Part shown: positions 1 to 64,000 of the stretch, piece after piece | Layout of the letters: every line of letters begins with the position of its first letter | How positions within the stretch are numbered: position 1 is the stretch's first letter | Source of the DNA: Alistipes sp. | GTDB lineage: Bacteria; Bacteroidota; Bacteroidia; Bacteroidales; Rikenellaceae | Assembly (NCBI GenBank): GCA_017555695.1 | Contig: JAFZFX010000012.1 | Location: 1 to 64,000 of the forward strand | Reading direction: 5' to 3' | DNA: 64,000 nt | Translations under genes and position numbers: made by a program | Notes under the pieces: generated by a model | The model's database searches: none | The model's input: only the letters and a program-made list of their open reading frames with translations | Told to the model about the DNA's origin: nothing

Positions 1-113
1 AATTAATGGTGTCCCACAGCCGTAGGTAGGAGATTAATCCACTTCGTGTCTTTTCCCTGCTCCTGCTCGGCATAATTCAAACAAGTTTGATTCTGCCCTC
101 GCTTACTCGCAGT

Positions 114-145
114 GTTGCCGCGTCGCGTTGCTCCTCGCAATGACA
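114..145. repeat. Family A repeat, half copy
   Basis: Reads TGTTGCCGCG, then an altered core, then CTCGCAATGACA. This matches one half of the longer element at 1859-1950. Confidence 0.6.
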
Positions 146-255
146 TACATACCAACCATTTAACACCATAAAATATTCAATTTTTCCACTAAAATGTTTT
201 ATACGGGAAGAAAATAAGAAAACAGTTATTTTTTACAAAATTTCTACTAAAACAT

Positions 256-287
256 TTTGCATAATAATAAAAAGTATAATAACTTCG
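256..287 (+). promoter_or_regulatory. Bacteroidetes-type promoter for the lipoprotein at 322
   Basis: TTTG at 256-259, a 20-base spacer, then TAACTTCG at 280-287. This is one mismatch from the TAnnTTTG consensus. The implied leader is about 28 bases. Confidence 0.55.
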
Positions 288-321
288 CAAGTGAAAATAC
301 CTTAATTTAATATTTATTACT

Positions 322-975
322 ATGAAAAAGTTATTTACCCTGCTTGCTTTATCATTGGTAATGATGGCTTGCAATAAGGAAGAAGAGAATGAACAACTAA
401 TAGGTTGGGATAAGATAACTGCGGAAGTAGGAAAGACAAGCAAGTCTGTAATGGAGGTGCTGCAAAATGTTTCTGAAGATGAAGTTTGGTTTTCTCACAA
501 TTTGTGGTATTACATTAAAGAGGAATCAGGTGAAATAAAAGAGAGTAAGGCAATAGAAAATGGCGTTGTTAAGTATGTTGGAGATGGTGCCCATTATGAG
601 TATCGTATGGCTGACAACAACACTATTATACACTACTTTAGCTCTTGGGGTACAATGGCTGGTATGCTGAATTATTATCGCCCTTACGATGTTGAGGAAG
701 TGGATGGAAATTTTAGAGTTAAGTACTTCTTTAACGATGAGTTACAATATACTCTATTATGGGAGATTATTGCATATGACGACAATCAGATTTTGATTAA
801 ATCTACTGATGAATATAGAGTTCCTGTGTATGACAGCCACGGTAATTTATACAAGAGCAACACAGAAGATTTATACACTTTAATTCATTTAGTTCGCCGC
901 GTTCCAAAAGATGATGGATGGAAGGAGGCAATAACTGAACAAGAATATTGCGAATTGGTAAAACAAAGTTATTAA
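322..975 (+). CDS. Hypothetical AT-rich lipoprotein
   Basis: A 217-residue protein with an N-terminal signal sequence (Lys-Lys, a hydrophobic stretch, then a lipobox ending VMMAC with Cys17). It should be lipid-anchored in the cell envelope. The mature part is acidic, begins with a Glu/Asn-rich tether and is rich in aromatic residues and predicted beta strand. I do not recognise the family. The gene is clearly more AT-rich than the housekeeping genes to its right, which fits recent transfer or weak codon selection. A Bacteroidetes-type promoter lies upstream and a hairpin terminator directly follows, so it is probably monocistronic. Confidence 0.75.
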   Translation: MKKLFTLLALSLVMMACNKEEENEQLIGWDKITAEVGKTSKSVMEVLQNVSEDEVWFSHNLWYYIKEESGEIKESKAIENGVVKYVGDGAHYEYRMADNNTIIHYFSSWGTMAGMLNYYRPYDVEEVDGNFRVKYFFNDELQYTLLWEIIAYDDNQILIKSTDEYRVPVYDSHGNLYKSNTEDLYTLIHLVRRVPKDDGWKEAITEQEYCELVKQSY

Positions 976-980
976 TTTAT

Positions 981-1016
981 CGACTCTCTCGCTTTCGGGC
1001 GAGGGAGTTTTTATTT
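981..1016 (+). terminator. Rho-independent terminator after the lipoprotein gene
   Basis: ACTCTCTCGC pairs with GCGAGGGAGT (one mismatch) around a short loop and is followed by TTTTTATTT. Confidence 0.75.
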
Positions 1017-1109
1017 CTAAATCGGGGCTTTGTGACGCCACTTTTGGCATATAATTTGTTCGGTTTGGGGCCGAAAAAGGCGCGAGATAGCAAAATATGG
1101 GGCAAAAAT

Positions 1110-1140
1110 TTTGTTGTGACGAAAAATGTTGCTATCTTGC
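1110..1140 (+). promoter_or_regulatory. Probable promoter of the sigma factor gene
   Basis: TTTG at 1110-1113 and, 19 bases later, TATCTTGC at 1133-1140, close to the Bacteroidetes -7 element. The leader would be roughly 90 bases. Confidence 0.4.
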
Positions 1141-1236
1141 AATCAAATTAAACGAAACATTAACTCTAAAAACACAGTTGCCTATTGAGAAAATTCTACT
1201 CTTTGAACATTACATAGTAACTTAAAGGAGAAGAGT

Positions 1237-1821
1237 ATGAACACACAAGTGTTAAGTGACCAGGTATTGCTTAATAACTATTTGTCGGGCGACCGTGCAG
1301 CCATTTCACAACTCATAGATAGACATTCGCGCCGTGTACGCGACTATCTGCGTATGCTTGTCAAAGACAACGATGTGGCTGATGATATCCTGCAAGATAC
1401 CTTTATTAAAGTCGTGCGAGTAATCGACGAGGGCCGCTATGTCGATAACGGCAAGTTCCTCTCGTGGGTGCTGCGCATTGCCCACAACAAGGCGCTGGAT
1501 TACTTTCGCGCGCAGAAGAGCAATAAGGTCGTAAGCGAGTCAGAATCAGGCTATAATATGTTATCAACGCTGAAGTTCTCGGAGCGAACCATCGAGGACA
1601 AAATCATCTCGGAGCAGGTCGAGGAGTCGGTGCGTCGTATGGTCGAGCATCTGCCCGACGAGCAGCGCGAGGTGGTGAAGTTGCGCTACTATGCGGGGCT
1701 TAGTTTTCAGGAGATAGCTGACCAGACGGGCGTGAGCATAAACACCGCCCTGGGGCGTATGCGCTATGCGCTGATAAATCTGCGAAAGATGATTGCGGAG
1801 AATAATATCGTGCTGGCGTAA
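1237..1821 (+). CDS. Sigma-70 family (ECF-like) RNA polymerase sigma factor
   Basis: A 194-residue sigma factor with only regions 2 and 4, the ECF layout. Region 2 (about residues 20-95) includes the DDILQDTFIKV core-binding helix and the FLSWVLRIAHNKALDYFR segment used in -10 recognition. A variable linker follows. Region 4 (about 130-185) has LPDEQREVVKLRYYAGLS and the helix-turn-helix FQEIADQTGVSINTALGRMR. It would direct core RNA polymerase to a set of target promoters. No anti-sigma gene is adjacent: the next gene, guaB, has its own promoter, so control is not through a neighbouring FecR- or RseA-type protein. The start follows a purine-rich AAAGGAGAAGAG at about 1224-1235, one of the few Shine-Dalgarno-like sites in the window. 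Confidence 0.88.
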   Translation: MNTQVLSDQVLLNNYLSGDRAAISQLIDRHSRRVRDYLRMLVKDNDVADDILQDTFIKVVRVIDEGRYVDNGKFLSWVLRIAHNKALDYFRAQKSNKVVSESESGYNMLSTLKFSERTIEDKIISEQVEESVRRMVEHLPDEQREVVKLRYYAGLSFQEIADQTGVSINTALGRMRYALINLRKMIAENNIVLA

Positions 1822-1836
1822 AACAAAAGGTTGTCT

Positions 1837-1855
1837 AACAAGGCTCTTTTGGCGT
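1837..1855. repeat. 19-base dispersed word, copy 1
   Basis: AACAAGGCTCTTTTGGCGT is identical to 35819-35837. Both copies lie just downstream of a plus-strand coding sequence. Confidence 0.7.
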
Positions 1856-1858
1856 ATC

Positions 1859-1950
1859 TGTCATTACGAGGAGGAGTTTACTCCGACGCGGTAATCTCAT
1901 TTTTTGGAAGATAGGAGATTGCCACGAGCCTAACGGCTCTCGCAATGACA
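1859..1950. repeat. Family A repeat, full-length element
   Basis: It runs from TGTCATTACGAGGAGG to CTCGCAATGACA. Its two halves are inverted relative to each other (GGTAATCTC against GAGATTGCC), so the unit can fold into a long imperfect hairpin. Each half also holds its own small palindrome (GGAGTTTACTCC and GAGCCTAACGGCTC). The element at 48747-48836 is the same unit in the opposite orientation. Confidence 0.8.
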
Positions 1951-1963
1951 TGCTATTTAATAA

Positions 1964-2120
1964 AATTCCTCCTCTAAGCTAGAGGAGGTGGCACACTGAA
2001 AGTGTGACGGAGGAGTCTGTTAATTGGTAGAATATATTATTCCAAGAACACACTCCCAAAATTAACACACTCCCTCCCCCTAAAGGGTACTCCCTCTAAC
2101 TTAGAGGGAGAATTTTTATT
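1964..2120 (+). repeat. Family B palindromic repeat, copy 1
   Basis: In order it contains: the palindrome CCTCCTCTAAGCTAGAGGAGG, a variable hairpin (CACACT, loop GAA, AGTGTG), the constant GACGGAGGAGTCTGTTAAT, an AT-rich middle, AACACACTCCCTCCCCC, a C-run/G-run hairpin, and the palindrome CTCCCTCTAACTTAGAGGGAG. Copies in the same or opposite orientation lie at 27692-27880, 27895-27988 and 12941-13076. Confidence 0.85.
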
Positions 2121-2317
2121 AATTCTAAAAGGTAATTCTGAATTCTGTATTTTGAATTTCTCTGCGGGACACTTTTTATTAGGTTGTGGGATGAGAATGA
2201 TTAGCGTAAAGAGGCTTCTCGCTGAATAAAAAAGGCTTCTCGCTGAATGAAAGTGGCTGCTTGCAGAATGAAAATGAAAAAAAATGGCGGAAGAGAGTAA
2301 AAAAGCGGGTCGTAAAT

Positions 2318-2349
2318 TTTGACATTCTGCTATTTTATATCTATCTTTG
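2318..2349 (+). promoter_or_regulatory. guaB promoter
   Basis: TTTG at 2318-2321, 20 bases, then TATCTTTG at 2342-2349. This is an exact match to the Bacteroidetes consensus, about 24 bases before the guaB start codon. Confidence 0.75.
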
Positions 2350-2372
2350 TGCGCAACTAAAACCCAAGTAAT

Positions 2373-3845
2373 ATGTCGTTCATAGATGAAAGGGTACAAT
2401 CGATGGGACTCACCTTCGATGATGTGTTGCTCGTACCCGCCTATTCAGAAGTTATGCCGCGTACAGTCTCGACAGAGACCCATTTTTCGCGCAATATCAA
2501 GTTGAACATACCTATCGTTTCTGCCGCAATGGATACCGTTACGGAGGCTCCGTTGGCTATTGCTCTGGCACGAGAGGGAGGTATTGGTGTAATCCACAAG
2601 AATATGTCTATCGCCGATCAGGCTGCGCACGTGCGTCGTGTGAAGCGTGCCGAGAGCGGTATGATATATGACCCTGTTACTATCAGCAAGGAGCAGTCAG
2701 TAGGTGATGCGCTGAAGTTGATGCGTGAAAACAAGATTGGTGGCATTCCCGTTGTTGATGATGACAATATGCTCATCGGCATCGTCACTAACCGCGACTT
2801 GCGCTTCCAGCGCGATATGAACCGCGCCATCGACGAGGTGATGACAAAGGAGAATATCATCACTACTCACTCTACAGAGCTGGAGAAGGCGTCAGAGATT
2901 TTGCTCAGCAACAAGATCGAGAAGTTGCCCGTAGTGGATGACAACGGTCGTCTTATCGGACTTATCACATATAAGGATATCACAAAGGTTAAGGATCACC
3001 CCAACGCTTGCAAGGACTCAAAGGGTCGCTTGAGAGTAGCTGCGGGTATCGGTATCACACCCGATGCGCTCGACCGCGTTAAGGCGTTGGTTGCCGAGGG
3101 TGTAGATGCTGTTGTGCTTGACTCGGCTCACGGCCACTCGAAGAATGTGGTTGAGATGTTGAAGAAGGTTAAGAGCCACTATCCCGACCTGGATGTTGTT
3201 GTTGGTAACATCGCTACTGCCGAGGCTGCGAAGTACTTGGTGGAGAATGGCGCTGATGGTATCAAGGTGGGTATCGGCCCCGGCTCAATCTGTACTACTC
3301 GTATCATCGCGGGTGTGGGTGTGCCCCAGCTGACTGCCATCTTCGAGTGCTCTAACGCTATCAAGGGCAGCGGCGTTCCCGTAATTGCTGACGGTGGTTT
3401 GCGTTACTCTGGCGACTGCGTTAAGGCGTTGGCTGCTGGTGGTGACTGCGTGATGATTGGTTCGATGTTTGCAGGTACCGAGGAGTCACCTGGCGAGACT
3501 ATCATCTACAACGGCCGTAAGTTCAAGACATATCGCGGTATGGGTTCTATCGACGCTATGAAGGCTGGTTCGTCAGACCGTTACTTCCAGGGCGAGGAGA
3601 AGAACGACTTGAAGCTCGTGCCCGAGGGTATCGTTGGTCGCGTGCCGTTCAAGGGTATGCTGTGCGAGACCGTTTACCAGTTGGTGGGTGGTATCCGCGC
3701 AGGTATGGGTTACTGCGGCGCACAGAACATCGGCGTACTGCAGAAGGCCAAGTTCGTACAGATAACATCAAACGGTGTGGTTGAGAACCACCCGCACGAT
3801 ATAACAATCACGCGCGAGACACCCAACTACTCACGCGGAGAGTAA
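2373..3845 (+). CDS. guaB: Inosine-5'-monophosphate dehydrogenase
   Basis: A cytoplasmic enzyme that oxidises IMP to XMP with NAD+, the committed step of guanine nucleotide synthesis. The 490-residue length is standard. The TIM barrel begins at residue 1, is interrupted by two CBS domains (about 95-205, with the repeated IPVVDDD/LPVVDDN pattern), and resumes with the active-site loop GPGSICTTR, placing the catalytic cysteine at residue 307. The flap MGSIDAM and the C-terminal [15 protein letters not shown] segment are also present. The gene has its own consensus promoter and a terminator behind it. The next gene, a GMP synthase, catalyses the following step, so the pair forms a guanine biosynthesis block although a terminator lies between them. 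Confidence 0.97.
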
Positions 3846-3849
3846 TACT

Positions 3850-3891
3850 AAGGGCTCGCCACGCAGGTTACACGCGGGCGGGCCTTTTTTG
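3850..3891 (+). terminator. Terminator after guaB
   Basis: AAGGGCTCGCC pairs with GGCGGGCC across a loop, followed by TTTTTT. Confidence 0.65.
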
Positions 3892-3926
3892 ATTAGGAGT
3901 TAAGAATTAAAAATATATTTACAACG

Positions 3927-5234
3927 ATGAAACAGGATATGATTGTAATTTTGGACTTGGGTAGCCACGAGAATACCGTGTTGGCCCGAGCCATCCGTGC
4001 GTTGGGTGTATATAGCGAGATTTACCCCCACGACATCACTGCTGCAGAGTTGAAGGCTCTGCCCAATGTTAAGGGTGTAATCATCAACGGTGGCCCCAAC
4101 AATGTAATCGACGGCGTAGAGATTGATGTTCTGCCCGAGATTTATGAGGCTGGCTACCCCGTAATGGCTGCTGGTCACGCCAAGGCTCTGTGCGAGGTTA
4201 AGTTGGAGCAGTTCACCGACGACGAGGAGGCAATCAAGGCTGCTGTTAAGGAGTTTGTTTTCGACACTTGCAAGGCCGAGGCAAACTGGAATATGAAGAA
4301 CTTTGTGAACGACCAGGTGGAGCTCATCCGCCAGCAGGTTGGCGACAAGAAGGTGTTGCTGGCTTTGTCAGGTGGTGTTGATTCATCGGTTGTGGCTGCG
4401 TTGCTCTTGAAGGCTATCGGCAACAACCTGGTGTGCGTTCATGTGAACCACGGTTTGATGCGTAAGGGCGAGTCAGAGGCTGTTGTTGAGGTCTTTGGCA
4501 AGCAGTTGTGCGCAAACCTTGTATATGTTGATGCTACCGAGCGCTTCCTCACAAAGTTGGAGGGCGTTGAGGATCCCGAGCAGAAGCGTAAGATCATCGG
4601 TGGCGAGTTCATCCGCGTATTCGAGGAGGAGGCCCGCAAGTTGGACGGTATCGACTACTTGGGTCAGGGTACTATCTACCCCGACATCGTGGAGAGCGGT
4701 ACAAAGACTGCCAAGATGGTGAAGTCACACCACAATGTGGGTGGTCTGCCCGAGGATATGAAGTTCGGTTTGGTTGAGCCCTTGAAGCAGCTCTTTAAGG
4801 ACGAAGTTCGTGCCTGCGGTGTTGAGCTGGGCTTGCCCTACGAGATGGTTTACCGTCAGCCGTTCCCCGGCCCCGGCTTGGGTGTTCGCTGCTTGGGCGC
4901 CATCACACGCGACCGTCTGGAGGCTGTTCGCGAGTCTGACGCAATCCTCCGCGAGGAGTTTGCAAAGGCTGGTTTGGACAAGAAGGTATGGCAGTACTTC
5001 ACTGTTGTGCCCGACTTCAAGTCAGTAGGTGTGCGTAACAACGCTCGTTCATACGACTGGCCCGTAATCATCCGCGCCGTGAACACTATCGACGCGATGA
5101 CAGCCACTATCGAGCATATCGACTGGGAGATCTTGGACCGCATCACAAAGCGTATCTTGGACGAGGTTCCCACCGTTAACCGCGTATGCTACGATATGTC
5201 ACCCAAACCCTCTGCAACAATCGAGTGGGAGTAA
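3927..5234 (+). CDS. guaA: GMP synthase with a degenerate, shortened glutaminase domain
   Basis: The protein converts XMP to GMP with ATP and an ammonia source. The C-terminal two thirds are intact: the ATP-pyrophosphatase P-loop SGGVDSS (148-154), the GQGTIYPD and KSHHNVGGLP segments, FPGPGLGVRCLG, and the dimerisation tail ending KPSATIEWE. The N-terminal class I glutaminase domain is not intact. It starts normally (IVILDLGS, and GGP at 55-57), but where the family has a GxCxG nucleophile loop this one reads YPVMAAGHAK (77-86). The chain then jumps to the segment just before the ATPase domain, so the part carrying the family's His and Glu is missing. The 435-residue length is about 70-80 short of usual. 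By inference it uses free ammonia or a separate glutaminase partner. The frame is open and the linker reads smoothly, so it does not look like a sequencing error. Confidence 0.9.
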   Translation: MKQDMIVILDLGSHENTVLARAIRALGVYSEIYPHDITAAELKALPNVKGVIINGGPNNVIDGVEIDVLPEIYEAGYPVMAAGHAKALCEVKLEQFTDDEEAIKAAVKEFVFDTCKAEANWNMKNFVNDQVELIRQQVGDKKVLLALSGGVDSSVVAALLLKAIGNNLVCVHVNHGLMRKGESEAVVEVFGKQLCANLVYVDATERFLTKLEGVEDPEQKRKIIGGEFIRVFEEEARKLDGIDYLGQGTIYPDIVESGTKTAKMVKSHHNVGGLPEDMKFGLVEPLKQLFKDEVRACGVELGLPYEMVYRQPFPGPGLGVRCLGAITRDRLEAVRESDAILREEFAKAGLDKKVWQYFTVVPDFKSVGVRNNARSYDWPVIIRAVNTIDAMTATIEHIDWEILDRITKRILDEVPTVNRVCYDMSPKPSATIEWE

Positions 5235-5255
5235 GGTAACTGTCGAAAAAATATT

Positions 5256-5290
5256 AAGCATCGTACTCAAAAGGGTACGATGCTTTTTTT
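5256..5290 (+). terminator. Strong terminator after guaA
   Basis: AAGCATCGTAC pairs perfectly with GTACGATGCTT (11 base pairs), followed by a T run. An ATG inside the hairpin (5280) is not a credible start for the next gene. Confidence 0.9.
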
Positions 5291-5309
5291 ATTATCTCCT
5301 TTAATTGCC

Positions 5310-5317
5310 TATCTTTG
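5310..5317 (+). promoter_or_regulatory. -7 element very close to the helicase start
   Basis: TATCTTTG lies 4 bases before the chosen ATG at 5322. With usual spacing the transcript would begin at or next to the start codon, giving a leaderless or nearly leaderless mRNA. The upstream TTTG is not clear because that position is the terminator T run. Confidence 0.5.
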
Positions 5318-5321
5318 CGGT

Positions 5322-7877
5322 ATGGAATCGAAGATATTGCAAGGACTAAATAAGGCACAGTATGATGCGGTGGTGAATTATCAGACGCCATCGCTTATTA
5401 TTGCGGGTGCGGGGTCGGGTAAGACCCGCGTGCTCACATCGCGTATAGCTTATATGTTGGAGCAGGGCGTCAAGCCGTACAATATTCTGGCTCTGACATT
5501 TACGAACAAGGCGGCCGAGCAGATGCGCTCGCGTATCGAGCAGATGGTAGGCTCGGAGGCACGCTACATCCGTATGGGTACTTTCCACTCGGTCTTTTCG
5601 CGCATCCTGCGTGAGAACGCCGAGCGAATAGGCTATCCGCAGTCGTACACAATCTACGAGCCTAACGATTGCAAGAACCTCATCAAGACCATCTGCAAGG
5701 AGTTCGGTCTGGCGGACGACAAGTACAAGCCCGCCCGTGTGCTCTCGCGCATATCATTTGCCAAGAACTGCCTGGTGACGGCGGGGGCCTATGCGGCCAA
5801 CACAACCTACGCCACCGAGGATAGGCAGGCGCAGATTCCCCGCTTCGGCGAGGTTTATACCGAGTACTGCCGCCGCTGTAAGCAGAATGGTGCGATGGAC
5901 TTCGACGACTTGCTGTTGCAGACCAACATCCTGCTGCGCGACTGCCCCGATGTGTTGGAGAAGTATCAGCGTCTGTTTGAGTATATCTTGGTGGACGAGT
6001 ATCAGGATACCAACTACGCGCAGTATATAATCATCCGCCGACTCTCGCAGCTGCACGGCCGCGTATGTGTGGTGGGTGACGATGCACAGAGTATCTACTC
6101 GTTCCGAGGTGCGAAGATCGAGAATATCCTCTCGTTCCGCAACGACTACCCCCAGGCGATGACCTTCAAGCTGGAGCAGAACTACCGTTCGACGCAGACC
6201 ATCGTAAATGCCGCCAACTCGGTCATCGAGCGCAACTCGCGCCGTATGGACAAGAAGTGTTTTTCGGCGGGCGATGAGGGTGATAAGATACACATCATAC
6301 GCTCATATACCGACCGCGAGGAGGCCGATGCCATAGCCGATGCTATGCGCGAGAGGCTGCGCCACACTGACGATAGCTGGAACGAGGTGGCGGTGTTGTA
6401 TCGTACCAACAACCAGTCGGCAACGATGGAGACAGCCTTGCGCCGTCGAGGCATCCCCTACCGAATATACAAGGGCAGTTCGTTCTACGACCACAAGGAG
6501 ATTCGCGATATGCTGGCCTACATACGCCTTATCATCAACCCTAAGGATGACGAGGCGCTGAAGCGTGTTATCAACTACCCCGCACGAGGTATTGGCGATA
6601 CTACCGTCGGCCGCATTGCCGAGTTGGCGCAGCAGCGCAGCCAATCGATGTGGGAGGCGATAGATGCTCTGGTGGACGAGGCGGCAACGCTGGGCGATGC
6701 CATACAGAAGACCATTGCCCGCAAGGTTACCGAGTTCGTGAACTTGATTCGCTCGTTGCAGCTTGTGCGTCACGAGAAGGGACTCTACGACTTCGGTCTG
6801 GAGGTGGCCTCACGCTCGGGCATACTCGCGTCGTATCGTACCGAGAACACCCCCGAGGCGACAAGTGCGGTGGATAATATCGAGGAGTTGTTGAACTCGA
6901 TGCAGCTCTTTTCAGAGCAGTGCGAGGCCGAGATTCGTGCTGGCGAGCGCGAGGAGGAGAATAAGCCCACCATCGAGGAGTGGTTGCAGAATGTGATGCT
7001 GCTGACCGATATGGACAACAAGGAGGACGATGAGAGCAACGACAAGGTGACGCTGATGACCGTACACTCGGCCAAGGGTCTGGAGTATAAGTATGTATAT
7101 ATCGTCGGTTGCGAGGAGAAACTCTTCCCTTCGGAGCGAGCCCTGGAGTCGCCCGACGGATTGGAGGAGGAGCGCCGTTTGTTCTATGTGGCCCTAACGC
7201 GTGCCAAGGCCGAGGCGACATTGTCGTACTGCGAGATGCGTTTCAAGTGGGGAAATATGGAGTTCTCGTCACCCAGCCGATTCCTGCAGGAGATAGATTC
7301 GCGATATGTCGATTGTGACGAGGATTTGAGCCGTCCCCAGCGTCGCAACTTCGCCGATAACGATGGCGAGGATGGTGGCCTGACGGGGCGTATGGGTAAC
7401 TTTTCGAAAGGGGGTTACGGCTCTAATTATGGCGGCTACGGCAAGGGAGGCTACGGTGGCTACGGCAGTGGTTCGGCCACTTCGCGCAGTCAGGGCGCAC
7501 AGCGCAATGGCGACGGCAAGACGGCTATCGAGGCTCTGCGTCAGCGTTTCGACTACCGCTTCCAGCAGAAGCAGTCACAGCGTGCAGGCTCGTCGTCGGG
7601 TGTGAAGCAGATGCCCGACCCGCGCATCGTGGCACAGCCCACTTTGCAGCGTTCGACAGAGGGTATGCGTCGTGTGTCGAGTACTCCCGCGCAGGGTGCG
7701 GCATCGCTGGGCCCTTGCCCCTACGAGGTGGGCGCGCGTGTCGAGCATCCCAAATTTGGCGTCGGCATAATCTCACGCATCGAGCCTATGGCCGAGGATT
7801 ACAAGGTGGCGGTAGACTTCGGTCAGTATGGCGAGAAGACACTATTGGCCAAGTTTGCAAAATTGACTAAACTTTAA
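5322..7877 (+). CDS. pcrA: UvrD/PcrA-type superfamily 1 DNA helicase
   Basis: An ATP-dependent 3'-5' DNA helicase used in repair and in removing proteins from DNA. Starting at 5322 (MESKILQGLNKAQ) it has 851 residues. The longer ORF from 5280 begins inside the guaA terminator and is rejected. Visible motifs: Q motif, Walker A AGAGSGKT (28-35), Ia LTFTNKAA, Walker B ILVDEYQDTN, III VVGDDAQSIYSFRGA, IV EQNYRST, V TVHSAKGLEY and VI RRLFYVALTRA. After the helicase core there is a low-complexity Gly/Tyr/Ser-rich linker (about residues 690-730, many GGYG units). The chain ends in a small Tudor-like fold of the kind that binds RNA polymerase in PcrA (GARVEHPKFGVGIISRIEP). nth follows 10 bases later and is probably co-transcribed. 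Confidence 0.94.
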   Translation: MESKILQGLNKAQYDAVVNYQTPSLIIAGAGSGKTRVLTSRIAYMLEQGVKPYNILALTFTNKAAEQMRSRIEQMVGSEARYIRMGTFHSVFSRILRENAERIGYPQSYTIYEPNDCKNLIKTICKEFGLADDKYKPARVLSRISFAKNCLVTAGAYAANTTYATEDRQAQIPRFGEVYTEYCRRCKQNGAMDFDDLLLQTNILLRDCPDVLEKYQRLFEYILVDEYQDTNYAQYIIIRRLSQLHGRVCVVGDDAQSIYSFRGAKIENILSFRNDYPQAMTFKLEQNYRSTQTIVNAANSVIERNSRRMDKKCFSAGDEGDKIHIIRSYTDREEADAIADAMRERLRHTDDSWNEVAVLYRTNNQSATMETALRRRGIPYRIYKGSSFYDHKEIRDMLAYIRLIINPKDDEALKRVINYPARGIGDTTVGRIAELAQQRSQSMWEAIDALVDEAATLGDAIQKTIARKVTEFVNLIRSLQLVRHEKGLYDFGLEVASRSGILASYRTENTPEATSAVDNIEELLNSMQLFSEQCEAEIRAGEREEENKPTIEEWLQNVMLLTDMDNKEDDESNDKVTLMTVHSAKGLEYKYVYIVGCEEKLFPSERALESPDGLEEERRLFYVALTRAKAEATLSYCEMRFKWGNMEFSSPSRFLQEIDSRYVDCDEDLSRPQRRNFADNDGEDGGLTGRMGNFSKGGYGSNYGGYGKGGYGGYGSGSATSRSQGAQRNGDGKTAIEALRQRFDYRFQQKQSQRAGSSSGVKQMPDPRIVAQPTLQRSTEGMRRVSSTPAQGAASLGPCPYEVGARVEHPKFGVGIISRIEPMAEDYKVAVDFGQYGEKTLLAKFAKLTKL

Positions 7878-7887
7878 TTAAGATAAG

Positions 7888-8529
7888 ATGACTACCCGCG
7901 AGCGATACGAAGGCATCATCGGCTACTTCAGCGAGACTATGCCCGTGGCCGAGAGCGAGCTCAACTACCGCAATCCCTTCGAGTTGCTGGTGGCAGTCAT
8001 TTTGTCGGCACAATGTACCGATAAGAGGGTGAATCTGACCACCCCCGCCCTGTTTGAGGCTTACCCCACGCCACAGGCGATGGCCGAGGCCTCGGCAGAG
8101 GATATTTTCCCTTACATCAAAAGCATATCATACCCCAACAACAAGGCTAAACATCTGGCCTCGATGGCTCGTATGCTGGTCGAGGAGTTCGGCGGCGAGG
8201 TGCCGAGCGACCTGAAGGAGTTGCAGCGTCTGCCAGGCGTAGGGCGCAAGACGGCCAATGTGATTGGCGCCGTGATTTGGCAGATGGAGGTGATGCCCGT
8301 CGATACCCATGTGTTCCGTGTGGCGGCCCGCATCGGCCTCACGCGCGGAGCAAAAACACCCCTACAGACCGAGCTGCAGTTGGAGAAAAATATCCCGTCA
8401 CACCTGCTGCCCATAGCCCATCATTGGTTGATTCTGCACGGCAGATATGTATGCACGGCACGCGCGCCCAAGTGCGGCGAGTGTGGCATCGGCGTCTGGT
8501 GCAAGCATTTTTCCGCTCAAAAAGGCTGA
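7888..8529 (+). CDS. nth: Endonuclease III (DNA glycosylase/AP lyase)
   Basis: Removes oxidised pyrimidines and cleaves abasic sites in base excision repair. The 213-residue protein has the helix-hairpin-helix LPGVGRKTANV with catalytic Lys121, the catalytic Asp139 in PVDTHV, and the C-terminal 4Fe-4S ligands spaced C-x6-C-x2-C-x5-C (CTARAPKCGECGIGVWC). The length matches the family. It lies 10 bases behind the helicase gene and probably forms a two-gene repair operon with it. Confidence 0.96.
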   Translation: MTTRERYEGIIGYFSETMPVAESELNYRNPFELLVAVILSAQCTDKRVNLTTPALFEAYPTPQAMAEASAEDIFPYIKSISYPNNKAKHLASMARMLVEEFGGEVPSDLKELQRLPGVGRKTANVIGAVIWQMEVMPVDTHVFRVAARIGLTRGAKTPLQTELQLEKNIPSHLLPIAHHWLILHGRYVCTARAPKCGECGIGVWCKHFSAQKG

Positions 8530-8547
8530 AAATAAGGAAAGTTTGAC

Positions 8548-8555
8548 TATCTTTG
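8548..8555 (+). promoter_or_regulatory. Probable -7 element for the S41 lipoprotein gene
   Basis: TATCTTTG matches TAnnTTTG about 68 bases before the start at 8623. No good TTTG is seen at the -33 position. Confidence 0.45.
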
Positions 8556-8622
8556 GGAGTTAATCGGTGCTTTGGCTCCGTCAGAAAAGAGTGAAAAACG
8601 ATAAACAAAAATAAAACTACTT

Positions 8623-10527
8623 ATGAAAAAAGAATTTTTGACCTTCACTTCAAAGGTCCTTTCTGGTGTTTCACGCCTCATGCTTTTGGTGGCATTGGTA
8701 GCTGCAACGCCTATGTTCTACGCCTGCTCGGAGGATCCTAACATTGTTCCGACTCCCAAGCCCGACCCCAAGCCTCAAGGCAACCCCAACGGTGTTGTCT
8801 ATAATGGCGAGAGCGAAGTTAGCTGTGACTCGGCACAGTCGTCAATCAGCTTTAAGTTCGAGGCTGACGCTGGCTTCGAGTTGGAGACAAATAGGACTGG
8901 CTGGGTGGAGTTTGTGACCCCCTCACAGTCATCAGAGGGTGGTAGCTACAACGCTACTGTTCAGGTGAAGAAGAACAGCACAAAGGAGTCACGCAAGGCT
9001 AACATCTACATCACCGTAGATGGCCACGAGCGCACACTGCTCTTCACAATCACACAGGATGCTCCCGCGCCCGAGGATTTGGCCAGCGAGTTGGTTAAGT
9101 ATGTTGACAAGCGCCTGGTTGAGGAGTACTACTGGTTGGACGAGTACAAGGAGAAGCGTTCGACTTTCGACTTTACGCTCGAGCCCGATGTATTCCTCGA
9201 TGAGTCATTGGCATCGATGGAGACCAACATCGCCGATGGTGGCTACGACTCAAAGGGCAACCGCTATGTTTACTCATACTTCTACCAGATTAGCGGTTCG
9301 CGTGCGGCTTCGCAGGTGACAGGCTACGGTATCGTGCTCAGCGGTTATATGTGGGCTATGAACAGCGCAGGTACAGAGTATGGTCTTATCGTATCGCATG
9401 TATATCCCAACTCGCCCGCTGCGGCTCAGGGTATCCAGCGCGGTGATATCATCTCGACATACAACGGCTCGAAGATTGGCTCAACAAATGTGAACAATGC
9501 GTGGTATGACATCTACTACTCACTCACATCGACTGTGAAGTTGGGTGTACACCTCGATGGCTCACAGAGCGCCACTACAATCAGCCTCTCGACAGGCAAC
9601 TACTACGAGAACCCCGTTGCTCACTACGATGTATATGATTTGACAGACGAGAACGACAATGTGACCAAGGTGGGTTACTTGAGCTTCCTCTCATTCGACT
9701 CAGACTACACCAACGATCTTGTTGAGGCTCTGCGCTACATCGACAACCAGGGCATCGACGAGATGATTCTCGACCTCCGCGACAATGGTGGTGGCTCGGT
9801 GAATATGTCAACAGTATTGGCAAGCTCGCTCATCAGCGGCTCATACAACGGTCAGATCTACCAGACTCTGGTGCGCCACGAGGATAACCCGAGGGGTAAC
9901 ACCGACTGTCCTATCTCTGGTGTTTACAACGGCTCGGCTCTGCCCCGTCTGGATATCAACCGTCTGTTCGTAATCACATCGGGCAACACAGCATCGGCAA
10001 GTGAGATGGTTATCTCGGGCTTGCGTGGTCTGGATATCCCCGTGATGACTATCGGTTTGGCTTCAGAGGGTAAGAACTGCGGTATGGATGTGACACAGGT
10101 GACTGACAAGACAGGTACTTACGAGTACGCGCCCATCACATTCCTGAACTTCAACGCCAAGGGCTTCAACGACTTTGCTGATGGTATCCCCGCTGACAGA
10201 GATATGAACTACATCGCCAAGAATGCCAAGAACGAAGATGTTAGCGCTTTGGCAGGTTCGTTTATGTGGCCTATGGAGCCGTGGGGCGGTTACTCACAGG
10301 ATATGGGTATGCTGGAGGCTCTGTTCCAGATTCAGGGTCGCAGCATCGTAGATGTTCCCGCCGACACTCGTAGCTCGTCGATGAAGTTCCAGCCCTCGCG
10401 CAAGCACAACTTCTCACGCGCAAATGGCCAGATGGAGCCTATGCAGGTTGAGGGCAAGCGCATCGTTAAGGGTGCTACCCTGACCGAGGAGGAGCGCGTG
10501 GCGTTCGACTCACAGAGTTATAAATAG
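8623..10527 (+). CDS. S41 (tail-specific/CtpA-like) protease lipoprotein with BACON-like domain
   Basis: A 634-residue secreted serine protease, probably lipid-anchored. The signal sequence ends at a lipobox-like FYAC, followed by a Pro-rich tether (PTPKPDPKPQ). Residues about 50-148 form an immunoglobulin-like BACON-type module with the typical end FTITQDA. Next comes a helical segment (KYVDKRLVEEYYWLDEY), a PDZ domain with SHVYPNSPAAAQGIQRGD, and the S41 catalytic domain with LDLRDNGGGSV and SGNTASASEM (Ser458/Ser460; one of these is the nucleophile). Gut Bacteroidales encode many such proteins; substrates are mostly unknown. The gene is followed 20 bases later by a secreted phosphoesterase. 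Confidence 0.9.
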   Translation: MKKEFLTFTSKVLSGVSRLMLLVALVAATPMFYACSEDPNIVPTPKPDPKPQGNPNGVVYNGESEVSCDSAQSSISFKFEADAGFELETNRTGWVEFVTPSQSSEGGSYNATVQVKKNSTKESRKANIYITVDGHERTLLFTITQDAPAPEDLASELVKYVDKRLVEEYYWLDEYKEKRSTFDFTLEPDVFLDESLASMETNIADGGYDSKGNRYVYSYFYQISGSRAASQVTGYGIVLSGYMWAMNSAGTEYGLIVSHVYPNSPAAAQGIQRGDIISTYNGSKIGSTNVNNAWYDIYYSLTSTVKLGVHLDGSQSATTISLSTGNYYENPVAHYDVYDLTDENDNVTKVGYLSFLSFDSDYTNDLVEALRYIDNQGIDEMILDLRDNGGGSVNMSTVLASSLISGSYNGQIYQTLVRHEDNPRGNTDCPISGVYNGSALPRLDINRLFVITSGNTASASEMVISGLRGLDIPVMTIGLASEGKNCGMDVTQVTDKTGTYEYAPITFLNFNAKGFNDFADGIPADRDMNYIAKNAKNEDVSALAGSFMWPMEPWGGYSQDMGMLEALFQIQGRSIVDVPADTRSSSMKFQPSRKHNFSRANGQMEPMQVEGKRIVKGATLTEEERVAFDSQSYK

Positions 10528-10547
10528 TTGCAATCTTAAGGCGATTT

Positions 10548-11801
10548 ATGAATAGAATATCGTTAAAGAATAGCGTGCTACTGCTGGCCGTTGCTATGTG
10601 CAGCGTGCCGGCAGCGGCGTTTTCAGCAGAGGGCGAGAAAGAGCTTGCTCCCGTACTCATTGTTAAGGCCGACGACAAGGCCGAGGCCTACACAATCAAT
10701 CACGGCCCCTACCTGCAGGGAGTGACCTACGATGGCGCAACGGTGGTGTTCACCACTTCGCATCGTGGTTTCTCGAAGGTGGAGTTGCGCCGTAAGGGTA
10801 GCCAGGAGGTGACTACGCACGACAGCCGCAAGAACGGTCTTATAATGGCCGACAACACTCACAATGTGATTAACCTGCTCGGCCTGGAGGCTGCTACCGA
10901 GTATGAGTACCGCATCGTCTCGACCAAGGTGGAGAACTTCCAGCCCTACAAGGTGACCTTCGGCGAGAAGATCGCCTCGCCTTGGTACTCGTTCCGTACA
11001 TTCGACCCCAAGGCCAAGGAGTTCACATTTGGCGTGCTGAACGATATTCACGACGATAGCAAGAAGTGTAACGACCTGCTCAACCTGCTGCCGGTAGAGG
11101 AGTTGGGTATGGTATTCTATAACGGCGATATCCTGAGCCACTACACCGAGGAGGGTCAGCCCTTCACAAGCTTTATCGATGTGTCGGTGGAGCAGTTCGC
11201 CAAGCACAAGCCCTTTGCTGTGGTGCGTGGTAACCACGAGACTCGCGGTCACCTGGCACGCACATACGAGGAGTTCATCCACAACACTCGCGATGAGAAA
11301 TACTACGGCGTCTACTACTTTGGCGATACAGCCGTGGTGATGCTCGACTGCGGTGAGGATAAGCTCGACACTCACGAGGTGTATGCAGGCTTTGTAGCCT
11401 TCGACGAGTACCGCCTCGAGCAGGTGGAGTGGCTCAAGCAGGTAATCAAGAGCAAGGAGTTCCGTAAGGCAAAGAAGCGTATCATTCTGTTGCACATCCC
11501 GCCCGCAGTGGAGGCGATGAAGGTGCAGGGAGAGAAGGATGTAGAGAGTATGCTCGCTTGGCGCGGTAACGAACACTGGGGCGAGATATTGTTCCCCGTG
11601 CTGGCCAAGACCAAGATTGATGTGATGATTTCGGCACATATGCACCGCCAGATGTTCTTCCCCGCACTGAAGGGCGTGCACGACTTCCCCATCGTGGTGA
11701 ATGACAATGTGAGCGCTATGCTGGTGAAGAGTAGCGACCAGGGCGTGGATGTGAAGATTACCAACCGCAACGGCAAGGTGACCTTCGAGGAGAGATTTTA
11801 A
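10548..11801 (+). CDS. Secreted metallophosphoesterase, purple-acid-phosphatase-like layout
   Basis: A 417-residue exported protein with a Sec signal peptide (cleavage near AAAFSA). Residues about 50-155 look like a fibronectin-type N-terminal domain (HGPYLQGVTYDGATVVF). The calcineurin-like phosphoesterase domain follows, with metal-binding motifs LNDIHDD, FYNGDIL, RGNHETRG, LLHIPP and ISAHMHR in the usual order. It probably hydrolyses phosphate esters in the periplasm; the substrate cannot be read from sequence. It is 20 bases downstream of the S41 protease gene and likely shares its transcript. Confidence 0.85.
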   Translation: MNRISLKNSVLLLAVAMCSVPAAAFSAEGEKELAPVLIVKADDKAEAYTINHGPYLQGVTYDGATVVFTTSHRGFSKVELRRKGSQEVTTHDSRKNGLIMADNTHNVINLLGLEAATEYEYRIVSTKVENFQPYKVTFGEKIASPWYSFRTFDPKAKEFTFGVLNDIHDDSKKCNDLLNLLPVEELGMVFYNGDILSHYTEEGQPFTSFIDVSVEQFAKHKPFAVVRGNHETRGHLARTYEEFIHNTRDEKYYGVYYFGDTAVVMLDCGEDKLDTHEVYAGFVAFDEYRLEQVEWLKQVIKSKEFRKAKKRIILLHIPPAVEAMKVQGEKDVESMLAWRGNEHWGEILFPVLAKTKIDVMISAHMHRQMFFPALKGVHDFPIVVNDNVSAMLVKSSDQGVDVKITNRNGKVTFEERF

Positions 11802-11866
11802 TTCAAAATTAGGGGGAGGTAATCCCCGAGAATGGTTTTCTGGGTTAAGGAGAAGAAAAAAGATTT

Positions 11867-12898
11867 ATGGAGTTATCGCAACAAAGTCTGAACACATTGC
11901 GAGAGCTGTTGGAGGCCTCGCCAAAGAAGATAGTGGTGCTTTCGCACACCAACCCTGACGGCGACGCCATCGGCTCGTCGTTGGCGTGGGCAGAGGCTCT
12001 GCGTAGCCGTGGCCACCAGGTGACCTGTATCGTGCCCAACCGCTACCCCTACTATCTGGAGTGGATGACGGGTATCGAGCAGTTGGTGATTTTCAAGTCG
12101 GATAGCGAAGGTGCGGCCATCAAGGCCGTAGCCGAGGCCGAGATGTTGTTCTGTCTCGACTTTCACTCGCTCTCGCGTCTGGATGAGCCGCTGAGCCGTG
12201 TGATTGCGGCCAACGAGTCGGCCAAGCGTGTGCTCATTGACCACCACCTGAACCCCTCGGAGGGTTTCGATGTGATGTTCTCGCATCCCGAGGCGTCGAG
12301 TACATCATATCTGGTGTGCAACATCATCTGCGCGCTGTGGGGCGAGAAGTCAATCACTAAGGCGCAGGCCGAGGTGCTCTATGTGGGTATGATGACCGAC
12401 ACGGGTAACTTCTCGTTCTCGAATCTGACCCCCGCGCTCTACCGCACCATCGCCGTGCTGGCCGAGACGGGCATCGAGATACCGCAGATTTACAACAATG
12501 TATATAACTCGTTCACCGAAGGCCGTGCGCGACTGTTCGGCTACACCATCAACCGCAAGATGCGACTGATGCGTAAGGGTACGGTGGCCTATATGTCACT
12601 CACCGAGGAGGAGATGCGCCGCTTCTGGTTCCAGCAGGGCGACAGCGAGGGCTTCGTGAACTATCCGCTGACGATAAAGAAGATGCGAATGTCGGCTATC
12701 TTTATCGAGCATAAGGATTTCATCCGCGTGTCGTTGCGTTCGCGTGGCGCGGTGGATGTGAACCTCTTTGCGGGTCGCTACTTCGAGGGTGGCGGCCACC
12801 ACAATGCCGCAGGCGGCAAGTCCTTCGTGTCGATGGAGGAGACCATCGCCCGCTTCGAGGCCGCCGTCGAGGAGTTCGCCAAGGAGGGACACCTTTAG
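11867..12898 (+). CDS. DHH/DHHA1 phosphoesterase, NrnA-like
   Basis: A 343-residue cytoplasmic phosphoesterase of the family that degrades short oligoribonucleotides and 3'-phosphoadenosine 5'-phosphate. DHH-domain motifs are SHTNPDGDAIGSS (Asp31 and Asp33 as metal ligands), the middle aspartate in FCLDFHSL, and IDHH (residues 124-127). The C-terminal DHHA1 domain has GGGHHNAAGG (308-317). The length fits NrnA (about 310-345). It stands about 65 bases behind the phosphoesterase gene. Assignment as nanoRNase against c-di-nucleotide hydrolase within the family is inferred from overall layout. Confidence 0.87.
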   Translation: MELSQQSLNTLRELLEASPKKIVVLSHTNPDGDAIGSSLAWAEALRSRGHQVTCIVPNRYPYYLEWMTGIEQLVIFKSDSEGAAIKAVAEAEMLFCLDFHSLSRLDEPLSRVIAANESAKRVLIDHHLNPSEGFDVMFSHPEASSTSYLVCNIICALWGEKSITKAQAEVLYVGMMTDTGNFSFSNLTPALYRTIAVLAETGIEIPQIYNNVYNSFTEGRARLFGYTINRKMRLMRKGTVAYMSLTEEEMRRFWFQQGDSEGFVNYPLTIKKMRMSAIFIEHKDFIRVSLRSRGAVDVNLFAGRYFEGGGHHNAAGGKSFVSMEETIARFEAAVEEFAKEGHL

Positions 12899-12940
12899 AA
12901 ATTCAAAATTGATTTTTTTGAGTTTTGGTATTAATAAATT

Positions 12941-13076
12941 TCTCCCTCTAAGCTAGAGGGAATACCCCGAATGGGGGGAGGGAGTGTGTTAATAGTAAGG
13001 ATAGTACACTCGATAGACAGACTCCTCCGTCGCTACCTGTGGTAGCGCCACCTCCTCTAGCTTAGAGGAGGAATTG
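12941..13076 (-). repeat. Family B palindromic repeat, inverted copy
   Basis: Read on the minus strand this is the same string of modules as at 1964-2120. Its variable stem is different: CGCTACC (13031-13037) pairs with GGTAGCG (13041-13047). The flanking words (GAGGAGGTGGC and GACGGAGGAGTCTGT) are unchanged. It ends about 25 bases before the DUF559 gene. Confidence 0.85.
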
Positions 13077-13100
13077 CAAAACGATAAGCGGTAAGAAGAG

Positions 13101-13508
13101 ATGGCAACACCGAAAAGGCGTACTCACAACACTGCAGAGATGAAGCAGATGCGCCGAGATTTGCGGTCAAACAGCACTTCGGCAGAGGCTACGCTATGGG
13201 GACTTATTAATGGTAATAAGTTGCTCGATACTCGGTGGCGACGACAGTTTTCGGTGGGTGCATATATACTCGATTTTTACTGCCCCGAACTAAAAATTGC
13301 AATAGAGTTGGATGGCGCACCTCACTTTACGGCAAACGGCAATGTGGGCGATTTTGTCAGAGATAGATTCCTAAAAGAGCAGGAGTGTATTGTTATTTTG
13401 CGATTTGAGAACAAGATGGTGTGGAATAACACTCCCGAATTGATACAGACGATAAAGGATGCTATAGTTGATAGGCGTAATGGCGCAAATCAGCATAGCG
13501 AATATTAA
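13101..13508 (+). CDS. DUF559 endonuclease-domain protein (Vsr-like fold)
   Basis: A 135-residue protein of the DUF559 family, related to very-short-patch-repair and PD-(D/E)XK nucleases. The core is visible: LRSNSTSAEATLWGLI helix, RRQFSVGAYILDFYCPE with Asp58, then IAIELDG with Glu69 and Asp71, and His75. The end is QECIVILRFENKMVWNN. Biochemical functions for DUF559 are poorly defined; nicking or repair of DNA is a family-level guess. The gene is less GC-rich than its neighbours and sits just behind an inverted family B repeat. The ABC exporter starts 23 bases after it. Confidence 0.85.
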   Translation: MATPKRRTHNTAEMKQMRRDLRSNSTSAEATLWGLINGNKLLDTRWRRQFSVGAYILDFYCPELKIAIELDGAPHFTANGNVGDFVRDRFLKEQECIVILRFENKMVWNNTPELIQTIKDAIVDRRNGANQHSEY

Positions 13509-13531
13509 TATAGAAACTTATCAGTTTAACA

Positions 13532-15376
13532 ATGAAGAGTTCGATGATGAAGACATATACGCGGTTGTTGGGGTTTGCCAGGCCGCTGAGTCGATATACG
13601 GTGCCATATTTTTTCTATTCGATATTGCACGCCGTATTCAATACATTCACCTACACGATGATTATCCCAATCATCGGTACGCTCTTTTCCGAGGGCTACA
13701 CCTTCGAGCCGGTATATGAGTTGCCGCGCATAGAGCTCAACACCGAGTGTCTGGATAGCCTGATTAACTACTGCTATACGGCCATCTTCGGCGAGGAGTA
13801 CAAGATTACGCAACTGCTGGGTCTGCTCTCGGCAATACTCATTGCGTCGAATATGCTCAGCAACCTGTTCCGCTACCTGGGCGGTATGACCGTCGAGACA
13901 CTGCGTACGCGCACGCTGCAGAATATGCGTAACCAGATGTTCGAGCGCACGATGGGTATGAATGTGGGTTACTTCAGCGACCAGCGCAAGGGCGACATTA
14001 TGTCGAAAATCACTTCGGATGTGATGGTGGTGCAGTTCTGTATCACTAACACCCTGCAGGTGGCCTTCCGCGAGCCGTTCCTCATCATCGGCTACTGCAT
14101 TATGATGGTGAAGATTTCGTGGGAGCTGACCCTCTTCTCGATACTCTACCTGCCCGTTGTGGGTCTTATCATCGGCTCGATTGTCAAGCGCCTGCGCCAC
14201 CCCGCACAGCAGGGTCAGGAGCGTATGGGCGATATGGTGAGCGTGATGGAGGAGTCGCTCTCGGGTGTCAAGGCTGTGAAGAGTTACAACGCCTTCGGCT
14301 ACATTAGCCAGAAGTTCCGCACGATAAATGCCGAGATGTCGAACATCCTGCTCTCGATGGCTCGCAAGCAGCAGCTGGCGTCGCCTATGAGCGAGTTTTT
14401 GGGCATCACAGCCATCTCGGTGGTGTTGGTGTTCGGTGGTTCGCTGGTGATGAAGGGTGCTATCACGGCGGCGGGATTCGTGGCCTACATCGCGGCCTTC
14501 TCGCAGCTGACACGACCCCTGCGTTCGTTCATCGACCAGTTTGCAAACATCAACCAGGGTATTGCTGCGGGTGAGCGTATATTCTCGATTATCGACGCCA
14601 AAAGCGAGGTCGAGGATAAGAGCAACGCCGTGGCGCTCAACGAGTTCAAGGATAAGATTGAGTTCAGAAATGTGAAGTTCACCTACGACGGCCAGCGCGA
14701 GATTCTGCACGATGTGTCGTTCGAGGTACGCAAGGGTGAGACTGTGGCTCTGGTGGGTCCGTCGGGTGGCGGTAAGTCCACTTTGAGCGAGTTGGTGCCC
14801 CGATTCTACGACGCCTGCACGGGCGAGATTCTCATCGACGGCAAGCCCATTGGCGACTACTCGCAGGAGAGCATCCGAGAGCATATGGGTATCGTGTCGC
14901 AGGAGACTATACTCTTTAACGATACTATTTTCAACAACATAGCGATGGGTCGCACCGATGTTACGGCCGAGCAGGTCGAGGCTGCGGCGCGTGTGGCCAA
15001 TGCTCACGACTTCATCATGCAGACCGAGAATGGCTACCAGACCAACATCGGCGACAGAGGTATGAAGCTCTCGGGTGGTCAGCGCCAGCGACTCAGCATC
15101 GCGCGTGCCGTGTTGCGCAACCCCGAGATTTTGATTCTCGACGAGGCTACTTCGGCCCTCGATACCGAGAGCGAGAAGCTGGTGCAGGATGCGCTGACAA
15201 CGCTGTTGGAGGGTCGCACCTCGATAGTTATCGCGCACCGTCTCAGCACGATACACAATGCCGACCGCATCATCGTAATCGACGCGGGCAACATTGCCGA
15301 GCAGGGTACGCACGCTGAGCTTATAGCCAAGGGCGGCATCTATGCCAAGCTGATTGAGATGCAGAGTTTGGCGTAA
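13532..15376 (+). CDS. ABC exporter, MsbA-like (fused membrane and ATPase domains)
   Basis: A 614-residue half-transporter that would work as a homodimer in the inner membrane. The N-terminal half (about 20-345) holds six transmembrane helices with a long periplasmic loop after the first (IELNTECLDSLINYCYTA). The ATPase domain has Walker A GPSGGGKST (about 409-417), Q-loop GIVSQETILFND, signature LSGGQRQRLS (about 513), Walker B ILILDEATSAL and the switch histidine in IAHRLSTI. The family exports lipids, glycolipids or drugs. The MsbA-like label is by overall similarity; the cargo is not proven. The start at 13532 (MKSSMMKTYTRLL) is preferred because it follows the DUF559 stop closely and precedes a basic N terminus. 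Confidence 0.88.
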   Translation: MKSSMMKTYTRLLGFARPLSRYTVPYFFYSILHAVFNTFTYTMIIPIIGTLFSEGYTFEPVYELPRIELNTECLDSLINYCYTAIFGEEYKITQLLGLLSAILIASNMLSNLFRYLGGMTVETLRTRTLQNMRNQMFERTMGMNVGYFSDQRKGDIMSKITSDVMVVQFCITNTLQVAFREPFLIIGYCIMMVKISWELTLFSILYLPVVGLIIGSIVKRLRHPAQQGQERMGDMVSVMEESLSGVKAVKSYNAFGYISQKFRTINAEMSNILLSMARKQQLASPMSEFLGITAISVVLVFGGSLVMKGAITAAGFVAYIAAFSQLTRPLRSFIDQFANINQGIAAGERIFSIIDAKSEVEDKSNAVALNEFKDKIEFRNVKFTYDGQREILHDVSFEVRKGETVALVGPSGGGKSTLSELVPRFYDACTGEILIDGKPIGDYSQESIREHMGIVSQETILFNDTIFNNIAMGRTDVTAEQVEAAARVANAHDFIMQTENGYQTNIGDRGMKLSGGQRQRLSIARAVLRNPEILILDEATSALDTESEKLVQDALTTLLEGRTSIVIAHRLSTIHNADRIIVIDAGNIAEQGTHAELIAKGGIYAKLIEMQSLA

Positions 15377-15377
15377 G

Positions 15378-15537
15378 GAAATTCAAAATTAAGAATTCAA
15401 AATTCAAAATTGAGGATAAATGTCATTGCGAGGAGGAGTTTACTCCGACGCGGCAATCTCCTGCATTGCACCAATTATTTTTTGGGATTTTTTTTGAGGA
15501 TTTTGAGTTTTTTTGAGAGAAAGAAAAATTAATAAAA
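15378..15537. other. Spacer with AT-rich repeats and a family A half copy
   Basis: The stop codon is followed by AAATTCAAAATT-type words in tandem (15379-15413). Similar short words follow the stops at 11801, 12898 and 33458. Then comes a family A half at 15421-15461 and a run of T-rich DNA. Confidence 0.55.
15421..15461. repeat. Family A repeat, half copy
   Basis: TGTCATTGCGAGGAGG to GCGGCAATCTC, matching the left half of the element at 1859. Confidence 0.75.
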
Positions 15538-16182
15538 ATGGCAAAGATTTATATACAGTCGTTTGGTGAGGAGGTGGGTAATGCCGTATCGCACGGCGTG
15601 ATGACCATCCTTACGCTGCTGGCGTTGCCCTTTGCGGCGGTCAAGGCCTATGTCAGCAGTGGCGGGCAGGTGCAGACTGCCGTGGGCGTGAGCATCTTCT
15701 GCATATCTATTTTTATGATGTTCCTCGTATCGACCCTCTACCACTCGATGTCGCCGCAGTCGAAGCACAAGGATGTGTTCCATATCCTCGACCATATCTT
15801 CATCTATGTGGCCATTGCGGGCTCATATACGCCCATCGCGCTGGATGTGATTGGTGGCTGGCAGGGAATCTTGATTTTCATTATCCAGTGGGTGGCTGTA
15901 ATCTTCGGCGTGTTCTATAAGTCGTTGAGCCGCAGGTCGATACCCGCGCTGAGTTTGAGCATATACCTGGTGATGGGCTGGACGGTGGTATTCTTCTTCC
16001 CCATATTTTTGCGCCACTCGTCGATGCCGTTCCTCCTGCTTATTGCGGCGGGCGGACTCTTCTACACCATCGGCGCCGTGTTCTATGCGATGAAGAGTTT
16101 TAAGTACCACCACCTGGTGTGGCATCTGCTGATTAACATCGCGGCATCGTGTCACTTCGTGGCCATCGTCTTCTTCCTTTAG
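15538..16182 (+). CDS. Hemolysin III / YqfA family membrane protein
   Basis: A 214-residue polytopic membrane protein with seven predicted transmembrane segments, the PAQR/HlyIII fold. Family motifs with likely zinc ligands are visible: STLYHSM near residue 63, HILDHIFIYVAIAGSYTPIAL near 82-102 and HLVWHLLINIAASCHF near the C terminus. The name hemolysin III comes from one member; most members have no shown haemolytic activity, and roles in membrane homeostasis have been suggested. It is followed by a long non-coding stretch leading to the phage-like cassette. Confidence 0.87.
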   Translation: MAKIYIQSFGEEVGNAVSHGVMTILTLLALPFAAVKAYVSSGGQVQTAVGVSIFCISIFMMFLVSTLYHSMSPQSKHKDVFHILDHIFIYVAIAGSYTPIALDVIGGWQGILIFIIQWVAVIFGVFYKSLSRRSIPALSLSIYLVMGWTVVFFFPIFLRHSSMPFLLLIAAGGLFYTIGAVFYAMKSFKYHHLVWHLLINIAASCHFVAIVFFL

Positions 16183-16194
16183 CGAGGGGCGGTT

Positions 16195-16226
16195 AGGAGT
16201 CGGCAAGGAGTCGGCAAGGAGTCGGG
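16195..16226. repeat. Tandem 11-base repeat, three units
   Basis: AGGAGTCGGCA occurs twice and then once as AGGAGTCGGGG, directly after the hemolysin-III gene. Confidence 0.75.
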
Positions 16227-16227
16227 G

Positions 16228-16314
16228 TGTCATTCCGAGCATCTGTTTTGAGATTGCCGCGTTGGGCTTTGCCCTCTTCGTAATGGCAGGCAAAACAGAT
16301 GCGTGGGAATCTCC
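16228..16314. repeat. Family A repeat, diverged copy
   Basis: It begins TGTCATTCCGAG and ends GGGAATCTCC, with GCATCTGTTTTG and CAAAACAGATGC as a perfect 12-base inverted pair inside. Confidence 0.65.
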
Positions 16315-16372
16315 TTCAGTAGGGTCGGCAAGTCTGAAAGGTAAAAAATCAAAAAAAAAGTTAAAAATTTTA

Positions 16373-16402
16373 CTCGCGGATTATGGTTTGATAATCAGCG
16401 AG
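16373..16402. promoter_or_regulatory. Inverted repeat upstream of the phage-cassette promoter
   Basis: CTCGC..ATTAT, loop GGTTTG, ATAAT..GCGAG. It could be an operator or a minus-strand terminator, since T runs follow on that strand; no minus-strand gene is nearby. Confidence 0.4.
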
Positions 16403-16461
16403 GTAGGGTCATTGTATGACTCGGTAAAGTTAATTTATTGAATATTTATTGGTCAAAATAC

Positions 16462-16492
16462 TTGACAAACGGGTTTTGGCGTATTATATTTG
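16462..16492 (+). promoter_or_regulatory. Promoter of the phage-like cassette
   Basis: TTGACA near 16462 and, after about 19 bases, TATATTTG (16485-16492), a full match to the Bacteroidetes -7 consensus. The first coding start is about 370 bases downstream. Confidence 0.65.
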
Positions 16493-16499
16493 CAGTGTC

Positions 16500-16863
16500 A
16501 TTCGGAGGTAATCAACCCTTGCGGAGTGGCGCTGCAAATCTTTTTTGTCTATATATCAATGCGATAGGCTGAAGGGTGCAGCAATTCGATAACGAGATAA
16601 ATTTTTGAACTATGCTTTTCCTTTCACCACCCATACGGCAGGCCGCTCGGACGGAGCGCACCACGCGGAAAATGGAGTTATGAACATATCTTGATAAAAG
16701 ATATTAAATTATCAACAACGGAACGCCAGCGGCCTATGTCGTTGCTATTAGGTGGTTTGAAGCCATAGGCAAAAGTCATAAATATAGATTATCAACATCA
16801 ATTAACATTTTTATAAACACAAAGGCCGAGTCGCTCGGCCCGACCCTTAACACCCCTTACCTT
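16500..16863 (+). promoter_or_regulatory. Long structured leader of the phage-like cassette
   Basis: About 365 untranslated bases with at least three stems: ATATCTT/AAGATAT (16686-16704), GCCTATG/CATAGGC (16732-16770) and GGCCGAG-TCG-CTCGGCC (16824-16840). A 23-codon ORF (16612-16683) lies inside and could be a leader peptide, but nothing else supports it. I recognise no known riboswitch class. Confidence 0.45.
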
Positions 16864-17268
16864 ATGAATCGTACCTATTTGTTAAACGCCGTAGAGGGCA
16901 TAGCCACCGCCAGCGGCTACACATTCTACTCCGACAGCGAGCAGAGGATGCCCCAGCAGATTACCGCCTACCCCGCAGTGTGGCTCTCGCCGCCGCAGTT
17001 CACCTCGATGGAGGGGCGTAAGCGGGGCAAGGTGACCTACTCGCTGACTCTGCACGCAATGAACGAGGGGGCGAAACTCTCGCCCGCCCAGCGACAGCAG
17101 GAGTGGTCGCAGCTGGAGGATTTTCTGGTGGATCTGTTTGCGCAACTATCAGAGAAGGAGCGCATAGCGGTGGTCGATAAACTGAAAATCAAGCACTCGT
17201 CATCGACGCTGACAACCCACGGCGAGGTGGCCGCCACCGCCACGGCAGAGGTGGTGACCTTTTTCTAA
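16864..17268 (+). CDS. Phage-derived protein, possibly tail-terminator/tail-completion type
   Basis: A 134-residue protein that opens the cassette. Its layout (short N-terminal helix, YPAVWLSPP strand, KVTYSLTLHAM strand, a helix rich in Gln/Leu, and a C-terminal beta strand TATAEVVTFF) resembles small tail-completion or tail-terminator proteins that join head and tail in siphophages. This is a fold-level impression, not a motif match. It is separated from the next gene by 141 bases holding a family A half repeat. Confidence 0.45.
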   Translation: MNRTYLLNAVEGIATASGYTFYSDSEQRMPQQITAYPAVWLSPPQFTSMEGRKRGKVTYSLTLHAMNEGAKLSPAQRQQEWSQLEDFLVDLFAQLSEKERIAVVDKLKIKHSSSTLTTHGEVAATATAEVVTFF

Positions 17269-17293
17269 ATTCAGGATTTAGAATTATTCTTTT

Positions 17294-17330
17294 TGTCATT
17301 GCAAGAGCCGATAGGCTCGTGGCAATCTAC
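17294..17330. repeat. Family A repeat half copy inside the phage-like cassette
   Basis: TGTCATTGCAAGAGCC to GTGGCAATCTAC. Its presence between cassette genes indicates that the cassette has been resident long enough to collect a host repeat. Confidence 0.7.
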
Positions 17331-17409
17331 TGCATTACTTCTGTCGTGTTGCAGTGTCGGCTCAAATTTTATGCACTCTAAAACTTAACCAACCAAACCA
17401 AAACTTACT

Positions 17410-18381
17410 ATGAAATTTACTTCAATACCAGCTGCCTACTCGTCGTTCAACTCACCGCTCATCTACGAGTTTATGAACGAAGAGGGCGAGCAGGATACAC
17501 TTTTTGAAATTGTGGACCTTGCCACCAACGAGGTCATTGGCCGCAAGCAACTCTACGCCACTGCGGGCGGCAGCATCGACATCGCCCCCTACCTGCGCCG
17601 CCGAGCCAGAGTGTTGTTGCCGCAGAGTGTCGAGGGGTGCGGAGTGGTGGATTGCGCAACGCAGATAAAGGTGAAGGTGACGGCCGCCGGCGTCAGCAGC
17701 TCCTCGCGCAACTTCATCGCCGCCAAGGTGAGCCCCGATGCTCACTATGCGCTGCTCACGCACCAGATGGCGCAGAGGACAATGGCACACGACGAGTTCG
17801 ACATCGTAGCATACTTCGCTATGCCCGACGCCGTTGTCGAGGTCGTGGTGGAGGCCTCGGGCAAGGGTACCGAGTCGCTCAGCATCGAGCCTTCGTCGGG
17901 AGGTCACCGCTGCATAGCCATCTCGGCCCGAGAGTTCGATGGGGCTACAACCTCGCTCAAGGCGACAATCAAGGTCGATGGCCAGGTTGCCGATACCATC
18001 GAGTACGAGATTAAACCCAACCTGCAGGGTGCGCGCCGCATAGCGTGGCTCAACAGCGACTCATCGCCCGAACTCTACACCTTCCCGATGCGTAAGAGCA
18101 TCTTGGTGGAGGCGGTGCGTAAGCACATCGAGACTCTGTGGGGGCGTGAGGCGGCCTCGCTGGAGCGCCACAACGAGCTGAAGCTGCTCTCGGCATACGA
18201 GCCGCAGCAACAGATTGAGGCGTTGCAGGAGATTGTACACTCCGAGCGTCTGTGGCTTGTAAGAGGCGCCGAGGTGGAGAGCATCGAGCTTAAGACCGAG
18301 CGCATACTCGTGGCACCGAATGATGGAATGAGCATCGTCGAGATTGATATTTGCAGCGCAGAGGAGGGCGTCAGACTATGA
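17410..18381 (+). CDS. Phage-derived structural protein, possibly distal-tail-like
   Basis: A 323-residue protein with no signal peptide or membrane segment, mostly beta strand. The segment RRIAWLNSDSSPELYTFPM (about 214-232) resembles a pattern seen in tail or baseplate proteins of Bacteroidetes phages; this is recalled similarity, not a search. The C-terminal part (LLSAYEPQQQIEALQEIV, then ERLWLVRG) looks like an attachment domain. The stop overlaps the next start as ATGA, so the two proteins are probably translationally coupled and made in related amounts. Confidence 0.45.
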   Translation: MKFTSIPAAYSSFNSPLIYEFMNEEGEQDTLFEIVDLATNEVIGRKQLYATAGGSIDIAPYLRRRARVLLPQSVEGCGVVDCATQIKVKVTAAGVSSSSRNFIAAKVSPDAHYALLTHQMAQRTMAHDEFDIVAYFAMPDAVVEVVVEASGKGTESLSIEPSSGGHRCIAISAREFDGATTSLKATIKVDGQVADTIEYEIKPNLQGARRIAWLNSDSSPELYTFPMRKSILVEAVRKHIETLWGREAASLERHNELKLLSAYEPQQQIEALQEIVHSERLWLVRGAEVESIELKTERILVAPNDGMSIVEIDICSAEEGVRL

Positions 18382-20792
18382 GAGCGAGGGTAAAGATTGA
18401 CGGCCGCTACTGCGATGTGGAGGAGGGCTTCACGCCACCGCGCAACATCGTCGCCTTCTCCGACGAGGAGTGTGCCCCGAAGGGTGAACACCCCACCACA
18501 AAGGTGCGAATATCGCTCCCTGCAACGGCTACGAATGACTCCATTCTGGGGCTTGCGATGGATGCCTTCACGGCCGAGCGCTTCAATGCCGAGCAACATA
18601 CGGCCTCAATCGAGGTGGATGCTGTCGAACTGCTCAGTGGCGAGGTGGCGTTGGAGGGTGTGACCTTTGCCGATGGCAAGCAGTGGGCGCAGTACGATTT
18701 GGCTATCAGCCGCAGGGGTGCCGATTGGCGTGGGGTGCTGCAGCAGCGCAAGCTCTCGGAGGTGCAGTTGGAGTTCTCCGCAACGCTCACCTCCAGCGCC
18801 ATCGAGCAGAGTTGGAGCGGCAGCAAGAGCGTGAGGTTTCTGCCCGTACACTACGACCAATATGTGGTGCCCTACGACGAGCAGAGCCTCTTCTCGCCCC
18901 ACCGCTCGATGACCGTCGAGGACTATATGCCCTTCATCTCGGTGAGGGATTTGGTTAGGCAGATCTTCGCCGATGCGGGCTATCAGGTCAAGGGTCAGAT
19001 GGTCGATAGCGACCTCTTCCGCAAGCTCTACATCGTGGGGCGTTACGAGCAATCGACAGCCTCGGCCGTCAAGCTCGATGCGTTGGCGGGCTTCTGCGCG
19101 GGTCGTGAGAGCGACGCCACGGCTACGGCCAGCTCGTTGGGCAGGGTGCATCTGTCGAAGAGCTATGCGCTCAACTCGTTGGGTAACTTCGTCACCACGA
19201 CCGACAGGAGCATAGCCACCGATTTGTACGACAACTCGGCGCAGATGGTAGTTAGCGGGACACGCCCCTACTACACCTCGCCGCTGAGGAGTACGATGCG
19301 ATTCGAGTACTACATCAAGTACACCACCGACTTCAGCATTCAGAGCCGTACACGATTAAAGGGCTTCGACGGCATCTACATCGACTCGTCGTGCGACACG
19401 CGCCTCAGCCTGGCCAACCCCTACATCGACCGCCGCCAGAGCCTCGTGCCGAATATGAGCTACCACTGCATCGTCTTCGACCACGCTGAGGGTGCGCGCT
19501 ACCGCCTGATGAGCATCTCGCCCAGTGGCGAGAGTATTTTGGCGCAGTTCCAGACGCGCTCGGCCAAGGTGGCAACGCCTATGGATTGGAACGGCGTGGA
19601 TTGCGTGCTGGAGGTGGCGGGAAGCGATGGCCGTTACACCACCTACAAGGGAGATTGGGCGATGTATGACGGCTTCGTCGAGGATAGCGGCACAACCGAG
19701 GTGGAGGTAACCATCACCACACCGCCCGAGGAGTTGGGCCCGTCGCAGAGCCGATACTTCGACACGATGTACCTCTACGGTGCCGAGGCGGGACAGCGCG
19801 TCACGCTCTCGAAGGAGTGCCGTCTGCGTACGGTGTTCTCGCTGACCCCGTCGCTCGGCTCGCAACTCACTACGGCCGACATTATGCACTACGACTGCAC
19901 GCAGGAGGAGTTTGTCGATGCCTTGCAGCAGATGTTCAACCTGCGCATCTGTGTGGGTGGCAGTGGCCGTGAGGTCTATATCGAGCCCAAGGCAGAGTTC
20001 TATGCGGGCGAGGTCTGCGATTGGAGCGACCGCATCGTCTTGTCGGAGAGTATCGCCAGCGAGCATCTGGCCTCTGCCCATCGTAGGGTGATGAGGCTCG
20101 GCTATAGAGTCGAGAGCGACGGCGCAGTGGGGCGTTTCAACCGAGCCACGGGCGAAAAGTTGGGCGAGTGGAGTGTGGAGTGTTGCTCGCAACTCGCCAC
20201 CGAGGGCGTCGAGCGTAACGGCAATCCCCTCTTCTGCCCCACGATGTCGGCTACGGGAGTGTTTGGTGCGGCTCCCTCGGCGGCACTGCTGCAGATTGGC
20301 GACAGGGATGGCGATGTGCATGGCGACAGCGAGATGAGAATCGTCCGCTACGAGGGTCTGCAGACGCTGCCCGACGGCGAGGTGTGGGGATTCCCCTCCT
20401 ATGGCAGTAGTTACCCGCTGGCGACCTTCCACTTCCCCGCTCAACTCTGCGAGGCGGATGGCGCGGCTATGGTGGGTGGCGTGAAGCCTGCAGGTCCACG
20501 AAAGCCCTTTACGCTCTGCTTCGAGGATAGGGATGGCGCGGCGGGTCTTGCAAGCTACTACGCCGACGAACTCACCACACTCTCTCGTCGCAGCAGGGTG
20601 CGTCTGGCACTGAGAATCAGCCCCGAGGAGCTGAGCCAGATGAGCGACTGCAACGGCGCAGGGCCATCACGCCGCTCGCTCTTCAGGCTTAGCGAGGGGC
20701 AGTCGGCCATCTATCGTCTATATGCTATCGAGGGGTATGACACGCAGCGCGGTGTGGCCTACTGTACGATGGAGCGTGTGGAGCGAGATTAA
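18378..20792 (+). CDS. Large phage-derived protein, possibly baseplate/tail hub
   Basis: An 804-residue cytoplasmic-type protein. I use the ATG at 18378, which overlaps the previous stop (ATGA), rather than the upstream in-frame ATG at 18351 inside the previous gene. It is beta-rich, with a helical insertion near 180-200 (ISVRDLVRQIFADAGYQVKG) and another near 515-530 (EEFVDALQQMFNLRI followed by VYIEP). That pairing resembles hub or baseplate proteins of long-tailed phages that place a phage-specific domain after a conserved helix. It has no fibre-like repeats and no recognisable hydrolase motif. Function inferred only from context. Confidence 0.45.
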   Translation: MRARVKIDGRYCDVEEGFTPPRNIVAFSDEECAPKGEHPTTKVRISLPATATNDSILGLAMDAFTAERFNAEQHTASIEVDAVELLSGEVALEGVTFADGKQWAQYDLAISRRGADWRGVLQQRKLSEVQLEFSATLTSSAIEQSWSGSKSVRFLPVHYDQYVVPYDEQSLFSPHRSMTVEDYMPFISVRDLVRQIFADAGYQVKGQMVDSDLFRKLYIVGRYEQSTASAVKLDALAGFCAGRESDATATASSLGRVHLSKSYALNSLGNFVTTTDRSIATDLYDNSAQMVVSGTRPYYTSPLRSTMRFEYYIKYTTDFSIQSRTRLKGFDGIYIDSSCDTRLSLANPYIDRRQSLVPNMSYHCIVFDHAEGARYRLMSISPSGESILAQFQTRSAKVATPMDWNGVDCVLEVAGSDGRYTTYKGDWAMYDGFVEDSGTTEVEVTITTPPEELGPSQSRYFDTMYLYGAEAGQRVTLSKECRLRTVFSLTPSLGSQLTTADIMHYDCTQEEFVDALQQMFNLRICVGGSGREVYIEPKAEFYAGEVCDWSDRIVLSESIASEHLASAHRRVMRLGYRVESDGAVGRFNRATGEKLGEWSVECCSQLATEGVERNGNPLFCPTMSATGVFGAAPSAALLQIGDRDGDVHGDSEMRIVRYEGLQTLPDGEVWGFPSYGSSYPLATFHFPAQLCEADGAAMVGGVKPAGPRKPFTLCFEDRDGAAGLASYYADELTTLSRRSRVRLALRISPEELSQMSDCNGAGPSRRSLFRLSEGQSAIYRLYAIEGYDTQRGVAYCTMERVERD

Positions 20793-20831
20793 CCTTTTTT
20801 CGGGCGGGGCGGCCGCGAAGGCTCCCCTGCC

Positions 20832-20870
20832 TTAACCACAAAAAACAATTAAAAACCACAAAAGAGATTT
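20832..20870 (+). promoter_or_regulatory. AT-rich translation leader of the protease gene
   Basis: TTAACCACAAAAAACAATT at 20832-20850 is repeated almost exactly before the capsid gene (21981-22000). A GC-rich hairpin (GGGGCGGCC with GGCTCCCC) precedes it. A-rich leaders often replace Shine-Dalgarno sites in Bacteroidetes. Confidence 0.5.
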
Positions 20871-21941
20871 ATGCAGACAAAAATCACAATCAGAAACGAA
20901 GCCCAGGTATGCTACATCGACATCGAGGGTGTGATAGGTGTGCCCGAGCAGAATCAGTTTGACAACGGCTCGTCGAGTGTGGCTACATTCGAGGCTTTTC
21001 GCCGCGAGGTGGAGCGCATATCGGAGGTGGCTGCCGCGAAGGTGGTGGTGAACATCCGCTCGACGGGTGGCGATGTGAACGATGCGCTGCTCATCTACGA
21101 TGCCCTGCAGAGCCTCGACGCAAAGATTACCACCCGCTGCTATGGCTACACGGCCTCGGCGGCGACAATCATTGCGCAGGCGGCCGATAAGGGGTGTCGT
21201 GAGATTTCGAGCAACGCCCTCTATCTGATTCACAACTCGATGTGTGCCATCGAGGGCAATGCGGCAGCGTTGGAGAGCCGTGCCGAACTGTTGCGAAAGA
21301 CCGACGAGCGACTCGCCCACCTCTACGCCCAGCACGCTGGTCGCGAGGCCGAGGAGTTTGCCGCACTGATGGGCGAAAACAACGGCGAGGGTCGTTGGCT
21401 CTCGGCCGAGGAGACCATCGAGGCGGGATTGGCCGATAAGATGATAGACAACCTGATAACGGGCGCTATCATCCCCGAAGGCGACGACGACATCATCCCC
21501 GATGTCGTGCCCGAAGTGGTGGACAAAGCCAAGCCCCGTGAGGGGCAGGAAACGGGTGCCAAGCAGGAGGTGAAGCAGGCGCTTAATCGTGCTGCGGGAG
21601 TGTTGCTCGGCTATGTGTTGCGCCGATTCTCGTATCGTTGGGAGCAGTGGATGGAGAGCATCCGCCAAAAGCGTGAGGAGCGTCAGCGCAAGGCCGAAGC
21701 GGAGCCAGCACCCACCAACAAGCCGTGTGACGGTGAGCCTGTGGGTGGCGACAATGGCCTGCCCCAAGCCGCAGCCAAGGGGGCCAGTCGCAAGCCCTCG
21801 ACTCTACTCTTCGAGGAGGGGCAGCGCCGCTATCAGCCCACCCGCGTAAGACCCACCGAAGACCCCTCGGTCAATCATCACCACATCGGCTCGAACCAGT
21901 CGGCCTATGACGAGGATGCCCGAGCCTTCGGCAGATACTAA
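20871..21941 (+). CDS. ClpP-like (S14) phage prohead protease
   Basis: A 356-residue protein whose first 190 residues have the ClpP/S14 fold: STGGDV oxyanion-strand motif (64-69), nucleophile Ser96 in GYTASAAT and His121 in LYLIHNSM. In ClpP the third triad residue is the Asp of an E-R-D-R-F-L-S type segment; here the matching stretch reads GEGRWLS, with Gly174 at the Asp position and Glu173 beside it. The C-terminal 160 residues are charged and Pro-rich with a Lys/Arg/Glu helix (SIRQKREERQRKAEAEP), probably a scaffold-like extension. Prohead proteases mature capsid and scaffold proteins, and its position directly before the capsid gene fits that role. Confidence 0.78.
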   Translation: MQTKITIRNEAQVCYIDIEGVIGVPEQNQFDNGSSSVATFEAFRREVERISEVAAAKVVVNIRSTGGDVNDALLIYDALQSLDAKITTRCYGYTASAATIIAQAADKGCREISSNALYLIHNSMCAIEGNAAALESRAELLRKTDERLAHLYAQHAGREAEEFAALMGENNGEGRWLSAEETIEAGLADKMIDNLITGAIIPEGDDDIIPDVVPEVVDKAKPREGQETGAKQEVKQALNRAAGVLLGYVLRRFSYRWEQWMESIRQKREERQRKAEAEPAPTNKPCDGEPVGGDNGLPQAAAKGASRKPSTLLFEEGQRRYQPTRVRPTEDPSVNHHHIGSNQSAYDEDARAFGRY

Positions 21942-21980
21942 TTTTTCACCAGAGGGGCAGATGCCTCTCGCCAAAAACTA

Positions 21981-22004
21981 TTAACCACAAAAAAACAATC
22001 AATT
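21981..22004 (+). promoter_or_regulatory. AT-rich translation leader of the capsid gene
   Basis: TTAACCACAAAAAAACAATC repeats the leader of the protease gene. A hairpin AGAGG..CCTCT (about 21950-21967) lies just upstream. Confidence 0.5.
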
Positions 22005-23003
22005 ATGTCAAACATTATTGTAAACCCCAAGAACTACACAGGTCACGAACTTGAGACTATCTTCTTCCGCCCGTTGCTTTCGGGCCCTTCGGCCGAATCG
22101 CTCGGCATCCGCATCCTCTACAATATGCCTATGCCTACGGTAGTGCAGATGTGGGACCACTCGAACAATGTACTCAAGCCTTTTGATGAGGGCTCATCGT
22201 GGAGTGGCGGCACACGCAGCACCCACTACCAGAAGACCATTCCCCTCTCGCGTGTGAAGGCCGAGAACGCCTTTTCGGCGAGCGACTACTTCTCGACTAT
22301 CTTCGAGCTTATCACCAACCGCGCCGATGTGAATATGGAGGATTTGAGCGGCACCGAGCTTGAGGCCGCCGAGACCGAGCTCTTCCGTCGTGCCATCGCC
22401 GAAAGCATCAGAATGAACCTCTGGTTGGGTGACAAGGGTGGCGCACTCGAGACTGGCTACACCAGCTTCGACGGTCTGCTCAAGTTGGTCGATAAGCGTG
22501 TGGGCGACGGTAGTTTCCACTACTCGAGCAACATCCTGACAGGCTACCTCGAGGATTATGAGATTTGCGAGGTGCTGGATCTTATCATCAACAACGCCAG
22601 CCCCCGCCTCAAGGGTCTCTACAACGAGGGTCAGGTGGCCTTCTTCGTATCGCCCCACATCTACGCCCTTTATGAGAGCTACTTGAACTCGGCCTTCGGT
22701 GCCGCATCGTATGTCGATACGCAGAACGGCCGCAAGGCGTTGATGTATCGTGGCTTCCAGCTGGTAGAGATTAACCTCGAGCCCGCTATCTCATCGTCGA
22801 AGCTCTCGCACGACTTCATCATCTTCACCGACCGCAGCAACCTGGTGATGGCTGTCAATACCGCCGACAGCCCCGGCTCGGAGGTGCGTATGTGGTACAA
22901 CCCCGACGAGATGGAGAACCGCCAGCGAGCCGTCTTTGCCATCGGTTGCGAGGTGTTGGACGACGAGTTGGTGTGCGCCTTCATCGACAAGGCAAAGGAG
23001 TAA
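22005..23003 (+). CDS. Probable major capsid protein
   Basis: A 332-residue soluble protein in the expected capsid position, directly after the prohead protease. It starts with an extended N-arm-like segment (VNPKNYTGHELETIFFRPLLSG) and contains mixed alpha/beta segments compatible with an HK97-type shell fold (AIAESIRMNLWLGDK; AFFVSPHIYALYESYLNS; ALMYRGFQLVEIN; LVMAVNTADSPGSEVRMWYNP). The length and composition (no cysteine clusters, no membrane segments) fit. The assignment rests on neighbours and general pattern, so a different structural role cannot be excluded. Confidence 0.62.
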   Translation: MSNIIVNPKNYTGHELETIFFRPLLSGPSAESLGIRILYNMPMPTVVQMWDHSNNVLKPFDEGSSWSGGTRSTHYQKTIPLSRVKAENAFSASDYFSTIFELITNRADVNMEDLSGTELEAAETELFRRAIAESIRMNLWLGDKGGALETGYTSFDGLLKLVDKRVGDGSFHYSSNILTGYLEDYEICEVLDLIINNASPRLKGLYNEGQVAFFVSPHIYALYESYLNSAFGAASYVDTQNGRKALMYRGFQLVEINLEPAISSSKLSHDFIIFTDRSNLVMAVNTADSPGSEVRMWYNPDEMENRQRAVFAIGCEVLDDELVCAFIDKAKE

Positions 23004-23028
23004 TAACTAACCCAAAGATGACTGACAG

Positions 23029-23478
23029 ATGACCGAAAATAAGTTTTATAAACCTGTGGGCGGCATCGTGGCAGCCGAGTTGTTCTTTGCGGGCGAGTGC
23101 CGCAGCCTCGACGAGGTGCTGAGTGGCGAGTGTGTCGAGGTCGATTTGCTCGACGACGGCTCCGACTACGAGGAGTCGATAAGGGCCAAGGAGAGATTGG
23201 TGAGCGTGCAACACACGCTCACCCTCGTGGCTCCGCGCTCGAATGCCGAGGGGTGGCTTGCCCAAGAGTTTGTGGCACGATGCGCCACCGAAGGTGTGGT
23301 GGCTCGCATCGAGTTGGCTTCGGGTGAGGTGCTGGTGGTGGGCTTCGATGCCCGCTTTGGCGTCGAGCAGGCGTTGCGCCTCGATGAACTCCGATTCCTG
23401 TCGGGCCGCAGCCTGAACGACTCGCCAAGAGTCGCACTCAAGCTATCGTGTTGCGACACCCGCTCGGCCCTGCAATAA
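23029..23478 (+). CDS. Phage-derived small structural protein, tail-tube or head-completion candidate
   Basis: A 149-residue protein beginning KFYKPVGGIVAAELFFAGE. The middle LVSVQHTLTLVAPRSNAEGW and the repeated beta strands resemble small tail-tube or completion proteins found in Bacteroidetes prophages. I do not recognise a named family. It sits between capsid and portal, an unusual place in phage gene order, 25 bases after the capsid stop. Confidence 0.42.
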   Translation: MTENKFYKPVGGIVAAELFFAGECRSLDEVLSGECVEVDLLDDGSDYEESIRAKERLVSVQHTLTLVAPRSNAEGWLAQEFVARCATEGVVARIELASGEVLVVGFDARFGVEQALRLDELRFLSGRSLNDSPRVALKLSCCDTRSALQ

Positions 23479-23514
23479 GCCACGGGTGTGTGACTAACCT
23501 AATTTAATAAAAGT

Positions 23515-24738
23515 ATGGAACAGATAAAGAACAAAAGCCTTGTGGCGGTGGGCAACCGACGACCAGAGCCTCTGTTTGCTCTCTCGTCGCAGATGGTGCG
23601 CAACGAAAGGTTCTGGCGCTGGGGCGACGACAATATGATGCCCTACGCCCTATCGCTGATGTCGCGCCGTTCGACCACCCATCGCCGAATCATTAACGAC
23701 AAGGCCGACTACATTGCGGGCAAGGGCTTCTCCTTTGACGAGAGCGTGCCCCTGCTGAAACTGCTGGTCGGGCAGGCCAACAGCAACGGCGAGTCACTGC
23801 GCACGGTACTATATCGTCTGGCATTCGACAAGTCGCTGATGGGTAATGCCTTCCTGGAGGTGGTGACCGACGAGGAGCACTCCACCCTCGCGCTATACCA
23901 CATCGACGCCGCCTCGTGCCGTGTGGCACGCGACTCACAGCACATCCTGCTGCACCATAATTGGGGTGCCTTCAAGGAGGACGAGGCGCAGCAACTGCCC
24001 ATCTATCCTCTGTTTGAGAAGCAGAAGGATGGCTCGTTGCGTACGGTCATTCACTACAAGGAGTATGAGCCGATGTTCACCCACTACGGCGTGCCGAAGT
24101 ACATTGCTGGTATGGGCGTCTCGGCCATAGCCTACAAGACCGACTGCTGGAACATTTCGCGTCTGGAGAATTCGTTTCAGCTCTCGGGTGTGATGATGCT
24201 CGACGCCACAGCCGAGAACGAGGCCGAGGCCAACCGCATCGTGCGTGCCGCCGAGAGTCGTTTTGCGGGCAACCCTGGGCAGGTGATGTTCGTCTTGCGT
24301 GAGGGTGCCGAGAGCGACAACTCGAAGTTCATACCCATCGAGTCGCATAACGAAGGCGACTGGAACACACTGCACGATCAGGCCACTTCTGACATCGTCA
24401 TCGCCCACTCGTGGTTCCGCTCGCTCAGCGGATTGGACTACTCGGCGGGCTTCAGTGCCGAGCGCATCCTGCACGAATACGAGGTGGCACTCAATACGGT
24501 CATTCTGGCCGAGCAGGAGGAGCTGATGGCTCCCATCAAGCGCCTGATAGGCGATGTGGTGGGCATCGATACCTCGTCGCTGGAGATTGTCAATCGTCCG
24601 CCCACGCGCTCGAAGCCCATCTATATGAAGGTGTGGGAGGCACGCAAGGCCGACGGCCTGGAGTATGACGAGAACGACGAGCGCGAGCAGGCTTTCCTGT
24701 CGGAGATTCAGAAGTACAATGTGACCAAGATTAACTAA
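23515..24738 (+). CDS. Phage portal protein
   Basis: A 407-residue protein with typical portal features: an N-terminal RFWRWGDDNMMPYAL segment, stem-entry helix NDKADYIAGKGF, the wing region GNAFLEVVTDEEHSTLALYHIDAASCRV, and a C-terminal helical crown with SGLDYSAGFSAERILHEYEVALN and LMAPIKRLIGDVVG. Portal proteins form the dodecameric ring at the capsid vertex through which DNA passes, normally docking with terminase. No terminase gene is seen in this window. Placement after the capsid gene is reversed compared with the usual terminase-portal-protease-capsid order. Confidence 0.8.
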   Translation: MEQIKNKSLVAVGNRRPEPLFALSSQMVRNERFWRWGDDNMMPYALSLMSRRSTTHRRIINDKADYIAGKGFSFDESVPLLKLLVGQANSNGESLRTVLYRLAFDKSLMGNAFLEVVTDEEHSTLALYHIDAASCRVARDSQHILLHHNWGAFKEDEAQQLPIYPLFEKQKDGSLRTVIHYKEYEPMFTHYGVPKYIAGMGVSAIAYKTDCWNISRLENSFQLSGVMMLDATAENEAEANRIVRAAESRFAGNPGQVMFVLREGAESDNSKFIPIESHNEGDWNTLHDQATSDIVIAHSWFRSLSGLDYSAGFSAERILHEYEVALNTVILAEQEELMAPIKRLIGDVVGIDTSSLEIVNRPPTRSKPIYMKVWEARKADGLEYDENDEREQAFLSEIQKYNVTKIN

Positions 24739-24772
24739 TCACTGCCATCGAGCAGAGAAAGAGTTTTGTAGT

Positions 24773-25246
24773 ATGATAGAGTTTATTACACCCGCCGAAG
24801 TGAGGGCCATAGCCTTCACCGATGGCGAATATGTGGCCTCGGAGTGCATTGCGCCGTGCGACATCGCGGCGGCTACCGAGCGCTGGGTGGTGCCCGTTGT
24901 GGGTCGAGTCTTGCTCGAGGCCGTGGCCGAGGGTCGCTATGCCGAGCTGAAGGAGGAGTACCTCAAGCCCGTCATAGCCCTCTACACCCGACTGCTGGTG
25001 CAGCCCTGCCTCAATGCCTCGACCTCGCAGTTGGGACTGAGCGTAAGCTCCACCTCCGCGCGCCGTGCTGCCGACAGCAAGGCTCGTGAGGAGTTGCAGC
25101 GCGCACTGCGCCAGAGAGCCCACTTCCTGAAACTGCGCCTGAGCGACTACCTCAACGACAACGCAGATGCGTTCGAGGAGTACGATGCGCGCAAGAACAT
25201 ATTGAATAGTTGTCGTTGCGATGGAGGCTTTGTACAGATACGCTAA
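24773..25246 (+). CDS. Phage head-tail connector-like protein
   Basis: A 157-residue mainly helical protein (MIEFITPAEVRAIAFTD, then WVVPVVGRVLLEAVAEGRY, then LRQRAHFLKLRLSDYLNDNAD) whose size and helix pattern match head-tail adaptor proteins that bind below the portal ring. It follows the portal gene by 34 bases and overlaps the holin gene by 26 bases. The specific family is not certain. Confidence 0.55.
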   Translation: MIEFITPAEVRAIAFTDGEYVASECIAPCDIAAATERWVVPVVGRVLLEAVAEGRYAELKEEYLKPVIALYTRLLVQPCLNASTSQLGLSVSSTSARRAADSKAREELQRALRQRAHFLKLRLSDYLNDNADAFEEYDARKNILNSCRCDGGFVQIR

Positions 25247-25643
25247 CGGCCTGCTGACGGCCCTGGCTGCCCTGTTTGCCCCGATGACGCCACTCATCTG
25301 GTCGGTGGTGGCCTTCATCGGGGTGGACTTCCTCTCGGGTGTGGTGGCGTCGCGTGCCGACAGCCGCCGCGAGGGCGAGGAGTGGTACTTCGAGAGCCGC
25401 GAGGCGTGGCGCACCGTGACGAAGTTGGGCTTCTCGGTCATATCGCTGATGATGGCCTACCTGATAGATACGCTGATGCTCGACTTCCTGCATCTGAACC
25501 TGACAAAGCTCTTTGCGGGGTTTGTCTGCGGTGTGGAGATGTGGTCGTTTGTCGAGAACGCCTGCCGCATCAGCGACAGCCGCCTACTGCGACATATCAG
25601 ACAACTTGTAAGACAGAAGGTAAAACAACAGATTGAAAAGTAG
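25221..25643 (+). CDS. Phage holin family protein
   Basis: A 140-residue membrane protein with three to four hydrophobic segments (ALAALFAPMTPLIWSVVAFIGVD; LGFSVISLMMAYLIDTLML; LTKLFAGFVCGVEMW) and a basic C-terminal tail, the pattern of the Bacteroidetes/Firmicutes holin family 4. Holins permeabilise the inner membrane so that endolysin can reach the cell wall. The gene overlaps the connector gene and is followed two bases later by the endolysin-like gene, which is the normal lysis-cassette arrangement. Confidence 0.8.
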   Translation: MEALYRYANGLLTALAALFAPMTPLIWSVVAFIGVDFLSGVVASRADSRREGEEWYFESREAWRTVTKLGFSVISLMMAYLIDTLMLDFLHLNLTKLFAGFVCGVEMWSFVENACRISDSRLLRHIRQLVRQKVKQQIEK

Positions 25644-25645
25644 AG

Positions 25646-26047
25646 ATGAGTAGAGGATTAGATAACTGCAACCCTGGCAACATCCGCCGCTCGAGGGTGC
25701 GCTACAAGGGCGAGAAACACCCCTCGACAGATGCGTCATTCAAACAGTTCGAGTCGGTGGAGTGGGGCTACCGAGCTATGTTCGTGCTGCTGGATACCTA
25801 CAACCAGCGCTATGGCCTGAACACGCTGCGAGGCATAATCTCGCGCTACGCCCCACCCGAAGAGAACCACACGGCGATATATATCGACTTCGTGTCGTCG
25901 CTTACGGGCATCGACCCCGACGAGGTGATAGACACCCGCCAGCGCAAGACGATGATACCCATCGTCGCCGCAATGTCCAAGATGGAGAACGGTCAAAACG
26001 CCCGCCTCCGCGATGTCGAAGCCGGCTTCTCCCTCACCGAATTTTGA
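25646..26047 (+). CDS. Endolysin-like peptidoglycan hydrolase (P5/muramidase-like)
   Basis: A 133-residue protein with the pattern NPGNIRRS, FKQFESVEWGYRAMF, YGLNTLRGIISRYAP and EENHTAIYIDFVSSLTG, typical of small lytic proteins often annotated as structural protein P5 or lysozyme-like in Bacteroidetes prophages. There is no signal peptide, which fits release through the adjacent holin. Catalytic residues are not certain; an acidic residue near the ESVEWGYRA segment is a candidate. Its stop overlaps the start of a tiny ORF (TGATG). Confidence 0.68.
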   Translation: MSRGLDNCNPGNIRRSRVRYKGEKHPSTDASFKQFESVEWGYRAMFVLLDTYNQRYGLNTLRGIISRYAPPEENHTAIYIDFVSSLTGIDPDEVIDTRQRKTMIPIVAAMSKMENGQNARLRDVEAGFSLTEF

Positions 26048-26136
26048 TGTTTGCCACATTTTTATTAACTTTACTCGTGTGGAGTGCGAGGCTGAAGAGG
26101 AGAGTTCTCGGCCGAGGGCGCACACGCTGTAGATGA
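26047..26136 (+). CDS. 29-residue membrane-type peptide bridging endolysin and comEC
   Basis: This small ORF starts at an ATG that shares bases with the endolysin stop (TGATG, 26045-26049). It ends at a TGA overlapping the comEC start (ATGA, 26133-26136). The peptide has one hydrophobic segment (FATFLLTLLVWSA) followed by a strongly basic tail (RLKRRVLGRGRTRCR), like a one-pass membrane peptide. Position and size suggest a lysis accessory or simply a coupling ORF. No family is recognised. Evidence for translation is only the double overlap. Confidence 0.4.
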   Translation: MFATFLLTLLVWSARLKRRVLGRGRTRCR

Positions 26137-27680
26137 TGCGTATCTCTTGGGATAACATAGGGCGTCGTTGGGCGCGGATGACAATGTTGCGAGTGCTGAT
26201 GGCAATCGTCGTCGGAATTATGATAGCCGACCGCTGGGCGTTTCCGTTGTGGAGCGAGGCGGTCGGCTTTGTCTTTCTGGTGGGTGGGGCGTGGCTATGG
26301 CGCAGAAGGGCTGTGGCCAACATCTATGTGTTGATGGCGGCGGCAGTGCTGGCGATGTTCACATCGACGCTTACCCGTCCCGACCTTACGATGCCCGCGC
26401 GGGGAGAGTTGATGGAGGTTGTGGTGGACGACATCACTGCCCACCGTGCGGAGTACACCTCGGCACGAGGGCGTGTGGTGAGCATCGGCGATGGGGAGTC
26501 TTGCGCAACCCAGGTGCGCCTAAATATCGACCCTGCGGCAGATGTGGCTGTGGGTGAGAAGATTACGGGGTGCTTTCCGTTCACTCCGCTGACCCGACAC
26601 TCTGAGCATAGCGTCGAGCGATACCTTGCGCGGCAGGGTGTGGTGGCTACGCTCTACATCACGCCGCAGAGCATCATGCATCGCAGCCAGAGTGCGCCCA
26701 CGCTCGGTCAGAGGCTACGGTTATCGGCGCAGCAGCGCATTGCACGGCTCGGCCTTACGCCCGACGCAGAGTCTTTGGTGCGGGGTGTCACGACGGGTGA
26801 CAGGAGCACCATACAACCTTCGCTCCGCAACACCTATACCCTCTCGGGCGCGGGTCATCTGCTGGCCGTGTCGGGTCTGCATATCGGCTTTATCTTCTTC
26901 ATCGTGAATATGGCGACGACGGCGCTGGCGCTTTTGCGCCGAGGGCCACTCCTCAGGTGCTTGGTGGCGATTGTGGCCATCTGGCTCTACGCCGCAATGG
27001 CTGGTTTTGGCCCTTCGGTGGTGCGTGCGGGTGTGATGTTCACGCTGCTGCAGATGGCGATGCTTGGCAGCCGACGGGGCGATGGACTCAACACGCTGGC
27101 GCTGACGGCCTGCGTGATGTTGCTGTGGGATAGCCGCTGGCTCTACGATGCGGGCTTTGTGATGTCGTTTCTATCGGTGGCCGCCATCGTTGAGTGGGGC
27201 ATACCGCTGACGAGGTTGAGAGTGATTGGTAGCGACCGTCTGCCACGACTCCGTGCGGGTGAGATGCGAGGATATATAGTCTTTATTATCAGAAGAATAG
27301 GTCGCAAAGTATGGAGCGCCATAGCCATCACCATTGTGGCGAGCGTGGCGACGATGCCGATAGTGAGTCACTACTTCGGGGTGGTGACATTGTGGAGTAT
27401 CGTTGTCGGGCCGCTGATGGTGTGGTTGTGCTGTATAGTGGTTGCCGTGACGATGCTCTATGTCGTGGCGGGGTTTGGCCCCGTTGCACCTCTGGCGAGC
27501 GTCACAATCGAGTGGGCGGCCAGCACGATGAACGACATTGCCACCTGGTGTGCCTCGCACCCGAGCCTCATCTTCCCGCTCCGCCTCGACACCACATTCT
27601 GCCTTGTCGCCTACCTTATCTTTGCCCTCATCACAATCGCCCTCTGGAGCAGATCCGATTTTATTAATCGAGGGAACTAA
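26133..27680 (+). CDS. comEC: ComEC/Rec2 family competence membrane protein
   Basis: A 515-residue polytopic inner-membrane protein that forms the channel for single-stranded DNA in natural transformation. The N-terminal part has two or three membrane helices and a soluble beta-rich DUF4131-like region (about 85-190, with RGRVVSIGDGESCATQV). The competence domain follows (about 225-500), with the hallmark LLAVSGLHIGF near 244-254, FGPSVVRAGVMFTLLQ and DAGFVMSFLSVAAIV. The C-terminal metallo-beta-lactamase domain of longer ComEC proteins is absent, a form known in Bacteroidetes. The start overlaps the stop of the preceding tiny ORF, putting comEC at the end of the phage-like operon. Two ATG codons stand in tandem (26133 and 26136). 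Confidence 0.88.
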   Translation: MMRISWDNIGRRWARMTMLRVLMAIVVGIMIADRWAFPLWSEAVGFVFLVGGAWLWRRRAVANIYVLMAAAVLAMFTSTLTRPDLTMPARGELMEVVVDDITAHRAEYTSARGRVVSIGDGESCATQVRLNIDPAADVAVGEKITGCFPFTPLTRHSEHSVERYLARQGVVATLYITPQSIMHRSQSAPTLGQRLRLSAQQRIARLGLTPDAESLVRGVTTGDRSTIQPSLRNTYTLSGAGHLLAVSGLHIGFIFFIVNMATTALALLRRGPLLRCLVAIVAIWLYAAMAGFGPSVVRAGVMFTLLQMAMLGSRRGDGLNTLALTACVMLLWDSRWLYDAGFVMSFLSVAAIVEWGIPLTRLRVIGSDRLPRLRAGEMRGYIVFIIRRIGRKVWSAIAITIVASVATMPIVSHYFGVVTLWSIVVGPLMVWLCCIVVAVTMLYVVAGFGPVAPLASVTIEWAASTMNDIATWCASHPSLIFPLRLDTTFCLVAYLIFALITIALWSRSDFINRGN

Positions 27681-27691
27681 TCTTGCTGATT

Positions 27692-27880
27692 AATGGTGTC
27701 CCACCGCCGTAGGTGGCTAACAAAAATTCCTACTCTAAGTTAGAGGAGGTGGCACACTGAAAGTGTAACGGAGGAGTCTGTTAATTGGTAAAGAACACAC
27801 TCCCAAAATTAACACACTCCCTCCCCCTTCGGGTACTCCCTCTAGCTTAGAGGGAGAATTTTTATTAAGGTGAGGAGTCT
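27692..27880 (+). repeat. Family B palindromic repeat, copy 2
   Basis: Same module order as 1964-2120, with ACACT/AGTGT in the variable stem and CCCCCTTCGGG in the C/G hairpin. It is preceded by a leader word (TGGTGTCCCACCGCCGTAGG) also found at the left edge of the window. Confidence 0.85.
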
Positions 27881-27894
27881 ATTAACGCTCCTCC

Positions 27895-27988
27895 ATCTCA
27901 TCCCACAACCGTAAAGTGGCTAACAAGAATTCCTCCTCTAATTAGAGGAGGTGGCACGAACAAAGTGAGTGACGGAGGAGTCTGTAAA
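27895..27988 (+). repeat. Family B palindromic repeat, partial copy 3
   Basis: Left half only: TCCTCCTCTAATTAGAGGAGG palindrome region, then CAC-GAACAAA-GTG in the variable stem position, then GACGGAGGAGTCTGT. It is directly behind copy 2. Confidence 0.75.
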
Positions 27989-28176
27989 ATCCAATTTTGA
28001 ATTTCATTGTCGCGCAGCCCATCCGCGGCAGGCAAGCACCGACCCCGAAAACTTGTCACCGCGCCCATTTTGGCGCCACCTTTTGTGGGCCAAAAGGTGG
28101 AGGCATCAAAAAGATGCCATTTATTAATTGAAGAACCTTATCTCGCTAATCATTCTCATTCCACAGCCGCAATCAA

Positions 28177-28212
28177 GGAGTTATCACGAGCCTTACGGCT
28201 CTCGCAATGACA
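28177..28212. repeat. Family A repeat, half copy
   Basis: GGAGTTATCACGAGCC to CTCGCAATGACA. Confidence 0.7.
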
Positions 28213-28213
28213 A

Positions 28214-28244
28214 CAAAAAAGCCCACCTCGGTGAAGGTGGGCTG
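28214..28244 (-). terminator. Terminator of the GH78-like gene
   Basis: AGCCCACCT pairs with AGGTGGGCT around CGGTGA; a T run follows on the minus strand. Confidence 0.85.
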
Positions 28245-28266
28245 GTCTGTTTATCTAAAGCAATCT

Positions 28267-30501
28267 TTACTTCTGGATAACCGACACCTTAGCGAAGGTG
28301 GGGATAGTCTCATAGGTGTAACCCTCGGGCAGTGAGATGCTTACAGCAAACTCGCCATCCTGCATTGTCCACTCCACATCCACTGACTCGTCGCCTACGG
28401 GGATTGAACCCTGGCACTTGCTCAGGCCGCTGTCGATCAGTCGCAGTGTCACCTTCTTCTCGGTGGGTGAGATGTCGTACACGCCCAATACATCACGGTA
28501 AAGCACATGCGCGATATGCGATGCAAAACCGTGGTTGCAGCTCGCTACGGTGGTCATATTCTCCCACAGCGTACCTGTGAGGTTGGCCATCGGCAGGTAG
28601 AAATCGACTGTCTCGTCGAGAATCTGTGACGAGAGACCCTCGCGTGAGAGCAGCTCGTTACGCAGGTAGTTGCCGATGAAGGCGTTGGCGAAGGGCACAT
28701 CAGCATAGGCGTTGGTCTCCTTACGCTTGGGGCCGAACTCGTCGCGCAGACGCTTCCACAACTCGGGGTGCGACTCGGGAGTAGCCGTATTGGTGTAGAA
28801 GGCGTAGTACTGGCACGCCTCGGTGTGCTCGCCCGACAGAGCCAGCTTGCCGCCCTTGCCACGGATGGCGTTATCGACGAAGTACTCGCCATCGAACGAC
28901 TGCTTGCGGATAGCCTCGCGCACCTTCTCTGCCTGCTCGTGCAGTGCCGTATCATCGTAGAGACGGCCAGCGACATCGAGCATATAGGCGTAGAGCATAT
29001 TCGACGGATAGCTAACATCCTGCACCAGGCTGTTGGCGCGTGACCACTCAACAAATACCCAGCGTGTGAGCTTCTCCAGCAGGCCATCCTCATTGAGGAA
29101 GGGCTTGAAGTAGTCAATCAGAGCATATACGCGATTCTTGGCGGCATCGACCATCTCACGGTCGCCACTGCGGTGGAGGTACTCCTCCAACTCTACCACA
29201 AACCACATAGCCCAGTTGGGGATATGGTTCTGGTTGGGGTGATCCGAGGGGTAGCACATAGGCAGCATACCCTCGTCGATGTGCTTGAACTTCTCGGGGA
29301 GGAGAAAGTTCTGGATGAAGTTGCGCTCAATCTGTGTGTCGCCCGAGAGGTCGAACGCTACGCGCGATGTGAAGTAGCTGTCGCACAGCCAGCCAGCACG
29401 CTCGCGTGAGGGGCAGTCCATAAATACATCCAGCGCATTCTGGCGGAATGTCTCGCGGGCAGTCTCGAAGAGGCGGTTCAGCTCGCCATTATCCGAGAGG
29501 AATGTGGCGCGTGCAACATCCGAGTTGCAGTAGTCGCGCATATAGATGCGTGTGATGGCGCACTTGCCACCCTCGATTACGGGGTGTACATACTTCATAG
29601 TGTAGGGCTCGAAGCTCTCCAGCGAGTAGTTGCCTGCCTCGAGGGTGTATGTCACGCAGGCGTGTGTGCCCAAGCGCTGGGGATCCACTTTGCCGTTGTT
29701 GAGAATCTCGTCGAAGTAGAGTTTTACGGTTGCAGCCTCCTCAACCTTGATCTCCATACCGAGGAAACCACTGCTGTTGCACTTGAAGGCGTAGATGTCG
29801 TTCTCGCCCAACACAGCATCGTGGATGGTGTAGTCGGGGTACTCAACATGTCGCGAGAGGAGAGTCTTTGTGGGCTGCTCCACCAACTTCACGGGCTCTA
29901 CATTGGCCTGCCACTCGGGGCACTTCGCCCACTCGTTGTAGTTGGCTGTGAGGGTGTAGAACTCGGTGTGGGGGCGCTGGAAGCTGAATTCGGGTACATC
30001 CTGCTTGCGCTGCTGCATGTCGTAGGCTGTGAATTGCTCGCCCGTTGCGGCCACCACCTCGCCGTTGAGCTCCACCTCGGCCTGCAGGAACGAGGGCTGG
30101 TTGAGCAGGTAGTAGCTGTCGTCGTTGTAGCCAGCCACCTCGATGGCCACCACATTATCGCCGCGCTTGAGGTAGGGCTTCAGGTCGATGCAGTCCACGC
30201 GGTAGAAGTCGTGCGCGGCAACGCTCGGGCCGTGAGCCACCATCACGCCATTGATGCTCAGGCGGTAGTCGCACGACGCCGTCAGGCGGATATATGCACT
30301 CTTGGTGAATGAACTCTTTACTACCTCTCTGAACGAGAGTGTCAGGTTGCGCTCGGTCTCGCGACCCTCGGCCCATACGGGCTTGGCAGCCACGAAGCTG
30401 TCGCAGGCTTTAAGGTCGATAGTGGGTTGCTCGGCGCATCCTGTCATCGAAAATAGAGCCACAGCGGCAAAGAGAATGCCATAAAGTAGGTTTCGTTTCA
30501 T
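28267..30501 (-). CDS. GH78-like (alpha-L-rhamnosidase family) lipoprotein
   Basis: A 744-residue exported protein with a lipobox (SMTGC, Cys22). Residues about 40-330 form two beta-sandwich domains; RLSINGVMVAHGP and IDLKPYLKRGDNVVAIEV are typical of the rhamnosidase N-terminal carbohydrate-binding region. The (alpha/alpha)6 catalytic domain follows, with DCPSRERAGWLCD (about 361-373), which matches the conserved D-C-P-x-R-E-R pattern holding a catalytic acid. The end is a beta domain. It probably removes rhamnose or a related sugar from plant or microbial glycans at the cell surface. No SusC/SusD pair is adjacent, so it is not in a classical polysaccharide utilisation locus. A -7 element lies at 30561-30568. 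Confidence 0.82.
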   Translation of the reverse strand: MKRNLLYGILFAAVALFSMTGCAEQPTIDLKACDSFVAAKPVWAEGRETERNLTLSFREVVKSSFTKSAYIRLTASCDYRLSINGVMVAHGPSVAAHDFYRVDCIDLKPYLKRGDNVVAIEVAGYNDDSYYLLNQPSFLQAEVELNGEVVAATGEQFTAYDMQQRKQDVPEFSFQRPHTEFYTLTANYNEWAKCPEWQANVEPVKLVEQPTKTLLSRHVEYPDYTIHDAVLGENDIYAFKCNSSGFLGMEIKVEEAATVKLYFDEILNNGKVDPQRLGTHACVTYTLEAGNYSLESFEPYTMKYVHPVIEGGKCAITRIYMRDYCNSDVARATFLSDNGELNRLFETARETFRQNALDVFMDCPSRERAGWLCDSYFTSRVAFDLSGDTQIERNFIQNFLLPEKFKHIDEGMLPMCYPSDHPNQNHIPNWAMWFVVELEEYLHRSGDREMVDAAKNRVYALIDYFKPFLNEDGLLEKLTRWVFVEWSRANSLVQDVSYPSNMLYAYMLDVAGRLYDDTALHEQAEKVREAIRKQSFDGEYFVDNAIRGKGGKLALSGEHTEACQYYAFYTNTATPESHPELWKRLRDEFGPKRKETNAYADVPFANAFIGNYLRNELLSREGLSSQILDETVDFYLPMANLTGTLWENMTTVASCNHGFASHIAHVLYRDVLGVYDISPTEKKVTLRLIDSGLSKCQGSIPVGDESVDVEWTMQDGEFAVSISLPEGYTYETIPTFAKVSVIQK

Positions 30502-30560
30502 TGTTTTATGGTGTTAGTTTTTGTTTTTGTTTTGTATTCTTGCTATCCCATTAGCTACTA

Positions 30561-30568
30561 CAAATATA
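30561..30568 (-). promoter_or_regulatory. -7 element for the GH78-like gene
   Basis: CAAATATA on the plus strand is TATATTTG on the minus strand, about 60 bases before the start. The -33 element is unclear. Confidence 0.5.
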
Positions 30569-30831
30569 ATGAAAAATGTAAATTCAGCACTCGTCGGTAT
30601 GGGTAATTTTTCTAAAACAGCCTATCCTGCTCTACGCCCAAGCCTCGTTGCGCGTGCGACAATCGACCAAACGGAGCAGAGGCGCAGTAAAATATGTGGC
30701 GATTTTACATATTTTCTTGATAAAAATGGTTACCTTCGCATAGCGAACACTTGTGTGGATTGCAATTTGCGGTGGAGTATTGCCACCCAACGGGAGTTGC
30801 GGCCCGCCCGAGTGAATAAATTTTCTATACG
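30569..30831. other. Divergent spacer before the YihY gene
   Basis: Apart from divergent promoter elements nothing is recognised. TACCTTCG at 30731-30738 is one mismatch from the -7 consensus and probably serves the plus-strand operon. A 104-codon plus-strand ORF through this spacer (30521-30835) has no family features. Confidence 0.45.
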
Positions 30832-32148
30832 ATGAATTTCAAGTCCATAATGACCCACCTCGACAGCCTCTACGCCGACAAGGAGTCGCGTGGCGTGGTT
30901 GTGCGTACGCTGATATGGCTGCTGGCACGCCCCGTCAAGTTGTTGCTCTATATGTTGCAGGGGCTCTCGACGCACGCCACAATGGTGCGTAGCGCAGCTC
31001 TCACATACTACACGCTGGTATCTATCGTGCCCGTCGTGGCGCTGGTCTTTGCCGTTGTCAAGGGCTTCGGTCTGGCCGATGGCCTGGTGCAGAACCTCTA
31101 CTCCATACTGCCTCAGATTCCCGAGGTGGTGGACTATGTGGTGGAGTTCGCACAGAAGGCTCTCGACCGCACGCAGGGTGGCCTGGTGGCGTTGTTCAGT
31201 TTGGCGGCGCTCTTCTGGTCTGTGCTGAGTGTCTTCAGCTCTATCGAGGATGCCTTCAACAACATCTGGGAGGTGAAGAGCAACCGCAGTTGGTCGCGCA
31301 AAATCAGCGACTACATCACCGTCATAGTCTTTGCCCCCATATTGTGGGTTGCGGCATCGGCGGCAGGCGGCTACCTCCAGCAGTTGCTGGGGTGGGCCGA
31401 CAACTTCTGGTTGCAGGTACTCTCGAAGTTGGTGTCGATGGCCATTGCGTGGGTGATGTTCTCGCTCATCTACTTCGTGCTGCCCAACACCAAGGTGAAC
31501 ATCTCGGCCGCCACGAAGTCGGGCTTCATCGCAGGTACGGTCTTTATGCTCTTCCAGTGGCTGTATGTCTTTGTGCAGACCTGGATGACCTCATACAACG
31601 CCATCTACGGTAGTTTCGCGGCTCTGCCGCTGTTCCTGCTGTGGATGCTCATATCGTGGAGCATACTCCTGCTCGGTGGCGAGCTGTCGTTCACATTCCA
31701 GAACGAGAAACGCTTTGACGAGGAGCGCGAGTCACTGCTCGTAAGCTACGACTGCCGCCGCAAGCTGATGCTGGCCGTGATGGTCATCATCTCGCGTGAG
31801 TTCCGCGATGGCCGTGGCTCGATGGCTGTGGACGACATACGAGGTGAGCTGGGCGTGCCAAAACGAATCCTCAGCAACATACTCTCGACGCTGGTGTCGG
31901 CGGGTATGCTGCACGAGATATATATCGGTGGTCGCGAGTTCGACCTCTCGTATGCCCCTGCGCGAGATATCTCGTCGTTGCGCATATACGATGTGCTGAC
32001 GGCTGTGGATACTCACGGTGAGGGTCGCGATATGGTCGATATGGATAGCTCGGCCGAGCTGCAACGCTGTGCCGAGGCAGTCGAGGGGCTGAAAAGCATC
32101 ACCACGCAGAGCGATAAGAACTGCAAAATTCTGGATTTGATTAAGTAA
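30832..32148 (+). CDS. YihY/BrkB family inner-membrane protein
   Basis: A 438-residue membrane protein of the YihY/virulence-factor BrkB family. Six transmembrane helices span about 55-310, with YYTLVSIVPVVALVFAVVKGFG and FNNIWEVKSNRSWSRKI as family landmarks (the latter follows the second helix pair). A cytoplasmic C-terminal extension (about 320-438) looks like a winged-helix domain (VDDIRGELGVPKRILSNILSTLVSAGMLHEI), found in many Bacteroidetes members. Older annotation as RNase BN is wrong for this family; its true role is unclear. It heads a plus-strand run: the next start is 3 bases after its stop. Confidence 0.87.
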   Translation: MNFKSIMTHLDSLYADKESRGVVVRTLIWLLARPVKLLLYMLQGLSTHATMVRSAALTYYTLVSIVPVVALVFAVVKGFGLADGLVQNLYSILPQIPEVVDYVVEFAQKALDRTQGGLVALFSLAALFWSVLSVFSSIEDAFNNIWEVKSNRSWSRKISDYITVIVFAPILWVAASAAGGYLQQLLGWADNFWLQVLSKLVSMAIAWVMFSLIYFVLPNTKVNISAATKSGFIAGTVFMLFQWLYVFVQTWMTSYNAIYGSFAALPLFLLWMLISWSILLLGGELSFTFQNEKRFDEERESLLVSYDCRRKLMLAVMVIISREFRDGRGSMAVDDIRGELGVPKRILSNILSTLVSAGMLHEIYIGGREFDLSYAPARDISSLRIYDVLTAVDTHGEGRDMVDMDSSAELQRCAEAVEGLKSITTQSDKNCKILDLIK

Positions 32149-32151
32149 ACT

Positions 32152-32943
32152 ATGCCCACACAAAAGATAGATAGCATAACGATTGTCGGCAGTGGCAATG
32201 TCGCCGAAGCTATGGCGCTGGCCGTTGCCGAGTGCTGGAGTCTGAACCTAAAGCAGATTGTAGCCCGCAACGCCGAGCGAGGCCGAGCGCTGGCCGCCCT
32301 CACGGGTGCCGAATGGTGTGACGATATAGGCAACGCTGCCGAGGCCGACCTCTACATCATCTGCGTCAGCGACCGTGCCGTTGCTCAGGTGGCGTCACAG
32401 CTACCAGCCTACCCCAACGCGATTGTAGCCCACACAGCTGGCAGCGTTGAGATGGAGGCCATAGGCACTCGCCGATGCGGTGTGTTCTACCCCTTCCAGA
32501 CCTTCACGGCGGGATTGAGGGTCGATTTTTCGCAGGTGCCACTCTTCATCGAGGGCTCAGACGAGGCCACAACCGAAGCGCTCGAGAGTGTAGCCGAGCA
32601 ACTCAGCTGCCGCGTCTATCGCCTTTCGTCGGAGCGCCGCCGCGAGATACACCTCACGGGCGTTTTGGCTTGCAACTTCGTCAATGCGCTCTACGCTATG
32701 GCGGCTGACCGCCTGGCGGAGTATGCCGACCTGCCCTTCGATGTGGTGCGTCCGCTCATCGAGCAGACTGCCCGCAAGGCCATCGAGGCCGACCACCCGC
32801 GCAGTGTGCAGACAGGCCCTGCCGTCAGAGGTGACAAGCAGGTCGAGGCTCGACACCTGGCAATGCTCGAAGGCGACGAGCGCAAACAGCAGATTTATAA
32901 ACTACTTACTGATTATATATGGGAAACTTCAAGGAAGATATAG
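32152..32943 (+). CDS. DUF2520/Rossmann-like NAD(P)-binding protein
   Basis: A 263-residue protein with an N-terminal Rossmann fold (TIVGSGNVAEAMALAVAE, the GxGNxA dinucleotide-binding turn at about 9-14) and a helical C-terminal DUF2520 domain (RREIHLTGVLACNFVNALYAMA; ADHPRSVQTGPAVRGD). It resembles pyrroline-5-carboxylate reductase and ketopantoate-reductase-like enzymes, and carries the GPAVRGD motif of the DUF2520 group. The substrate is not known. It overlaps the KdsC-like gene by 25 bases; the same pairing occurs in other Bacteroidetes to my knowledge. Confidence 0.82.
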   Translation: MPTQKIDSITIVGSGNVAEAMALAVAECWSLNLKQIVARNAERGRALAALTGAEWCDDIGNAAEADLYIICVSDRAVAQVASQLPAYPNAIVAHTAGSVEMEAIGTRRCGVFYPFQTFTAGLRVDFSQVPLFIEGSDEATTEALESVAEQLSCRVYRLSSERRREIHLTGVLACNFVNALYAMAADRLAEYADLPFDVVRPLIEQTARKAIEADHPRSVQTGPAVRGDKQVEARHLAMLEGDERKQQIYKLLTDYIWETSRKI

Positions 32944-33458
32944 CCAAGTGCAAGGCTTTCATTTTCGATGTCGATGGCGTGATGACCGACGGTGGCATTA
33001 TGCCCATCGGTGACGGCTCGGACTTCGTCCGCAAGTACAACGCCAAGGATGGTTACGCCATAGCCTATGCCGTAAGGCGTGGCTACAAGGTGTGTGTCAT
33101 CACGGGCGGCCACGGCAACCTGCTACGCAGCCGTATGGAGCGACTGGGTGTGACGAAGCTTTACATCAGCTGTATGGATAAGATTTCGGCTCTGCAGGAG
33201 TTCTTCGCCGAGTACGACATCGACCCCGCCACAACGATATATATGGGCGACGACATCCCCGACCTGGAGTGTATGCAGATGGTGGGTATTCCCGTATGTC
33301 CCGCCGATGCCTGCTCGGAGGTTATCGAGGCTTCGCGCTATGTGTCGGAGTTCTGCGGTGGCCACGGCGCCGTGCGCGACATCGTCGAGCAGACCCTCCG
33401 CTCGCAGGACGAGTGGGCCAAGGACCGTCAAGGCGTTTTGGGAGTAGCCTCACGATAG
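32919..33458 (+). CDS. kdsC: KdsC-type HAD phosphatase
   Basis: A 179-residue cytoplasmic HAD phosphatase without a cap domain. Motif I is FIFDVDGVMTDG (nucleophile Asp17, acid/base Asp19), motif II VCVITGG, motif III the lysine segment and motif IV YMGDDIPDLECM. The 170-190 residue length and VDGVMTDG motif match 3-deoxy-D-manno-octulosonate-8-phosphate phosphatase, which makes Kdo for lipid A. Kdo assignment is the best guess; a related sugar phosphate is possible. It sits in an operon with YihY and a DUF2520 protein. Confidence 0.85.
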   Translation: MGNFKEDIAKCKAFIFDVDGVMTDGGIMPIGDGSDFVRKYNAKDGYAIAYAVRRGYKVCVITGGHGNLLRSRMERLGVTKLYISCMDKISALQEFFAEYDIDPATTIYMGDDIPDLECMQMVGIPVCPADACSEVIEASRYVSEFCGGHGAVRDIVEQTLRSQDEWAKDRQGVLGVASR

Positions 33459-33511
33459 AAATTCAAAATTGAGAAACGAGAATTAGGTTTTGAGTTTGAA
33501 CCAACTAAAAA

Positions 33512-34018
33512 ATGGAAAACATCGAATTAAACGACCGCCAGAGGGTCTTTGACTTTCTGGCCGAGAACAACATAGAGTACACAGTCTACGACCACCCCGA
33601 GGCGCCCACCATCGAGATTGCCCGCCAATATTGGCATCAGGATGGGTCGAAGCACTGCAAAAACCTCTTCTTCCGCAACCACAAGGGCAACCGTCACTAC
33701 CTGGTTGTATTCGACTGCGAGCAGTCGCTGGCTATCCACGACCTGGAGCAGCGCCTGCGTCAGGGCAAGCTCTCCTTCGCCTCTGAGCAGCGTATGGCGA
33801 AGTGGCTGGGTCTCCGCCCCGGCTCGGTGTCGCCCTTCGGATTGGTCAATGACGAGGAGTGCCATGTGCATCTGTTCCTGGATGCCAACCTCAAGAATTA
33901 TCCTTCGCTGAGCTTCCATCCCAACGACAACACCGCTACGGTGGTCATCTCGCAGGAGGACTTCGCCCGCTACCTCACAGCCGTCGGCAACACCTACGAA
34001 TACATTGAGTTATATTAA
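33512..34018 (+). CDS. ProX/YbaK-type aminoacyl-tRNA deacylase
   Basis: A 168-residue single-domain protein of the YbaK/ProX editing family. Recognisable: YTVYDHPEAPTIEIARQ near the N terminus, KHCKNLFFRNHKGNRHYLVVFD around 48-69 with the conserved lysine, LRPGSVSPFGLVND near 110-123, and the end VVISQEDFARYL. This type clears Ala-tRNAPro in trans. That matters here because the ProRS at 56508 lacks the insertion editing domain. It lies 53 bases behind the KdsC gene and 2 bases before the DUF4838 gene. Confidence 0.87.
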   Translation: MENIELNDRQRVFDFLAENNIEYTVYDHPEAPTIEIARQYWHQDGSKHCKNLFFRNHKGNRHYLVVFDCEQSLAIHDLEQRLRQGKLSFASEQRMAKWLGLRPGSVSPFGLVNDEECHVHLFLDANLKNYPSLSFHPNDNTATVVISQEDFARYLTAVGNTYEYIELY

Positions 34019-34020
34019 CG

Positions 34021-35805
34021 ATGAAAAAACTCCGTACCTTGCTATTGCCACTTGTGATGTGTGGCTTGGCGCTGCTTGTCGGTTGCGAGAATAGACTCTT
34101 CAGCGATGGGCAGAGCCAATATTGTATCGCCCTCTGTGCCGATGCCTCGCCCTCGGAGCAGACGGCGGCGAGTGAGTTGCAGAGCTACATTGAGCAGATT
34201 GCAGGCATCACGCTTCCCATCAAGCCGTCGGGCGAGTTGTTGCCCGACGAGAGGCATATCTTCATCGGCTTCAACGAGGAGTACGCCTCGCAGAGGGGTG
34301 TGGCGCGTCCCGACGACGAGTCACAGCAGTACACCTACTGCAATGTAGGTCGCAACCTGTGGATATATGGCGGCAAGCGATGGGGCACGATGTATGGAGT
34401 CTACTCCTTCCTGGAGAATGAGTTGGGCGTGAGGTGGTACTCACCCGACTATACGAAGGTTGTGCCACACAATGAGTGGGGCTTCCGCTCACTCAATCAC
34501 AGCGAGTCGCCCGACATTATGTTCCGCTTCAACGACGCCTTCGCTGCCGAGCGCGACTACGCGTGGATGGGCCACAACAAGTGCAACTCTATATGGTCTT
34601 CGGTCAAGAATAACTACGGCGGTCTGGTCGGCTTCTGGGGCGGCCACACATTCGCCTACTTCGTGCCGTCGAAGGAGTTTTTCGCTACGCATCCCGAATA
34701 CTTCGCCCTGCGTGACGGCGAGCGTGTGCCCTACGGCCAGCTCTGTCTGTCGAATCCCGAGGTGATAGAGATTTGCAAGGAGCGAATGATTAAGGTCATC
34801 GCCGACAACCCCGACTATTGGGTATATTCTCTTTCGCAGGACGACCACCAATTTATGTGTCAGTGCGAGAAGTGCCGTGCCATCGAGGAGCAGTATGGTG
34901 GCCACTCGGGTCTGCTCATCTGGTTTGTCAATCAGGTGGCAGATGCCGTCAAAACGCTCTATCCAAATAAGTACATCAGCACCTTCGCCTACCAATACAC
35001 CCGTAAGGCTCCCGAGGGTATCTCGCCGCGCGACAATGTGGTCATTCGCCTCTGTAGCATCGAGTGTTGCTTTGCCCACCCGATGGAGCAGTGCGAACAC
35101 AACGAGTCGTTCATACGCGACATCAAGGCGTGGTCGGAGTTGGCTTCGCGCCTCTACATCTGGGACTATGTGGTCAATTTCCGCCAATACATAGCACCCT
35201 GCCCCAACTTCGATGCGCTGGCCGCCAACATCCGTACATTCCAGAAATACAACACTATAGGTCTGCACGAGGAGGGTCAGTACGAGTCAGTAGGCGGAGC
35301 CTTTGCCGACCTGAAGTCGTGGGTGCTGGCCAAGCTGATGTGGAATCCCAACCTCGACACTATGGCTCTGGTTGAGGAGTTCATCGCCGACTACTACGGC
35401 CCTGCCGCCCCCTATGTCCAGCAATATTTCGACCTCTGCCAGGGGCTTATCGATGCCGACAAACATATGGGTCTCTTTTTCTTGGAGGATTCGCCCATCT
35501 ACACCGACGAGTTTGTGGCCGAGGCTCGCAAGATATTGTCTGCGGCCGTTGCCGCCGTCGAGGGCGAGAGCGAGCAGATGCGCCACCGCGTCGATTTGGT
35601 CAATCTGCAGATTCTCTACCTCTATATGATGCGCCAGCCGCAGGAGGCACTCGCCGATGGCACTTGCGACTATGTATTCGACTTCATCCGTCGTCACAAG
35701 ATTATGGCCATTGAGTGGAACTCGGTCGAGAACTTCATTAACTGGTACAGCGACCGCTACCTCGGCATCAAGCGAGGCGACTATAGAGTGCCAATCGATA
35801 GATAA
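34021..35805 (+). CDS. DUF4838 family lipoprotein
   Basis: A 594-residue exported protein with a lipobox (LLVGC, Cys22). Residues about 35-130 resemble the alpha-glucuronidase N-terminal fold (ASELQSYIEQIAGITLPI; FIGFNEEYA; IYGGKRWGTMYGVYSFLE). The DUF4838 core follows, with LGVRWYSPDYTKVVP, WGGHTFAYFVP, YSLSQDDHQFMCQCEKCR, and a long helical tail. The family is common in Bacteroidetes and probably acts on glycans, but no activity is assigned. The CQCEKC signature recurs in the protein at 55453-56490. It closes the plus-strand run; a bidirectional terminator follows. Confidence 0.85.
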   Translation: MKKLRTLLLPLVMCGLALLVGCENRLFSDGQSQYCIALCADASPSEQTAASELQSYIEQIAGITLPIKPSGELLPDERHIFIGFNEEYASQRGVARPDDESQQYTYCNVGRNLWIYGGKRWGTMYGVYSFLENELGVRWYSPDYTKVVPHNEWGFRSLNHSESPDIMFRFNDAFAAERDYAWMGHNKCNSIWSSVKNNYGGLVGFWGGHTFAYFVPSKEFFATHPEYFALRDGERVPYGQLCLSNPEVIEICKERMIKVIADNPDYWVYSLSQDDHQFMCQCEKCRAIEEQYGGHSGLLIWFVNQVADAVKTLYPNKYISTFAYQYTRKAPEGISPRDNVVIRLCSIECCFAHPMEQCEHNESFIRDIKAWSELASRLYIWDYVVNFRQYIAPCPNFDALAANIRTFQKYNTIGLHEEGQYESVGGAFADLKSWVLAKLMWNPNLDTMALVEEFIADYYGPAAPYVQQYFDLCQGLIDADKHMGLFFLEDSPIYTDEFVAEARKILSAAVAAVEGESEQMRHRVDLVNLQILYLYMMRQPQEALADGTCDYVFDFIRRHKIMAIEWNSVENFINWYSDRYLGIKRGDYRVPIDR

Positions 35806-35818
35806 AATGAAGCCGTAT

Positions 35819-35837
35819 AACAAGGCTCTTTTGGCGT
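35819..35837. repeat. 19-base dispersed word, copy 2
   Basis: Identical to 1837-1855. It is followed by an imperfect hairpin (CGCCCTC to GAGGGC, about 35841-35901). Confidence 0.7.
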
Positions 35838-35951
35838 TACTCTCGCCCTCAAAATCCTCACATACACTTTCGTATGCTGTGGTTTTTCGGGTATCGAGGG
35901 CCTAAAAATAGCTCTTGTTCTGCGACTTCTGCAACATAGCATCTATAAACG

Positions 35952-35980
35952 AAAAGAGGTTGCCGAACAACCTCTTTTTT
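35952..35980. terminator. Bidirectional terminator between convergent genes
   Basis: AAAGAGGTTG pairs with CAACCTCTTT around CCGAA, with T runs on both strands. It separates the DUF4838 gene and the TonB-like gene. Confidence 0.85.
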
Positions 35981-36002
35981 CTTATCTCTTAAATCTCTCC
36001 CT

Positions 36003-36593
36003 TTACTGTATTCTGACTACTCTCTCGCGGGGCATTGTGCGACCCTTGGGGAGGGTGATTTTCAGCAGGTGACGGGTCTCGACGCCCTCGCCCATACGGG
36101 TGGCGGGCTGCCAGCGGGGAGATGCGACCATAGCCTTCTCGATGCGACGCAGCAGGCGCTTGTCGGTGGCCTCCAGCACATCGAGGTCGGCAACCGAGCC
36201 GTCGGCCTTAACCTTGAACGCTATGGTGACACGCGCCACGGGGTCGGTCTCGTCCCACTTCACGCGGTCGGCGATGTAGAGGCTGTAGCTCATCGTCTGA
36301 CCATCCACCTCGAATCGTGCCGCCTTGTCGTAACGCAGCGTGATGACCACCACACCATTGGCGGCCTCGTGGCCATACTTCTCGATGGTCTGCTCGTCGG
36401 CGGGCAGCAGGTGGTTATCCTCGATGTCGGCGGGGTCGATAGCCTTAACCTGCTCCTCGCTCATACGCTCGCCATTTACGATGTAGAGCGGCATACGACG
36501 GCGGCTCTGTGCCGAGGCATCGGTCAGCGAGCAGCCGAGGGCGAGCATCAGCAATGCCACAAGGAGGGGGTATCTGCGGAGGGTTTTTATCAT
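36003..36593 (-). CDS. TonB C-terminal domain protein with a receptor-plug-like segment
   Basis: A 196-residue exported protein (hydrophobic signal ending near DASAQS, or lipidated at LALGC). Residues about 35-85 read like the end of a TonB-dependent receptor plug: YIVNGERMSEEQVKAIDP, DIE, then YGHEAANGVVVITLR. The C-terminal 90 residues are a TonB-type domain (DPVARVTIAFKVKADGSVADL, then PRWQPATRMGEGVETRHL). Such combined proteins occur in Bacteroidales; their role may be to link or regulate outer-membrane transport. It overlaps the preceding DUF2490 gene by four bases (ATGA), so the two are coupled. Confidence 0.75.
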   Translation of the reverse strand: MIKTLRRYPLLVALLMLALGCSLTDASAQSRRRMPLYIVNGERMSEEQVKAIDPADIEDNHLLPADEQTIEKYGHEAANGVVVITLRYDKAARFEVDGQTMSYSLYIADRVKWDETDPVARVTIAFKVKADGSVADLDVLEATDKRLLRRIEKAMVASPRWQPATRMGEGVETRHLLKITLPKGRTMPRERVVRIQ

Positions 36594-37366
36594 AACTTAA
36601 ACTTGTAATCTATGCCAATCACATGCGCTGTCACGCGCTTGAGCGTGCGTGCATCGAGCGCACCTGTCGCAGCATCGTACTTCGCACCATACGAACGGTT
36701 GAAGTGCGTCATATAGTAGAAGTCCATACTGTTGTGAGCGTTAATCTTCATTGTGCTACCCACGCAGAGGCGCAGGCGGTTGATGTAGTTGTCGCGCTTG
36801 ATGGCATCCACCAGGCGGTTATCCACAGCCGCGGGGGCGTTGAGTGTGGTGTATAGCTCGGCGTAGGCGTAGGGCTTCCAGCGCGACTTGTTGCGGTAGT
36901 CGGCCTTGAGGCGTGTACGCAGTGTCACGAAGGGGTCGGGCTGAAGGTACTTGTCCGTAGGGAAGCTACGCACCACCATTCGTACTCTTTCGCGCAGCGA
37001 GAGGTCGAATCGACCCACCGAGAGCTTGCCTATGACGCCAAGGTTGATGCGGTGCTTGATCTTCCAGTCGCCTGCCTCGTTGGTGTTCACAAAGACATAT
37101 TCGCCCTCGAAGCCGATGTGCTTCCACGGCGCGAAGTCCAGCGCCACCGAGGTGAGCATCTTATCCAGAGTCTGGAAATTATTTTTCGTGCGCAGCTGCT
37201 CGCTGACGGTGATATCTATCTTCTCCGACAGTGGAATCTCCAGCGCCACTCTCCAGCGCGACTGCACATCGCTATCGTCCGTTGTCTGCAACGGCACCTC
37301 CTGTCCATACAACGCCGAAACACCCACACATAGTGCGCTCGCCACCAGAAGAATTATCTTTTTCAT
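36590..37366 (-). CDS. DUF2490 family outer-membrane protein
   Basis: A 258-residue exported protein (signal peptide ending near SALYG) that looks like a small beta barrel: repeated amphipathic strands with alternating aromatic residues and the terminal HVIGIDYKFKL. RWRVALEIPLSEKIDITVSEQ and RTKNNFQTLDKMLTSVALDF are typical of DUF2490. Function is unknown. It is a paralogue of the protein at 37889-38809; both end in the same eleven-residue tail. It precedes the TonB-like gene with a start/stop overlap. Confidence 0.82.
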   Translation of the reverse strand: MKKIILLVASALCVGVSALYGQEVPLQTTDDSDVQSRWRVALEIPLSEKIDITVSEQLRTKNNFQTLDKMLTSVALDFAPWKHIGFEGEYVFVNTNEAGDWKIKHRINLGVIGKLSVGRFDLSLRERVRMVVRSFPTDKYLQPDPFVTLRTRLKADYRNKSRWKPYAYAELYTTLNAPAAVDNRLVDAIKRDNYINRLRLCVGSTMKINAHNSMDFYYMTHFNRSYGAKYDAATGALDARTLKRVTAHVIGIDYKFKL

Positions 37367-37407
37367 CTGTCTTACTCTCTTAATTGGTTAATTTTAATGG
37401 GATTATA

Positions 37408-37761
37408 TTAATCCTCATCAATGTAAAATGGGCTGCCATCCTCATACGGCACCGAATACATAGTCTCGTCGTCACCATCAAAATCGGGATATACCTCCTT
37501 GATATCTGCGCCCGAAAAGAGTGATGTCTCAACTCCAAAATCGCTGAACGCCTCTTCGTCGAGGAGCTCTATTATGGCACCACCCGTCGGAGTGATATAC
37601 TTAACCCGACTGTCGTAGAATCTTTTACCCTTATACCCCTCGGGGTCTCCTCCATTATCTACCCACACAAAGAAGTCGAATGTTGTCATTTTGAATGAAC
37701 CGCCAACCACGGGTGTATTATCGTAGAAGTCAAAAATCTCAATCTCTTTATTCTCTTTCAT
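37408..37761 (-). CDS. Small acidic hypothetical protein
   Basis: A 117-residue protein without signal peptide or membrane segment, very rich in Asp, Glu, Phe and Tyr (ends DGSPFYIDED). I do not recognise a family. It is more AT-rich than its neighbours and stands alone between two DUF2490 genes, 41 bases upstream of the first. It may be a real accessory gene, but only the open frame and an A-rich leader support it. Confidence 0.5.
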   Translation of the reverse strand: MKENKEIEIFDFYDNTPVVGGSFKMTTFDFFVWVDNGGDPEGYKGKRFYDSRVKYITPTGGAIIELLDEEAFSDFGVETSLFSGADIKEVYPDFDGDDETMYSVPYEDGSPFYIDED

Positions 37762-37832
37762 AACCTTATTTTTTTACAAATATATCAAAAAAATACTACA
37801 TCGCAAACTCATCGCTCCGCCACAAAAAGAGA

Positions 37833-37866
37833 AGTCTGCCGCAACCTCTCGGGTCGGGCAGACTCC
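37833..37866 (-). terminator. Terminator of the VTC/DUF4956/DUF2490 operon
   Basis: AGTCTGCC pairs with GGGCAGACT; on the minus strand it is followed by CTCTTTTTG. Confidence 0.65.
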
Positions 37867-37888
37867 TAATATCATACAACGGCTCTGT

Positions 37889-38809
37889 TTAGAGCTTGAA
37901 CTTGTAATCAATGCCGATGACATGGTTACACATCTTCTCCAGCGACCACTCCTTCAAGTCACCCTTGCCACCCTTGTAGCGGGCGTTGTAGGTGCGGTTG
38001 AAGTGTACCATATAGTGGATATCCAGACGGTGGTGGTTGTGCAATTTCACCTCGGTACCCACAGCCAGACGCACGCGGCCAAGGTATGACTCGCCATCGA
38101 GCGGGAACTCCTTGTAGTTCTCAACGGGCTTGGGCTGGTCGAGCATAGTGTACAACTCCACGAATGCGTAGGGCTCCCAACTGCTGTTGCGGATGTCGTA
38201 AGCACCCTTAAGGCGAGAACGCAACGAGAGTGTGGGGTTGGTCTTCTCGTACTTGTTTATCGAGTCGGTGCGGAACTGCACGCGCAGACGCTCACGCAGC
38301 GAGAGCTTCACGCGGCCGATGCGATACATACCTGTAACATCGATATTTGTGCGGTGGCGAGTAGCCCAACCTTTGGTGGGTACCTCCACATCCTTCAGCT
38401 CGGTAACGGGCTGACCATCGTATCCCATCAACGGCTCACCATTGTTCAGCACGGGAACCTCCTGCTGTACCAGCGCTGTGTCGAATGTGCGCTCGTTCAC
38501 CAAGTTATAGTCGATACCGAACTTCAGGAACTCCCACGGCTTATACTCAACGCCAACGGCTGAAACAATCTTATCGAGCTTGCGGAAGTTGTCCATTGTG
38601 CGTACCTGCTCACTCCACGATACAGTCCAACTCTTGCCGAGTGACTTCTCGATTGTGGCGCGCAGGCGGGCCTGAACATCACTACCCTCATCTATCACAT
38701 TTGCATTACCACGAGTAGGGGCAACACCAGGCTCCCACGGCTGTGCCGCAAGGGTCGTGCAGCTCACCAGAGCCACAAGTGCCAAAATTACTCTCTTCTT
38801 AATGTTCAT
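37889..38809 (-). CDS. DUF2490 family outer-membrane protein, second paralogue
   Basis: A 306-residue exported protein (signal peptide ending near TLAAQP). It shares DUF2490 features with the 36590 protein (RLRATIEKSLGKSWTVSWSEQ; RTMDNFRKLDKIVSAVGVEY; terminal CNHVIGIDYKFKL) and has an extra acidic loop (VPVLNNGEPLMGYDGQPVTE). It probably forms a beta barrel. The gene lies 29 bases behind the DUF4956 gene and is the last of a four-gene minus-strand operon, suggesting that an outer-membrane protein works with the polyphosphate-polymerase-like module. Confidence 0.82.
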   Translation of the reverse strand: MNIKKRVILALVALVSCTTLAAQPWEPGVAPTRGNANVIDEGSDVQARLRATIEKSLGKSWTVSWSEQVRTMDNFRKLDKIVSAVGVEYKPWEFLKFGIDYNLVNERTFDTALVQQEVPVLNNGEPLMGYDGQPVTELKDVEVPTKGWATRHRTNIDVTGMYRIGRVKLSLRERLRVQFRTDSINKYEKTNPTLSLRSRLKGAYDIRNSSWEPYAFVELYTMLDQPKPVENYKEFPLDGESYLGRVRLAVGTEVKLHNHHRLDIHYMVHFNRTYNARYKGGKGDLKEWSLEKMCNHVIGIDYKFKL

Positions 38810-38838
38810 ATCTGTTTCGGTTTTAAGGTTTTAGGTTT

Positions 38839-39570
38839 TTACTCTACATAGTCCTTCGCCTTGGTCAGAAGGTCTATTGAGTTGCTCTCGCCAGCGCCAA
38901 GAGTGTAGTAAACCTTGATGAAGGCCACATCGCGCAGGAAGTCCACATGACCCACCTCCAACTTGTCAATCTTGAAGCCCAAACGCTGCTCGAGGTCGGC
39001 AACAAGCTCGGCACGACGCTCGGGAACGATGAGTGCAATCTTCTCATAGAGAACGAGTTTGGTAGATGTGTGCTTGAGCAACATACGGCTCTCCAAGCCC
39101 CAGATGATGGCTGTGATAAGCGCATTGGCAACAATTAACTCGACATACGATATGTTGAGCGCCAGACCATTGACCACGGCTGTAGCGATAATCACAAACA
39201 GATAGGTCATCTCCCTGACGGGCACCGTTTCGGTTCGGTAGCGTATGACGCCAAAGATGGCAAACAGACCAAGAGTCATACCAATCTGGATGCTCACATT
39301 CTCCATCAGGAAGATAAGCAGGAACATCGCAGACGAGAACAACATAAAGGTCAGCAGATAATCCTTACGCTGGCTCTTGCGGTAGTAGAAGAAGCGTACT
39401 ATCACCCACGATACCAGGAAGTTGAAGGCAAAACGCATCAACAGGTGTATCAGGCTTTGGGTGTCGCACAGGGGCACGCCCAGGAAATTTACCTGGTTGG
39501 CAATTTCGTAGCCAAACTCTTCGGCAATCGAAGGGTCAAATTCCAAAAAATTCTGGTCTTGTTGAATCAT
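38839..39570 (-). CDS. DUF4956 family membrane protein
   Basis: A 243-residue protein with four transmembrane segments (about 45-150: FNFLVSWVIVRFFYY; YLLTFMLFSSAMFLLIF; IQIGMTLGLFAIFGVIRYRTE; YLFVIIATAVVNGLALNI) and a cytoplasmic C-terminal domain with alpha/beta pattern (KIALIVPERRAELVADLEQRLG; DFLRDVAFIKVYY). DUF4956 proteins are regularly found next to VTC-domain proteins and CotH kinases, as here. The likely role is as a membrane partner of the polymerase. Confidence 0.87.
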   Translation of the reverse strand: MIQQDQNFLEFDPSIAEEFGYEIANQVNFLGVPLCDTQSLIHLLMRFAFNFLVSWVIVRFFYYRKSQRKDYLLTFMLFSSAMFLLIFLMENVSIQIGMTLGLFAIFGVIRYRTETVPVREMTYLFVIIATAVVNGLALNISYVELIVANALITAIIWGLESRMLLKHTSTKLVLYEKIALIVPERRAELVADLEQRLGFKIDKLEVGHVDFLRDVAFIKVYYTLGAGESNSIDLLTKAKDYVE

Positions 39571-39582
39571 TTTACTTTAGTT

Positions 39583-40365
39583 TTATTCGTTTACAATTTT
39601 TCTTATCTTTCTGATTTTCAGTTTGAATCTGTTGCGCTTGATGCAGTCGTTGCTCAGCGCCATACCCAGACAATACTTGCTCACCTTGAACTGCTTGACG
39701 CGCAGGTCCAGCAAAATCTGCTTCATCGGCGAGTAGCACAAGCCATCCTGCTTGAGTTCGACGATGACCATACGCTCGATGCCCGTCGTGGGGGCACCCT
39801 CCTCGCGCATATTGCGGAATTCGAGATTTAAGTCGATTGTAAGGCGCTCGGTGTGGGCGTGATTCACCAGCGTGATGCGGGTGAAGCCCGTAGTGAGCGA
39901 AGGCGAGATAGCCTCGGGTGGATAGGCGGCACGCTCCTGCAGAAAGGCGTGAGCCTCGCTGTGGTCGGTGACATTGTAGAAGTAGTCGCGCGGCATCTTG
40001 ATGCGCTTCTTCTTCGTGCGGCCCGTATTGGTTTTGTTCTTGATTTCGATAAATGTGATGTCGCTCTCGACATAGGTGCGGGCGCGAATCTTCTGGCGTG
40101 CCAGACGACGGTTGTGGTGTACGGTGTACATCTCCCAGTCGGCGGTGTCGTAGTAGAGGGTCGAGTAACGGCAGGCCCTCACATCGTCAATCACCTGCAC
40201 CGAGTACTCGCTCACGGCGCGCTCCAAGAGCTGCATACACTTCTCCTCGCTCATCACATACTTGGTATCGACGCGATTCATCAGCTTGATTGCCGACATC
40301 TCGTCGAGAGTGATGGTGGGCATCTTCTGCCATACGGGTAGGCTGTTTAACTGCTCGTATGTCAT
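39583..40365 (-). CDS. VTC-domain polyphosphate polymerase-like protein
   Basis: A 260-residue cytoplasmic protein with the triphosphate-tunnel fold of the yeast VTC4 catalytic domain. Visible: NRVDTKYVMSEEK, YSTLYYDTADWEMYTVHHN, the basic strand RLARQKIRARTY, the acidic strand FIEIKNKTN and KKKRIKMPRD, which together supply the arginine, lysine and glutamate lining of the tunnel. The family makes polyphosphate from ATP in eukaryotes; bacterial homologues are less studied. The gene is 12 bases upstream of DUF4956 and 36 bases behind the small secreted protein. Confidence 0.87.
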   Translation of the reverse strand: MTYEQLNSLPVWQKMPTITLDEMSAIKLMNRVDTKYVMSEEKCMQLLERAVSEYSVQVIDDVRACRYSTLYYDTADWEMYTVHHNRRLARQKIRARTYVESDITFIEIKNKTNTGRTKKKRIKMPRDYFYNVTDHSEAHAFLQERAAYPPEAISPSLTTGFTRITLVNHAHTERLTIDLNLEFRNMREEGAPTTGIERMVIVELKQDGLCYSPMKQILLDLRVKQFKVSKYCLGMALSNDCIKRNRFKLKIRKIRKIVNE

Positions 40366-40401
40366 AGTGAAGTTGTTGTGTGGGTTAGCGGTAGCGGGGT
40401 G

Positions 40402-40827
40402 TTACACCTCTTCGAAAATGTACTCAAACACCTTGATGGTGTAGAGTTTGCCGTTGGGCAGATAGTTGTATTGCTTGTGCTTGGTGCCGTCGTCGTTGTA
40501 CTCATACTTGCGCACGAGCTTCACCTTGTTACGGTCGTCGTAAACCACCTCGCGAACAACACGGTCAGTCACAGGGTCATACTCATAGGTCTCGCGCTCG
40601 ATCTGGCCAAACTGGTTGTACTCTATCTCCTCAATCTTGCGACCCTTTTCGTCATAGACCTTCAAGTTGTCGAGCCATCGCTGCTTCTTGCTTGAGTCGG
40701 TGTTCCACTCCTTGACTGTCAGGTTTTTGCGCTTGGCTCTCTTTGCCAACTCCTCGGGAGTGAGGACCTGTGCAGCAAGACCCTGCGACAGCAGGACGAA
40801 AACGAAGAAAAATAGAAGTCGTTTCAT
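40402..40827 (-). CDS. Small secreted YD-repeat-like protein
   Basis: A 141-residue exported protein with a clear signal peptide (ends near GLAAQ). After a charged linker it has three or four short strand repeats of the YD type (LKVYDEKGRKIEEIEYNQFG; ETYEYDPVTDRVVREVVYDD; KYEYNDDGTKHKQYNY). It likely forms a small beta sheet in the periplasm. It is the first gene of the VTC operon, with a -7 element (TAATTTTG on the minus strand, 40902-40909). Confidence 0.65.
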   Translation of the reverse strand: MKRLLFFFVFVLLSQGLAAQVLTPEELAKRAKRKNLTVKEWNTDSSKKQRWLDNLKVYDEKGRKIEEIEYNQFGQIERETYEYDPVTDRVVREVVYDDRNKVKLVRKYEYNDDGTKHKQYNYLPNGKLYTIKVFEYIFEEV

Positions 40828-40901
40828 AAAAAGTAGTTAAAGTTTGGTTAGTTTCTGTTCGTTGGTTGGGGTGGTTGGGCAAAAGCCTTTACCACCATCT
40901 A

Positions 40902-40909
40902 CAAAATTA
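40902..40909 (-). promoter_or_regulatory. -7 element of the VTC operon
   Basis: CAAAATTA on the plus strand reads TAATTTTG on the minus strand, about 75 bases before the first start. Confidence 0.45.
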
Positions 40910-40961
40910 GGTTTAATTTGACAAAAAACAACTTTTTTCGTTTGTTTTATTCGCTTTTTTG

Positions 40962-40993
40962 CAAAAAAAATCCCCGAGTCCATAAACTCGGGG
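40962..40993 (-). terminator. Terminator downstream of prfA
   Basis: CCCCGAGT pairs with ACTCGGGG around CCATAA, followed by eight T on the minus strand. Confidence 0.85.
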
Positions 40994-41054
40994 CATATAC
41001 CATATATATATGATTCTGAGATAGTGCGGTTCGCAAGCCTAATACCTGCCGCTT

Positions 41055-41094
41055 GGAGATTGCCGCGCCGAGTTACACCCTTCTCGCAATGACC
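41055..41094. repeat. Family A repeat, half copy in the prfA 3' region
   Basis: GGAGATTGCCGCGCCG to CTCGCAATGACC, between the prfA stop and its terminator. Confidence 0.65.
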
Positions 41095-41123
41095 ACTCCT
41101 CGCCTCGCTGCGGCGGGGGCCGC

Positions 41124-42209
41124 TTACAGCTCGCTCTCCTTCAGACGCTCGGCGTTCTCGGCCACAATCAGGTGGTCGATGCAATCCTGGATGTCACCAT
41201 CCATAAATGCCGAGAGGTTGTAGATTGTGTAGTTAATACGGTGGTCGGTGATTCGGCCCTGGGGGTAGTTGTAGGTACGAATCTTTGCCGAACGGTCACC
41301 AGTCGAAACCATAGTCTTACGCTTTGACGCAATTTCGTCGAGGTACTTCGAGTACTCGAGGTTGAAGATACGCGTACGCAACTCCTCGAAAGCCTTGTCG
41401 AAGTTCTTGAGCTGTGACTTCTGGTCCTGACACTGCACGACGATACCTGTGGGGATGTGGGTCAAGCGGATTGCCGAGTAGGTGGTGTTCACCGACTGGC
41501 CACCAGGACCAGACGCACAGAAGATATCCTTGCGGATGTCGTTCATCGAAATCTCTACATCAAACTCCTCGGCCTCGGGCAATACGGCAACCGATGCTGC
41601 CGATGTGTGTACACGACCCTGAGTCTCGGTCTGGGGTACGCGCTGTACGCGGTGTACGCCCGACTCATACTTGAGTGTACCATATACGCTCTGACCTGTC
41701 ACCTTCAGCACAACCTCCTTGTAACCGCCGGCTGTACCATCAGAGAACGATGTAATCTCGTAGCGCCAACCCTTAGACTCGATGTACTTGGTGTACATAC
41801 GCAACAAGTCGCCAGCGAAGATAGCTGCCTCGTCGCCACCTGTACCACCACGAATCTCGAGGATAGCATTCTTCTCGTCCTGCGGATCCTTGGGGATAAG
41901 CAGGAGCTTGATATACTCCTCCATCTTCTCCAACGCAGGCTCCAGCTCTGCTATCTCCATACGGGCCATCTCGCGCATCTCCTCGTCCTTGTCGTTGGCG
42001 AGTACATCCTTAGCCTCGGCCAGGTTGGCCAACGCTGTGCGGTAACGCTCCGATGTCTCGATGATGGGCTCCAACTCCTTGTACTCCTTTGTGAGCTGCA
42101 CGAACTGCTTAACATCGGCAATCACTTCGGGGTCGGTAAGTTTCTGTCCAGTCTCCTCGTACTTGAGCTTCAGGCCGTCAAGGCGCATCAATATTGAACT
42201 GTCTGCCAT
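41124..42209 (-). CDS. prfA: Peptide chain release factor 1
   Basis: A 361-residue class I release factor that reads UAA and UAG and hydrolyses peptidyl-tRNA. The catalytic GGQ is in SGPGGQSVNTTYSA. The codon-recognition tripeptide is in RVPQTETQGRVHTS, so it is PQT rather than the PAT of E. coli RF1, still the P-x-T form of RF1. The N-terminal helical domain and the C-terminal RITDHRINYTIYNL are standard. Transcription probably starts just after TATCTTTG on the minus strand (42241-42248). Confidence 0.96.
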   Translation of the reverse strand: MADSSILMRLDGLKLKYEETGQKLTDPEVIADVKQFVQLTKEYKELEPIIETSERYRTALANLAEAKDVLANDKDEEMREMARMEIAELEPALEKMEEYIKLLLIPKDPQDEKNAILEIRGGTGGDEAAIFAGDLLRMYTKYIESKGWRYEITSFSDGTAGGYKEVVLKVTGQSVYGTLKYESGVHRVQRVPQTETQGRVHTSAASVAVLPEAEEFDVEISMNDIRKDIFCASGPGGQSVNTTYSAIRLTHIPTGIVVQCQDQKSQLKNFDKAFEELRTRIFNLEYSKYLDEIASKRKTMVSTGDRSAKIRTYNYPQGRITDHRINYTIYNLSAFMDGDIQDCIDHLIVAENAERLKESEL

Positions 42210-42240
42210 AAAAATCTTTCGTTTTCTTGAATTCTAACGG

Positions 42241-42248
42241 CAAAGATA
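42241..42248 (-). promoter_or_regulatory. -7 element of prfA
   Basis: CAAAGATA on the plus strand is TATCTTTG on the minus strand, 32 bases before the prfA start. Confidence 0.6.
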
Positions 42249-42314
42249 CATATAAAATCAATATACGGGGGAAAAATTCGAAATTATTTCAAAATCGCAC
42301 CGTTATATTGCCTC

Positions 42315-42340
42315 TGCCGACGGGGTCGGCCGCTCTTTTT
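42315..42340 (+). terminator. Terminator-like hairpin in the prfA/CotH divergent spacer
   Basis: GCCGAC pairs with GTCGGC and is followed on the plus strand by CGCTCTTTTTT. No plus-strand gene ends here, so it may block transcription antisense to prfA or act as an attenuator. Confidence 0.4.
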
Positions 42341-42378
42341 TGTCATAATGTTGAGGTGGGGTGCGAAAATAGTTCGAT

Positions 42379-42413
42379 TTTGTTGCCGTAGCAACGAAAT
42401 TTTTATATATTTG
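42379..42413 (+). promoter_or_regulatory. CotH gene promoter with internal palindrome
   Basis: TTTG at 42379-42382, a 23-base spacer, then TATATTTG at 42406-42413. Between them is GTTGC-CGTA-GCAAC (42382-42395), placed where a repressor could sit. Confidence 0.55.
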
Positions 42414-42497
42414 CGCTTAACCTAAAACAAAATATTAACTTCCGCCCGAATCGCTGCCCGCACGGGTGAGCTATGGGTGATTATAGAACCTAATGCT

Positions 42498-44528
42498 ATG
42501 AATCTGTCAAAGATTACCGCTTCTGCGTTGCGCACGAAGCTGATGGCGTTGCTCGCGCTCGTCTTTATGTTCACTATGGCTGCCTGCTCTGGCGGCGGAG
42601 ATGAGCCTGCACCCGAACCGAAGCCCTCACCCGACAACACGCTTGTGACTATTGAGGGTAGCTCCATAACCATCCCCGAGGGTGGCTCGGCATCGGTAGT
42701 ATTTAAGGTTACACCCACATCGACCACCATCTCGTCGAACAAGGTGAAGATTTGTGATGCCTCTACAAAGAAGGATATTCCCCAGATTTCATACGACAAG
42801 TCGAAGGTTGCATCGCTCGGCTCTGGCCGCTACAAGGTGACCATCAGCGCCACTACCGAGGAGGAGTTCCGCGCAAATGCCGTTGTGATTGTCTCTACCG
42901 CCGAGGGTAAGACCTACACATCTAACACCTTCGTCATCCGCAACACGGTTGCCGTGAGCGAGCTCTCGAGCATCTCATTCCTCAAGAAGCACAACCCCCA
43001 GCTCAAGAGCGACATCGTTTGTCACTTTGCCAAGGAGTCCAACCGTTTCTCTGCACGCATCCATCAGATTGCGCCCACTATGGTGGACCACTCGAAGCTT
43101 ATCGCCACATTCACAACCGAGGGCGGTAGCAAGGTGACCGTAAATGGCGTCGAGCAGAAGAGCGGCGTTACGGTAAACGACTTTACCGAGCCCGTGACAT
43201 ATAAGTTCACAACCGACGAGGGCGAGGTTATCGAGTACTCGGTGAAGGTCACCAACCACTTCACCAACCTGCCCGTGGTGTATGTTGATACCAACACAGG
43301 CGTCTATATCACCGACGACCTCACATCGAAGACACAGTGGAAGAGCGCTCGCATCCAGATTGTCGGCAACGACGAGTTCGACGGCCTCGAGCCCACATCG
43401 TTGGAGATTCGCGCCCGTGGTAACACCACTTTGGGTTGGCCCAAGAAGGCGTTTAATATGAAATTCGAGAAGCAGGCCAAGATTCTTGGTATGCCTAAAC
43501 ATAAGCGTTGGGTGATGATTGCCAACTACTGCGACGCTACACTCATCCGTAACGATGTGGCCTACTATGCATCGGGCCTCACATCGCTCAAGTGGGCACC
43601 GCGCGGCCACTTCGTCGAGTTGGTTTACAACGGCGAGTATGTGGGTAACTACTACCTCTGCGAGCATGTGCGTGTCGATAAGGACCGTGTAGCCATCACC
43701 GAGACTCCGCAGGGTGACACCTCGGCCGAGAATACAGGCTACCTGGTTGAGTATGACTTCCACTATAGCTCTACATCAAAGCCCTATTGGACTTCGTACA
43801 TCAACACCCAGCAGCAGACCGACTGGAATAACCGCGGTAACTCATCAGTGCGTTATCTGTCAAAGTATCCCGACGAGAACGATCTGTCGGATGCACAGTA
43901 TAACTACATCAAGAACTATATCCGTAACTTCGAGATTGAGATTCGCGACAAACTCACCGAGAACGCCTCTACAGCCGAGAAGGAGTATAAGGAGATTATC
44001 GAGAAGTATATCGAGCCCGTTTCGTTTGTCGATTACTGGCTTGTTTACGAGGTGTGCCTCAACCACGAGTTGATGAACCCCGGTAGCGTCTTCGTACACA
44101 AGGATGTTGAGGGTGGCGTTGCAGGCGGTAAGCTTATCGCTGGCCCCACTTGGGACTTCGACTATGGTACATTCAACTTCGACTATACCGACGCAGGTTG
44201 GTATCCCGTCGAGACCAAGAAGACACAGCTCTACTTGAAGACCGCTATCTGGTATAAGTACCTTTTCAAGAATGCCAAGATGAAGGCTCTGGCTAAGGAG
44301 CGTTGGGCTACGCTGAAGCCCTCGTTCGAGACCTTGCCTGACTACATCCGTCAGCAGGGAGCCTACCTCTCAGAGTCGGCTAACGAGAACTTCAATGTAT
44401 GGTTGCGTAGTAGTATGCCCAACTTGAACTATGACATCAATGTCTCATACGAGGAGGCTATCGAGAAGATGGCCAAGGTCATCGAGACCCGCGTAGCCAA
44501 TATGGACAAAGCAATGAAGGCGTGGTAA
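42498..44528 (+). CDS. CotH kinase family lipoprotein
   Basis: Using the ATG at 42498 (the GTG at 42477 adds seven residues before a normal signal peptide), a 676-residue exported protein with lipobox MAAC. After a Pro-rich tether and two beta-sandwich domains, the CotH kinase core begins near residue 300: LEIRARGNTTLGWPKKAFNM, HKRWVMIANYCDATLIRNDV, FVELVYNGEYVGNYYLCEHV, FVDYWLVYEVCLNHE, and the metal-binding GPTWDFDYGTFN. CotH is an atypical protein kinase family first described in spore coats. Here it lies near VTC and DUF4956 genes, a recurrent association. Its signal peptide puts it in the envelope. Confidence 0.88.
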   Translation: MNLSKITASALRTKLMALLALVFMFTMAACSGGGDEPAPEPKPSPDNTLVTIEGSSITIPEGGSASVVFKVTPTSTTISSNKVKICDASTKKDIPQISYDKSKVASLGSGRYKVTISATTEEEFRANAVVIVSTAEGKTYTSNTFVIRNTVAVSELSSISFLKKHNPQLKSDIVCHFAKESNRFSARIHQIAPTMVDHSKLIATFTTEGGSKVTVNGVEQKSGVTVNDFTEPVTYKFTTDEGEVIEYSVKVTNHFTNLPVVYVDTNTGVYITDDLTSKTQWKSARIQIVGNDEFDGLEPTSLEIRARGNTTLGWPKKAFNMKFEKQAKILGMPKHKRWVMIANYCDATLIRNDVAYYASGLTSLKWAPRGHFVELVYNGEYVGNYYLCEHVRVDKDRVAITETPQGDTSAENTGYLVEYDFHYSSTSKPYWTSYINTQQQTDWNNRGNSSVRYLSKYPDENDLSDAQYNYIKNYIRNFEIEIRDKLTENASTAEKEYKEIIEKYIEPVSFVDYWLVYEVCLNHELMNPGSVFVHKDVEGGVAGGKLIAGPTWDFDYGTFNFDYTDAGWYPVETKKTQLYLKTAIWYKYLFKNAKMKALAKERWATLKPSFETLPDYIRQQGAYLSESANENFNVWLRSSMPNLNYDINVSYEEAIEKMAKVIETRVANMDKAMKAW

Positions 44529-44547
44529 TCCCACCCACAACAATAGC

Positions 44548-44582
44548 AAAGCCTGGACAACCTCCGTTGCCCAGGCTTTTTT
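44548..44582. terminator. Bidirectional terminator between CotH and the SGNH gene
   Basis: AAAGCCTGG-A-CAAC pairs with GTTG-C-CCAGGCTTT, followed by T runs. Confidence 0.85.
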
Positions 44583-44607
44583 GTTTCCATCACCAACACT
44601 CATTGCT

Positions 44608-45324
44608 CTACTTCGCCAGCTGTTTTATGGCGCGGAGGAGCGAGTGGGCTATCAGGCGCATGCCCTTGTCGTTGGGGTGGCCTATGATTATATCTTTGGT
44701 TATGGTGTAGGGTTTGCCGTCGATGTCGTAGAGCGTGTCGCCCACCTTGGGGTAGATGTCGTCGAGCAGGGATATCCAACCCAAATCGACATACTCCAAC
44801 CCATAGCGCTCGGCCGTGGTGGCGAGTATGCGCTCGTAGTGTTCATGGTGCCATAAGGGGCCTGCAATGATGACATGGGGCGTGCGGGCGAGGCAGAACT
44901 CCACCAGTCGTCCTATGTTCTGCTCGAAGTCCTCGATGCTACGCACATTGTCGCACATACGCAACACAATCACATCGGCTTCGTGGCACACCTCGCCCGC
45001 CAGCGAGTCGAGGTCGCACGAGGGGTTTATCTCAAAGCCGTAGATGTTCAGCGGCGTCACCTGGCTCTTGCGGTTGTATTGTTGCAGCTCGCGCTCCAGC
45101 ACATGGCAAAAGTCGTTCTCCTGCTTCGATGCCGCCATACCCCAGTCGCCGTACCACTCAATGCTGGGCAGATAGCCGTGGTGTGTCAGCGAGTTGCCCA
45201 GGCATACCACCTTCAGCGGACGCCCAAGTTTCAACTGCTCGGTGCGTCTGCCTGCGGTGAGGGGCGTCGTGCCCACCGCCACCGCTACAACAGTAGCAAA
45301 TGCTACTCGAAAAATGTTTCTCAT
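44608..45324 (-). CDS. SGNH/GDSL-type hydrolase
   Basis: A 238-residue exported protein with signal peptide. The nucleophile block is VVCLGNSLTHHG (Ser45). The ADVIVLRMCDNV strand and block V GHPNDKGMRLIA (with the catalytic His before PND) complete an SGNH esterase fold; the usual DxxH is altered to a GHPND form. Substrates may be acetylated or acylated sugars. It is the last of a four-gene minus-strand operon (symporter, rdgB, 45331, this gene) with gaps of 2, 12 and 6 bases. Confidence 0.8.
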   Translation of the reverse strand: MRNIFRVAFATVVAVAVGTTPLTAGRRTEQLKLGRPLKVVCLGNSLTHHGYLPSIEWYGDWGMAASKQENDFCHVLERELQQYNRKSQVTPLNIYGFEINPSCDLDSLAGEVCHEADVIVLRMCDNVRSIEDFEQNIGRLVEFCLARTPHVIIAGPLWHHEHYERILATTAERYGLEYVDLGWISLLDDIYPKVGDTLYDIDGKPYTITKDIIIGHPNDKGMRLIAHSLLRAIKQLAK

Positions 45325-45330
45325 AGTGAT

Positions 45331-46962
45331 TTACTTCATATCGATAACTACGCTCTGGCCGCCCTGGCGGTTGATGCGTACAACGCCACCGCTCGCCATC
45401 TTCTCCCAGCTCCAGCCCTCGCTGTCGGCGGTGTTGTCCACTCGCTTGAGGGGCTTGCCATCGACCAGAATCTGCTTGGGCATCTTCTTCAGGCGCAGAA
45501 GCTCCTTCGCCTCGGCGAGGAAGGTCTTATAGCTTATCTGCGTAGGCTCGTAGCTGATGCTCTGTACTACGCTGCTCGACTTCAGCAGGTGATTCTCGTC
45601 GGCGGGAGCCCACTCGGGTACGGCAGCGATGCCATCGAAGAAGTGCTTGATGTAGTCGCCATATCCGTCAGAGAACCACGATGGGTTGTAGGTAGGGCCT
45701 ACGGCCACATAGCCTGTCTCCGATGTGCAGTATGTCGCCCAGTTGAAGTTTTCGAAAGACTCCTGCTTGTACCACTCCTCACCGCAGAGGCTATGCCACA
45801 TAGCGCACACCGAGGCGTAGCGAGCCGTGTGGCTACCCATCGGCAGCATACATATCGACTGCTCACACTGCGCGTTGAAGCCCAGCGCGTGGTGCGTACC
45901 GAAGGCCACATTGCAGTAGTGAATCAGCGCGGGGATATTCTCCTTCAGATAGGGGTCTTTGTCGGCGTTCTCCATCAGGTAGCGGGCTGTCTCCATTGGG
46001 GCTATCTGCACGCGGTTTTTGTTGTCGTGGTCGTATGGTACATCCTCGAAGTAACCCTTCCATACAAAGGTCTTCATCGGGCCCTCTATCGAGAAGAGCC
46101 AATCCCAAGCCTTGTCGCGGGCGCTCTTGTATGCGGCCAGGCGCTCGTCGCTCAGGTTGAGGCGGCTGTTGAGGCTCTCCAACATATCGAACAGACGGAT
46201 GGGCGGAATCACGAATGCGCAATACTCCTCCATCGCGATGTTTGTCCTTGCGTGTACGCGGTAGGGCCAGGGCGATTGCTTATAGCTGCCGTCGCGCACA
46301 TTTGCCGCCAACGCATCGGCGCAGTTGAGGGCGGCGTTGAGGTACTTCTCCTCCTCGGTAATCTGGTAGAACTGCAGATAGGCCACACCCATCTCGCCCA
46401 CCTTGTCGGGCTCAAGGCAGAGGGGCGCATCGCCGTTGCCGTTGCCGTGGTAGTTGCTACCCTGAATGATTGTCGAGCCAGGGTCGCTACTTGCGTAGGG
46501 GCACGATGCCCAGTGGAAGTCGGCGGGCGTGGTGGCATTCGAGAGCATAAAGTCCAAGTTCTCGCGCACCATCTGCAGGTAGGCAGCCTCGCCGCCATAC
46601 ATATAGTACTTCACGGCCAGACTCTCGGTCAATCCTGCGGCTATACAGGCGGGGTTGCTTCGGTGAGTCTCGCCGCGGAATGTGTCGTCGGTGCTATTCT
46701 GAAAGCCCTCAAACGAGGCGTAGAGGTAGTAGTATTTCAGCCCCGTATTCGGGTCTGTGGGCAATACATCCTTCAGGAACTTGGCTGCCAGCCCCGCCAC
46801 ATGGGTGTAGGCAGCACCCGCCACCTCGGGCTTGTACCACGCCAGCAGCGTGTTGTCGGGCGAATATACGGCCTTGTGGGTGATGATGTTTTCGTCGCTC
46901 TGGGCCGAGAGGTTGCCGATGGTCACAGCCGAAAGCAACAATGCACACAGAATCTTTTTCAT
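45331..46962 (-). CDS. Secreted protein of unknown function, probable (alpha/alpha) toroid
   Basis: A 543-residue exported protein with signal peptide (ends near NLSAQS). It is helix-rich with regularly spaced aromatic and Gly residues (LTESLAVKYYMYGGEAAYLQMVRE; MGVAYLQFYQITEEEKYLNAAL; MEEYCAFVIPPIRLFDML), as in (alpha/alpha) barrel glycoside hydrolases and lyases. A C-terminal beta module follows (QILVDGKPLKRVDNTADSEG). I cannot assign a CAZy family. It is translated 12 bases behind rdgB and 6 bases before the SGNH hydrolase, which suggests glycan processing with that esterase. Confidence 0.6.
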   Translation of the reverse strand: MKKILCALLLSAVTIGNLSAQSDENIITHKAVYSPDNTLLAWYKPEVAGAAYTHVAGLAAKFLKDVLPTDPNTGLKYYYLYASFEGFQNSTDDTFRGETHRSNPACIAAGLTESLAVKYYMYGGEAAYLQMVRENLDFMLSNATTPADFHWASCPYASSDPGSTIIQGSNYHGNGNGDAPLCLEPDKVGEMGVAYLQFYQITEEEKYLNAALNCADALAANVRDGSYKQSPWPYRVHARTNIAMEEYCAFVIPPIRLFDMLESLNSRLNLSDERLAAYKSARDKAWDWLFSIEGPMKTFVWKGYFEDVPYDHDNKNRVQIAPMETARYLMENADKDPYLKENIPALIHYCNVAFGTHHALGFNAQCEQSICMLPMGSHTARYASVCAMWHSLCGEEWYKQESFENFNWATYCTSETGYVAVGPTYNPSWFSDGYGDYIKHFFDGIAAVPEWAPADENHLLKSSSVVQSISYEPTQISYKTFLAEAKELLRLKKMPKQILVDGKPLKRVDNTADSEGWSWEKMASGGVVRINRQGGQSVVIDMK

Positions 46963-46974
46963 AGTTTTCTCCTT

Positions 46975-47553
46975 TTATTTTGTTTTCTGCAAATACTCGG
47001 CGAGCTTTCTCACGGCGCGGCCACGGTGCGAGATGGCGTTCTTCTCCTGCGACGACATCTCGGCGAATGATGACTCATAGCCGTCGGGCACAAACAGCGG
47101 GTCGTAGCCGAAGCCACCCTCGCCACGCTCGGCCTCGGTGATGGCGCCACGCACCACACCCTCGAAGAGGTGCTCCTCGCCGCCGATGATCAGCGCTATG
47201 GCTGTGCGGAACTGTGCCGCGCGGTCGCTCTTGCCCGCCATACGCTCCAGCAGCAGTCGCTTGTTGGCCTCGTCGTCGTGGCCGTCGGTGGCATAGCGTG
47301 CCGAGCGCACTCCAGGCTCGCCGCCGAGCGCATCCACCTCCAAACCTGTGTCGTCGGCGAAGCAGTCGATGCCCGTGCGGGCGTAGATGTAGCGTGCTTT
47401 CTGCAGGGCGTTGCCCTCGAGTGTGGGCTCATCTTCGGGTATATCTTCAGTGATGCCGCACTCGCGCAGAGTGACCAGCTCGAACTCGTCGCCCACCACC
47501 TCTGCGACCTCGCGCAGTTTGTGGGCATTGTTGGTTGCAAAAATCAGTTTCAT
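46975..47553 (-). CDS. rdgB: RdgB/HAM1 XTP/dITP diphosphatase
   Basis: A 192-residue cytoplasmic house-cleaning enzyme that hydrolyses non-canonical purine nucleoside triphosphates (ITP, XTP). Motifs: FATNNAHKLREV (4-15), FADDTGLEVDALGGEPGVRSARYA, FGYDPLFVPDG and ISHRGRAVRKL. The length is standard. It is 2 bases behind the symporter gene, so co-translated with an unrelated function; such mixed operons are common. Confidence 0.95.
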   Translation of the reverse strand: MKLIFATNNAHKLREVAEVVGDEFELVTLRECGITEDIPEDEPTLEGNALQKARYIYARTGIDCFADDTGLEVDALGGEPGVRSARYATDGHDDEANKRLLLERMAGKSDRAAQFRTAIALIIGGEEHLFEGVVRGAITEAERGEGGFGYDPLFVPDGYESSFAEMSSQEKNAISHRGRAVRKLAEYLQKTK

Positions 47554-47555
47554 TG

Positions 47556-48722
47556 TTATCCTATTTTACTCTTTATCTTATCTACAATCACAGCCAGCGC
47601 ACCGTCGCCCGTCACATTGCAGGCCGTGCCGAAGCTGTCCATCGCCACATAGAGCGAAATCATCAGTGCCTGGTCGTCGGTCGTGAAGCCCAGCATCGAG
47701 CCCAACACGCCGAGTGCCGCCATAATAGCTCCGCCAGGTACGCCCGGTGCGGCCACCATCGTGATGCCGAGCATACAGATGAAGCCCACGAACTGCATAA
47801 TGTCGTACTCCTGACCCTGCATAATCATCAGCGCCAAGGCACAAGCCACAATCTTGAGCATACTGCCCGAGAGGTGTATCGTAGCGCATAGTGGCACCAC
47901 GAAGCCAGCCACATCGTCGCTCACGCCCATCTTCTGGGTCTGGCGCAGCGTTACGGGTATGGTGGCGGCCGACGACTGTGTGCCGAGAGCCGTGAAGTAG
48001 GCGGGCATCATTGTCGTGAGCATCTTCAGCGGGTTCTTGTTGCCGATAGTGCCCGCAACGATGTAGAGGCCAATGAGCCACAAGATGTGCAGCAGGAATA
48101 TTATGCCGATGATTTTGATGAATACCATCAGTATCTGTCCCACCTCGCCTGCGGCCGTCATATCGAGGAATATGCCATAGATATATATCGGCAGCAACGG
48201 AATGAGCAAATTTTCTATAAATTTGGTTATCACGCTCTGGAATTCAACGGCGGCGCGGCGCAGCACATTGCCCTCGATGTAGGCGATGCCCAGACCGAAG
48301 AGGAAGGCCGTAACCAGAGCCGTCATCACATCCATCAGCGGGGGTATCGTTAGCGAGAAGTATGGCGTGAGCTTCACACCCTCGGCTATCGTACCAGCAT
48401 CAATCTGCTGGCTGATGAGCGAGGGGAAGGTGAGTGAGCCCGTGAGGTAGGATATCACTCCCGCCGCGAGCGTTGCGCCATAGGCCAGAGCCACGGTCAG
48501 CAGCAGCATACGACCCGCATTGCGACCCAACTCCGAGATGGCGGGGATGACCATACCGATGATAATCAGCGGCACGGCAAAGCCCAACAGTTGGCTGAAT
48601 ATACCGTTGAAAGTGAGGAAAAGGCGTATGCCCCACGCAGGCATCACCAGCCCCGAGCCAATACCCAGCGCAATGGCCACGATGATGCGCGGCAACAGTC
48701 CAAATCGCTTTAATATACCCAT
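47556..48722 (-). CDS. Dicarboxylate/amino acid:cation symporter (DAACS family)
   Basis: A 388-residue inner-membrane transporter for glutamate, aspartate or C4-dicarboxylates with Na+ or H+. About eight transmembrane segments plus re-entrant loops are seen; the serine-rich loop AYFTALGTQSSAATIPVTLR and the substrate segment ATIHLSGSMLKIVACALALM are typical, as is AAPGVPGGAIMAALGVLGSMLGF near the end. I use the start at 48722 (MGILKRFGL), since the upstream ATG at 48752 lies inside a family A repeat. Confidence 0.88.
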   Translation of the reverse strand: MGILKRFGLLPRIIVAIALGIGSGLVMPAWGIRLFLTFNGIFSQLLGFAVPLIIIGMVIPAISELGRNAGRMLLLTVALAYGATLAAGVISYLTGSLTFPSLISQQIDAGTIAEGVKLTPYFSLTIPPLMDVMTALVTAFLFGLGIAYIEGNVLRRAAVEFQSVITKFIENLLIPLLPIYIYGIFLDMTAAGEVGQILMVFIKIIGIIFLLHILWLIGLYIVAGTIGNKNPLKMLTTMMPAYFTALGTQSSAATIPVTLRQTQKMGVSDDVAGFVVPLCATIHLSGSMLKIVACALALMIMQGQEYDIMQFVGFICMLGITMVAAPGVPGGAIMAALGVLGSMLGFTTDDQALMISLYVAMDSFGTACNVTGDGALAVIVDKIKSKIG

Positions 48723-48746
48723 CGTTATAACTTTTTTATAATGGTT

Positions 48747-48836
48747 TGTCATTGCGATAGCCGTTAGGCTCGTGGTAATCTATTTGCTAAAGAGGTGAGA
48801 TAACCGCGTCGGAGTAAACTCCTCCTCGTAATGACA
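48747..48836. repeat. Family A repeat, full-length, inverted orientation
   Basis: TGTCATTGCGATAGCC to CCTCGTAATGACA, the reverse complement layout of 1859-1950, in the spacer between two minus-strand genes. Confidence 0.8.
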
Positions 48837-48842
48837 GATGTA

Positions 48843-50654
48843 TTATTTCTTGCTTATTCTCCAAATCTTGCCTTCAAAGAGCGACAGGTAGATGTTGCCG
48901 CTATCGTCCACCTCAAAGCCATTCACGGCCGAGATGCCACACTTCTTTCGCCACAGCAGCTCGCCCGATTCGGCATCGACAGCAGCCACTATACCCTGAC
49001 GAGATGCGGCATAGACCACGCCGTCGCACTCAACAATGGCGCAGGGCGAGAACTCGTAGCCGAAGCCCAAATCGACCATCCACACCACATCGTAATCGTT
49101 TGCGGCGGTACTGACGGCAATCAGCTCGCCATCCATCGTGCGGGCATATACCTTGCTCTTGTCGGCCGACAGACCGAGGCTCTCTCTGACGCGGTAGTCC
49201 TTCACGCGCCAAAGCTGCTTGCCAGTGTTGCGGTCGATGGCCGTCATTGCACGGTCGGGAGCCACGATGAATACCTTGTTGCCCACGACGGCGGGGATGC
49301 AGTTGCCAGGGCTGAAGAGGTGGCTCGAGTGGCCGTTGTTCCACTTCCAGCGTGTTGTGCCTGTCTTGCGGTCGAGGTTGTAGAGGTGGGTATCCCACGC
49401 ACCGAATGTCACATCGCTATCCGTCACGGCGGGTGCCGCCTGGCAGTAGTTGGTCATCTCCTCGTTGCGCCACAGCAACTTCGCACGGCGGGTATTCCAC
49501 GCCTCGAAGCACTTGTAGCCTCCCTGATATAGTATTCCGTTCACCACGACACCATCGGCTGCATAGGGGCCCTTGGCCTTGCGCTCGCGCACCACCTTGC
49601 CCGTCTTCTTGTCCAGCCACAGCAGTCGCTCGTCAGAGGTGGGCACTATCAGATAGCGTCCCGCCAGCGATGGCTGCGAGAAGAGCGAATTGGCTGTCTT
49701 GAGGCTCCAGCGCAGCTCGCCCGAAAGTTTGTCGATGGCCTTCACCTCGCCGAGTGAGTTGCCGAAGTAGAGTGTAGCCTCGTCCACAGCCATACGGGTG
49801 AATACCGACGCCTCGTCGGCGTGAACCATCTCGACAGTAGCCTGCTCGGGCTCGTCGAAAGAGTCCAGCGTGCGCTTGATGGGCTGCTTGGGGCTATCGT
49901 TAATCTTCATCTCGGTAACGAGTGCGGGCTCTTTGCCCAGCTGCTTGTCCCACTGACGCAGGGTGTCGCCCTCAACCTCGATGATGGTGTAACCGTAGTT
50001 GTCGTTCATCATCAGCGAGCGGTTCATCAGCGCATCGATGCTGCCAGCCTTGTAGTGGCTGAATTTGTGGTAATGGCCACAGAGGTGTACCGCCACACGA
50101 TACTTCGACAGCACATTGATGTATTGGTCGTAGTTGTCCAAATCATCTACGGTGATGGGATAGTGGTTTATCGAGATTACGCGCTTCTCCTTGTGCTGAG
50201 CCAGCGTCTTGTCGAGCCAACTCAAATCCTCGCGCTTGATGTGGCCGTCAGCCGCCTTCATATAGGGGCCGCAGTTGATGCCGACAATCACCATTCCGTC
50301 GAGTTCGGTCACAAAGCGGTCGTTGCCCCACAGGTCGTTGAAGCGCTTGCAGGCGCTCTGCGACCACTGATCCTCGTGGTTGCCAGGGATGACGAATTGG
50401 GGCTTCTTGATTGCGCCGAGCAACTCCTTTACGCGCTGCAACTCCTCGTCGCTACCCTCGTTCGACACATCGCCTGCCACGACTACAATCTGCGTGGGGT
50501 CGGCGTTAATCTCCTCGATAACAGCCTTCAGCATCTGCTCGTTGCGGTTGCCTGGCGATATGTGCAGGTCGCACAGCAGGGCAATGCGTGTCTGCGCCAC
50601 AGAGCTTGCGCTCCACAGCACTACGCACAGCAGTATAGATAATATTCGTTTCAT
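48843..50654 (-). CDS. Metallophosphoesterase fused to a PQQ-like beta-propeller
   Basis: A 603-residue exported protein (signal peptide ends near SSVAQT). Residues about 20-230 are a calcineurin-like phosphoesterase: CDLHISPG, VVAGDVSNEG, IPGNHEDQW, SINHYP and HLCGHYHKF supply the metal ligands in order. Residues about 280-603 form a PQQ-type propeller of repeated blades (YFGNSLGEVKAIDKLSGELRW; LWLDKKTGKVVRE; TAIDRNTGKQLWRVKDY; AVDAESGELLWRKKCG). The propeller probably binds a ligand or partner; it need not bind PQQ. The stop is about 90 bases from the family A repeat. Confidence 0.87.
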   Translation of the reverse strand: MKRILSILLCVVLWSASSVAQTRIALLCDLHISPGNRNEQMLKAVIEEINADPTQIVVVAGDVSNEGSDEELQRVKELLGAIKKPQFVIPGNHEDQWSQSACKRFNDLWGNDRFVTELDGMVIVGINCGPYMKAADGHIKREDLSWLDKTLAQHKEKRVISINHYPITVDDLDNYDQYINVLSKYRVAVHLCGHYHKFSHYKAGSIDALMNRSLMMNDNYGYTIIEVEGDTLRQWDKQLGKEPALVTEMKINDSPKQPIKRTLDSFDEPEQATVEMVHADEASVFTRMAVDEATLYFGNSLGEVKAIDKLSGELRWSLKTANSLFSQPSLAGRYLIVPTSDERLLWLDKKTGKVVRERKAKGPYAADGVVVNGILYQGGYKCFEAWNTRRAKLLWRNEEMTNYCQAAPAVTDSDVTFGAWDTHLYNLDRKTGTTRWKWNNGHSSHLFSPGNCIPAVVGNKVFIVAPDRAMTAIDRNTGKQLWRVKDYRVRESLGLSADKSKVYARTMDGELIAVSTAANDYDVVWMVDLGFGYEFSPCAIVECDGVVYAASRQGIVAAVDAESGELLWRKKCGISAVNGFEVDDSGNIYLSLFEGKIWRISKK

Positions 50655-50669
50655 CGTATTTGATAATTT

Positions 50670-52901
50670 TTACTTCATTAGTGTCAGTTCGCTGCCCTGT
50701 GAAGGGGGTACGGCATCGGCGCCTACGCCCCACTGCTTGCAGGGACGGTTGCCCATCTCCAGTTCGAGTGTGCCGCCACCCAAGATATCCTCGTGCGAGA
50801 AGTAGGTCTTGTTGTAGGGCTTGCCGTTGAGCTTCGCCGACTGGATGTACTTGTTGTCGGCCGAGTTGTTGTTGGCCACCACGCGGAAGGTCTTGCCGTT
50901 GTCGAGGTTAATCTCCACCTTGTCGAAGAGCGGACTGCCGATGACATAGTAGGGAAGACCAGCCGTCACGGGGTAGAATCCCATAGCCGAGAATACATAG
51001 AATGCCGACATGCCGCCACCATCCTCGTCACCACATACGCCCATCAGGTCGTTGCGGAACCACGCCTCCATCAGCATACGGATGCGCTTCTGGGTCTTCC
51101 ACGGCTCGCCAGCGTAGCAGTAGAGGTAGGGGATGTGGAAACTCGGCTCGTTACCCATAACAAACTGACCCACATTGCCCGATGAGTCGGGGTGTACGGC
51201 GTAGTACTGCCACTTCGACCTCTGCATGCTCTCGACGAAGAGCTGGTCCAATTTGGCTGTGAAGCGCTCGGGTGAGCCGAACAGCGCCACCAGGTCGCCT
51301 ATGTTGTGGTGTACATCCCAGATGTATGTCCACGCGTTGTTCTCGTCGTAGTAGGCGCGTGAGCCGATGCCACCAGAGAATACATAGTCGAAGGGCTGGA
51401 TGAACTCGCCCTTGGCATCCTTCGGGTGGAAGAAGCCGGTCTCGCGGTTGAAGAGGTTGCGGTAGTTGAAACTGCGCTCGAGGAAGAAGTTGTGCTCGTC
51501 CCTCTTGTCGAGGTGCTTTGCCAACTGCGCGATGCACCAGTCGTCGTACGATGCGGCCAAGGTTACGGCCACAGCCTGACGCTGCTCGAATGTGCTTATA
51601 CCCTCTACCCACTCCTTCTCGTCGGGGTAGAGTGCGGGGAACCAACCGTTCTGGTGGTAGAAGTCGTCAAGTTCGGTCTTCGGGCCACGCAACCAAGGAA
51701 TCATCGTCTCGGTCATAACCGTGTGAGAGATACCCTCGAAGGCTCCCTCCACATCGAAGTCGATACCCTTGGCCAGAGCGTCGGCAAAGATGGCTGCGGC
51801 GTGGTTGCCGTTCATAGCGTGCATATCGCCATATACGGTCGGGAATGTGGGCACCCAACCCGAGTGGCGATACATTCTGACGAGCGAATTGAGCTTCTCG
51901 CCCTCCGCCTCGGGGTTGAGGATGGTCTGCAACGGGTGCAGGGCGTGATAGGTGTCCCAAGCCCAATCGTCGGTCCAGTAGGGCTCGCCCTCGTCGTCGT
52001 GAATCTGCTTGTCAAGACCGCTGTAGTAACGACCCTCCTCCGAGATGTTAATCATACGCTCGTGGCAGCGGTAGAGTGCTGTGTAGAATGTCGTGCGCTC
52101 ATCCTCGGTGCCGCCCTCGACTTTGATTTTACCCAGCGACTTGTTCCACGCCTTGCGGCCAGCGGCCACCACAGCCTCGATGTCATAATCGGGAATCTCG
52201 TTAAGCATATGGCGCTTTGCCTGCTCGATGTCGATGTACGAGACGCCGTAGCGAGACTTCACTGTCGAGGGTGCTGTTGAGGGGGCGAATGAGGCGTAGC
52301 GGATGGCGTCGCCGTTGTTGCCGCTCACCTTCTCGGGAGTGGTGTCGAACTCCATATAGAAGTAGCACTTCATTCCGTAATAGATATCCCAACCCCACAG
52401 TGCGTTGCCGTCGCTATGCAGCTCACCGCCGTTGGTGCGTAGCTGGATGTAACGGCCACCCGTCTGCTCGTAGGTGAGTGAGAATATCGCCGAGTGCGCC
52501 GCAGGAGCGTAGTCAGCCCAGATGAGGAAGTCATCGAACAAAACCTGATAGCGGTAGGGCGTGGTCTTCTCCTGGTCGTAGCGGTAGGCGAAGTGGGGCT
52601 TGATAGCGCTCTCATCACCCGCAAAGGGCATCATCATCAGTACCGAGCCCAGACGGTGTGAGGGTGTATTCAACGGCAGACCTCCCATACGCACGGTGGT
52701 GAACTCGTTATGGTCGGGGTTTATTCGCACCATCGAGTTGGGGAGCTGTGCTGTGGGATAGGTGGGCACCAGCAGGTGGCTGATGTTACCGATGCGGTTG
52801 TTCACATAGTCCACAACCTCGCGCTTGTCGCCAGCCGAGCAAGCCGACAACGCCGCCGCCGAAAGGAGTGCGAGAGCCGCGAAAAGGGTTCGTTTTTTCA
52901 T
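50670..52901 (-). CDS. GH92 family alpha-mannosidase lipoprotein, copy 1
   Basis: With the start at 52901 (MKKRTLFAAL), 743 residues with lipobox LSAC. GH92 enzymes are Ca2+-dependent inverting exo-alpha-mannosidases that trim N-glycans or yeast mannan. Landmarks: DYVNNRIGNISHLLVPTYP, the active-site stretch WAWDTYHALHPL, HAMNGNHAAAIFADAL, YCYAGEPWKTQKRIR, and the C-terminal GDEDGGGMSAFYVFSAMGFY with its acidic D-E-D. The neighbour at 53067 is a close tandem copy. No SusC/SusD genes are adjacent. A conserved promoter block lies at 52941-52984. Confidence 0.9.
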   Translation of the reverse strand: MKKRTLFAALALLSAAALSACSAGDKREVVDYVNNRIGNISHLLVPTYPTAQLPNSMVRINPDHNEFTTVRMGGLPLNTPSHRLGSVLMMMPFAGDESAIKPHFAYRYDQEKTTPYRYQVLFDDFLIWADYAPAAHSAIFSLTYEQTGGRYIQLRTNGGELHSDGNALWGWDIYYGMKCYFYMEFDTTPEKVSGNNGDAIRYASFAPSTAPSTVKSRYGVSYIDIEQAKRHMLNEIPDYDIEAVVAAGRKAWNKSLGKIKVEGGTEDERTTFYTALYRCHERMINISEEGRYYSGLDKQIHDDEGEPYWTDDWAWDTYHALHPLQTILNPEAEGEKLNSLVRMYRHSGWVPTFPTVYGDMHAMNGNHAAAIFADALAKGIDFDVEGAFEGISHTVMTETMIPWLRGPKTELDDFYHQNGWFPALYPDEKEWVEGISTFEQRQAVAVTLAASYDDWCIAQLAKHLDKRDEHNFFLERSFNYRNLFNRETGFFHPKDAKGEFIQPFDYVFSGGIGSRAYYDENNAWTYIWDVHHNIGDLVALFGSPERFTAKLDQLFVESMQRSKWQYYAVHPDSSGNVGQFVMGNEPSFHIPYLYCYAGEPWKTQKRIRMLMEAWFRNDLMGVCGDEDGGGMSAFYVFSAMGFYPVTAGLPYYVIGSPLFDKVEINLDNGKTFRVVANNNSADNKYIQSAKLNGKPYNKTYFSHEDILGGGTLELEMGNRPCKQWGVGADAVPPSQGSELTLMK

Positions 52902-52950
52902 AGTGATATCGTTTTTAGTTTTCATTCTCATCAGGAGTGCAAATTATGGT

Positions 52951-52981
52951 TAAAATTAGGGCTTTTTTTCCATATTGCAAA
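52951..52981 (-). promoter_or_regulatory. Promoter of GH92 copy 1
   Basis: On the minus strand: TTTG, 19 bases, then TAATTTTA (plus-strand 52951-52958 and 52978-52981). The whole block, including an A7 run and GCCCTA, recurs before copy 2. Confidence 0.6.
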
Positions 52982-53002
52982 ATATATATCGGTCGAATAT
53001 CC

Positions 53003-53046
53003 CACAAAAAAAGTTTCCCCCTCTGGCTCGCAGAAGGGGAAACTCC
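53003..53046 (-). terminator. Terminator of GH92 copy 2
   Basis: AGTTTCCCC pairs with GGGGAAACT; a run of seven T follows on the minus strand. Confidence 0.85.
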
Positions 53047-53066
53047 TATAGTGTGTACGATGTATG

Positions 53067-55304
53067 TTACTCCATCAGTGTCAGCACGCTGCCCTGTGAA
53101 GGGGGTACTGCGTCGGCACCTACACCCCACTGCTTGCAGGGGCGGTTGCCCATCACCAGCTCGAGTGTACCACCATTCAAGATATCCTCGTGTGAGAAGT
53201 AGGTCTTGTTGTAGGGCTTGCCGTTGAGCTTCGCCGACTGGATGTACTTGTTCTCTGCCGAGTTGTTCTTGGCTACAACGGTGAAGGTCTTGCCATTCTC
53301 GAGGTCGATTGATGTCTTGTCGAAGAGCGGGCTGCCGATAACATAGTAGGGAAGGCCTGCCGTTACGGGGTAGAAGCCCATAGCCGAGAATACATAGAAT
53401 GCCGACATACCGCCGCCGTCCTCATCACCGCAGACACCCATCAGGTCGTTGCGGAACCACGACTCCATCAACATACGGATGCGCTTCTGGGTCTTCCAGG
53501 GCTGACCAGCGTAGCAGTAGAGGTAGGGGATGTGGCAGCTTGGCTCGTTACCCATAACGAACTGACCCACATTACCTGTTGAGTCGGGCAACTTGGCGTA
53601 GTAGAGCCACTTGGCCATACCCATACCCTCGCTGAAGAGTTTGTCGAGCTTCTCAACGAAACGCTCCTCAGAACCGAACAGCGCCACCAGGTCGCCGATG
53701 TTGTGGTGTACATCCCAAATATATGTCCACGCATTGTTCTCGTCGTAGTAGGCACGCGCACCCAAGCCGCCAGCGAATACATAGTCGAAGGGCTGGATGA
53801 ACTCGCCGTTGGCATCCTTCGGGTGGAAGAAGCCAGTCTCGCGGTTAAAGAGGTTGCGGTAGTTGAAGCTGCGCTGGAGGAAGAAGTTGTGCTGCTCCTT
53901 GTTCTTCAAGTGCTTGGCCAACTGCGCGATACACCAGTCGTCGTACGATGCGGCAAGTGTTACAGCCACAGCCTGACGCTGCTCGAAGCCCTTGGCCTCC
54001 TCTACCCACTCCTGCTCGCCAGGACGAAGTGCGGGGAACCAACCGTTCTTGTGGTAGAACTCGTCGAGCTCGGTGTTGGGGCCCAGAGTCCAGGGTATCA
54101 TAGTCTCGTTGAGTACCGAGTGGCTGATGCCCTCGAAGGCACCCTCGACATCGTACTCGATGCCCTTTGCCAATGCGTCAGCAAAGATGGCAGCCGAGTG
54201 GTTACCGTTCATACGGTGTGAGTCGCCACATACGGCGGGGAATGTGGGCATCCAACCCGCCTCGCGGAACATTCTTACATACGAGTTCATCTTCTCTCCC
54301 TCGGCTGTGGGGTTGAGGATGCAGTGCAACGGGTGGAGCGACTGGTAAGTGTCCCATACCCAGTCGTCGGTCCAGAAGGCTACGCCGCCGTCGTCGTGAA
54401 TCTGCTTGTCGAAGGGACCACGATAGCGACCCTCCTCCGAGATGTTGATCATACGCTCGTGGCAACGGTAGAGAGCTGTGTAGAATGTAGTACGCTGATC
54501 CTCGCTACCACCCTCTACGCGAATCTTGCCGAGTGCCTTGTTCCACGCCTTGCGGCCAGCGGCAACTACAGCCTCGATGTCGTATGCGGGAATCTCGTTA
54601 AGCATATGGCGCTTTGCCTGGTCGGTGTCGATGTATGAGATACCGTAGCGCACCTGCACAGTCGAAGGAGCTGTCGAAGGGGCGAATGAGGCGTAACGCA
54701 TCGAGTCGCCGTCCTTGCCGCTCACCTTCTCGGGAGTGGTGTCGAACTCCATATAGAAGTAGTGCTTGGTGCCGCCGTAGTTCTCCCAGCCCCACATAGC
54801 ATTACCCTCGCTGTAGAGCTCGCCGTGGTCGTTAGAGCGTATCTGCAGGTAGCGACCGCCAGTCTGCTCGAATGTGAGTGTGAACATCGCCGAGTGCGCC
54901 GCGGGAGCGTAGTCCAACGCGATGCCGAAGTCGTCGAATACCACCTGATAGCGGTAGGGGGCAGTCTTCTCCTGGTCGTAGCGGTAGGCGAAGCGAGGCT
55001 TGATGACGCTCTCGTCGCCCGCAAAGGGCATCATTGCCAGCACTGTACCCTGACGGTGTGAGGGCACATTCAGCGGCAGACCGCTCATACGGTCAGAGGT
55101 GAACTCCTCGTGTCCGGGGTTCATACGCAACATCGAGTTGGGGAGCTGTGCCGTGGGGTAGGTGGGCACCAGCAGGTGGCTGATGTTACCGATGCGGTTG
55201 TTTACATAGTCCACAACCTCGCGCTTGTCGCCAGCCGAGCAAGCCGAAAGCATCGCAGCCGATACGATTGCGGCCATCGCCGCAAAGAGTGTTGATTTTT
55301 TCAT
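53067..55304 (-). CDS. GH92 family alpha-mannosidase lipoprotein, copy 2
   Basis: Start at 55304 (MKKSTLFAAM) gives 745 residues with lipobox LSAC. It is a close homologue of the 50670 protein along its whole length, with the same landmarks: DYVNNRIGNISHLLVPTYP, WVWDTYQSLHPL, HRMNGNHSAAIFADAL, YCYAGQPWKTQKRIR and GDEDGGGMSAFYVFSAMGFY. Differences cluster in active-site-facing loops (for example GPFDKQIHDDGGVAFW against GLDKQIHDDEGEPYW), which may reflect different linkage or branch preferences. The copy has its own promoter and terminator, so the two are probably separately transcribed. Confidence 0.9.
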   Translation of the reverse strand: MKKSTLFAAMAAIVSAAMLSACSAGDKREVVDYVNNRIGNISHLLVPTYPTAQLPNSMLRMNPGHEEFTSDRMSGLPLNVPSHRQGTVLAMMPFAGDESVIKPRFAYRYDQEKTAPYRYQVVFDDFGIALDYAPAAHSAMFTLTFEQTGGRYLQIRSNDHGELYSEGNAMWGWENYGGTKHYFYMEFDTTPEKVSGKDGDSMRYASFAPSTAPSTVQVRYGISYIDTDQAKRHMLNEIPAYDIEAVVAAGRKAWNKALGKIRVEGGSEDQRTTFYTALYRCHERMINISEEGRYRGPFDKQIHDDGGVAFWTDDWVWDTYQSLHPLHCILNPTAEGEKMNSYVRMFREAGWMPTFPAVCGDSHRMNGNHSAAIFADALAKGIEYDVEGAFEGISHSVLNETMIPWTLGPNTELDEFYHKNGWFPALRPGEQEWVEEAKGFEQRQAVAVTLAASYDDWCIAQLAKHLKNKEQHNFFLQRSFNYRNLFNRETGFFHPKDANGEFIQPFDYVFAGGLGARAYYDENNAWTYIWDVHHNIGDLVALFGSEERFVEKLDKLFSEGMGMAKWLYYAKLPDSTGNVGQFVMGNEPSCHIPYLYCYAGQPWKTQKRIRMLMESWFRNDLMGVCGDEDGGGMSAFYVFSAMGFYPVTAGLPYYVIGSPLFDKTSIDLENGKTFTVVAKNNSAENKYIQSAKLNGKPYNKTYFSHEDILNGGTLELVMGNRPCKQWGVGADAVPPSQGSVLTLME

Positions 55305-55345
55305 ATTAAGTTTGTTATTAGTTCTTTCAGTCTGGAAATTATGGC

Positions 55346-55376
55346 TAAAAATAGGGCTTTTTTTCCACACCGCAAA
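55346..55376 (-). promoter_or_regulatory. Promoter of GH92 copy 2
   Basis: On the minus strand: TTTG, 19 bases, then TATTTTTA. The surrounding 45 bases match the block before copy 1. Confidence 0.6.
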
Positions 55377-55383
55377 ATAAAAA

Positions 55384-55411
55384 CAGAGATTAACTCGAAA
55401 GTCAATCTCTG
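55384..55411 (-). terminator. Terminator of the gene at 55453
   Basis: CAGAGATT pairs with AATCTCTG; the minus strand continues into TTTTTATTTTG. Confidence 0.75.
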
Positions 55412-55452
55412 CCTATAATTTTTGTGGCAATTTTCGTGCGAAATCGCCTCTG

Positions 55453-56490
55453 CTACTTGCTGTTGAGTCTATAGTTTGCCAAGCCCTCGCCATACTCCTT
55501 CAGGGGTGTGGTGTCGGGGTAGGCCTCGAAGTAAGCCGAGTCCATATAGACGCCAAACGAGGTGATGTTCTTGATACCTAACTCTGCATAAGTGTTTATG
55601 TCAGAGAGGAATACATCCTTTCTCCACGGCAACTGCACAGCGGGCTTCTTCCAGCTGCTGAAGAGCGATACATCCAGCCAATACTCCAACACTACGGCAG
55701 TCTCGGCGGGGAAGACCTCGAGGTTCTCCTTCAGGTGAGCCATATTCTGTGCGTGCGACATACCTCTGTCCTCTACCGTAAGGTCGGCCAACGGCTTCTC
55801 CCACGAGCGCAGGAAGGGGGCGAACTCCAGGAAGATACCCTCCTCGGGCTTCACCTTGCGCGGTGCTTTGAGCGAGTTGTAGTAGGCCAAGTGGGCGAGT
55901 TGTGCCTCGGGGTCGAATTCGCGCAGAGCCTTAATCATACGGTTCTCGATGATGAGCGCCTGCTCGCTCTCGGTGTACTGCTTGCACTTCTCGCACTGAC
56001 ATACGGGCTTGCCGTCGTCGAGCCAGAAGTAGTAGCGGTGGTTGGTGGGCGTGAGTATCTTTGCCACCTTCACCACATTCTCGGCGATGGTAGCCAGAGC
56101 ACGCTCCGAATGTACACAGCAGTTGGCATCGGCTACTCTTCTTCCGTTCTCGTCCATACGGAACATTGTCGAGTCCTCGGCGAAGAGTTCGCGGGGCAGC
56201 AACTCGGCCATAGAGTGCAGCTGATGCTCCACCTCTACGCCGTGCTTCTTGCACGAGGCCAGGAAGGCCTGACCCTTCTCCGACTCGATGAACTCAATCA
56301 CCTCGCCAGGGAACATATGCGTACCCACGGTGTTGATACCATTCTCGGCGGCCAACTTACCCCAATCCACTGTCGAGAGGTCGTGGGTATTGACGATGAT
56401 GCCCCTCATATCGAAGTGGCTCTTCGGCTGAAAACTTATTACGGCAACTGCGGCGGCAATGACGGCCACGATGGCTATAAGTCGTTTCAT
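55453..56490 (-). CDS. DUF4838-like exported protein
   Basis: Start at 56490 (MKRLIAIVAVIAAAVAV), 18 bases after proS; the longer ORF to 56565 would run into proS. The 345-residue protein has an N-terminal membrane anchor or signal, then a TIM-barrel-like pattern with RGIIVNTHDLSTVDWGKLAAEN, ELLPRELFAEDSTMF, YYFWLDDGKPVCQCEKCKQYTESEQALIIENRM and VLEYWLDVSLFSSWKKP. The D-D-x5-CQCEKC block matches that of the DUF4838 protein at 34021-35805, so I place it in the same clan. It may act on glycans; no activity is known to me. Confidence 0.68.
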   Translation of the reverse strand: MKRLIAIVAVIAAAVAVISFQPKSHFDMRGIIVNTHDLSTVDWGKLAAENGINTVGTHMFPGEVIEFIESEKGQAFLASCKKHGVEVEHQLHSMAELLPRELFAEDSTMFRMDENGRRVADANCCVHSERALATIAENVVKVAKILTPTNHRYYFWLDDGKPVCQCEKCKQYTESEQALIIENRMIKALREFDPEAQLAHLAYYNSLKAPRKVKPEEGIFLEFAPFLRSWEKPLADLTVEDRGMSHAQNMAHLKENLEVFPAETAVVLEYWLDVSLFSSWKKPAVQLPWRKDVFLSDINTYAELGIKNITSFGVYMDSAYFEAYPDTTPLKEYGEGLANYRLNSK

Positions 56491-56507
56491 AAAATTTAGC
56501 GTTTCTA

Positions 56508-57992
56508 TTAGTAGCTGCGAGCGAAGAGTACGCGGTACTTCGAGGGCTTGCCTGTGAAGATACACTTACCCTCCTCGGGCACAACATCCAACGGAATACA
56601 ACGGATGGTAGCCTTGGTAGCCTCCTTGATAGCCACCTCGGTCTCTACAGTACCGTCCCAGTGAGCCGACACGAAACCGCCCTTGTTGTCCAATACATCG
56701 ATGAACTCCTCCCAAGTATCCACCTTGGTAATCATCGAGTTGCGGTAGTCGAGAGCTTTCTTGTAGATGTTCTCCTGAATCTCGTCAAGCAATGCTACGA
56801 TACGCTCTGTGAGGCCCTCCTGCGGAACAACCTCCTTGGTGAGTGTGTCGCGGCGAGCGAGCTCGATTGTGCCGTTCTGCAAATCGCGTGGGCCCAAAGC
56901 CAGACGCACGGGTACACCCTTCAACTCGTACTCTGCGAACTTGAAGCCTGAGCGTACATTGTCGCGAGCATCCACCTTTACAGAGATGCCCTTTGCGCGC
57001 AACTCCGCTGCGATAGCCTCCAACTTCTGCTTCATCTCGGCGAGCTGCTCCTCGCCCTTGTAGATGGGCACCATAGCAACCTGGATGGGGGCGAGCTTCG
57101 GAGGCAACACCAGACCGTTGTTGTCAGAGTGAGCCATAATCAAGGCACCCATCAAGCGTGTAGATACACCCCACGATGTAGCCCAAACATACTCCTGCTT
57201 ACCCTCCTTTGTGGCGTAAGTCACATCGAAGGCCTTGGCGAAGTTCTGACCCAGGAAGTGCGATGTACCGCTCTGCAGAGCCTTACCGTCCTGCATCAAA
57301 GCCTCGATTGTGAGTGTATCCTCGGCACCAGCAAAACGCTCATTGGGCGACTTGTGACCCACGATTACGGGCACGCCCATATAGTTCTGCGCGAAGTCCT
57401 GATATACGCGAATCATACGCTCTGCCTCCTCGATGGCCTCCTCACGCGTAGCGTGTGCGGTGTGACCCTCCTGCCAGAGGAACTCGGCAGTACGCAGGAA
57501 CAGACGAGTACGCATCTCCCAACGCACCACATTAGCCCACTGGTTGCACAGAATGGGCAGGTCGCGGTATGATGTAATCCAGTTCTTGTAAGTGTTCCAG
57601 ATGATAGTCTCTGATGTGGGGCGCACGATGAGCTCCTCCTCCAACTTTGCCGAGGGGTCTACGACAACACCCTCGCCACGGGGGCTATTCATCAAGCGGT
57701 AGTGTGTAACTACGGCGCACTCCTTAGCGAAACCCTCTACATGCGAAGCCTCGCGCGAGAAGAATGATTTGGGGATGAAAAGCGGGAAGTAGGCGTTCTC
57801 GTGGCCTGTGGCCTTGAACATATCGTCCAAAACGCGCTGCATCTTCTCCCAGATGGCATAGCCATAGGGCTTGATTACCATACATCCTCTTACGGCCGAA
57901 TTCTCGGCCAAGCCAGCCTTAACGACCAGCTCGTTGTACCACTTCGAGTAGTTATCCTCGACCTTGGTTAAATCTTTAAGTTCTACTGCCAT
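56508..57992 (-). CDS. proS: Prolyl-tRNA synthetase, eukaryote/archaea-like type
   Basis: A 494-residue class II synthetase that charges tRNAPro. Class II motifs: motif 1 near [23 protein letters not shown], motif 2 [16 protein letters not shown] and [15 protein letters not shown], motif 3 near [21 protein letters not shown]. The anticodon-binding domain and the C-terminal zinc-like extension ending LFARSY fit the eukaryote-like group. There is no insertion (INS) editing domain between motifs 2 and 3, and the length is about 80 shorter than bacterial type ProRS. Clearing of Ala-tRNAPro is probably done in trans by the ProX-type protein at 33512. Confidence 0.94.
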
Positions 57993-58068
57993 ATCTTGTA
58001 AAATTCAAAAATCAAAATTAATTTGCTTTACCTCGGTTTGTTATGCGTTGCGAGGTGCTGTTTTGAAT

Positions 58069-58113
58069 GAAAAAAATGGTTACTCCTGCACCTGAAGTAC
58101 AAAAGTAACCATT
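58069..58113 (-). terminator. Terminator of the nuclease/phosphatase lipoprotein gene
   Basis: AAAATGGTTAC pairs with GTAACCATTTT around a 21-base loop. T-rich DNA follows on the minus strand. TACTTTTG on the minus strand (58100-58107) may also be a -7 element for proS. Confidence 0.6.
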
Positions 58114-58171
58114 TTTATTTAATGATATGCAATTTAGCCCTAAAAATTCTTTCTCTGCGTTGAAAGTCACC

Positions 58172-59017
58172 CTATTTCAGTGTTATGGTACTCACGACGG
58201 GCAGATGGTCCGAGGGGTAGTGGCCGCTCGGGCGCTTATCCTCCAGCACGACATACTCCTGCACCTTCACCGAGGGCGAAACGAAGATAAAGTCGATGCG
58301 ATTAACCGCTGGTCCCACGAAGTTACCACCGCCTAAGTTGGTGTTGGTGCAACCCTGTGGTGGTGTGGCGGTTACGCTGTAGGAGTCGTTCAGTAACGAG
58401 AGTATATCCTGCACCTGTGGCGAACTCTCCAACGAGTTGAAGTCGCCCACGCTGATTACGGCCTTCTTGCCCGCAATCTCCTTTACCTTGGCTATGTGTA
58501 CCTTGCCCGAATTGGCTCGAGCCTCTTCCAATCGCCAGTAGAGGTGCGAATCGAAGAAGTAGAAGACCCTACCCGAAGGCTTGTCGCGGAACTTACCCCA
58601 ATGGCAGAGGCGGAGGTCGGTGGCATCCCAACCCTTGCTCTCGATGTCGGGTGTCGGGCTATACCAGAATGTGCCCTGCTCCAACAGTTCGAACTTATCG
58701 CGCTTATAAAATATCGTTACCGTGTGTGCGTTGCCCTTTGCGCCGCCGTAGGGGTGGCCTATGCAGTCGTAGTCGGGCATCAAGGCCTTCAAATCCTCAA
58801 TCTGGCGTTTGTTACCCTCCTGCGTGCCAACGATGTCGAAGTCGTGCGTAGTGATTGTCGCCGCCACATCGGCCTTGCGCTCGCGCCAGCTGTCGCCCGT
58901 CTTGGCATCCGCCGCCGCGTCGTAGCGTATGTTGAATGTCGCCACGCGCATCTCGGCAACCGACGAACAGGCCGAGAGCATCACGACGGCTGCAACCGCA
59001 CAGAGGATTCGTTTCAT
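58172..59017 (-). CDS. Endonuclease/exonuclease/phosphatase family lipoprotein
   Basis: A 281-residue exported protein with lipobox LSAC (Cys16). The EEP fold is complete: MRVATFNIRYD, IVGTQEGNKRQIEDL, FFDSHLYWRLEEARAN, VISVGDFNSLESSP, RIDFIFVS and GHYPSDHLPVV, supplying the Asn, Glu, Asp-His, Asp-Asn and Asp-His pairs that bind metal and catalyse hydrolysis. Substrates in this superfamily range from DNA to inositol phosphates and lipids; the periplasmic or surface site argues for phosphate scavenging. It is 21 bases behind the porin gene. Confidence 0.9.
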   Translation of the reverse strand: MKRILCAVAAVVMLSACSSVAEMRVATFNIRYDAAADAKTGDSWRERKADVAATITTHDFDIVGTQEGNKRQIEDLKALMPDYDCIGHPYGGAKGNAHTVTIFYKRDKFELLEQGTFWYSPTPDIESKGWDATDLRLCHWGKFRDKPSGRVFYFFDSHLYWRLEEARANSGKVHIAKVKEIAGKKAVISVGDFNSLESSPQVQDILSLLNDSYSVTATPPQGCTNTNLGGGNFVGPAVNRIDFIFVSPSVKVQEYVVLEDKRPSGHYPSDHLPVVSTITLK

Positions 59018-59038
59018 ATCGCCTTATGCTTTAAGGTT

Positions 59039-60694
59039 TTAGAACTTAACGCTTGTTGTCAGTATGAAGTAGTTGCGCTTCAGGTCGCTCTTATAAATCG
59101 GGCTGGCAGTGTCGAAGTAGCCGCCGATGGCATCGTAGGCGTAGTAGAGCAGATACTCGGTGCGGTAGTTGGTCACATTCTGATATGCCAAGTCCACCGA
59201 TATGCGGCCAAACGAGAGTCCCAAACCTGCCGACAGACACTCTGTCTTGTAGTTTGTGGGGGCGTTGTAGTAGTACTCGTTGGCATTACGCAGTGCCGAG
59301 CCAGCCAAGCCGTAACCTGCACGCAGCGAGAGCATAGGTATGGGCTTAAACTCCACGCCCGCACGCAAAGTGTTGGCACCCTTGTAGTTGTTTGTGAACT
59401 CGTTGCGGTAGCTGTCGCGCGAAATATCGAATCCTGCGGGTATGTTCTGCACGCGCATACCGTTGTACCAGGTGCGCTCGTAGTCCACCGAGAAGATAGC
59501 CCACTGTCCGAGTGTGTATGATGCACCCGCCATCAGTCGTGCGGGCGAAGTGAACTCCCAAGAGTTCTCGCCTATGTCATCCAGGGGCACTGTTGTGTCG
59601 CCCACGGGGTTGAAGTTCGACGCCATATATGCCTGATATGTACGCATCAGCACATACGATGTGGGTGTGTGAATGGCAAGACCCAGACGCACCGAGGGAA
59701 TGGGACGGTAGATGGCGCCCACCTTGAGGTTTGTGCCTACGCCCTTGATGTTTACGGCCTGGTTGTAGTCCATCCACTCGGCAGGTGCGGCCAGAGGCGT
59801 GCCATCAGAGTAGGTGGGAATCTCGCCGTTGTAGAGGTAATCCTCGCCGTAGTAGAGTTGGCGCTTCTGTCTTACGCTCTGTATGCCCAATGTAGCACCC
59901 ACATAGAGTTTGTTGCCGAAGTTGAGACCCAGCGCAATGTCGAACTCGTTAATCGAGCCACGGCTCTGCTCCTCGACAGAGTGACCTATGCCAGCGTTGG
60001 CGCCCAGGCGGTCGGCCGAGGTCCAGTATGAGCCCTCCTCATCGGTGTAGGAGTCAATCAGGTAGTTGTTGTAAGCCAGCGCACCACCCCAGAAGTAGGC
60101 GTCGGCGTAGTTGTAGTTCAATACGCCTGTCTCCGCTACGGGGAAGAGACCACCCTGACCCAACTGACGGATGAAGGCGTCGTTAATTGAGCGGTAGGGC
60201 GCAGTCGAGGGTGCGCTCTGCGATGAGTAGCTTGTGCGGTAGTTGAAATCGGCTACACGGTTGAAGCCGACAGCCATAGTGGCACTGAACACGCCACGCT
60301 TCGATACGCTCTCGCTAATGTTAAATACTGCACCAAAGTTGCTCAGCGCAAAGCGGCTCTGCTCGTTGCTACCCCAATCCTTGGCGCTGTTTTTGGTATT
60401 GCTGAAACCCATAATGGGCGATATGCTCACTTCGTTGTGGCGATACATACCCAAACCTGCGGGATTGACGCCAATGGCCGCCGCGTCGGCACCGAGCGAG
60501 GTGAATGCTCCCGCCATAGCCATCGAGCGGGCTGTGCCGAAGCCGAAATTGACCTGCGAGAGTGAGAACATATCCGACGACATCATACCGTCGTGATCCA
60601 TCATCAAACCGCCGAGTTTATATTGCTGGGCCGATGCTGTCATTGCGCCGATGCCCAGAGCTATGCAAAGCGATAATCTTACAATAAACTTCAT
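59039..60694 (-). CDS. FadL/OmpP1-like outer-membrane transporter
   Basis: A 551-residue exported protein (signal peptide ends near MTASAQ). Residues about 45-100 contain the TodX/FadL signature FGTARSMAMAGAFTSLGADAAAIGVNPAGLGMYRHNEVSISP. A long series of amphipathic strands follows, ending in the outer-membrane insertion residue Phe (LTTSVKF). FadL barrels pass hydrophobic molecules through a lateral opening; in Bacteroidetes the annotation hemin receptor is also used without proof. It precedes the EEP lipoprotein gene by 21 bases in a likely two-gene operon. Confidence 0.85.
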   Translation of the reverse strand: MKFIVRLSLCIALGIGAMTASAQQYKLGGLMMDHDGMMSSDMFSLSQVNFGFGTARSMAMAGAFTSLGADAAAIGVNPAGLGMYRHNEVSISPIMGFSNTKNSAKDWGSNEQSRFALSNFGAVFNISESVSKRGVFSATMAVGFNRVADFNYRTSYSSQSAPSTAPYRSINDAFIRQLGQGGLFPVAETGVLNYNYADAYFWGGALAYNNYLIDSYTDEEGSYWTSADRLGANAGIGHSVEEQSRGSINEFDIALGLNFGNKLYVGATLGIQSVRQKRQLYYGEDYLYNGEIPTYSDGTPLAAPAEWMDYNQAVNIKGVGTNLKVGAIYRPIPSVRLGLAIHTPTSYVLMRTYQAYMASNFNPVGDTTVPLDDIGENSWEFTSPARLMAGASYTLGQWAIFSVDYERTWYNGMRVQNIPAGFDISRDSYRNEFTNNYKGANTLRAGVEFKPIPMLSLRAGYGLAGSALRNANEYYYNAPTNYKTECLSAGLGLSFGRISVDLAYQNVTNYRTEYLLYYAYDAIGGYFDTASPIYKSDLKRNYFILTTSVKF

Positions 60695-60783
60695 TTTTGC
60701 ACACTGTTGTGACCCCTTTTCGGGTCGGATTCATTTTTTGTTGTGCGGCAAATGGCGTGCCGCTGGGGTTAATATCACAAACC

Positions 60784-60816
60784 TCCTCTTCTTACGCTGT
60801 GGCGCAGGAAGAAGAG
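60784..60816 (-). terminator. Hairpin after the low-complexity lipoprotein gene
   Basis: CCTCTTCTT pairs with AAGAAGAGG around a 15-base loop. The T run is short, so termination is uncertain. Confidence 0.4.
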
Positions 60817-60833
60817 GTGTAGGTTACTTTCGT

Positions 60834-62198
60834 TTAGCGTCCGCGTGAACCGCTGCTTGTTGTGCCGCCACCGCCGCCAGAGCTACGAGAGCCGCCACCA
60901 GAGCTTGATGCGCCACTGCTGCCTGAGCTGTATGACGAAGAACTGCTGTTCGACGAAGAACGAGAGATCGTCACCGAGTGGTTCGACGGAGTGTAGCTAC
61001 TACGGCCTGTGCTGTATGACGAGCCACGGCTTTTCGATGCCGAGTTGCGTGCCGCATCCGCTGCGCGCTGCTGCTGGATAGCTGCTGTGGCGCTCTTGCC
61101 GCGTGAGCCTGTGCCATATATGCTGCCATTGCTGGGCGAGCGGTAGGGTGTCGCCTGCGATGAGCCACGATTAACTATCGAAGCACCATTCTGTTTGGGT
61201 TGCTGACCAGGTGCCTGGTTGCGTGAACCATATACGCTGCCACCACGGTCGTTCTTGGGCGTAGGCTTGTTGCCCATACGGGGCGCATTCTGACGGTGAT
61301 ATGAGGGTGACCAGCCGCCACCTCCATAGTGGTGATCGACGGGACCCCAGTGACCAGTCCAGTGGCCGTGATACTGCGGGTGGTGCCAATAGTTGTTCGG
61401 GTAGTAGAGTCCTCCCCAACCCCAGCCCCAGTAGCCGAGTGAGCCTGTCCAGCGGTAGATATCTGCGTGGGGGTAGCACATATGCCAGTTCCAATCCCAC
61501 CAAGAGTAGTGGGGGAATCCCCAGCACGAGCGGATTGAACGATAGTACCAGGGGTCGTATGTACCCCAGCTACGCCATCCGAAGTACCAAGGCGAGTAGA
61601 ACGATACGGTTGCGTTCACGGCGCCCCAGCTGCCGAACATCGAGGTGATGTATTTGGGCTCAACCCACACCTCGTCGCCTGACACCATAATATTATATAA
61701 TGCAGGGTCGTAGGCTGTTACCACGGCGTTAGATGAGTTGTAACGCAGGTTGAAGTAGCTCGACGGCATCTTGTAGGTGGGAGATGAGAAGCCCTTGAGG
61801 CGTCGTGCGTAGGCGCTCTCGTACGAGTCGGCCACATACGAGTCGGCCAAAGTCATTGCCTTCTCGGTTACGCCCGACACAATCACGCCGTTCTCGGTTC
61901 TGTAGCCGCTGACACTCTGTCCCGACTGCAATGCTGCGTTCAGAGCCGCTGTCATACTCTCATATTTGGCTATCTCGGCCTTGCGCTCGGCAATCTCGGC
62001 CTCGGCCTCGGCCTTGCGAGCCTCCGCCTCGACGCGGCGTACTTCAGCCTCAGCCTCCTGACGGCTTGTTATGGCTTTGATGTCGTGAGTTCCGTATAGG
62101 TCGTCGTAAGAGTAAGCCGACGAGAAGTAAGCCGATGTACATCCGCTTGCTACAACCGCTATTATGGCTGCGAGCAAAAATCTCTTCATAGTCTTCAT
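60834..62198 (-). CDS. Low-complexity lipoprotein: coiled coil, aromatic/Gly-rich core, Ser/Gly tail
   Basis: With the start at 62198 (MKTMKRFLLA; 62189 is possible), 454 residues with lipobox ASGC. After a short acidic start the segment ITSRQEAEAEVRRVEAEARK and following AEAEIAERKAEIAKYE form a charged coiled coil (about 35-85). A folded part with KYITSMFGSWGAVNA leads into a stretch extremely rich in Trp, Tyr, His and Gly (about 195-300). The C terminus is Ser/Gly/Arg-rich (many SSS, GGG). I do not recognise a characterised family. It may be a surface or matrix protein. A -7 element lies at 62360-62367. Confidence 0.65.
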   Translation of the reverse strand: MKTMKRFLLAAIIAVVASGCTSAYFSSAYSYDDLYGTHDIKAITSRQEAEAEVRRVEAEARKAEAEAEIAERKAEIAKYESMTAALNAALQSGQSVSGYRTENGVIVSGVTEKAMTLADSYVADSYESAYARRLKGFSSPTYKMPSSYFNLRYNSSNAVVTAYDPALYNIMVSGDEVWVEPKYITSMFGSWGAVNATVSFYSPWYFGWRSWGTYDPWYYRSIRSCWGFPHYSWWDWNWHMCYPHADIYRWTGSLGYWGWGWGGLYYPNNYWHHPQYHGHWTGHWGPVDHHYGGGGWSPSYHRQNAPRMGNKPTPKNDRGGSVYGSRNQAPGQQPKQNGASIVNRGSSQATPYRSPSNGSIYGTGSRGKSATAAIQQQRAADAARNSASKSRGSSYSTGRSSYTPSNHSVTISRSSSNSSSSSYSSGSSGASSSGGGSRSSGGGGGTTSSGSRGR

Positions 62199-62225
62199 AG
62201 CGTAGAATGTTTTAAGGTTAAACAC

Positions 62226-62581
62226 TTCTGGTTACTTTTTATTTATAGTGATAACGCGCCGTTACCATCTATTATTGTGCCGTTTCTGTCGTTTTCTGGT
62301 TTCGTTGTCGGTTCTTACTGCTGCGATGCACTCTCCGCATCAGTAAATCTTTCCTATTGCAAATATAATCATAAATCGGGGTAAATCTGCGGTTTTCGGA
62401 GTGCCGAACCATCACAATATAGATTTCCGTTAAACGACTTTATTGAAAATCAAATATATAACACTTCGTAAAAGTGGAATAAATACAACCCTCGGAATGG
62501 CAAAAAATGTGAAAAATCGGGTAAAAATTGTGCTTTATGAGAATAAAATCGCCCTTTTTGTCGGTTTTTATCGCCTTTTTA
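62226..62581. other. AT-rich spacer between the lipoprotein and polA
   Basis: The only feature I can name is TATATTTG on the minus strand (62360-62367), a -7 element for the lipoprotein. Several short plus-strand ORFs here have no family features. No terminator for polA is obvious. Confidence 0.5.
62360..62367 (-). promoter_or_regulatory. -7 element for the low-complexity lipoprotein gene
   Basis: CAAATATA on the plus strand is TATATTTG on the minus strand, about 160 bases before the start. Confidence 0.45.
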
Positions 62582-64000
62582 CTAATGCGCTTCAAGCCAA
62601 TTCTCACCCACGCCTGCGTCGGAAATCAGCGGTACACTCAACTTTGCAGCGCCCTCCATAGCCTCGCGGACGATGGTCGTCACCTGCTCGCGCTCCTCCT
62701 TGAGCATATCGACAATCACCTCATCGTGCACCTGCAGAATCATCTTCGAGCGTATGCCCTCCTCGCGGAATCGGCGGTGGATTTCAATCATCGCCAGCTT
62801 CATAATGTCGGCGGCGCTACCCTGAATCGGTGCGTTTATGGCGTTTCGCTCGGCCACACCGCGAGCCACGGCGTTGCGTGATGCGATGTCGCGCAAGTAG
62901 CGGCGGCGACCGAAGATGGTCTCCACATAACCATTGTCGCGCGCATCGACGATGGCGTTATCCATATACTCCTTCACCTTGGGGTACGACGCGAAGTAGC
63001 CGTCGATAATCTCCTTGGCCTCCTTGCGCGGAATCTCCAGACGCTGGCTCAAACCAAAGGCCGAGATACCATATATAATACCGAAGTTGGCCGTCTTGGC
63101 GCGGCGGCGCTCCTCGCCACTCACCTCGTCGAGGTGTTTGTGGAAGAGTTTGGCGGCCGTAGCCGAGTGGATATCCTCGTCGTTGCGGAACGCCTCGATT
63201 AATGATTCGTCACCACTCAGGTGCGCCATCAGTCTTAGCTCCACCTGCGAGTAGTCGGCCGAGAGCAACAGATGCTCCTCATCGCGCGGAATGAAGGCCT
63301 CGCGGATGCGGCGACCCATCTGGTCGCGCACGGGTATATTTTGCAGGTTGGGGTTGGTCGATGATAGTCGTCCCGTAGCCGTAACTGCTTGATTGAACGA
63401 TGTGTGTATGCGTCCCGTCGAGGGGTTGATAAGCAACGGCAGAGCCTCGACATAGGTCGAGAGCAACTTCTTCACGCCACGATATTTGAGTATCAATTCC
63501 ACGATGCGATGCTCGCCTGCAAAGCCCTGCAGGTACTCCTCGTCGGTGCTGTACTGCTTGGTCTTGGTCATCTTGGGCTTGTCGGTGATGCGCATCTTGC
63601 CGAAGAGAACCTCGCCCAGCTGGCGTGCCGAATTGACATTCAGCATCGGCTCGTCGGCCTCGGCTCTGATTTCACTCTCCAACTCGAGCAACTCCTTGTT
63701 CAGTTCGTCGGCGTAGTTGCTCAACTGTTGCGGGTCGATTCTCACGCCCTCGAGCTCCATCTCGGCCAGCACATCAATCATCGGCTCCTCGATTTTCTCG
63801 TACAACTCCTTGAGTCCGCGCTGCTCAATCTCGGGCCAGAGCTTGTGCTTGAGTTGCAGCGTGATGTCGGCATCCTCGGCAGCGTACTCCTTGACACTCT
63901 GGATATTAACCTGGTCCATCGTCAGCTGTCGTGCGCCACGGCCGATGAGTGTCTCGATGGCTATGGGCGAGTAGTCGAGGTAACGCTCGGCCAGATAGTT
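62582..64000 (-). CDS. polA: DNA polymerase I, C-terminal part (cut by window edge)
   Basis: The frame stays open to base 64000, so the gene continues beyond the window; 472 codons are present here. The visible part covers the end of the 3'-5' exonuclease-like domain (YAAEDADITLQLKH) and the whole polymerase domain. Motifs: TGRLSSTNPNLQNIPVR, motif A DYSQVELRLMAHLSGDE, motif B RRAKTANFGIIYGISAFGLS and motif C LQVHDEVIVD. The DITLQL aspartate suggests that at least one exonuclease metal ligand is kept. The ATG at 63919 is internal and not the start. Confidence 0.96.
   Translation of the reverse strand, partial: NYLAERYLDYSPIAIETLIGRGARQLTMDQVNIQSVKEYAAEDADITLQLKHKLWPEIEQRGLKELYEKIEEPMIDVLAEMELEGVRIDPQQLSNYADELNKELLELESEIRAEADEPMLNVNSARQLGEVLFGKMRITDKPKMTKTKQYSTDEEYLQGFAGEHRIVELILKYRGVKKLLSTYVEALPLLINPSTGRIHTSFNQAVTATGRLSSTNPNLQNIPVRDQMGRRIREAFIPRDEEHLLLSADYSQVELRLMAHLSGDESLIEAFRNDEDIHSATAAKLFHKHLDEVSGEERRRAKTANFGIIYGISAFGLSQRLEIPRKEAKEIIDGYFASYPKVKEYMDNAIVDARDNGYVETIFGRRRYLRDIASRNAVARGVAERNAINAPIQGSAADIMKLAMIEIHRRFREEGIRSKMILQVHDEVIVDMLKEEREQVTTIVREAMEGAAKLSVPLISDAGVGENWLEAH

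Follow-up and report, generated by a model that had tools for sequence, protein, structure and literature searches.

What is served by a compact set of phage-like genes placed directly ahead of comEC on a bacterial chromosome? The question is raised by a locus of Alistipes sp. (Rikenellaceae), studied here in a window comprising positions 1 to 64,000 of the forward strand of contig JAFZFX010000012.1 (GCA_017555695.1), the whole stretch of DNA that was analysed. A first-pass annotation had described ten intact plus-strand phage-like ORFs behind one promoter, followed by comEC, and ORF analysis, profile matches and the promoter confirmed this description: ten plus-strand ORFs occupy 16864-26047, each with a single stop located at its end, and comEC lies at 26133-27680. 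Adjacent cassette genes are spaced by -26 to 141 bp, and the gap between lysin and comEC is 85 bp. The features are the following.

16462..16492, +: predicted cassette promoter, TTGACA, 17 bp, TATATTTG; top sigma-70-type match, 11/12
16864..17268, +: g1, 134 aa, first of the tail-side module, kept in relatives
17410..18381, +: g2, 323 aa, tail-side protein with a profile match to proteins of phages L262-L264
18378..20792, +: g3, 804 aa, with profile matches in phages L261-L264 and to a prophage protein
20793..20870, +: 78-bp gap free of a tape measure, where related phages have a tape-measure gene of 1003-1010 aa and a gene of 80-84 aa
20871..21941, +: head maturation protease of ClpP type, 356 aa (phrog_94 E 2e-40; PF00574 E 8e-29)
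22005..23003, +: candidate major capsid protein of 332 aa (weak matches to phrog_11320, 2e-5, and phrog_1623, 3e-3; placed behind the protease; single-copy in genomes of the family)
23029..23478, +: g6, 149 aa, in the capsid-portal position as in phages L031, L032 and L261-L264
23515..24738, +: portal protein, 407 aa (phrog_11226 E 6e-16; phrog_12 E 7e-12)
24773..25246, +: DUF6712 protein of 157 aa, a head-tail connector judging by position (PF20459 E 2e-12)
25221..25643, +: holin, 140 aa (PF05105 E 2e-11)
25646..26047, +: lysin, 133 aa (phrog_873 E 9e-43)
26133..27680, +: comEC, 515 aa, channel domain only (PF03772 E 2e-45)

The portal also matches PF04860 with an E value (1e-9) slightly short of the family cut-off, and comEC is the sole PF03772 match in the genome. 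The host thus encodes a phage-type capsid, portal and maturation protease, as expected of a gene transfer agent (GTA), the capsid being assigned by weak match and position; the presence of these three genes speaks against a tailocin, which would consist of a tail without capsid and portal. Neither searches of g1-g3 and g6 singly against protein families nor profile searches of the PDB gave a useful match, and g1 had no significant match among phage and prophage proteins. Counterparts of g2, g3 and g6 do exist in phages. The g2 profile finds proteins of L262-L264 that adjoin g3 and the tape measure (E 5e-9 to 9e-7), along with a weak match to a prophage protein, and that of g3 finds proteins of L261-L264 (E 4e-35 to 1e-17) and a prophage protein adjoining a tape-measure-like gene (hhalign 94.6%). 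It is probable that g3 is a distal tail or tail-tip protein. Its members gave no PHROG match below E 0.017. The protein g6, for which no PHROG family was found, is perhaps a tail tube or head-tail protein.

Of 48 loci examined, 47 have the predicted promoter ahead of the cassette in the form TTGACA-N14-22-TATATTTG; the 48 are 36 of the 37 listed loci with g1 (L170 was left out, its upstream sequence being too short), 11 of those starting with g2, and the window. Promoter-like sites overall numbered 9 against 6.2 (sd 2.7) expected from shuffles, so that their count is not itself evidence for the promoter. Judged from these sequences, the putative promoter and the head, connector, reduced-tail and lysis genes behind it are kept across the family. 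Two further remarks of the first-pass annotation were upheld: GC is host-like (0.56-0.61 in cassette genes, 0.52-0.60 in ten host genes), and a host repeat lies inside the cassette, as a copy of its 16-mer tip with one mismatch at 17321.

The plainest alternative is that of a decaying prophage beside comEC, which could draw on the missing tape measure and on some broken terminase frames (below). Where a prophage would show patchy presence, att sites or broken genes, the capsid gene was found in 101 of 120 genomes sampled from the family, with a stop in G005 only. Conservation across the family is 43-85% identity, the portal varying least (55-86% identical to that of the window). The flanks have no common 14-mer, in keeping with the earlier remark that no att-like repeat is visible, and no att site, integrase or replication gene was seen in the cassette. 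Measurement of dN/dS, one of the checks proposed at the outset, put the capsid at 0.08-0.35 and the terminase at 0.09-0.25, indicating purifying selection; for genes g2 and g8, four of six values were at least 0.5, partly reflecting over-extended frames. Together with intact frames, the conserved promoter, near single copy and host-like trees, these findings led to the rejection of decay as extremely improbable and bear out domestication in its place.

Inheritance also bears on the possibility that the cassette is a relict mobile element with occasional movement, being either a short-tailed phage or a capsid-forming phage satellite. Capsid-forming satellites have genes for heads and packaging but lack those for tails, and a similar set occurs in genera g8 and g14, where the terminase adjoins the capsid (seven genomes) and g1-g3 were not found except for weak N-terminal matches. 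Genome G103 has two capsid copies, and outside the family the capsid gene was found, as partial relatives, in only 3 of 292 other genomes sampled from the order and in 0 of 295 further genomes from the phylum. On the other side, the capsid is single-copy in 100 of 101 genomes, the parts of the system are scattered over the genome, and the flanks again lack a common 14-mer. Moreover, of 25 splits the capsid tree has 16 in common with the RpoB tree and the terminase tree 14, compared with at most 3 and 4 in shuffles (28 genomes used from 30 chosen for RpoB; G000 lacked an RpoB match and the G057 capsid was not included), and this tracking argues against movement between strains and suggests that strains of one species would share the position of the cassette. 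A relict of this kind is therefore considered very unlikely; vertical inheritance under purifying selection is instead what a GTA would display.

The locus had been described as terminase-less, a statement that stands for the window, where none was seen, and fails for the genome. A search for a lone terminase, as the first-pass annotation had advised, located the large subunit by itself on another contig (phrog_38 E 4e-82), with motor and nuclease motifs that do not vary across 29 rows, and this gene would supply the packaging enzyme predicted for a GTA. Terminase and capsid occur together in 100 genomes, neither in 13, terminase alone in 6 and capsid alone in 1; G005, G006, G010, G014 and G072 have broken terminase frames. 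Weak phrog_2 matches in proteins of ~340 aa, presumably RuvB by their length, were discarded as terminases.

Adjoining the terminase in 88 of 102 genomes, and divergent every time, is an S24-type repressor (the 102 being the 106 genomes with a terminase match minus G005, G014, G023 and G075, which were broken, distant or short). Residues A98-G99, S134 and K177 are invariant in 25 rows, of which only A98, G99 and K177 count independently since the rows were chosen by a pattern including the Ser motif; the G013 protein is absent from these rows, and its cleavage site seems, by eye, to be Arg-Gly. HTH and S24 domains, combined with the Ala-Gly site and with the Ser and Lys known from LexA and lambda CI, mark it as a predicted self-cleaving repressor, and the system is probably SOS-controlled. 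A search over 24 terminase loci, with shuffles there keeping single-base content only, found no one operator for both loci: the terminase-promoter palindrome lies beside 1 of 48 cassette promoters, a result that does not support joint control of terminase and cassette.

The gene order, at first taken as unusual, proved to be that of real phages minus one gene. Phages L261-L264 of IMG/VR (L262 and L264 being 99.98% identical) share the order g2-g3-(tape measure)-(protease)-capsid-g6-portal-g8, and L031/L032 share the head module only; these phages differ from the cassette in possessing a tape measure of 1003-1010 aa and in a capsid identity of 28-35%. The earlier remark that no tape measure is visible was borne out, none being seen in the window. 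In five sister genera a candidate remnant of 55-250 aa was found, and none was found at loci of genera g7, g19 and g21 (L047, L272, L277, L278). Comparison of the remnant with the tape measures of L261, L263 and L264 alone was unconvincing (5, 619 and 33 of 1000 shuffles reached the score), its profile did not list them, and a 39-aa query of the phage collection gave a single match at E 5. The case for a tape-measure vestige rests on phage contigs (some with identical tips and so not independent), together with its position and the adjacent gene of 80-84 aa, for which E values in a comparison with all ORFs ran from 6e-6 to 1e-4; some genomes are present twice in the 90-locus set. Phages with a full tape measure, sister genera with a putative remnant and the window with none form a series that would mark a domestication route for a long-tailed phage. 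Among named phages, the nearest terminase relatives are Bacteroides phages B40-8, B124-14 and Barc2635 (~48% identity over 94%), and portal, capsid and g3 match no named phage record, only fragment records from human faecal samples.

Absence of a tape measure from the window suggests a tail-reduced particle and could mean that DNA delivery has been lost. It is conceivable, in that event, that the cassette makes a domesticated killing or cargo shell that delivers no DNA to kin, with the terminase loading heads whose DNA is never injected, as in PBSX, a system named for comparison in PMC12946183. The failure to find g1-g3 in genera g8 and g14, apart from the weak N-terminal matches, would fit such a shell. 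Against it, the terminase is kept with all its motifs and together with the capsid, the portal is the most conserved protein, and no gene for a toxin or receptor-binding cargo was recognised, making the shell an unlikely outcome.

The favoured account, held to be reasonably probable, is that of a vertically inherited domesticated phage working as a GTA, and the best description is a scattered, tail-reduced GTA-like element, known here from genes. Cells of the family probably make small particles carrying bacterial DNA. In the proposed sequence of events, DNA damage would trigger self-cleavage of the repressor, freeing the terminase gene that stands back to back with it; the cassette, from its own promoter, would supply proheads, which the terminase would fill with pieces of chromosome; the very short tail would be a nozzle of g1-g3; and holin and lysin would release the particles. 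Set against the GTA account are the possible loss of delivery with the tape measure, the unsupported joint control, the broken terminase frames, the Arg-Gly site of G013 and the high dN/dS values noted above. In addition, the available text of a particle study of three human donors names Rikenellaceae among the most abundant families in total DNA and does not list it as dominant in particles, and assigns 23 of the 25 GTA-type events elsewhere than to this family (PMC12946183).

The part assigned to comEC is a separate matter. The earlier suggestion of a GTA-like particle whose operon also drives DNA uptake stood as to domestication and only in part as to uptake. A synteny comparison, likewise advised, showed same-strand comEC after the cassette in 33 of 64 relatives (the sufficiently long loci out of the best 80 of 239), in 31 of the 33 within 1.8 kb of the portal end. 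The other 31 have no same-strand comEC within 6 kb, and in L170 and L174 the gene lies on the opposite strand. Adjacency is common and not obligatory, and the notion that comEC always follows was dropped. Whether comEC stands there by chance and is functionally unconnected, the cassette being otherwise as described, is evenly balanced: the relatives lacking it favour chance, and opposed to this are the 33 that have it and the report that recipients of RcGTA require ComEC and that comEC co-evolves with GTA genes (PMC10883770). In the weakest step of the proposed mechanism, ComEC of related cells might pass the DNA they receive on to their cytoplasm, as it does with RcGTA. The fuller picture of an SOS-controlled GTA with an almost tail-less shell, whose operon in many species also makes ComEC, is regarded as rather doubtful; were it true, a single transcript would provide for both donor and recipient functions, and DNA from damaged cells would enter the competence pathway of related cells.

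This system resembles RcGTA and the other GTAs of alphaproteobacteria in that its head genes are ancient and passed on vertically, and in that portal, protease, terminase and lysis functions accompany them. Those GTAs differ in host phylum and protein families, in the terminase and repressor occupying a separate locus in the window's family, and in the structural genes adjoining comEC in about half of relatives. Reduction of the tape measure is a further likeness, that of RcGTA being very short, about 216 residues (PMC7296036), and a difference is that the window's genus has none left. Few GTAs are described outside the alphaproteobacteria in the available text of PMC12946183, and none of Bacteroidota was found in the literature searched. 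FpGTA of Faecalibacterium is likewise GTA-like and from the gut, with two separate operons and apparently no long tail; its head operon holds both terminase subunits and its second operon tail and lysis genes, whereas here the terminase stands apart and lysis accompanies the head (PMC12946183). FpGTA particles and their DNA were seen in that study, whereas production and transfer by the Alistipes cassette are predictions from its genes. If the GTA account is correct, an abundant gut family would possess an inherited device for moving chromosomal DNA, and the lone terminase would offer a one-gene handle on the system.

Ten phage-type genes occupy 16864-26047 of the plus strand (g1, g2, g3, protease, capsid, g6, portal, g8, holin and lysin), each with one stop, at its end. 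Intergenic distances range from -26 to 141 bp across the cassette into comEC, and a site scan of the window listed no plus-strand terminator-like site between lysin and comEC. The flanking features are:

16462, plus strand: cassette promoter, TTGACA-17-TATATT, upstream of the ten genes
26133-27680, plus strand: comEC, starting 85 bp past the lysin gene

The first-pass annotation, which had described ten intact ORFs running behind one promoter to comEC, is borne out in this respect. Profile matches identified the protease, portal, DUF6712 protein (g8), holin and lysin, the match for the capsid gene being weak, and profile searches with g1, g2, g3 and g6 on their own gave nothing useful. A G+C-rich palindrome, terminator-like on the minus strand, lies just 5' of g1 (16823-16849), and the tip of a host interspersed repeat occurs upstream (15452-15467) and, with one mismatch, between g1 and g2 (17321-17336).

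The cassette is a trait of the family: of 120 Rikenellaceae genomes sampled, 101 have the capsid protein, including 67 of the 71 with completeness of at least 90% and contamination of at most 5%, at 43-85% identity to that of the window. It is single-copy in 100 of the 101, with one genome (G090) having it split over two contig ends; the sole genome with two full-length copies is G103 (C84:658-1611 and C22:2906-3856). Outside the family, the capsid profile matched 3 of 292 other Bacteroidales genomes (one match strong but partial, two weak) and none of 295 other Bacteroidota genomes; among 239 named portal loci, the best 80 carry the labels Alistipes, Rikenellaceae, Tidjanibacter or Bacteroidales. 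The proposed check of synteny found the order retained in most relatives fetched, with genera g8 and g14 deviating. The g3 protein was found in 95 of the 120 genomes, its matches in genus g8 being at most weak and N-terminal; no g3 match was listed for the genus g14 genomes G013, G033 and G043, nor near the head genes of loci L283-L286. In these two genera, the DUF6712 protein carries a long Ser/Thr-rich insert (L049:6373-7521, L050:13229-14221). In some genus g9 genomes (L048, g4prot 8841-9107; L268, L269), the protease match is a C-terminal part of ~88-114 aa only, as if the ClpP domain had gone and a scaffold part been retained.

Although no terminase lies within the cassette, as first noted, the advised search elsewhere in the genome found one among host genes on another contig (L075):

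L075:9129-10562, minus strand: lone terminase, 477 aa
L075:10559-10861, minus strand: 100-aa ORF overlapping the terminase start by 4 bp

The terminase matches phrog_38 (E 4e-82, residues 12-467), and all 29 rows compared share its PPQHGKS, Asp-Asp and nuclease acids; the 100-aa ORF has counterparts in relatives and possibly encodes the small subunit. Of 19 genomes searched with PF03237, 18 gave a match, the best one in G087 and G116 being a more distant prophage-type copy. Terminase occurs in 106 of the 120 genomes, with broken frames in G005, G006, G010, G014 and G072. Capsid and terminase are both present in 100, both absent in 13, with terminase only in six and capsid only in one (Fisher p 4e-12, relatedness of genomes ignored). 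In one genome of the window's genus (G046, 99% complete) the cassette has been lost naturally: terminase and repressor remain, whereas capsid and g3 are absent. Of 93 genomes, 15 have the terminase and capsid genes within 25 kb of each other, 11 have them on one contig at a greater distance, and 67 have them on different contigs, though assembly breaks may account for some of these. In seven genomes of genera g8 and g14 they are 1.0-2.2 kb apart, and since these genera stand opposite all others in a midpoint-rooted RpoB tree, one common locus was likely the ancestral state.

Tree comparisons indicate that the cassette has been passed down together with its host. Among 28 genomes, the capsid and terminase trees share 16 and 14 of 25 splits, respectively, with the RpoB tree, and 2000 tip shuffles gave at most 3 and 4. 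The recommended dN/dS measurement on close pairs gave 0.08-0.35 for capsid, 0.09-0.25 for terminase and 0.03-0.07 for RpoB, so that selection is purifying, yet looser than on RpoB; the maxima for g2 (0.53) and gene g8 (0.58) are due in part to over-extended frames. A decaying prophage beside comEC, the plain alternative, was rejected in view of the capsid's presence in 101 of 120 genomes, the RpoB-like trees, the purifying dN/dS values and an internal capsid stop in G005 only.

The tape measure, also noted as missing, is absent from the window, and probable remnants of it persist in five sister genera. Four uncultivated IMG/VR phage contigs of 28-42 kb (L261-L264, of which L262 and L264 are one phage) bear g3, capsid, g6 and portal arranged as in the cassette, with g2 and gene g8 also in L262-L264 and a ClpP-type protease in L262/L264. 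All three distinct phages have an ORF of 1003-1010 aa between g3 and the protease place, and that of L264 is a tape measure (phrog_991, 5e-44; PF10145, 4e-28). The window has 78 bp at this site, and g3-protease distances of at most 984 bp (90 loci in which the two genes share a strand) or 1105 bp (16 further loci) leave no room for such a gene. Many relatives retain an ORF of ~85 aa, the counterpart of the phages' 80-84 aa gene. A further ORF of ~52-250 aa, ending in VYVLESDIT-AQ--V, occupies the site in 16 loci of genera g4, g9, g13, g16 and g20 (L281 weakly; in G059 fused to g3). Scanning IMG/VR for this tip turned up 47 loci, among them one Alistipes-type cassette. In 46 of the 47, no more than 3 residues separate the tip from a stop, and 41 have it in an ORF that reaches 500 aa or, if cut, 300 aa; several have g3 upstream and protease, capsid or portal downstream, and the ORF of L312 matches PF10145 as a tape measure (4e-31). 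Since the tip ends long phage ORFs, occurs in short ORFs of relatives and is missing from the window, the tape measure probably shrank to its tip and then vanished. The suggested search elsewhere found no PF10145 match in the window's own genome, nor in 12 of 18 other genomes searched, a profile that other tape-measure types would escape. In two family prophages (L248 in G087, L249 in G027), g3-like proteins adjoin long tape-measure-like genes. In an uncultivated phage that shares the head module (L031 and L032:5672-7620), a tail-fibre-like protein of 555 aa follows directly; by eye, its C-terminal stretch is repeated nearby with variation, in a way that resembles diversity-generating retroelements.

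The terminase gene has a back-to-back neighbour that encodes an HTH and Peptidase_S24 protein; it lies within 4 kb in 88 of 102 tabulated terminase genomes and is divergent in all of these. Its Ala98-Gly99, Ser134 and Lys177 do not vary among 25 distinct rows, which were picked by the Ser motif and do not include the G013 protein, read by eye as Arg-Gly at the cleavage-site position. LexA and lambda CI share this layout (HTH, S24, Ala-Gly, Ser, Lys), which makes DNA damage a plausible inducer. Next to the terminase promoter, 18 of 24 genomes have a TTCAA-N2-4-TTGAA palindrome when one mismatch is allowed, and 11 have it exactly, against maxima of 1 and 0 in shuffled sequences. The palindrome stands beside only 1 of 48 cassette promoters; the repressor thus likely controls the terminase gene, whereas any control of the cassette would be hypothetical.

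The cassette's junction with comEC holds in the window and is not universal: among 64 named relatives whose sequence extends 6 kb or more past the portal, 33 have a same-strand comEC no more than 6 kb away (31 of the 33 within 1.8 kb of the portal end), and two have it there on the opposite strand. The link is common but not required. Recipients of RcGTA depend on ComEC, and the comEC gene and GTA genes co-evolve (PMC10883770); RcGTA DNA first reaches the periplasm and is imported afterwards (PMC7296036).

With the component genes established, we infer the following as the most likely course of induction, packaging, delivery and a ComEC step. Damage would inactivate the repressor, whereupon terminase would be made; cassette-derived proheads would be filled with chromosomal pieces by packaging; particles would be freed by holin and lysin; a short nozzle would deliver the DNA; and ComEC may complete uptake in kin. 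As known from its genes, the element would work like a GTA and agrees with one in the genomic features tested; its scattered loci, CI/LexA-type repressor and lack of a tape measure set it apart. Of the first-pass proposal, a domesticated GTA-like particle gains from family-wide, vertical occurrence and the kept terminase, and an operon controlling DNA uptake is only partly borne out, with a comEC link in 33 of 64 relatives. In a literature search that covered few subscription papers, no paper on such an element was found for Alistipes, Bacteroidales, Bacteroidota or Rikenellaceae. A study that applied long-read sequencing to three human donors counts against the GTA reading: Rikenellaceae were among the most abundant families in total DNA, Ruminococcaceae and UBA660 dominated the particle fraction, though without significant differences, and of 25 GTA-type events 23 were assigned to Ruminococcaceae, Oscillospiraceae and Christensenellaceae (PMC12946183).

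Finally, cassette pieces are filed as viral contigs in IMG/VR (L027-L030, L257-L260), and two 'Bacteriophage sp.' records from human faecal samples, MT838736 (L054; Mexico) and MT838805, hold pieces of such cassettes.
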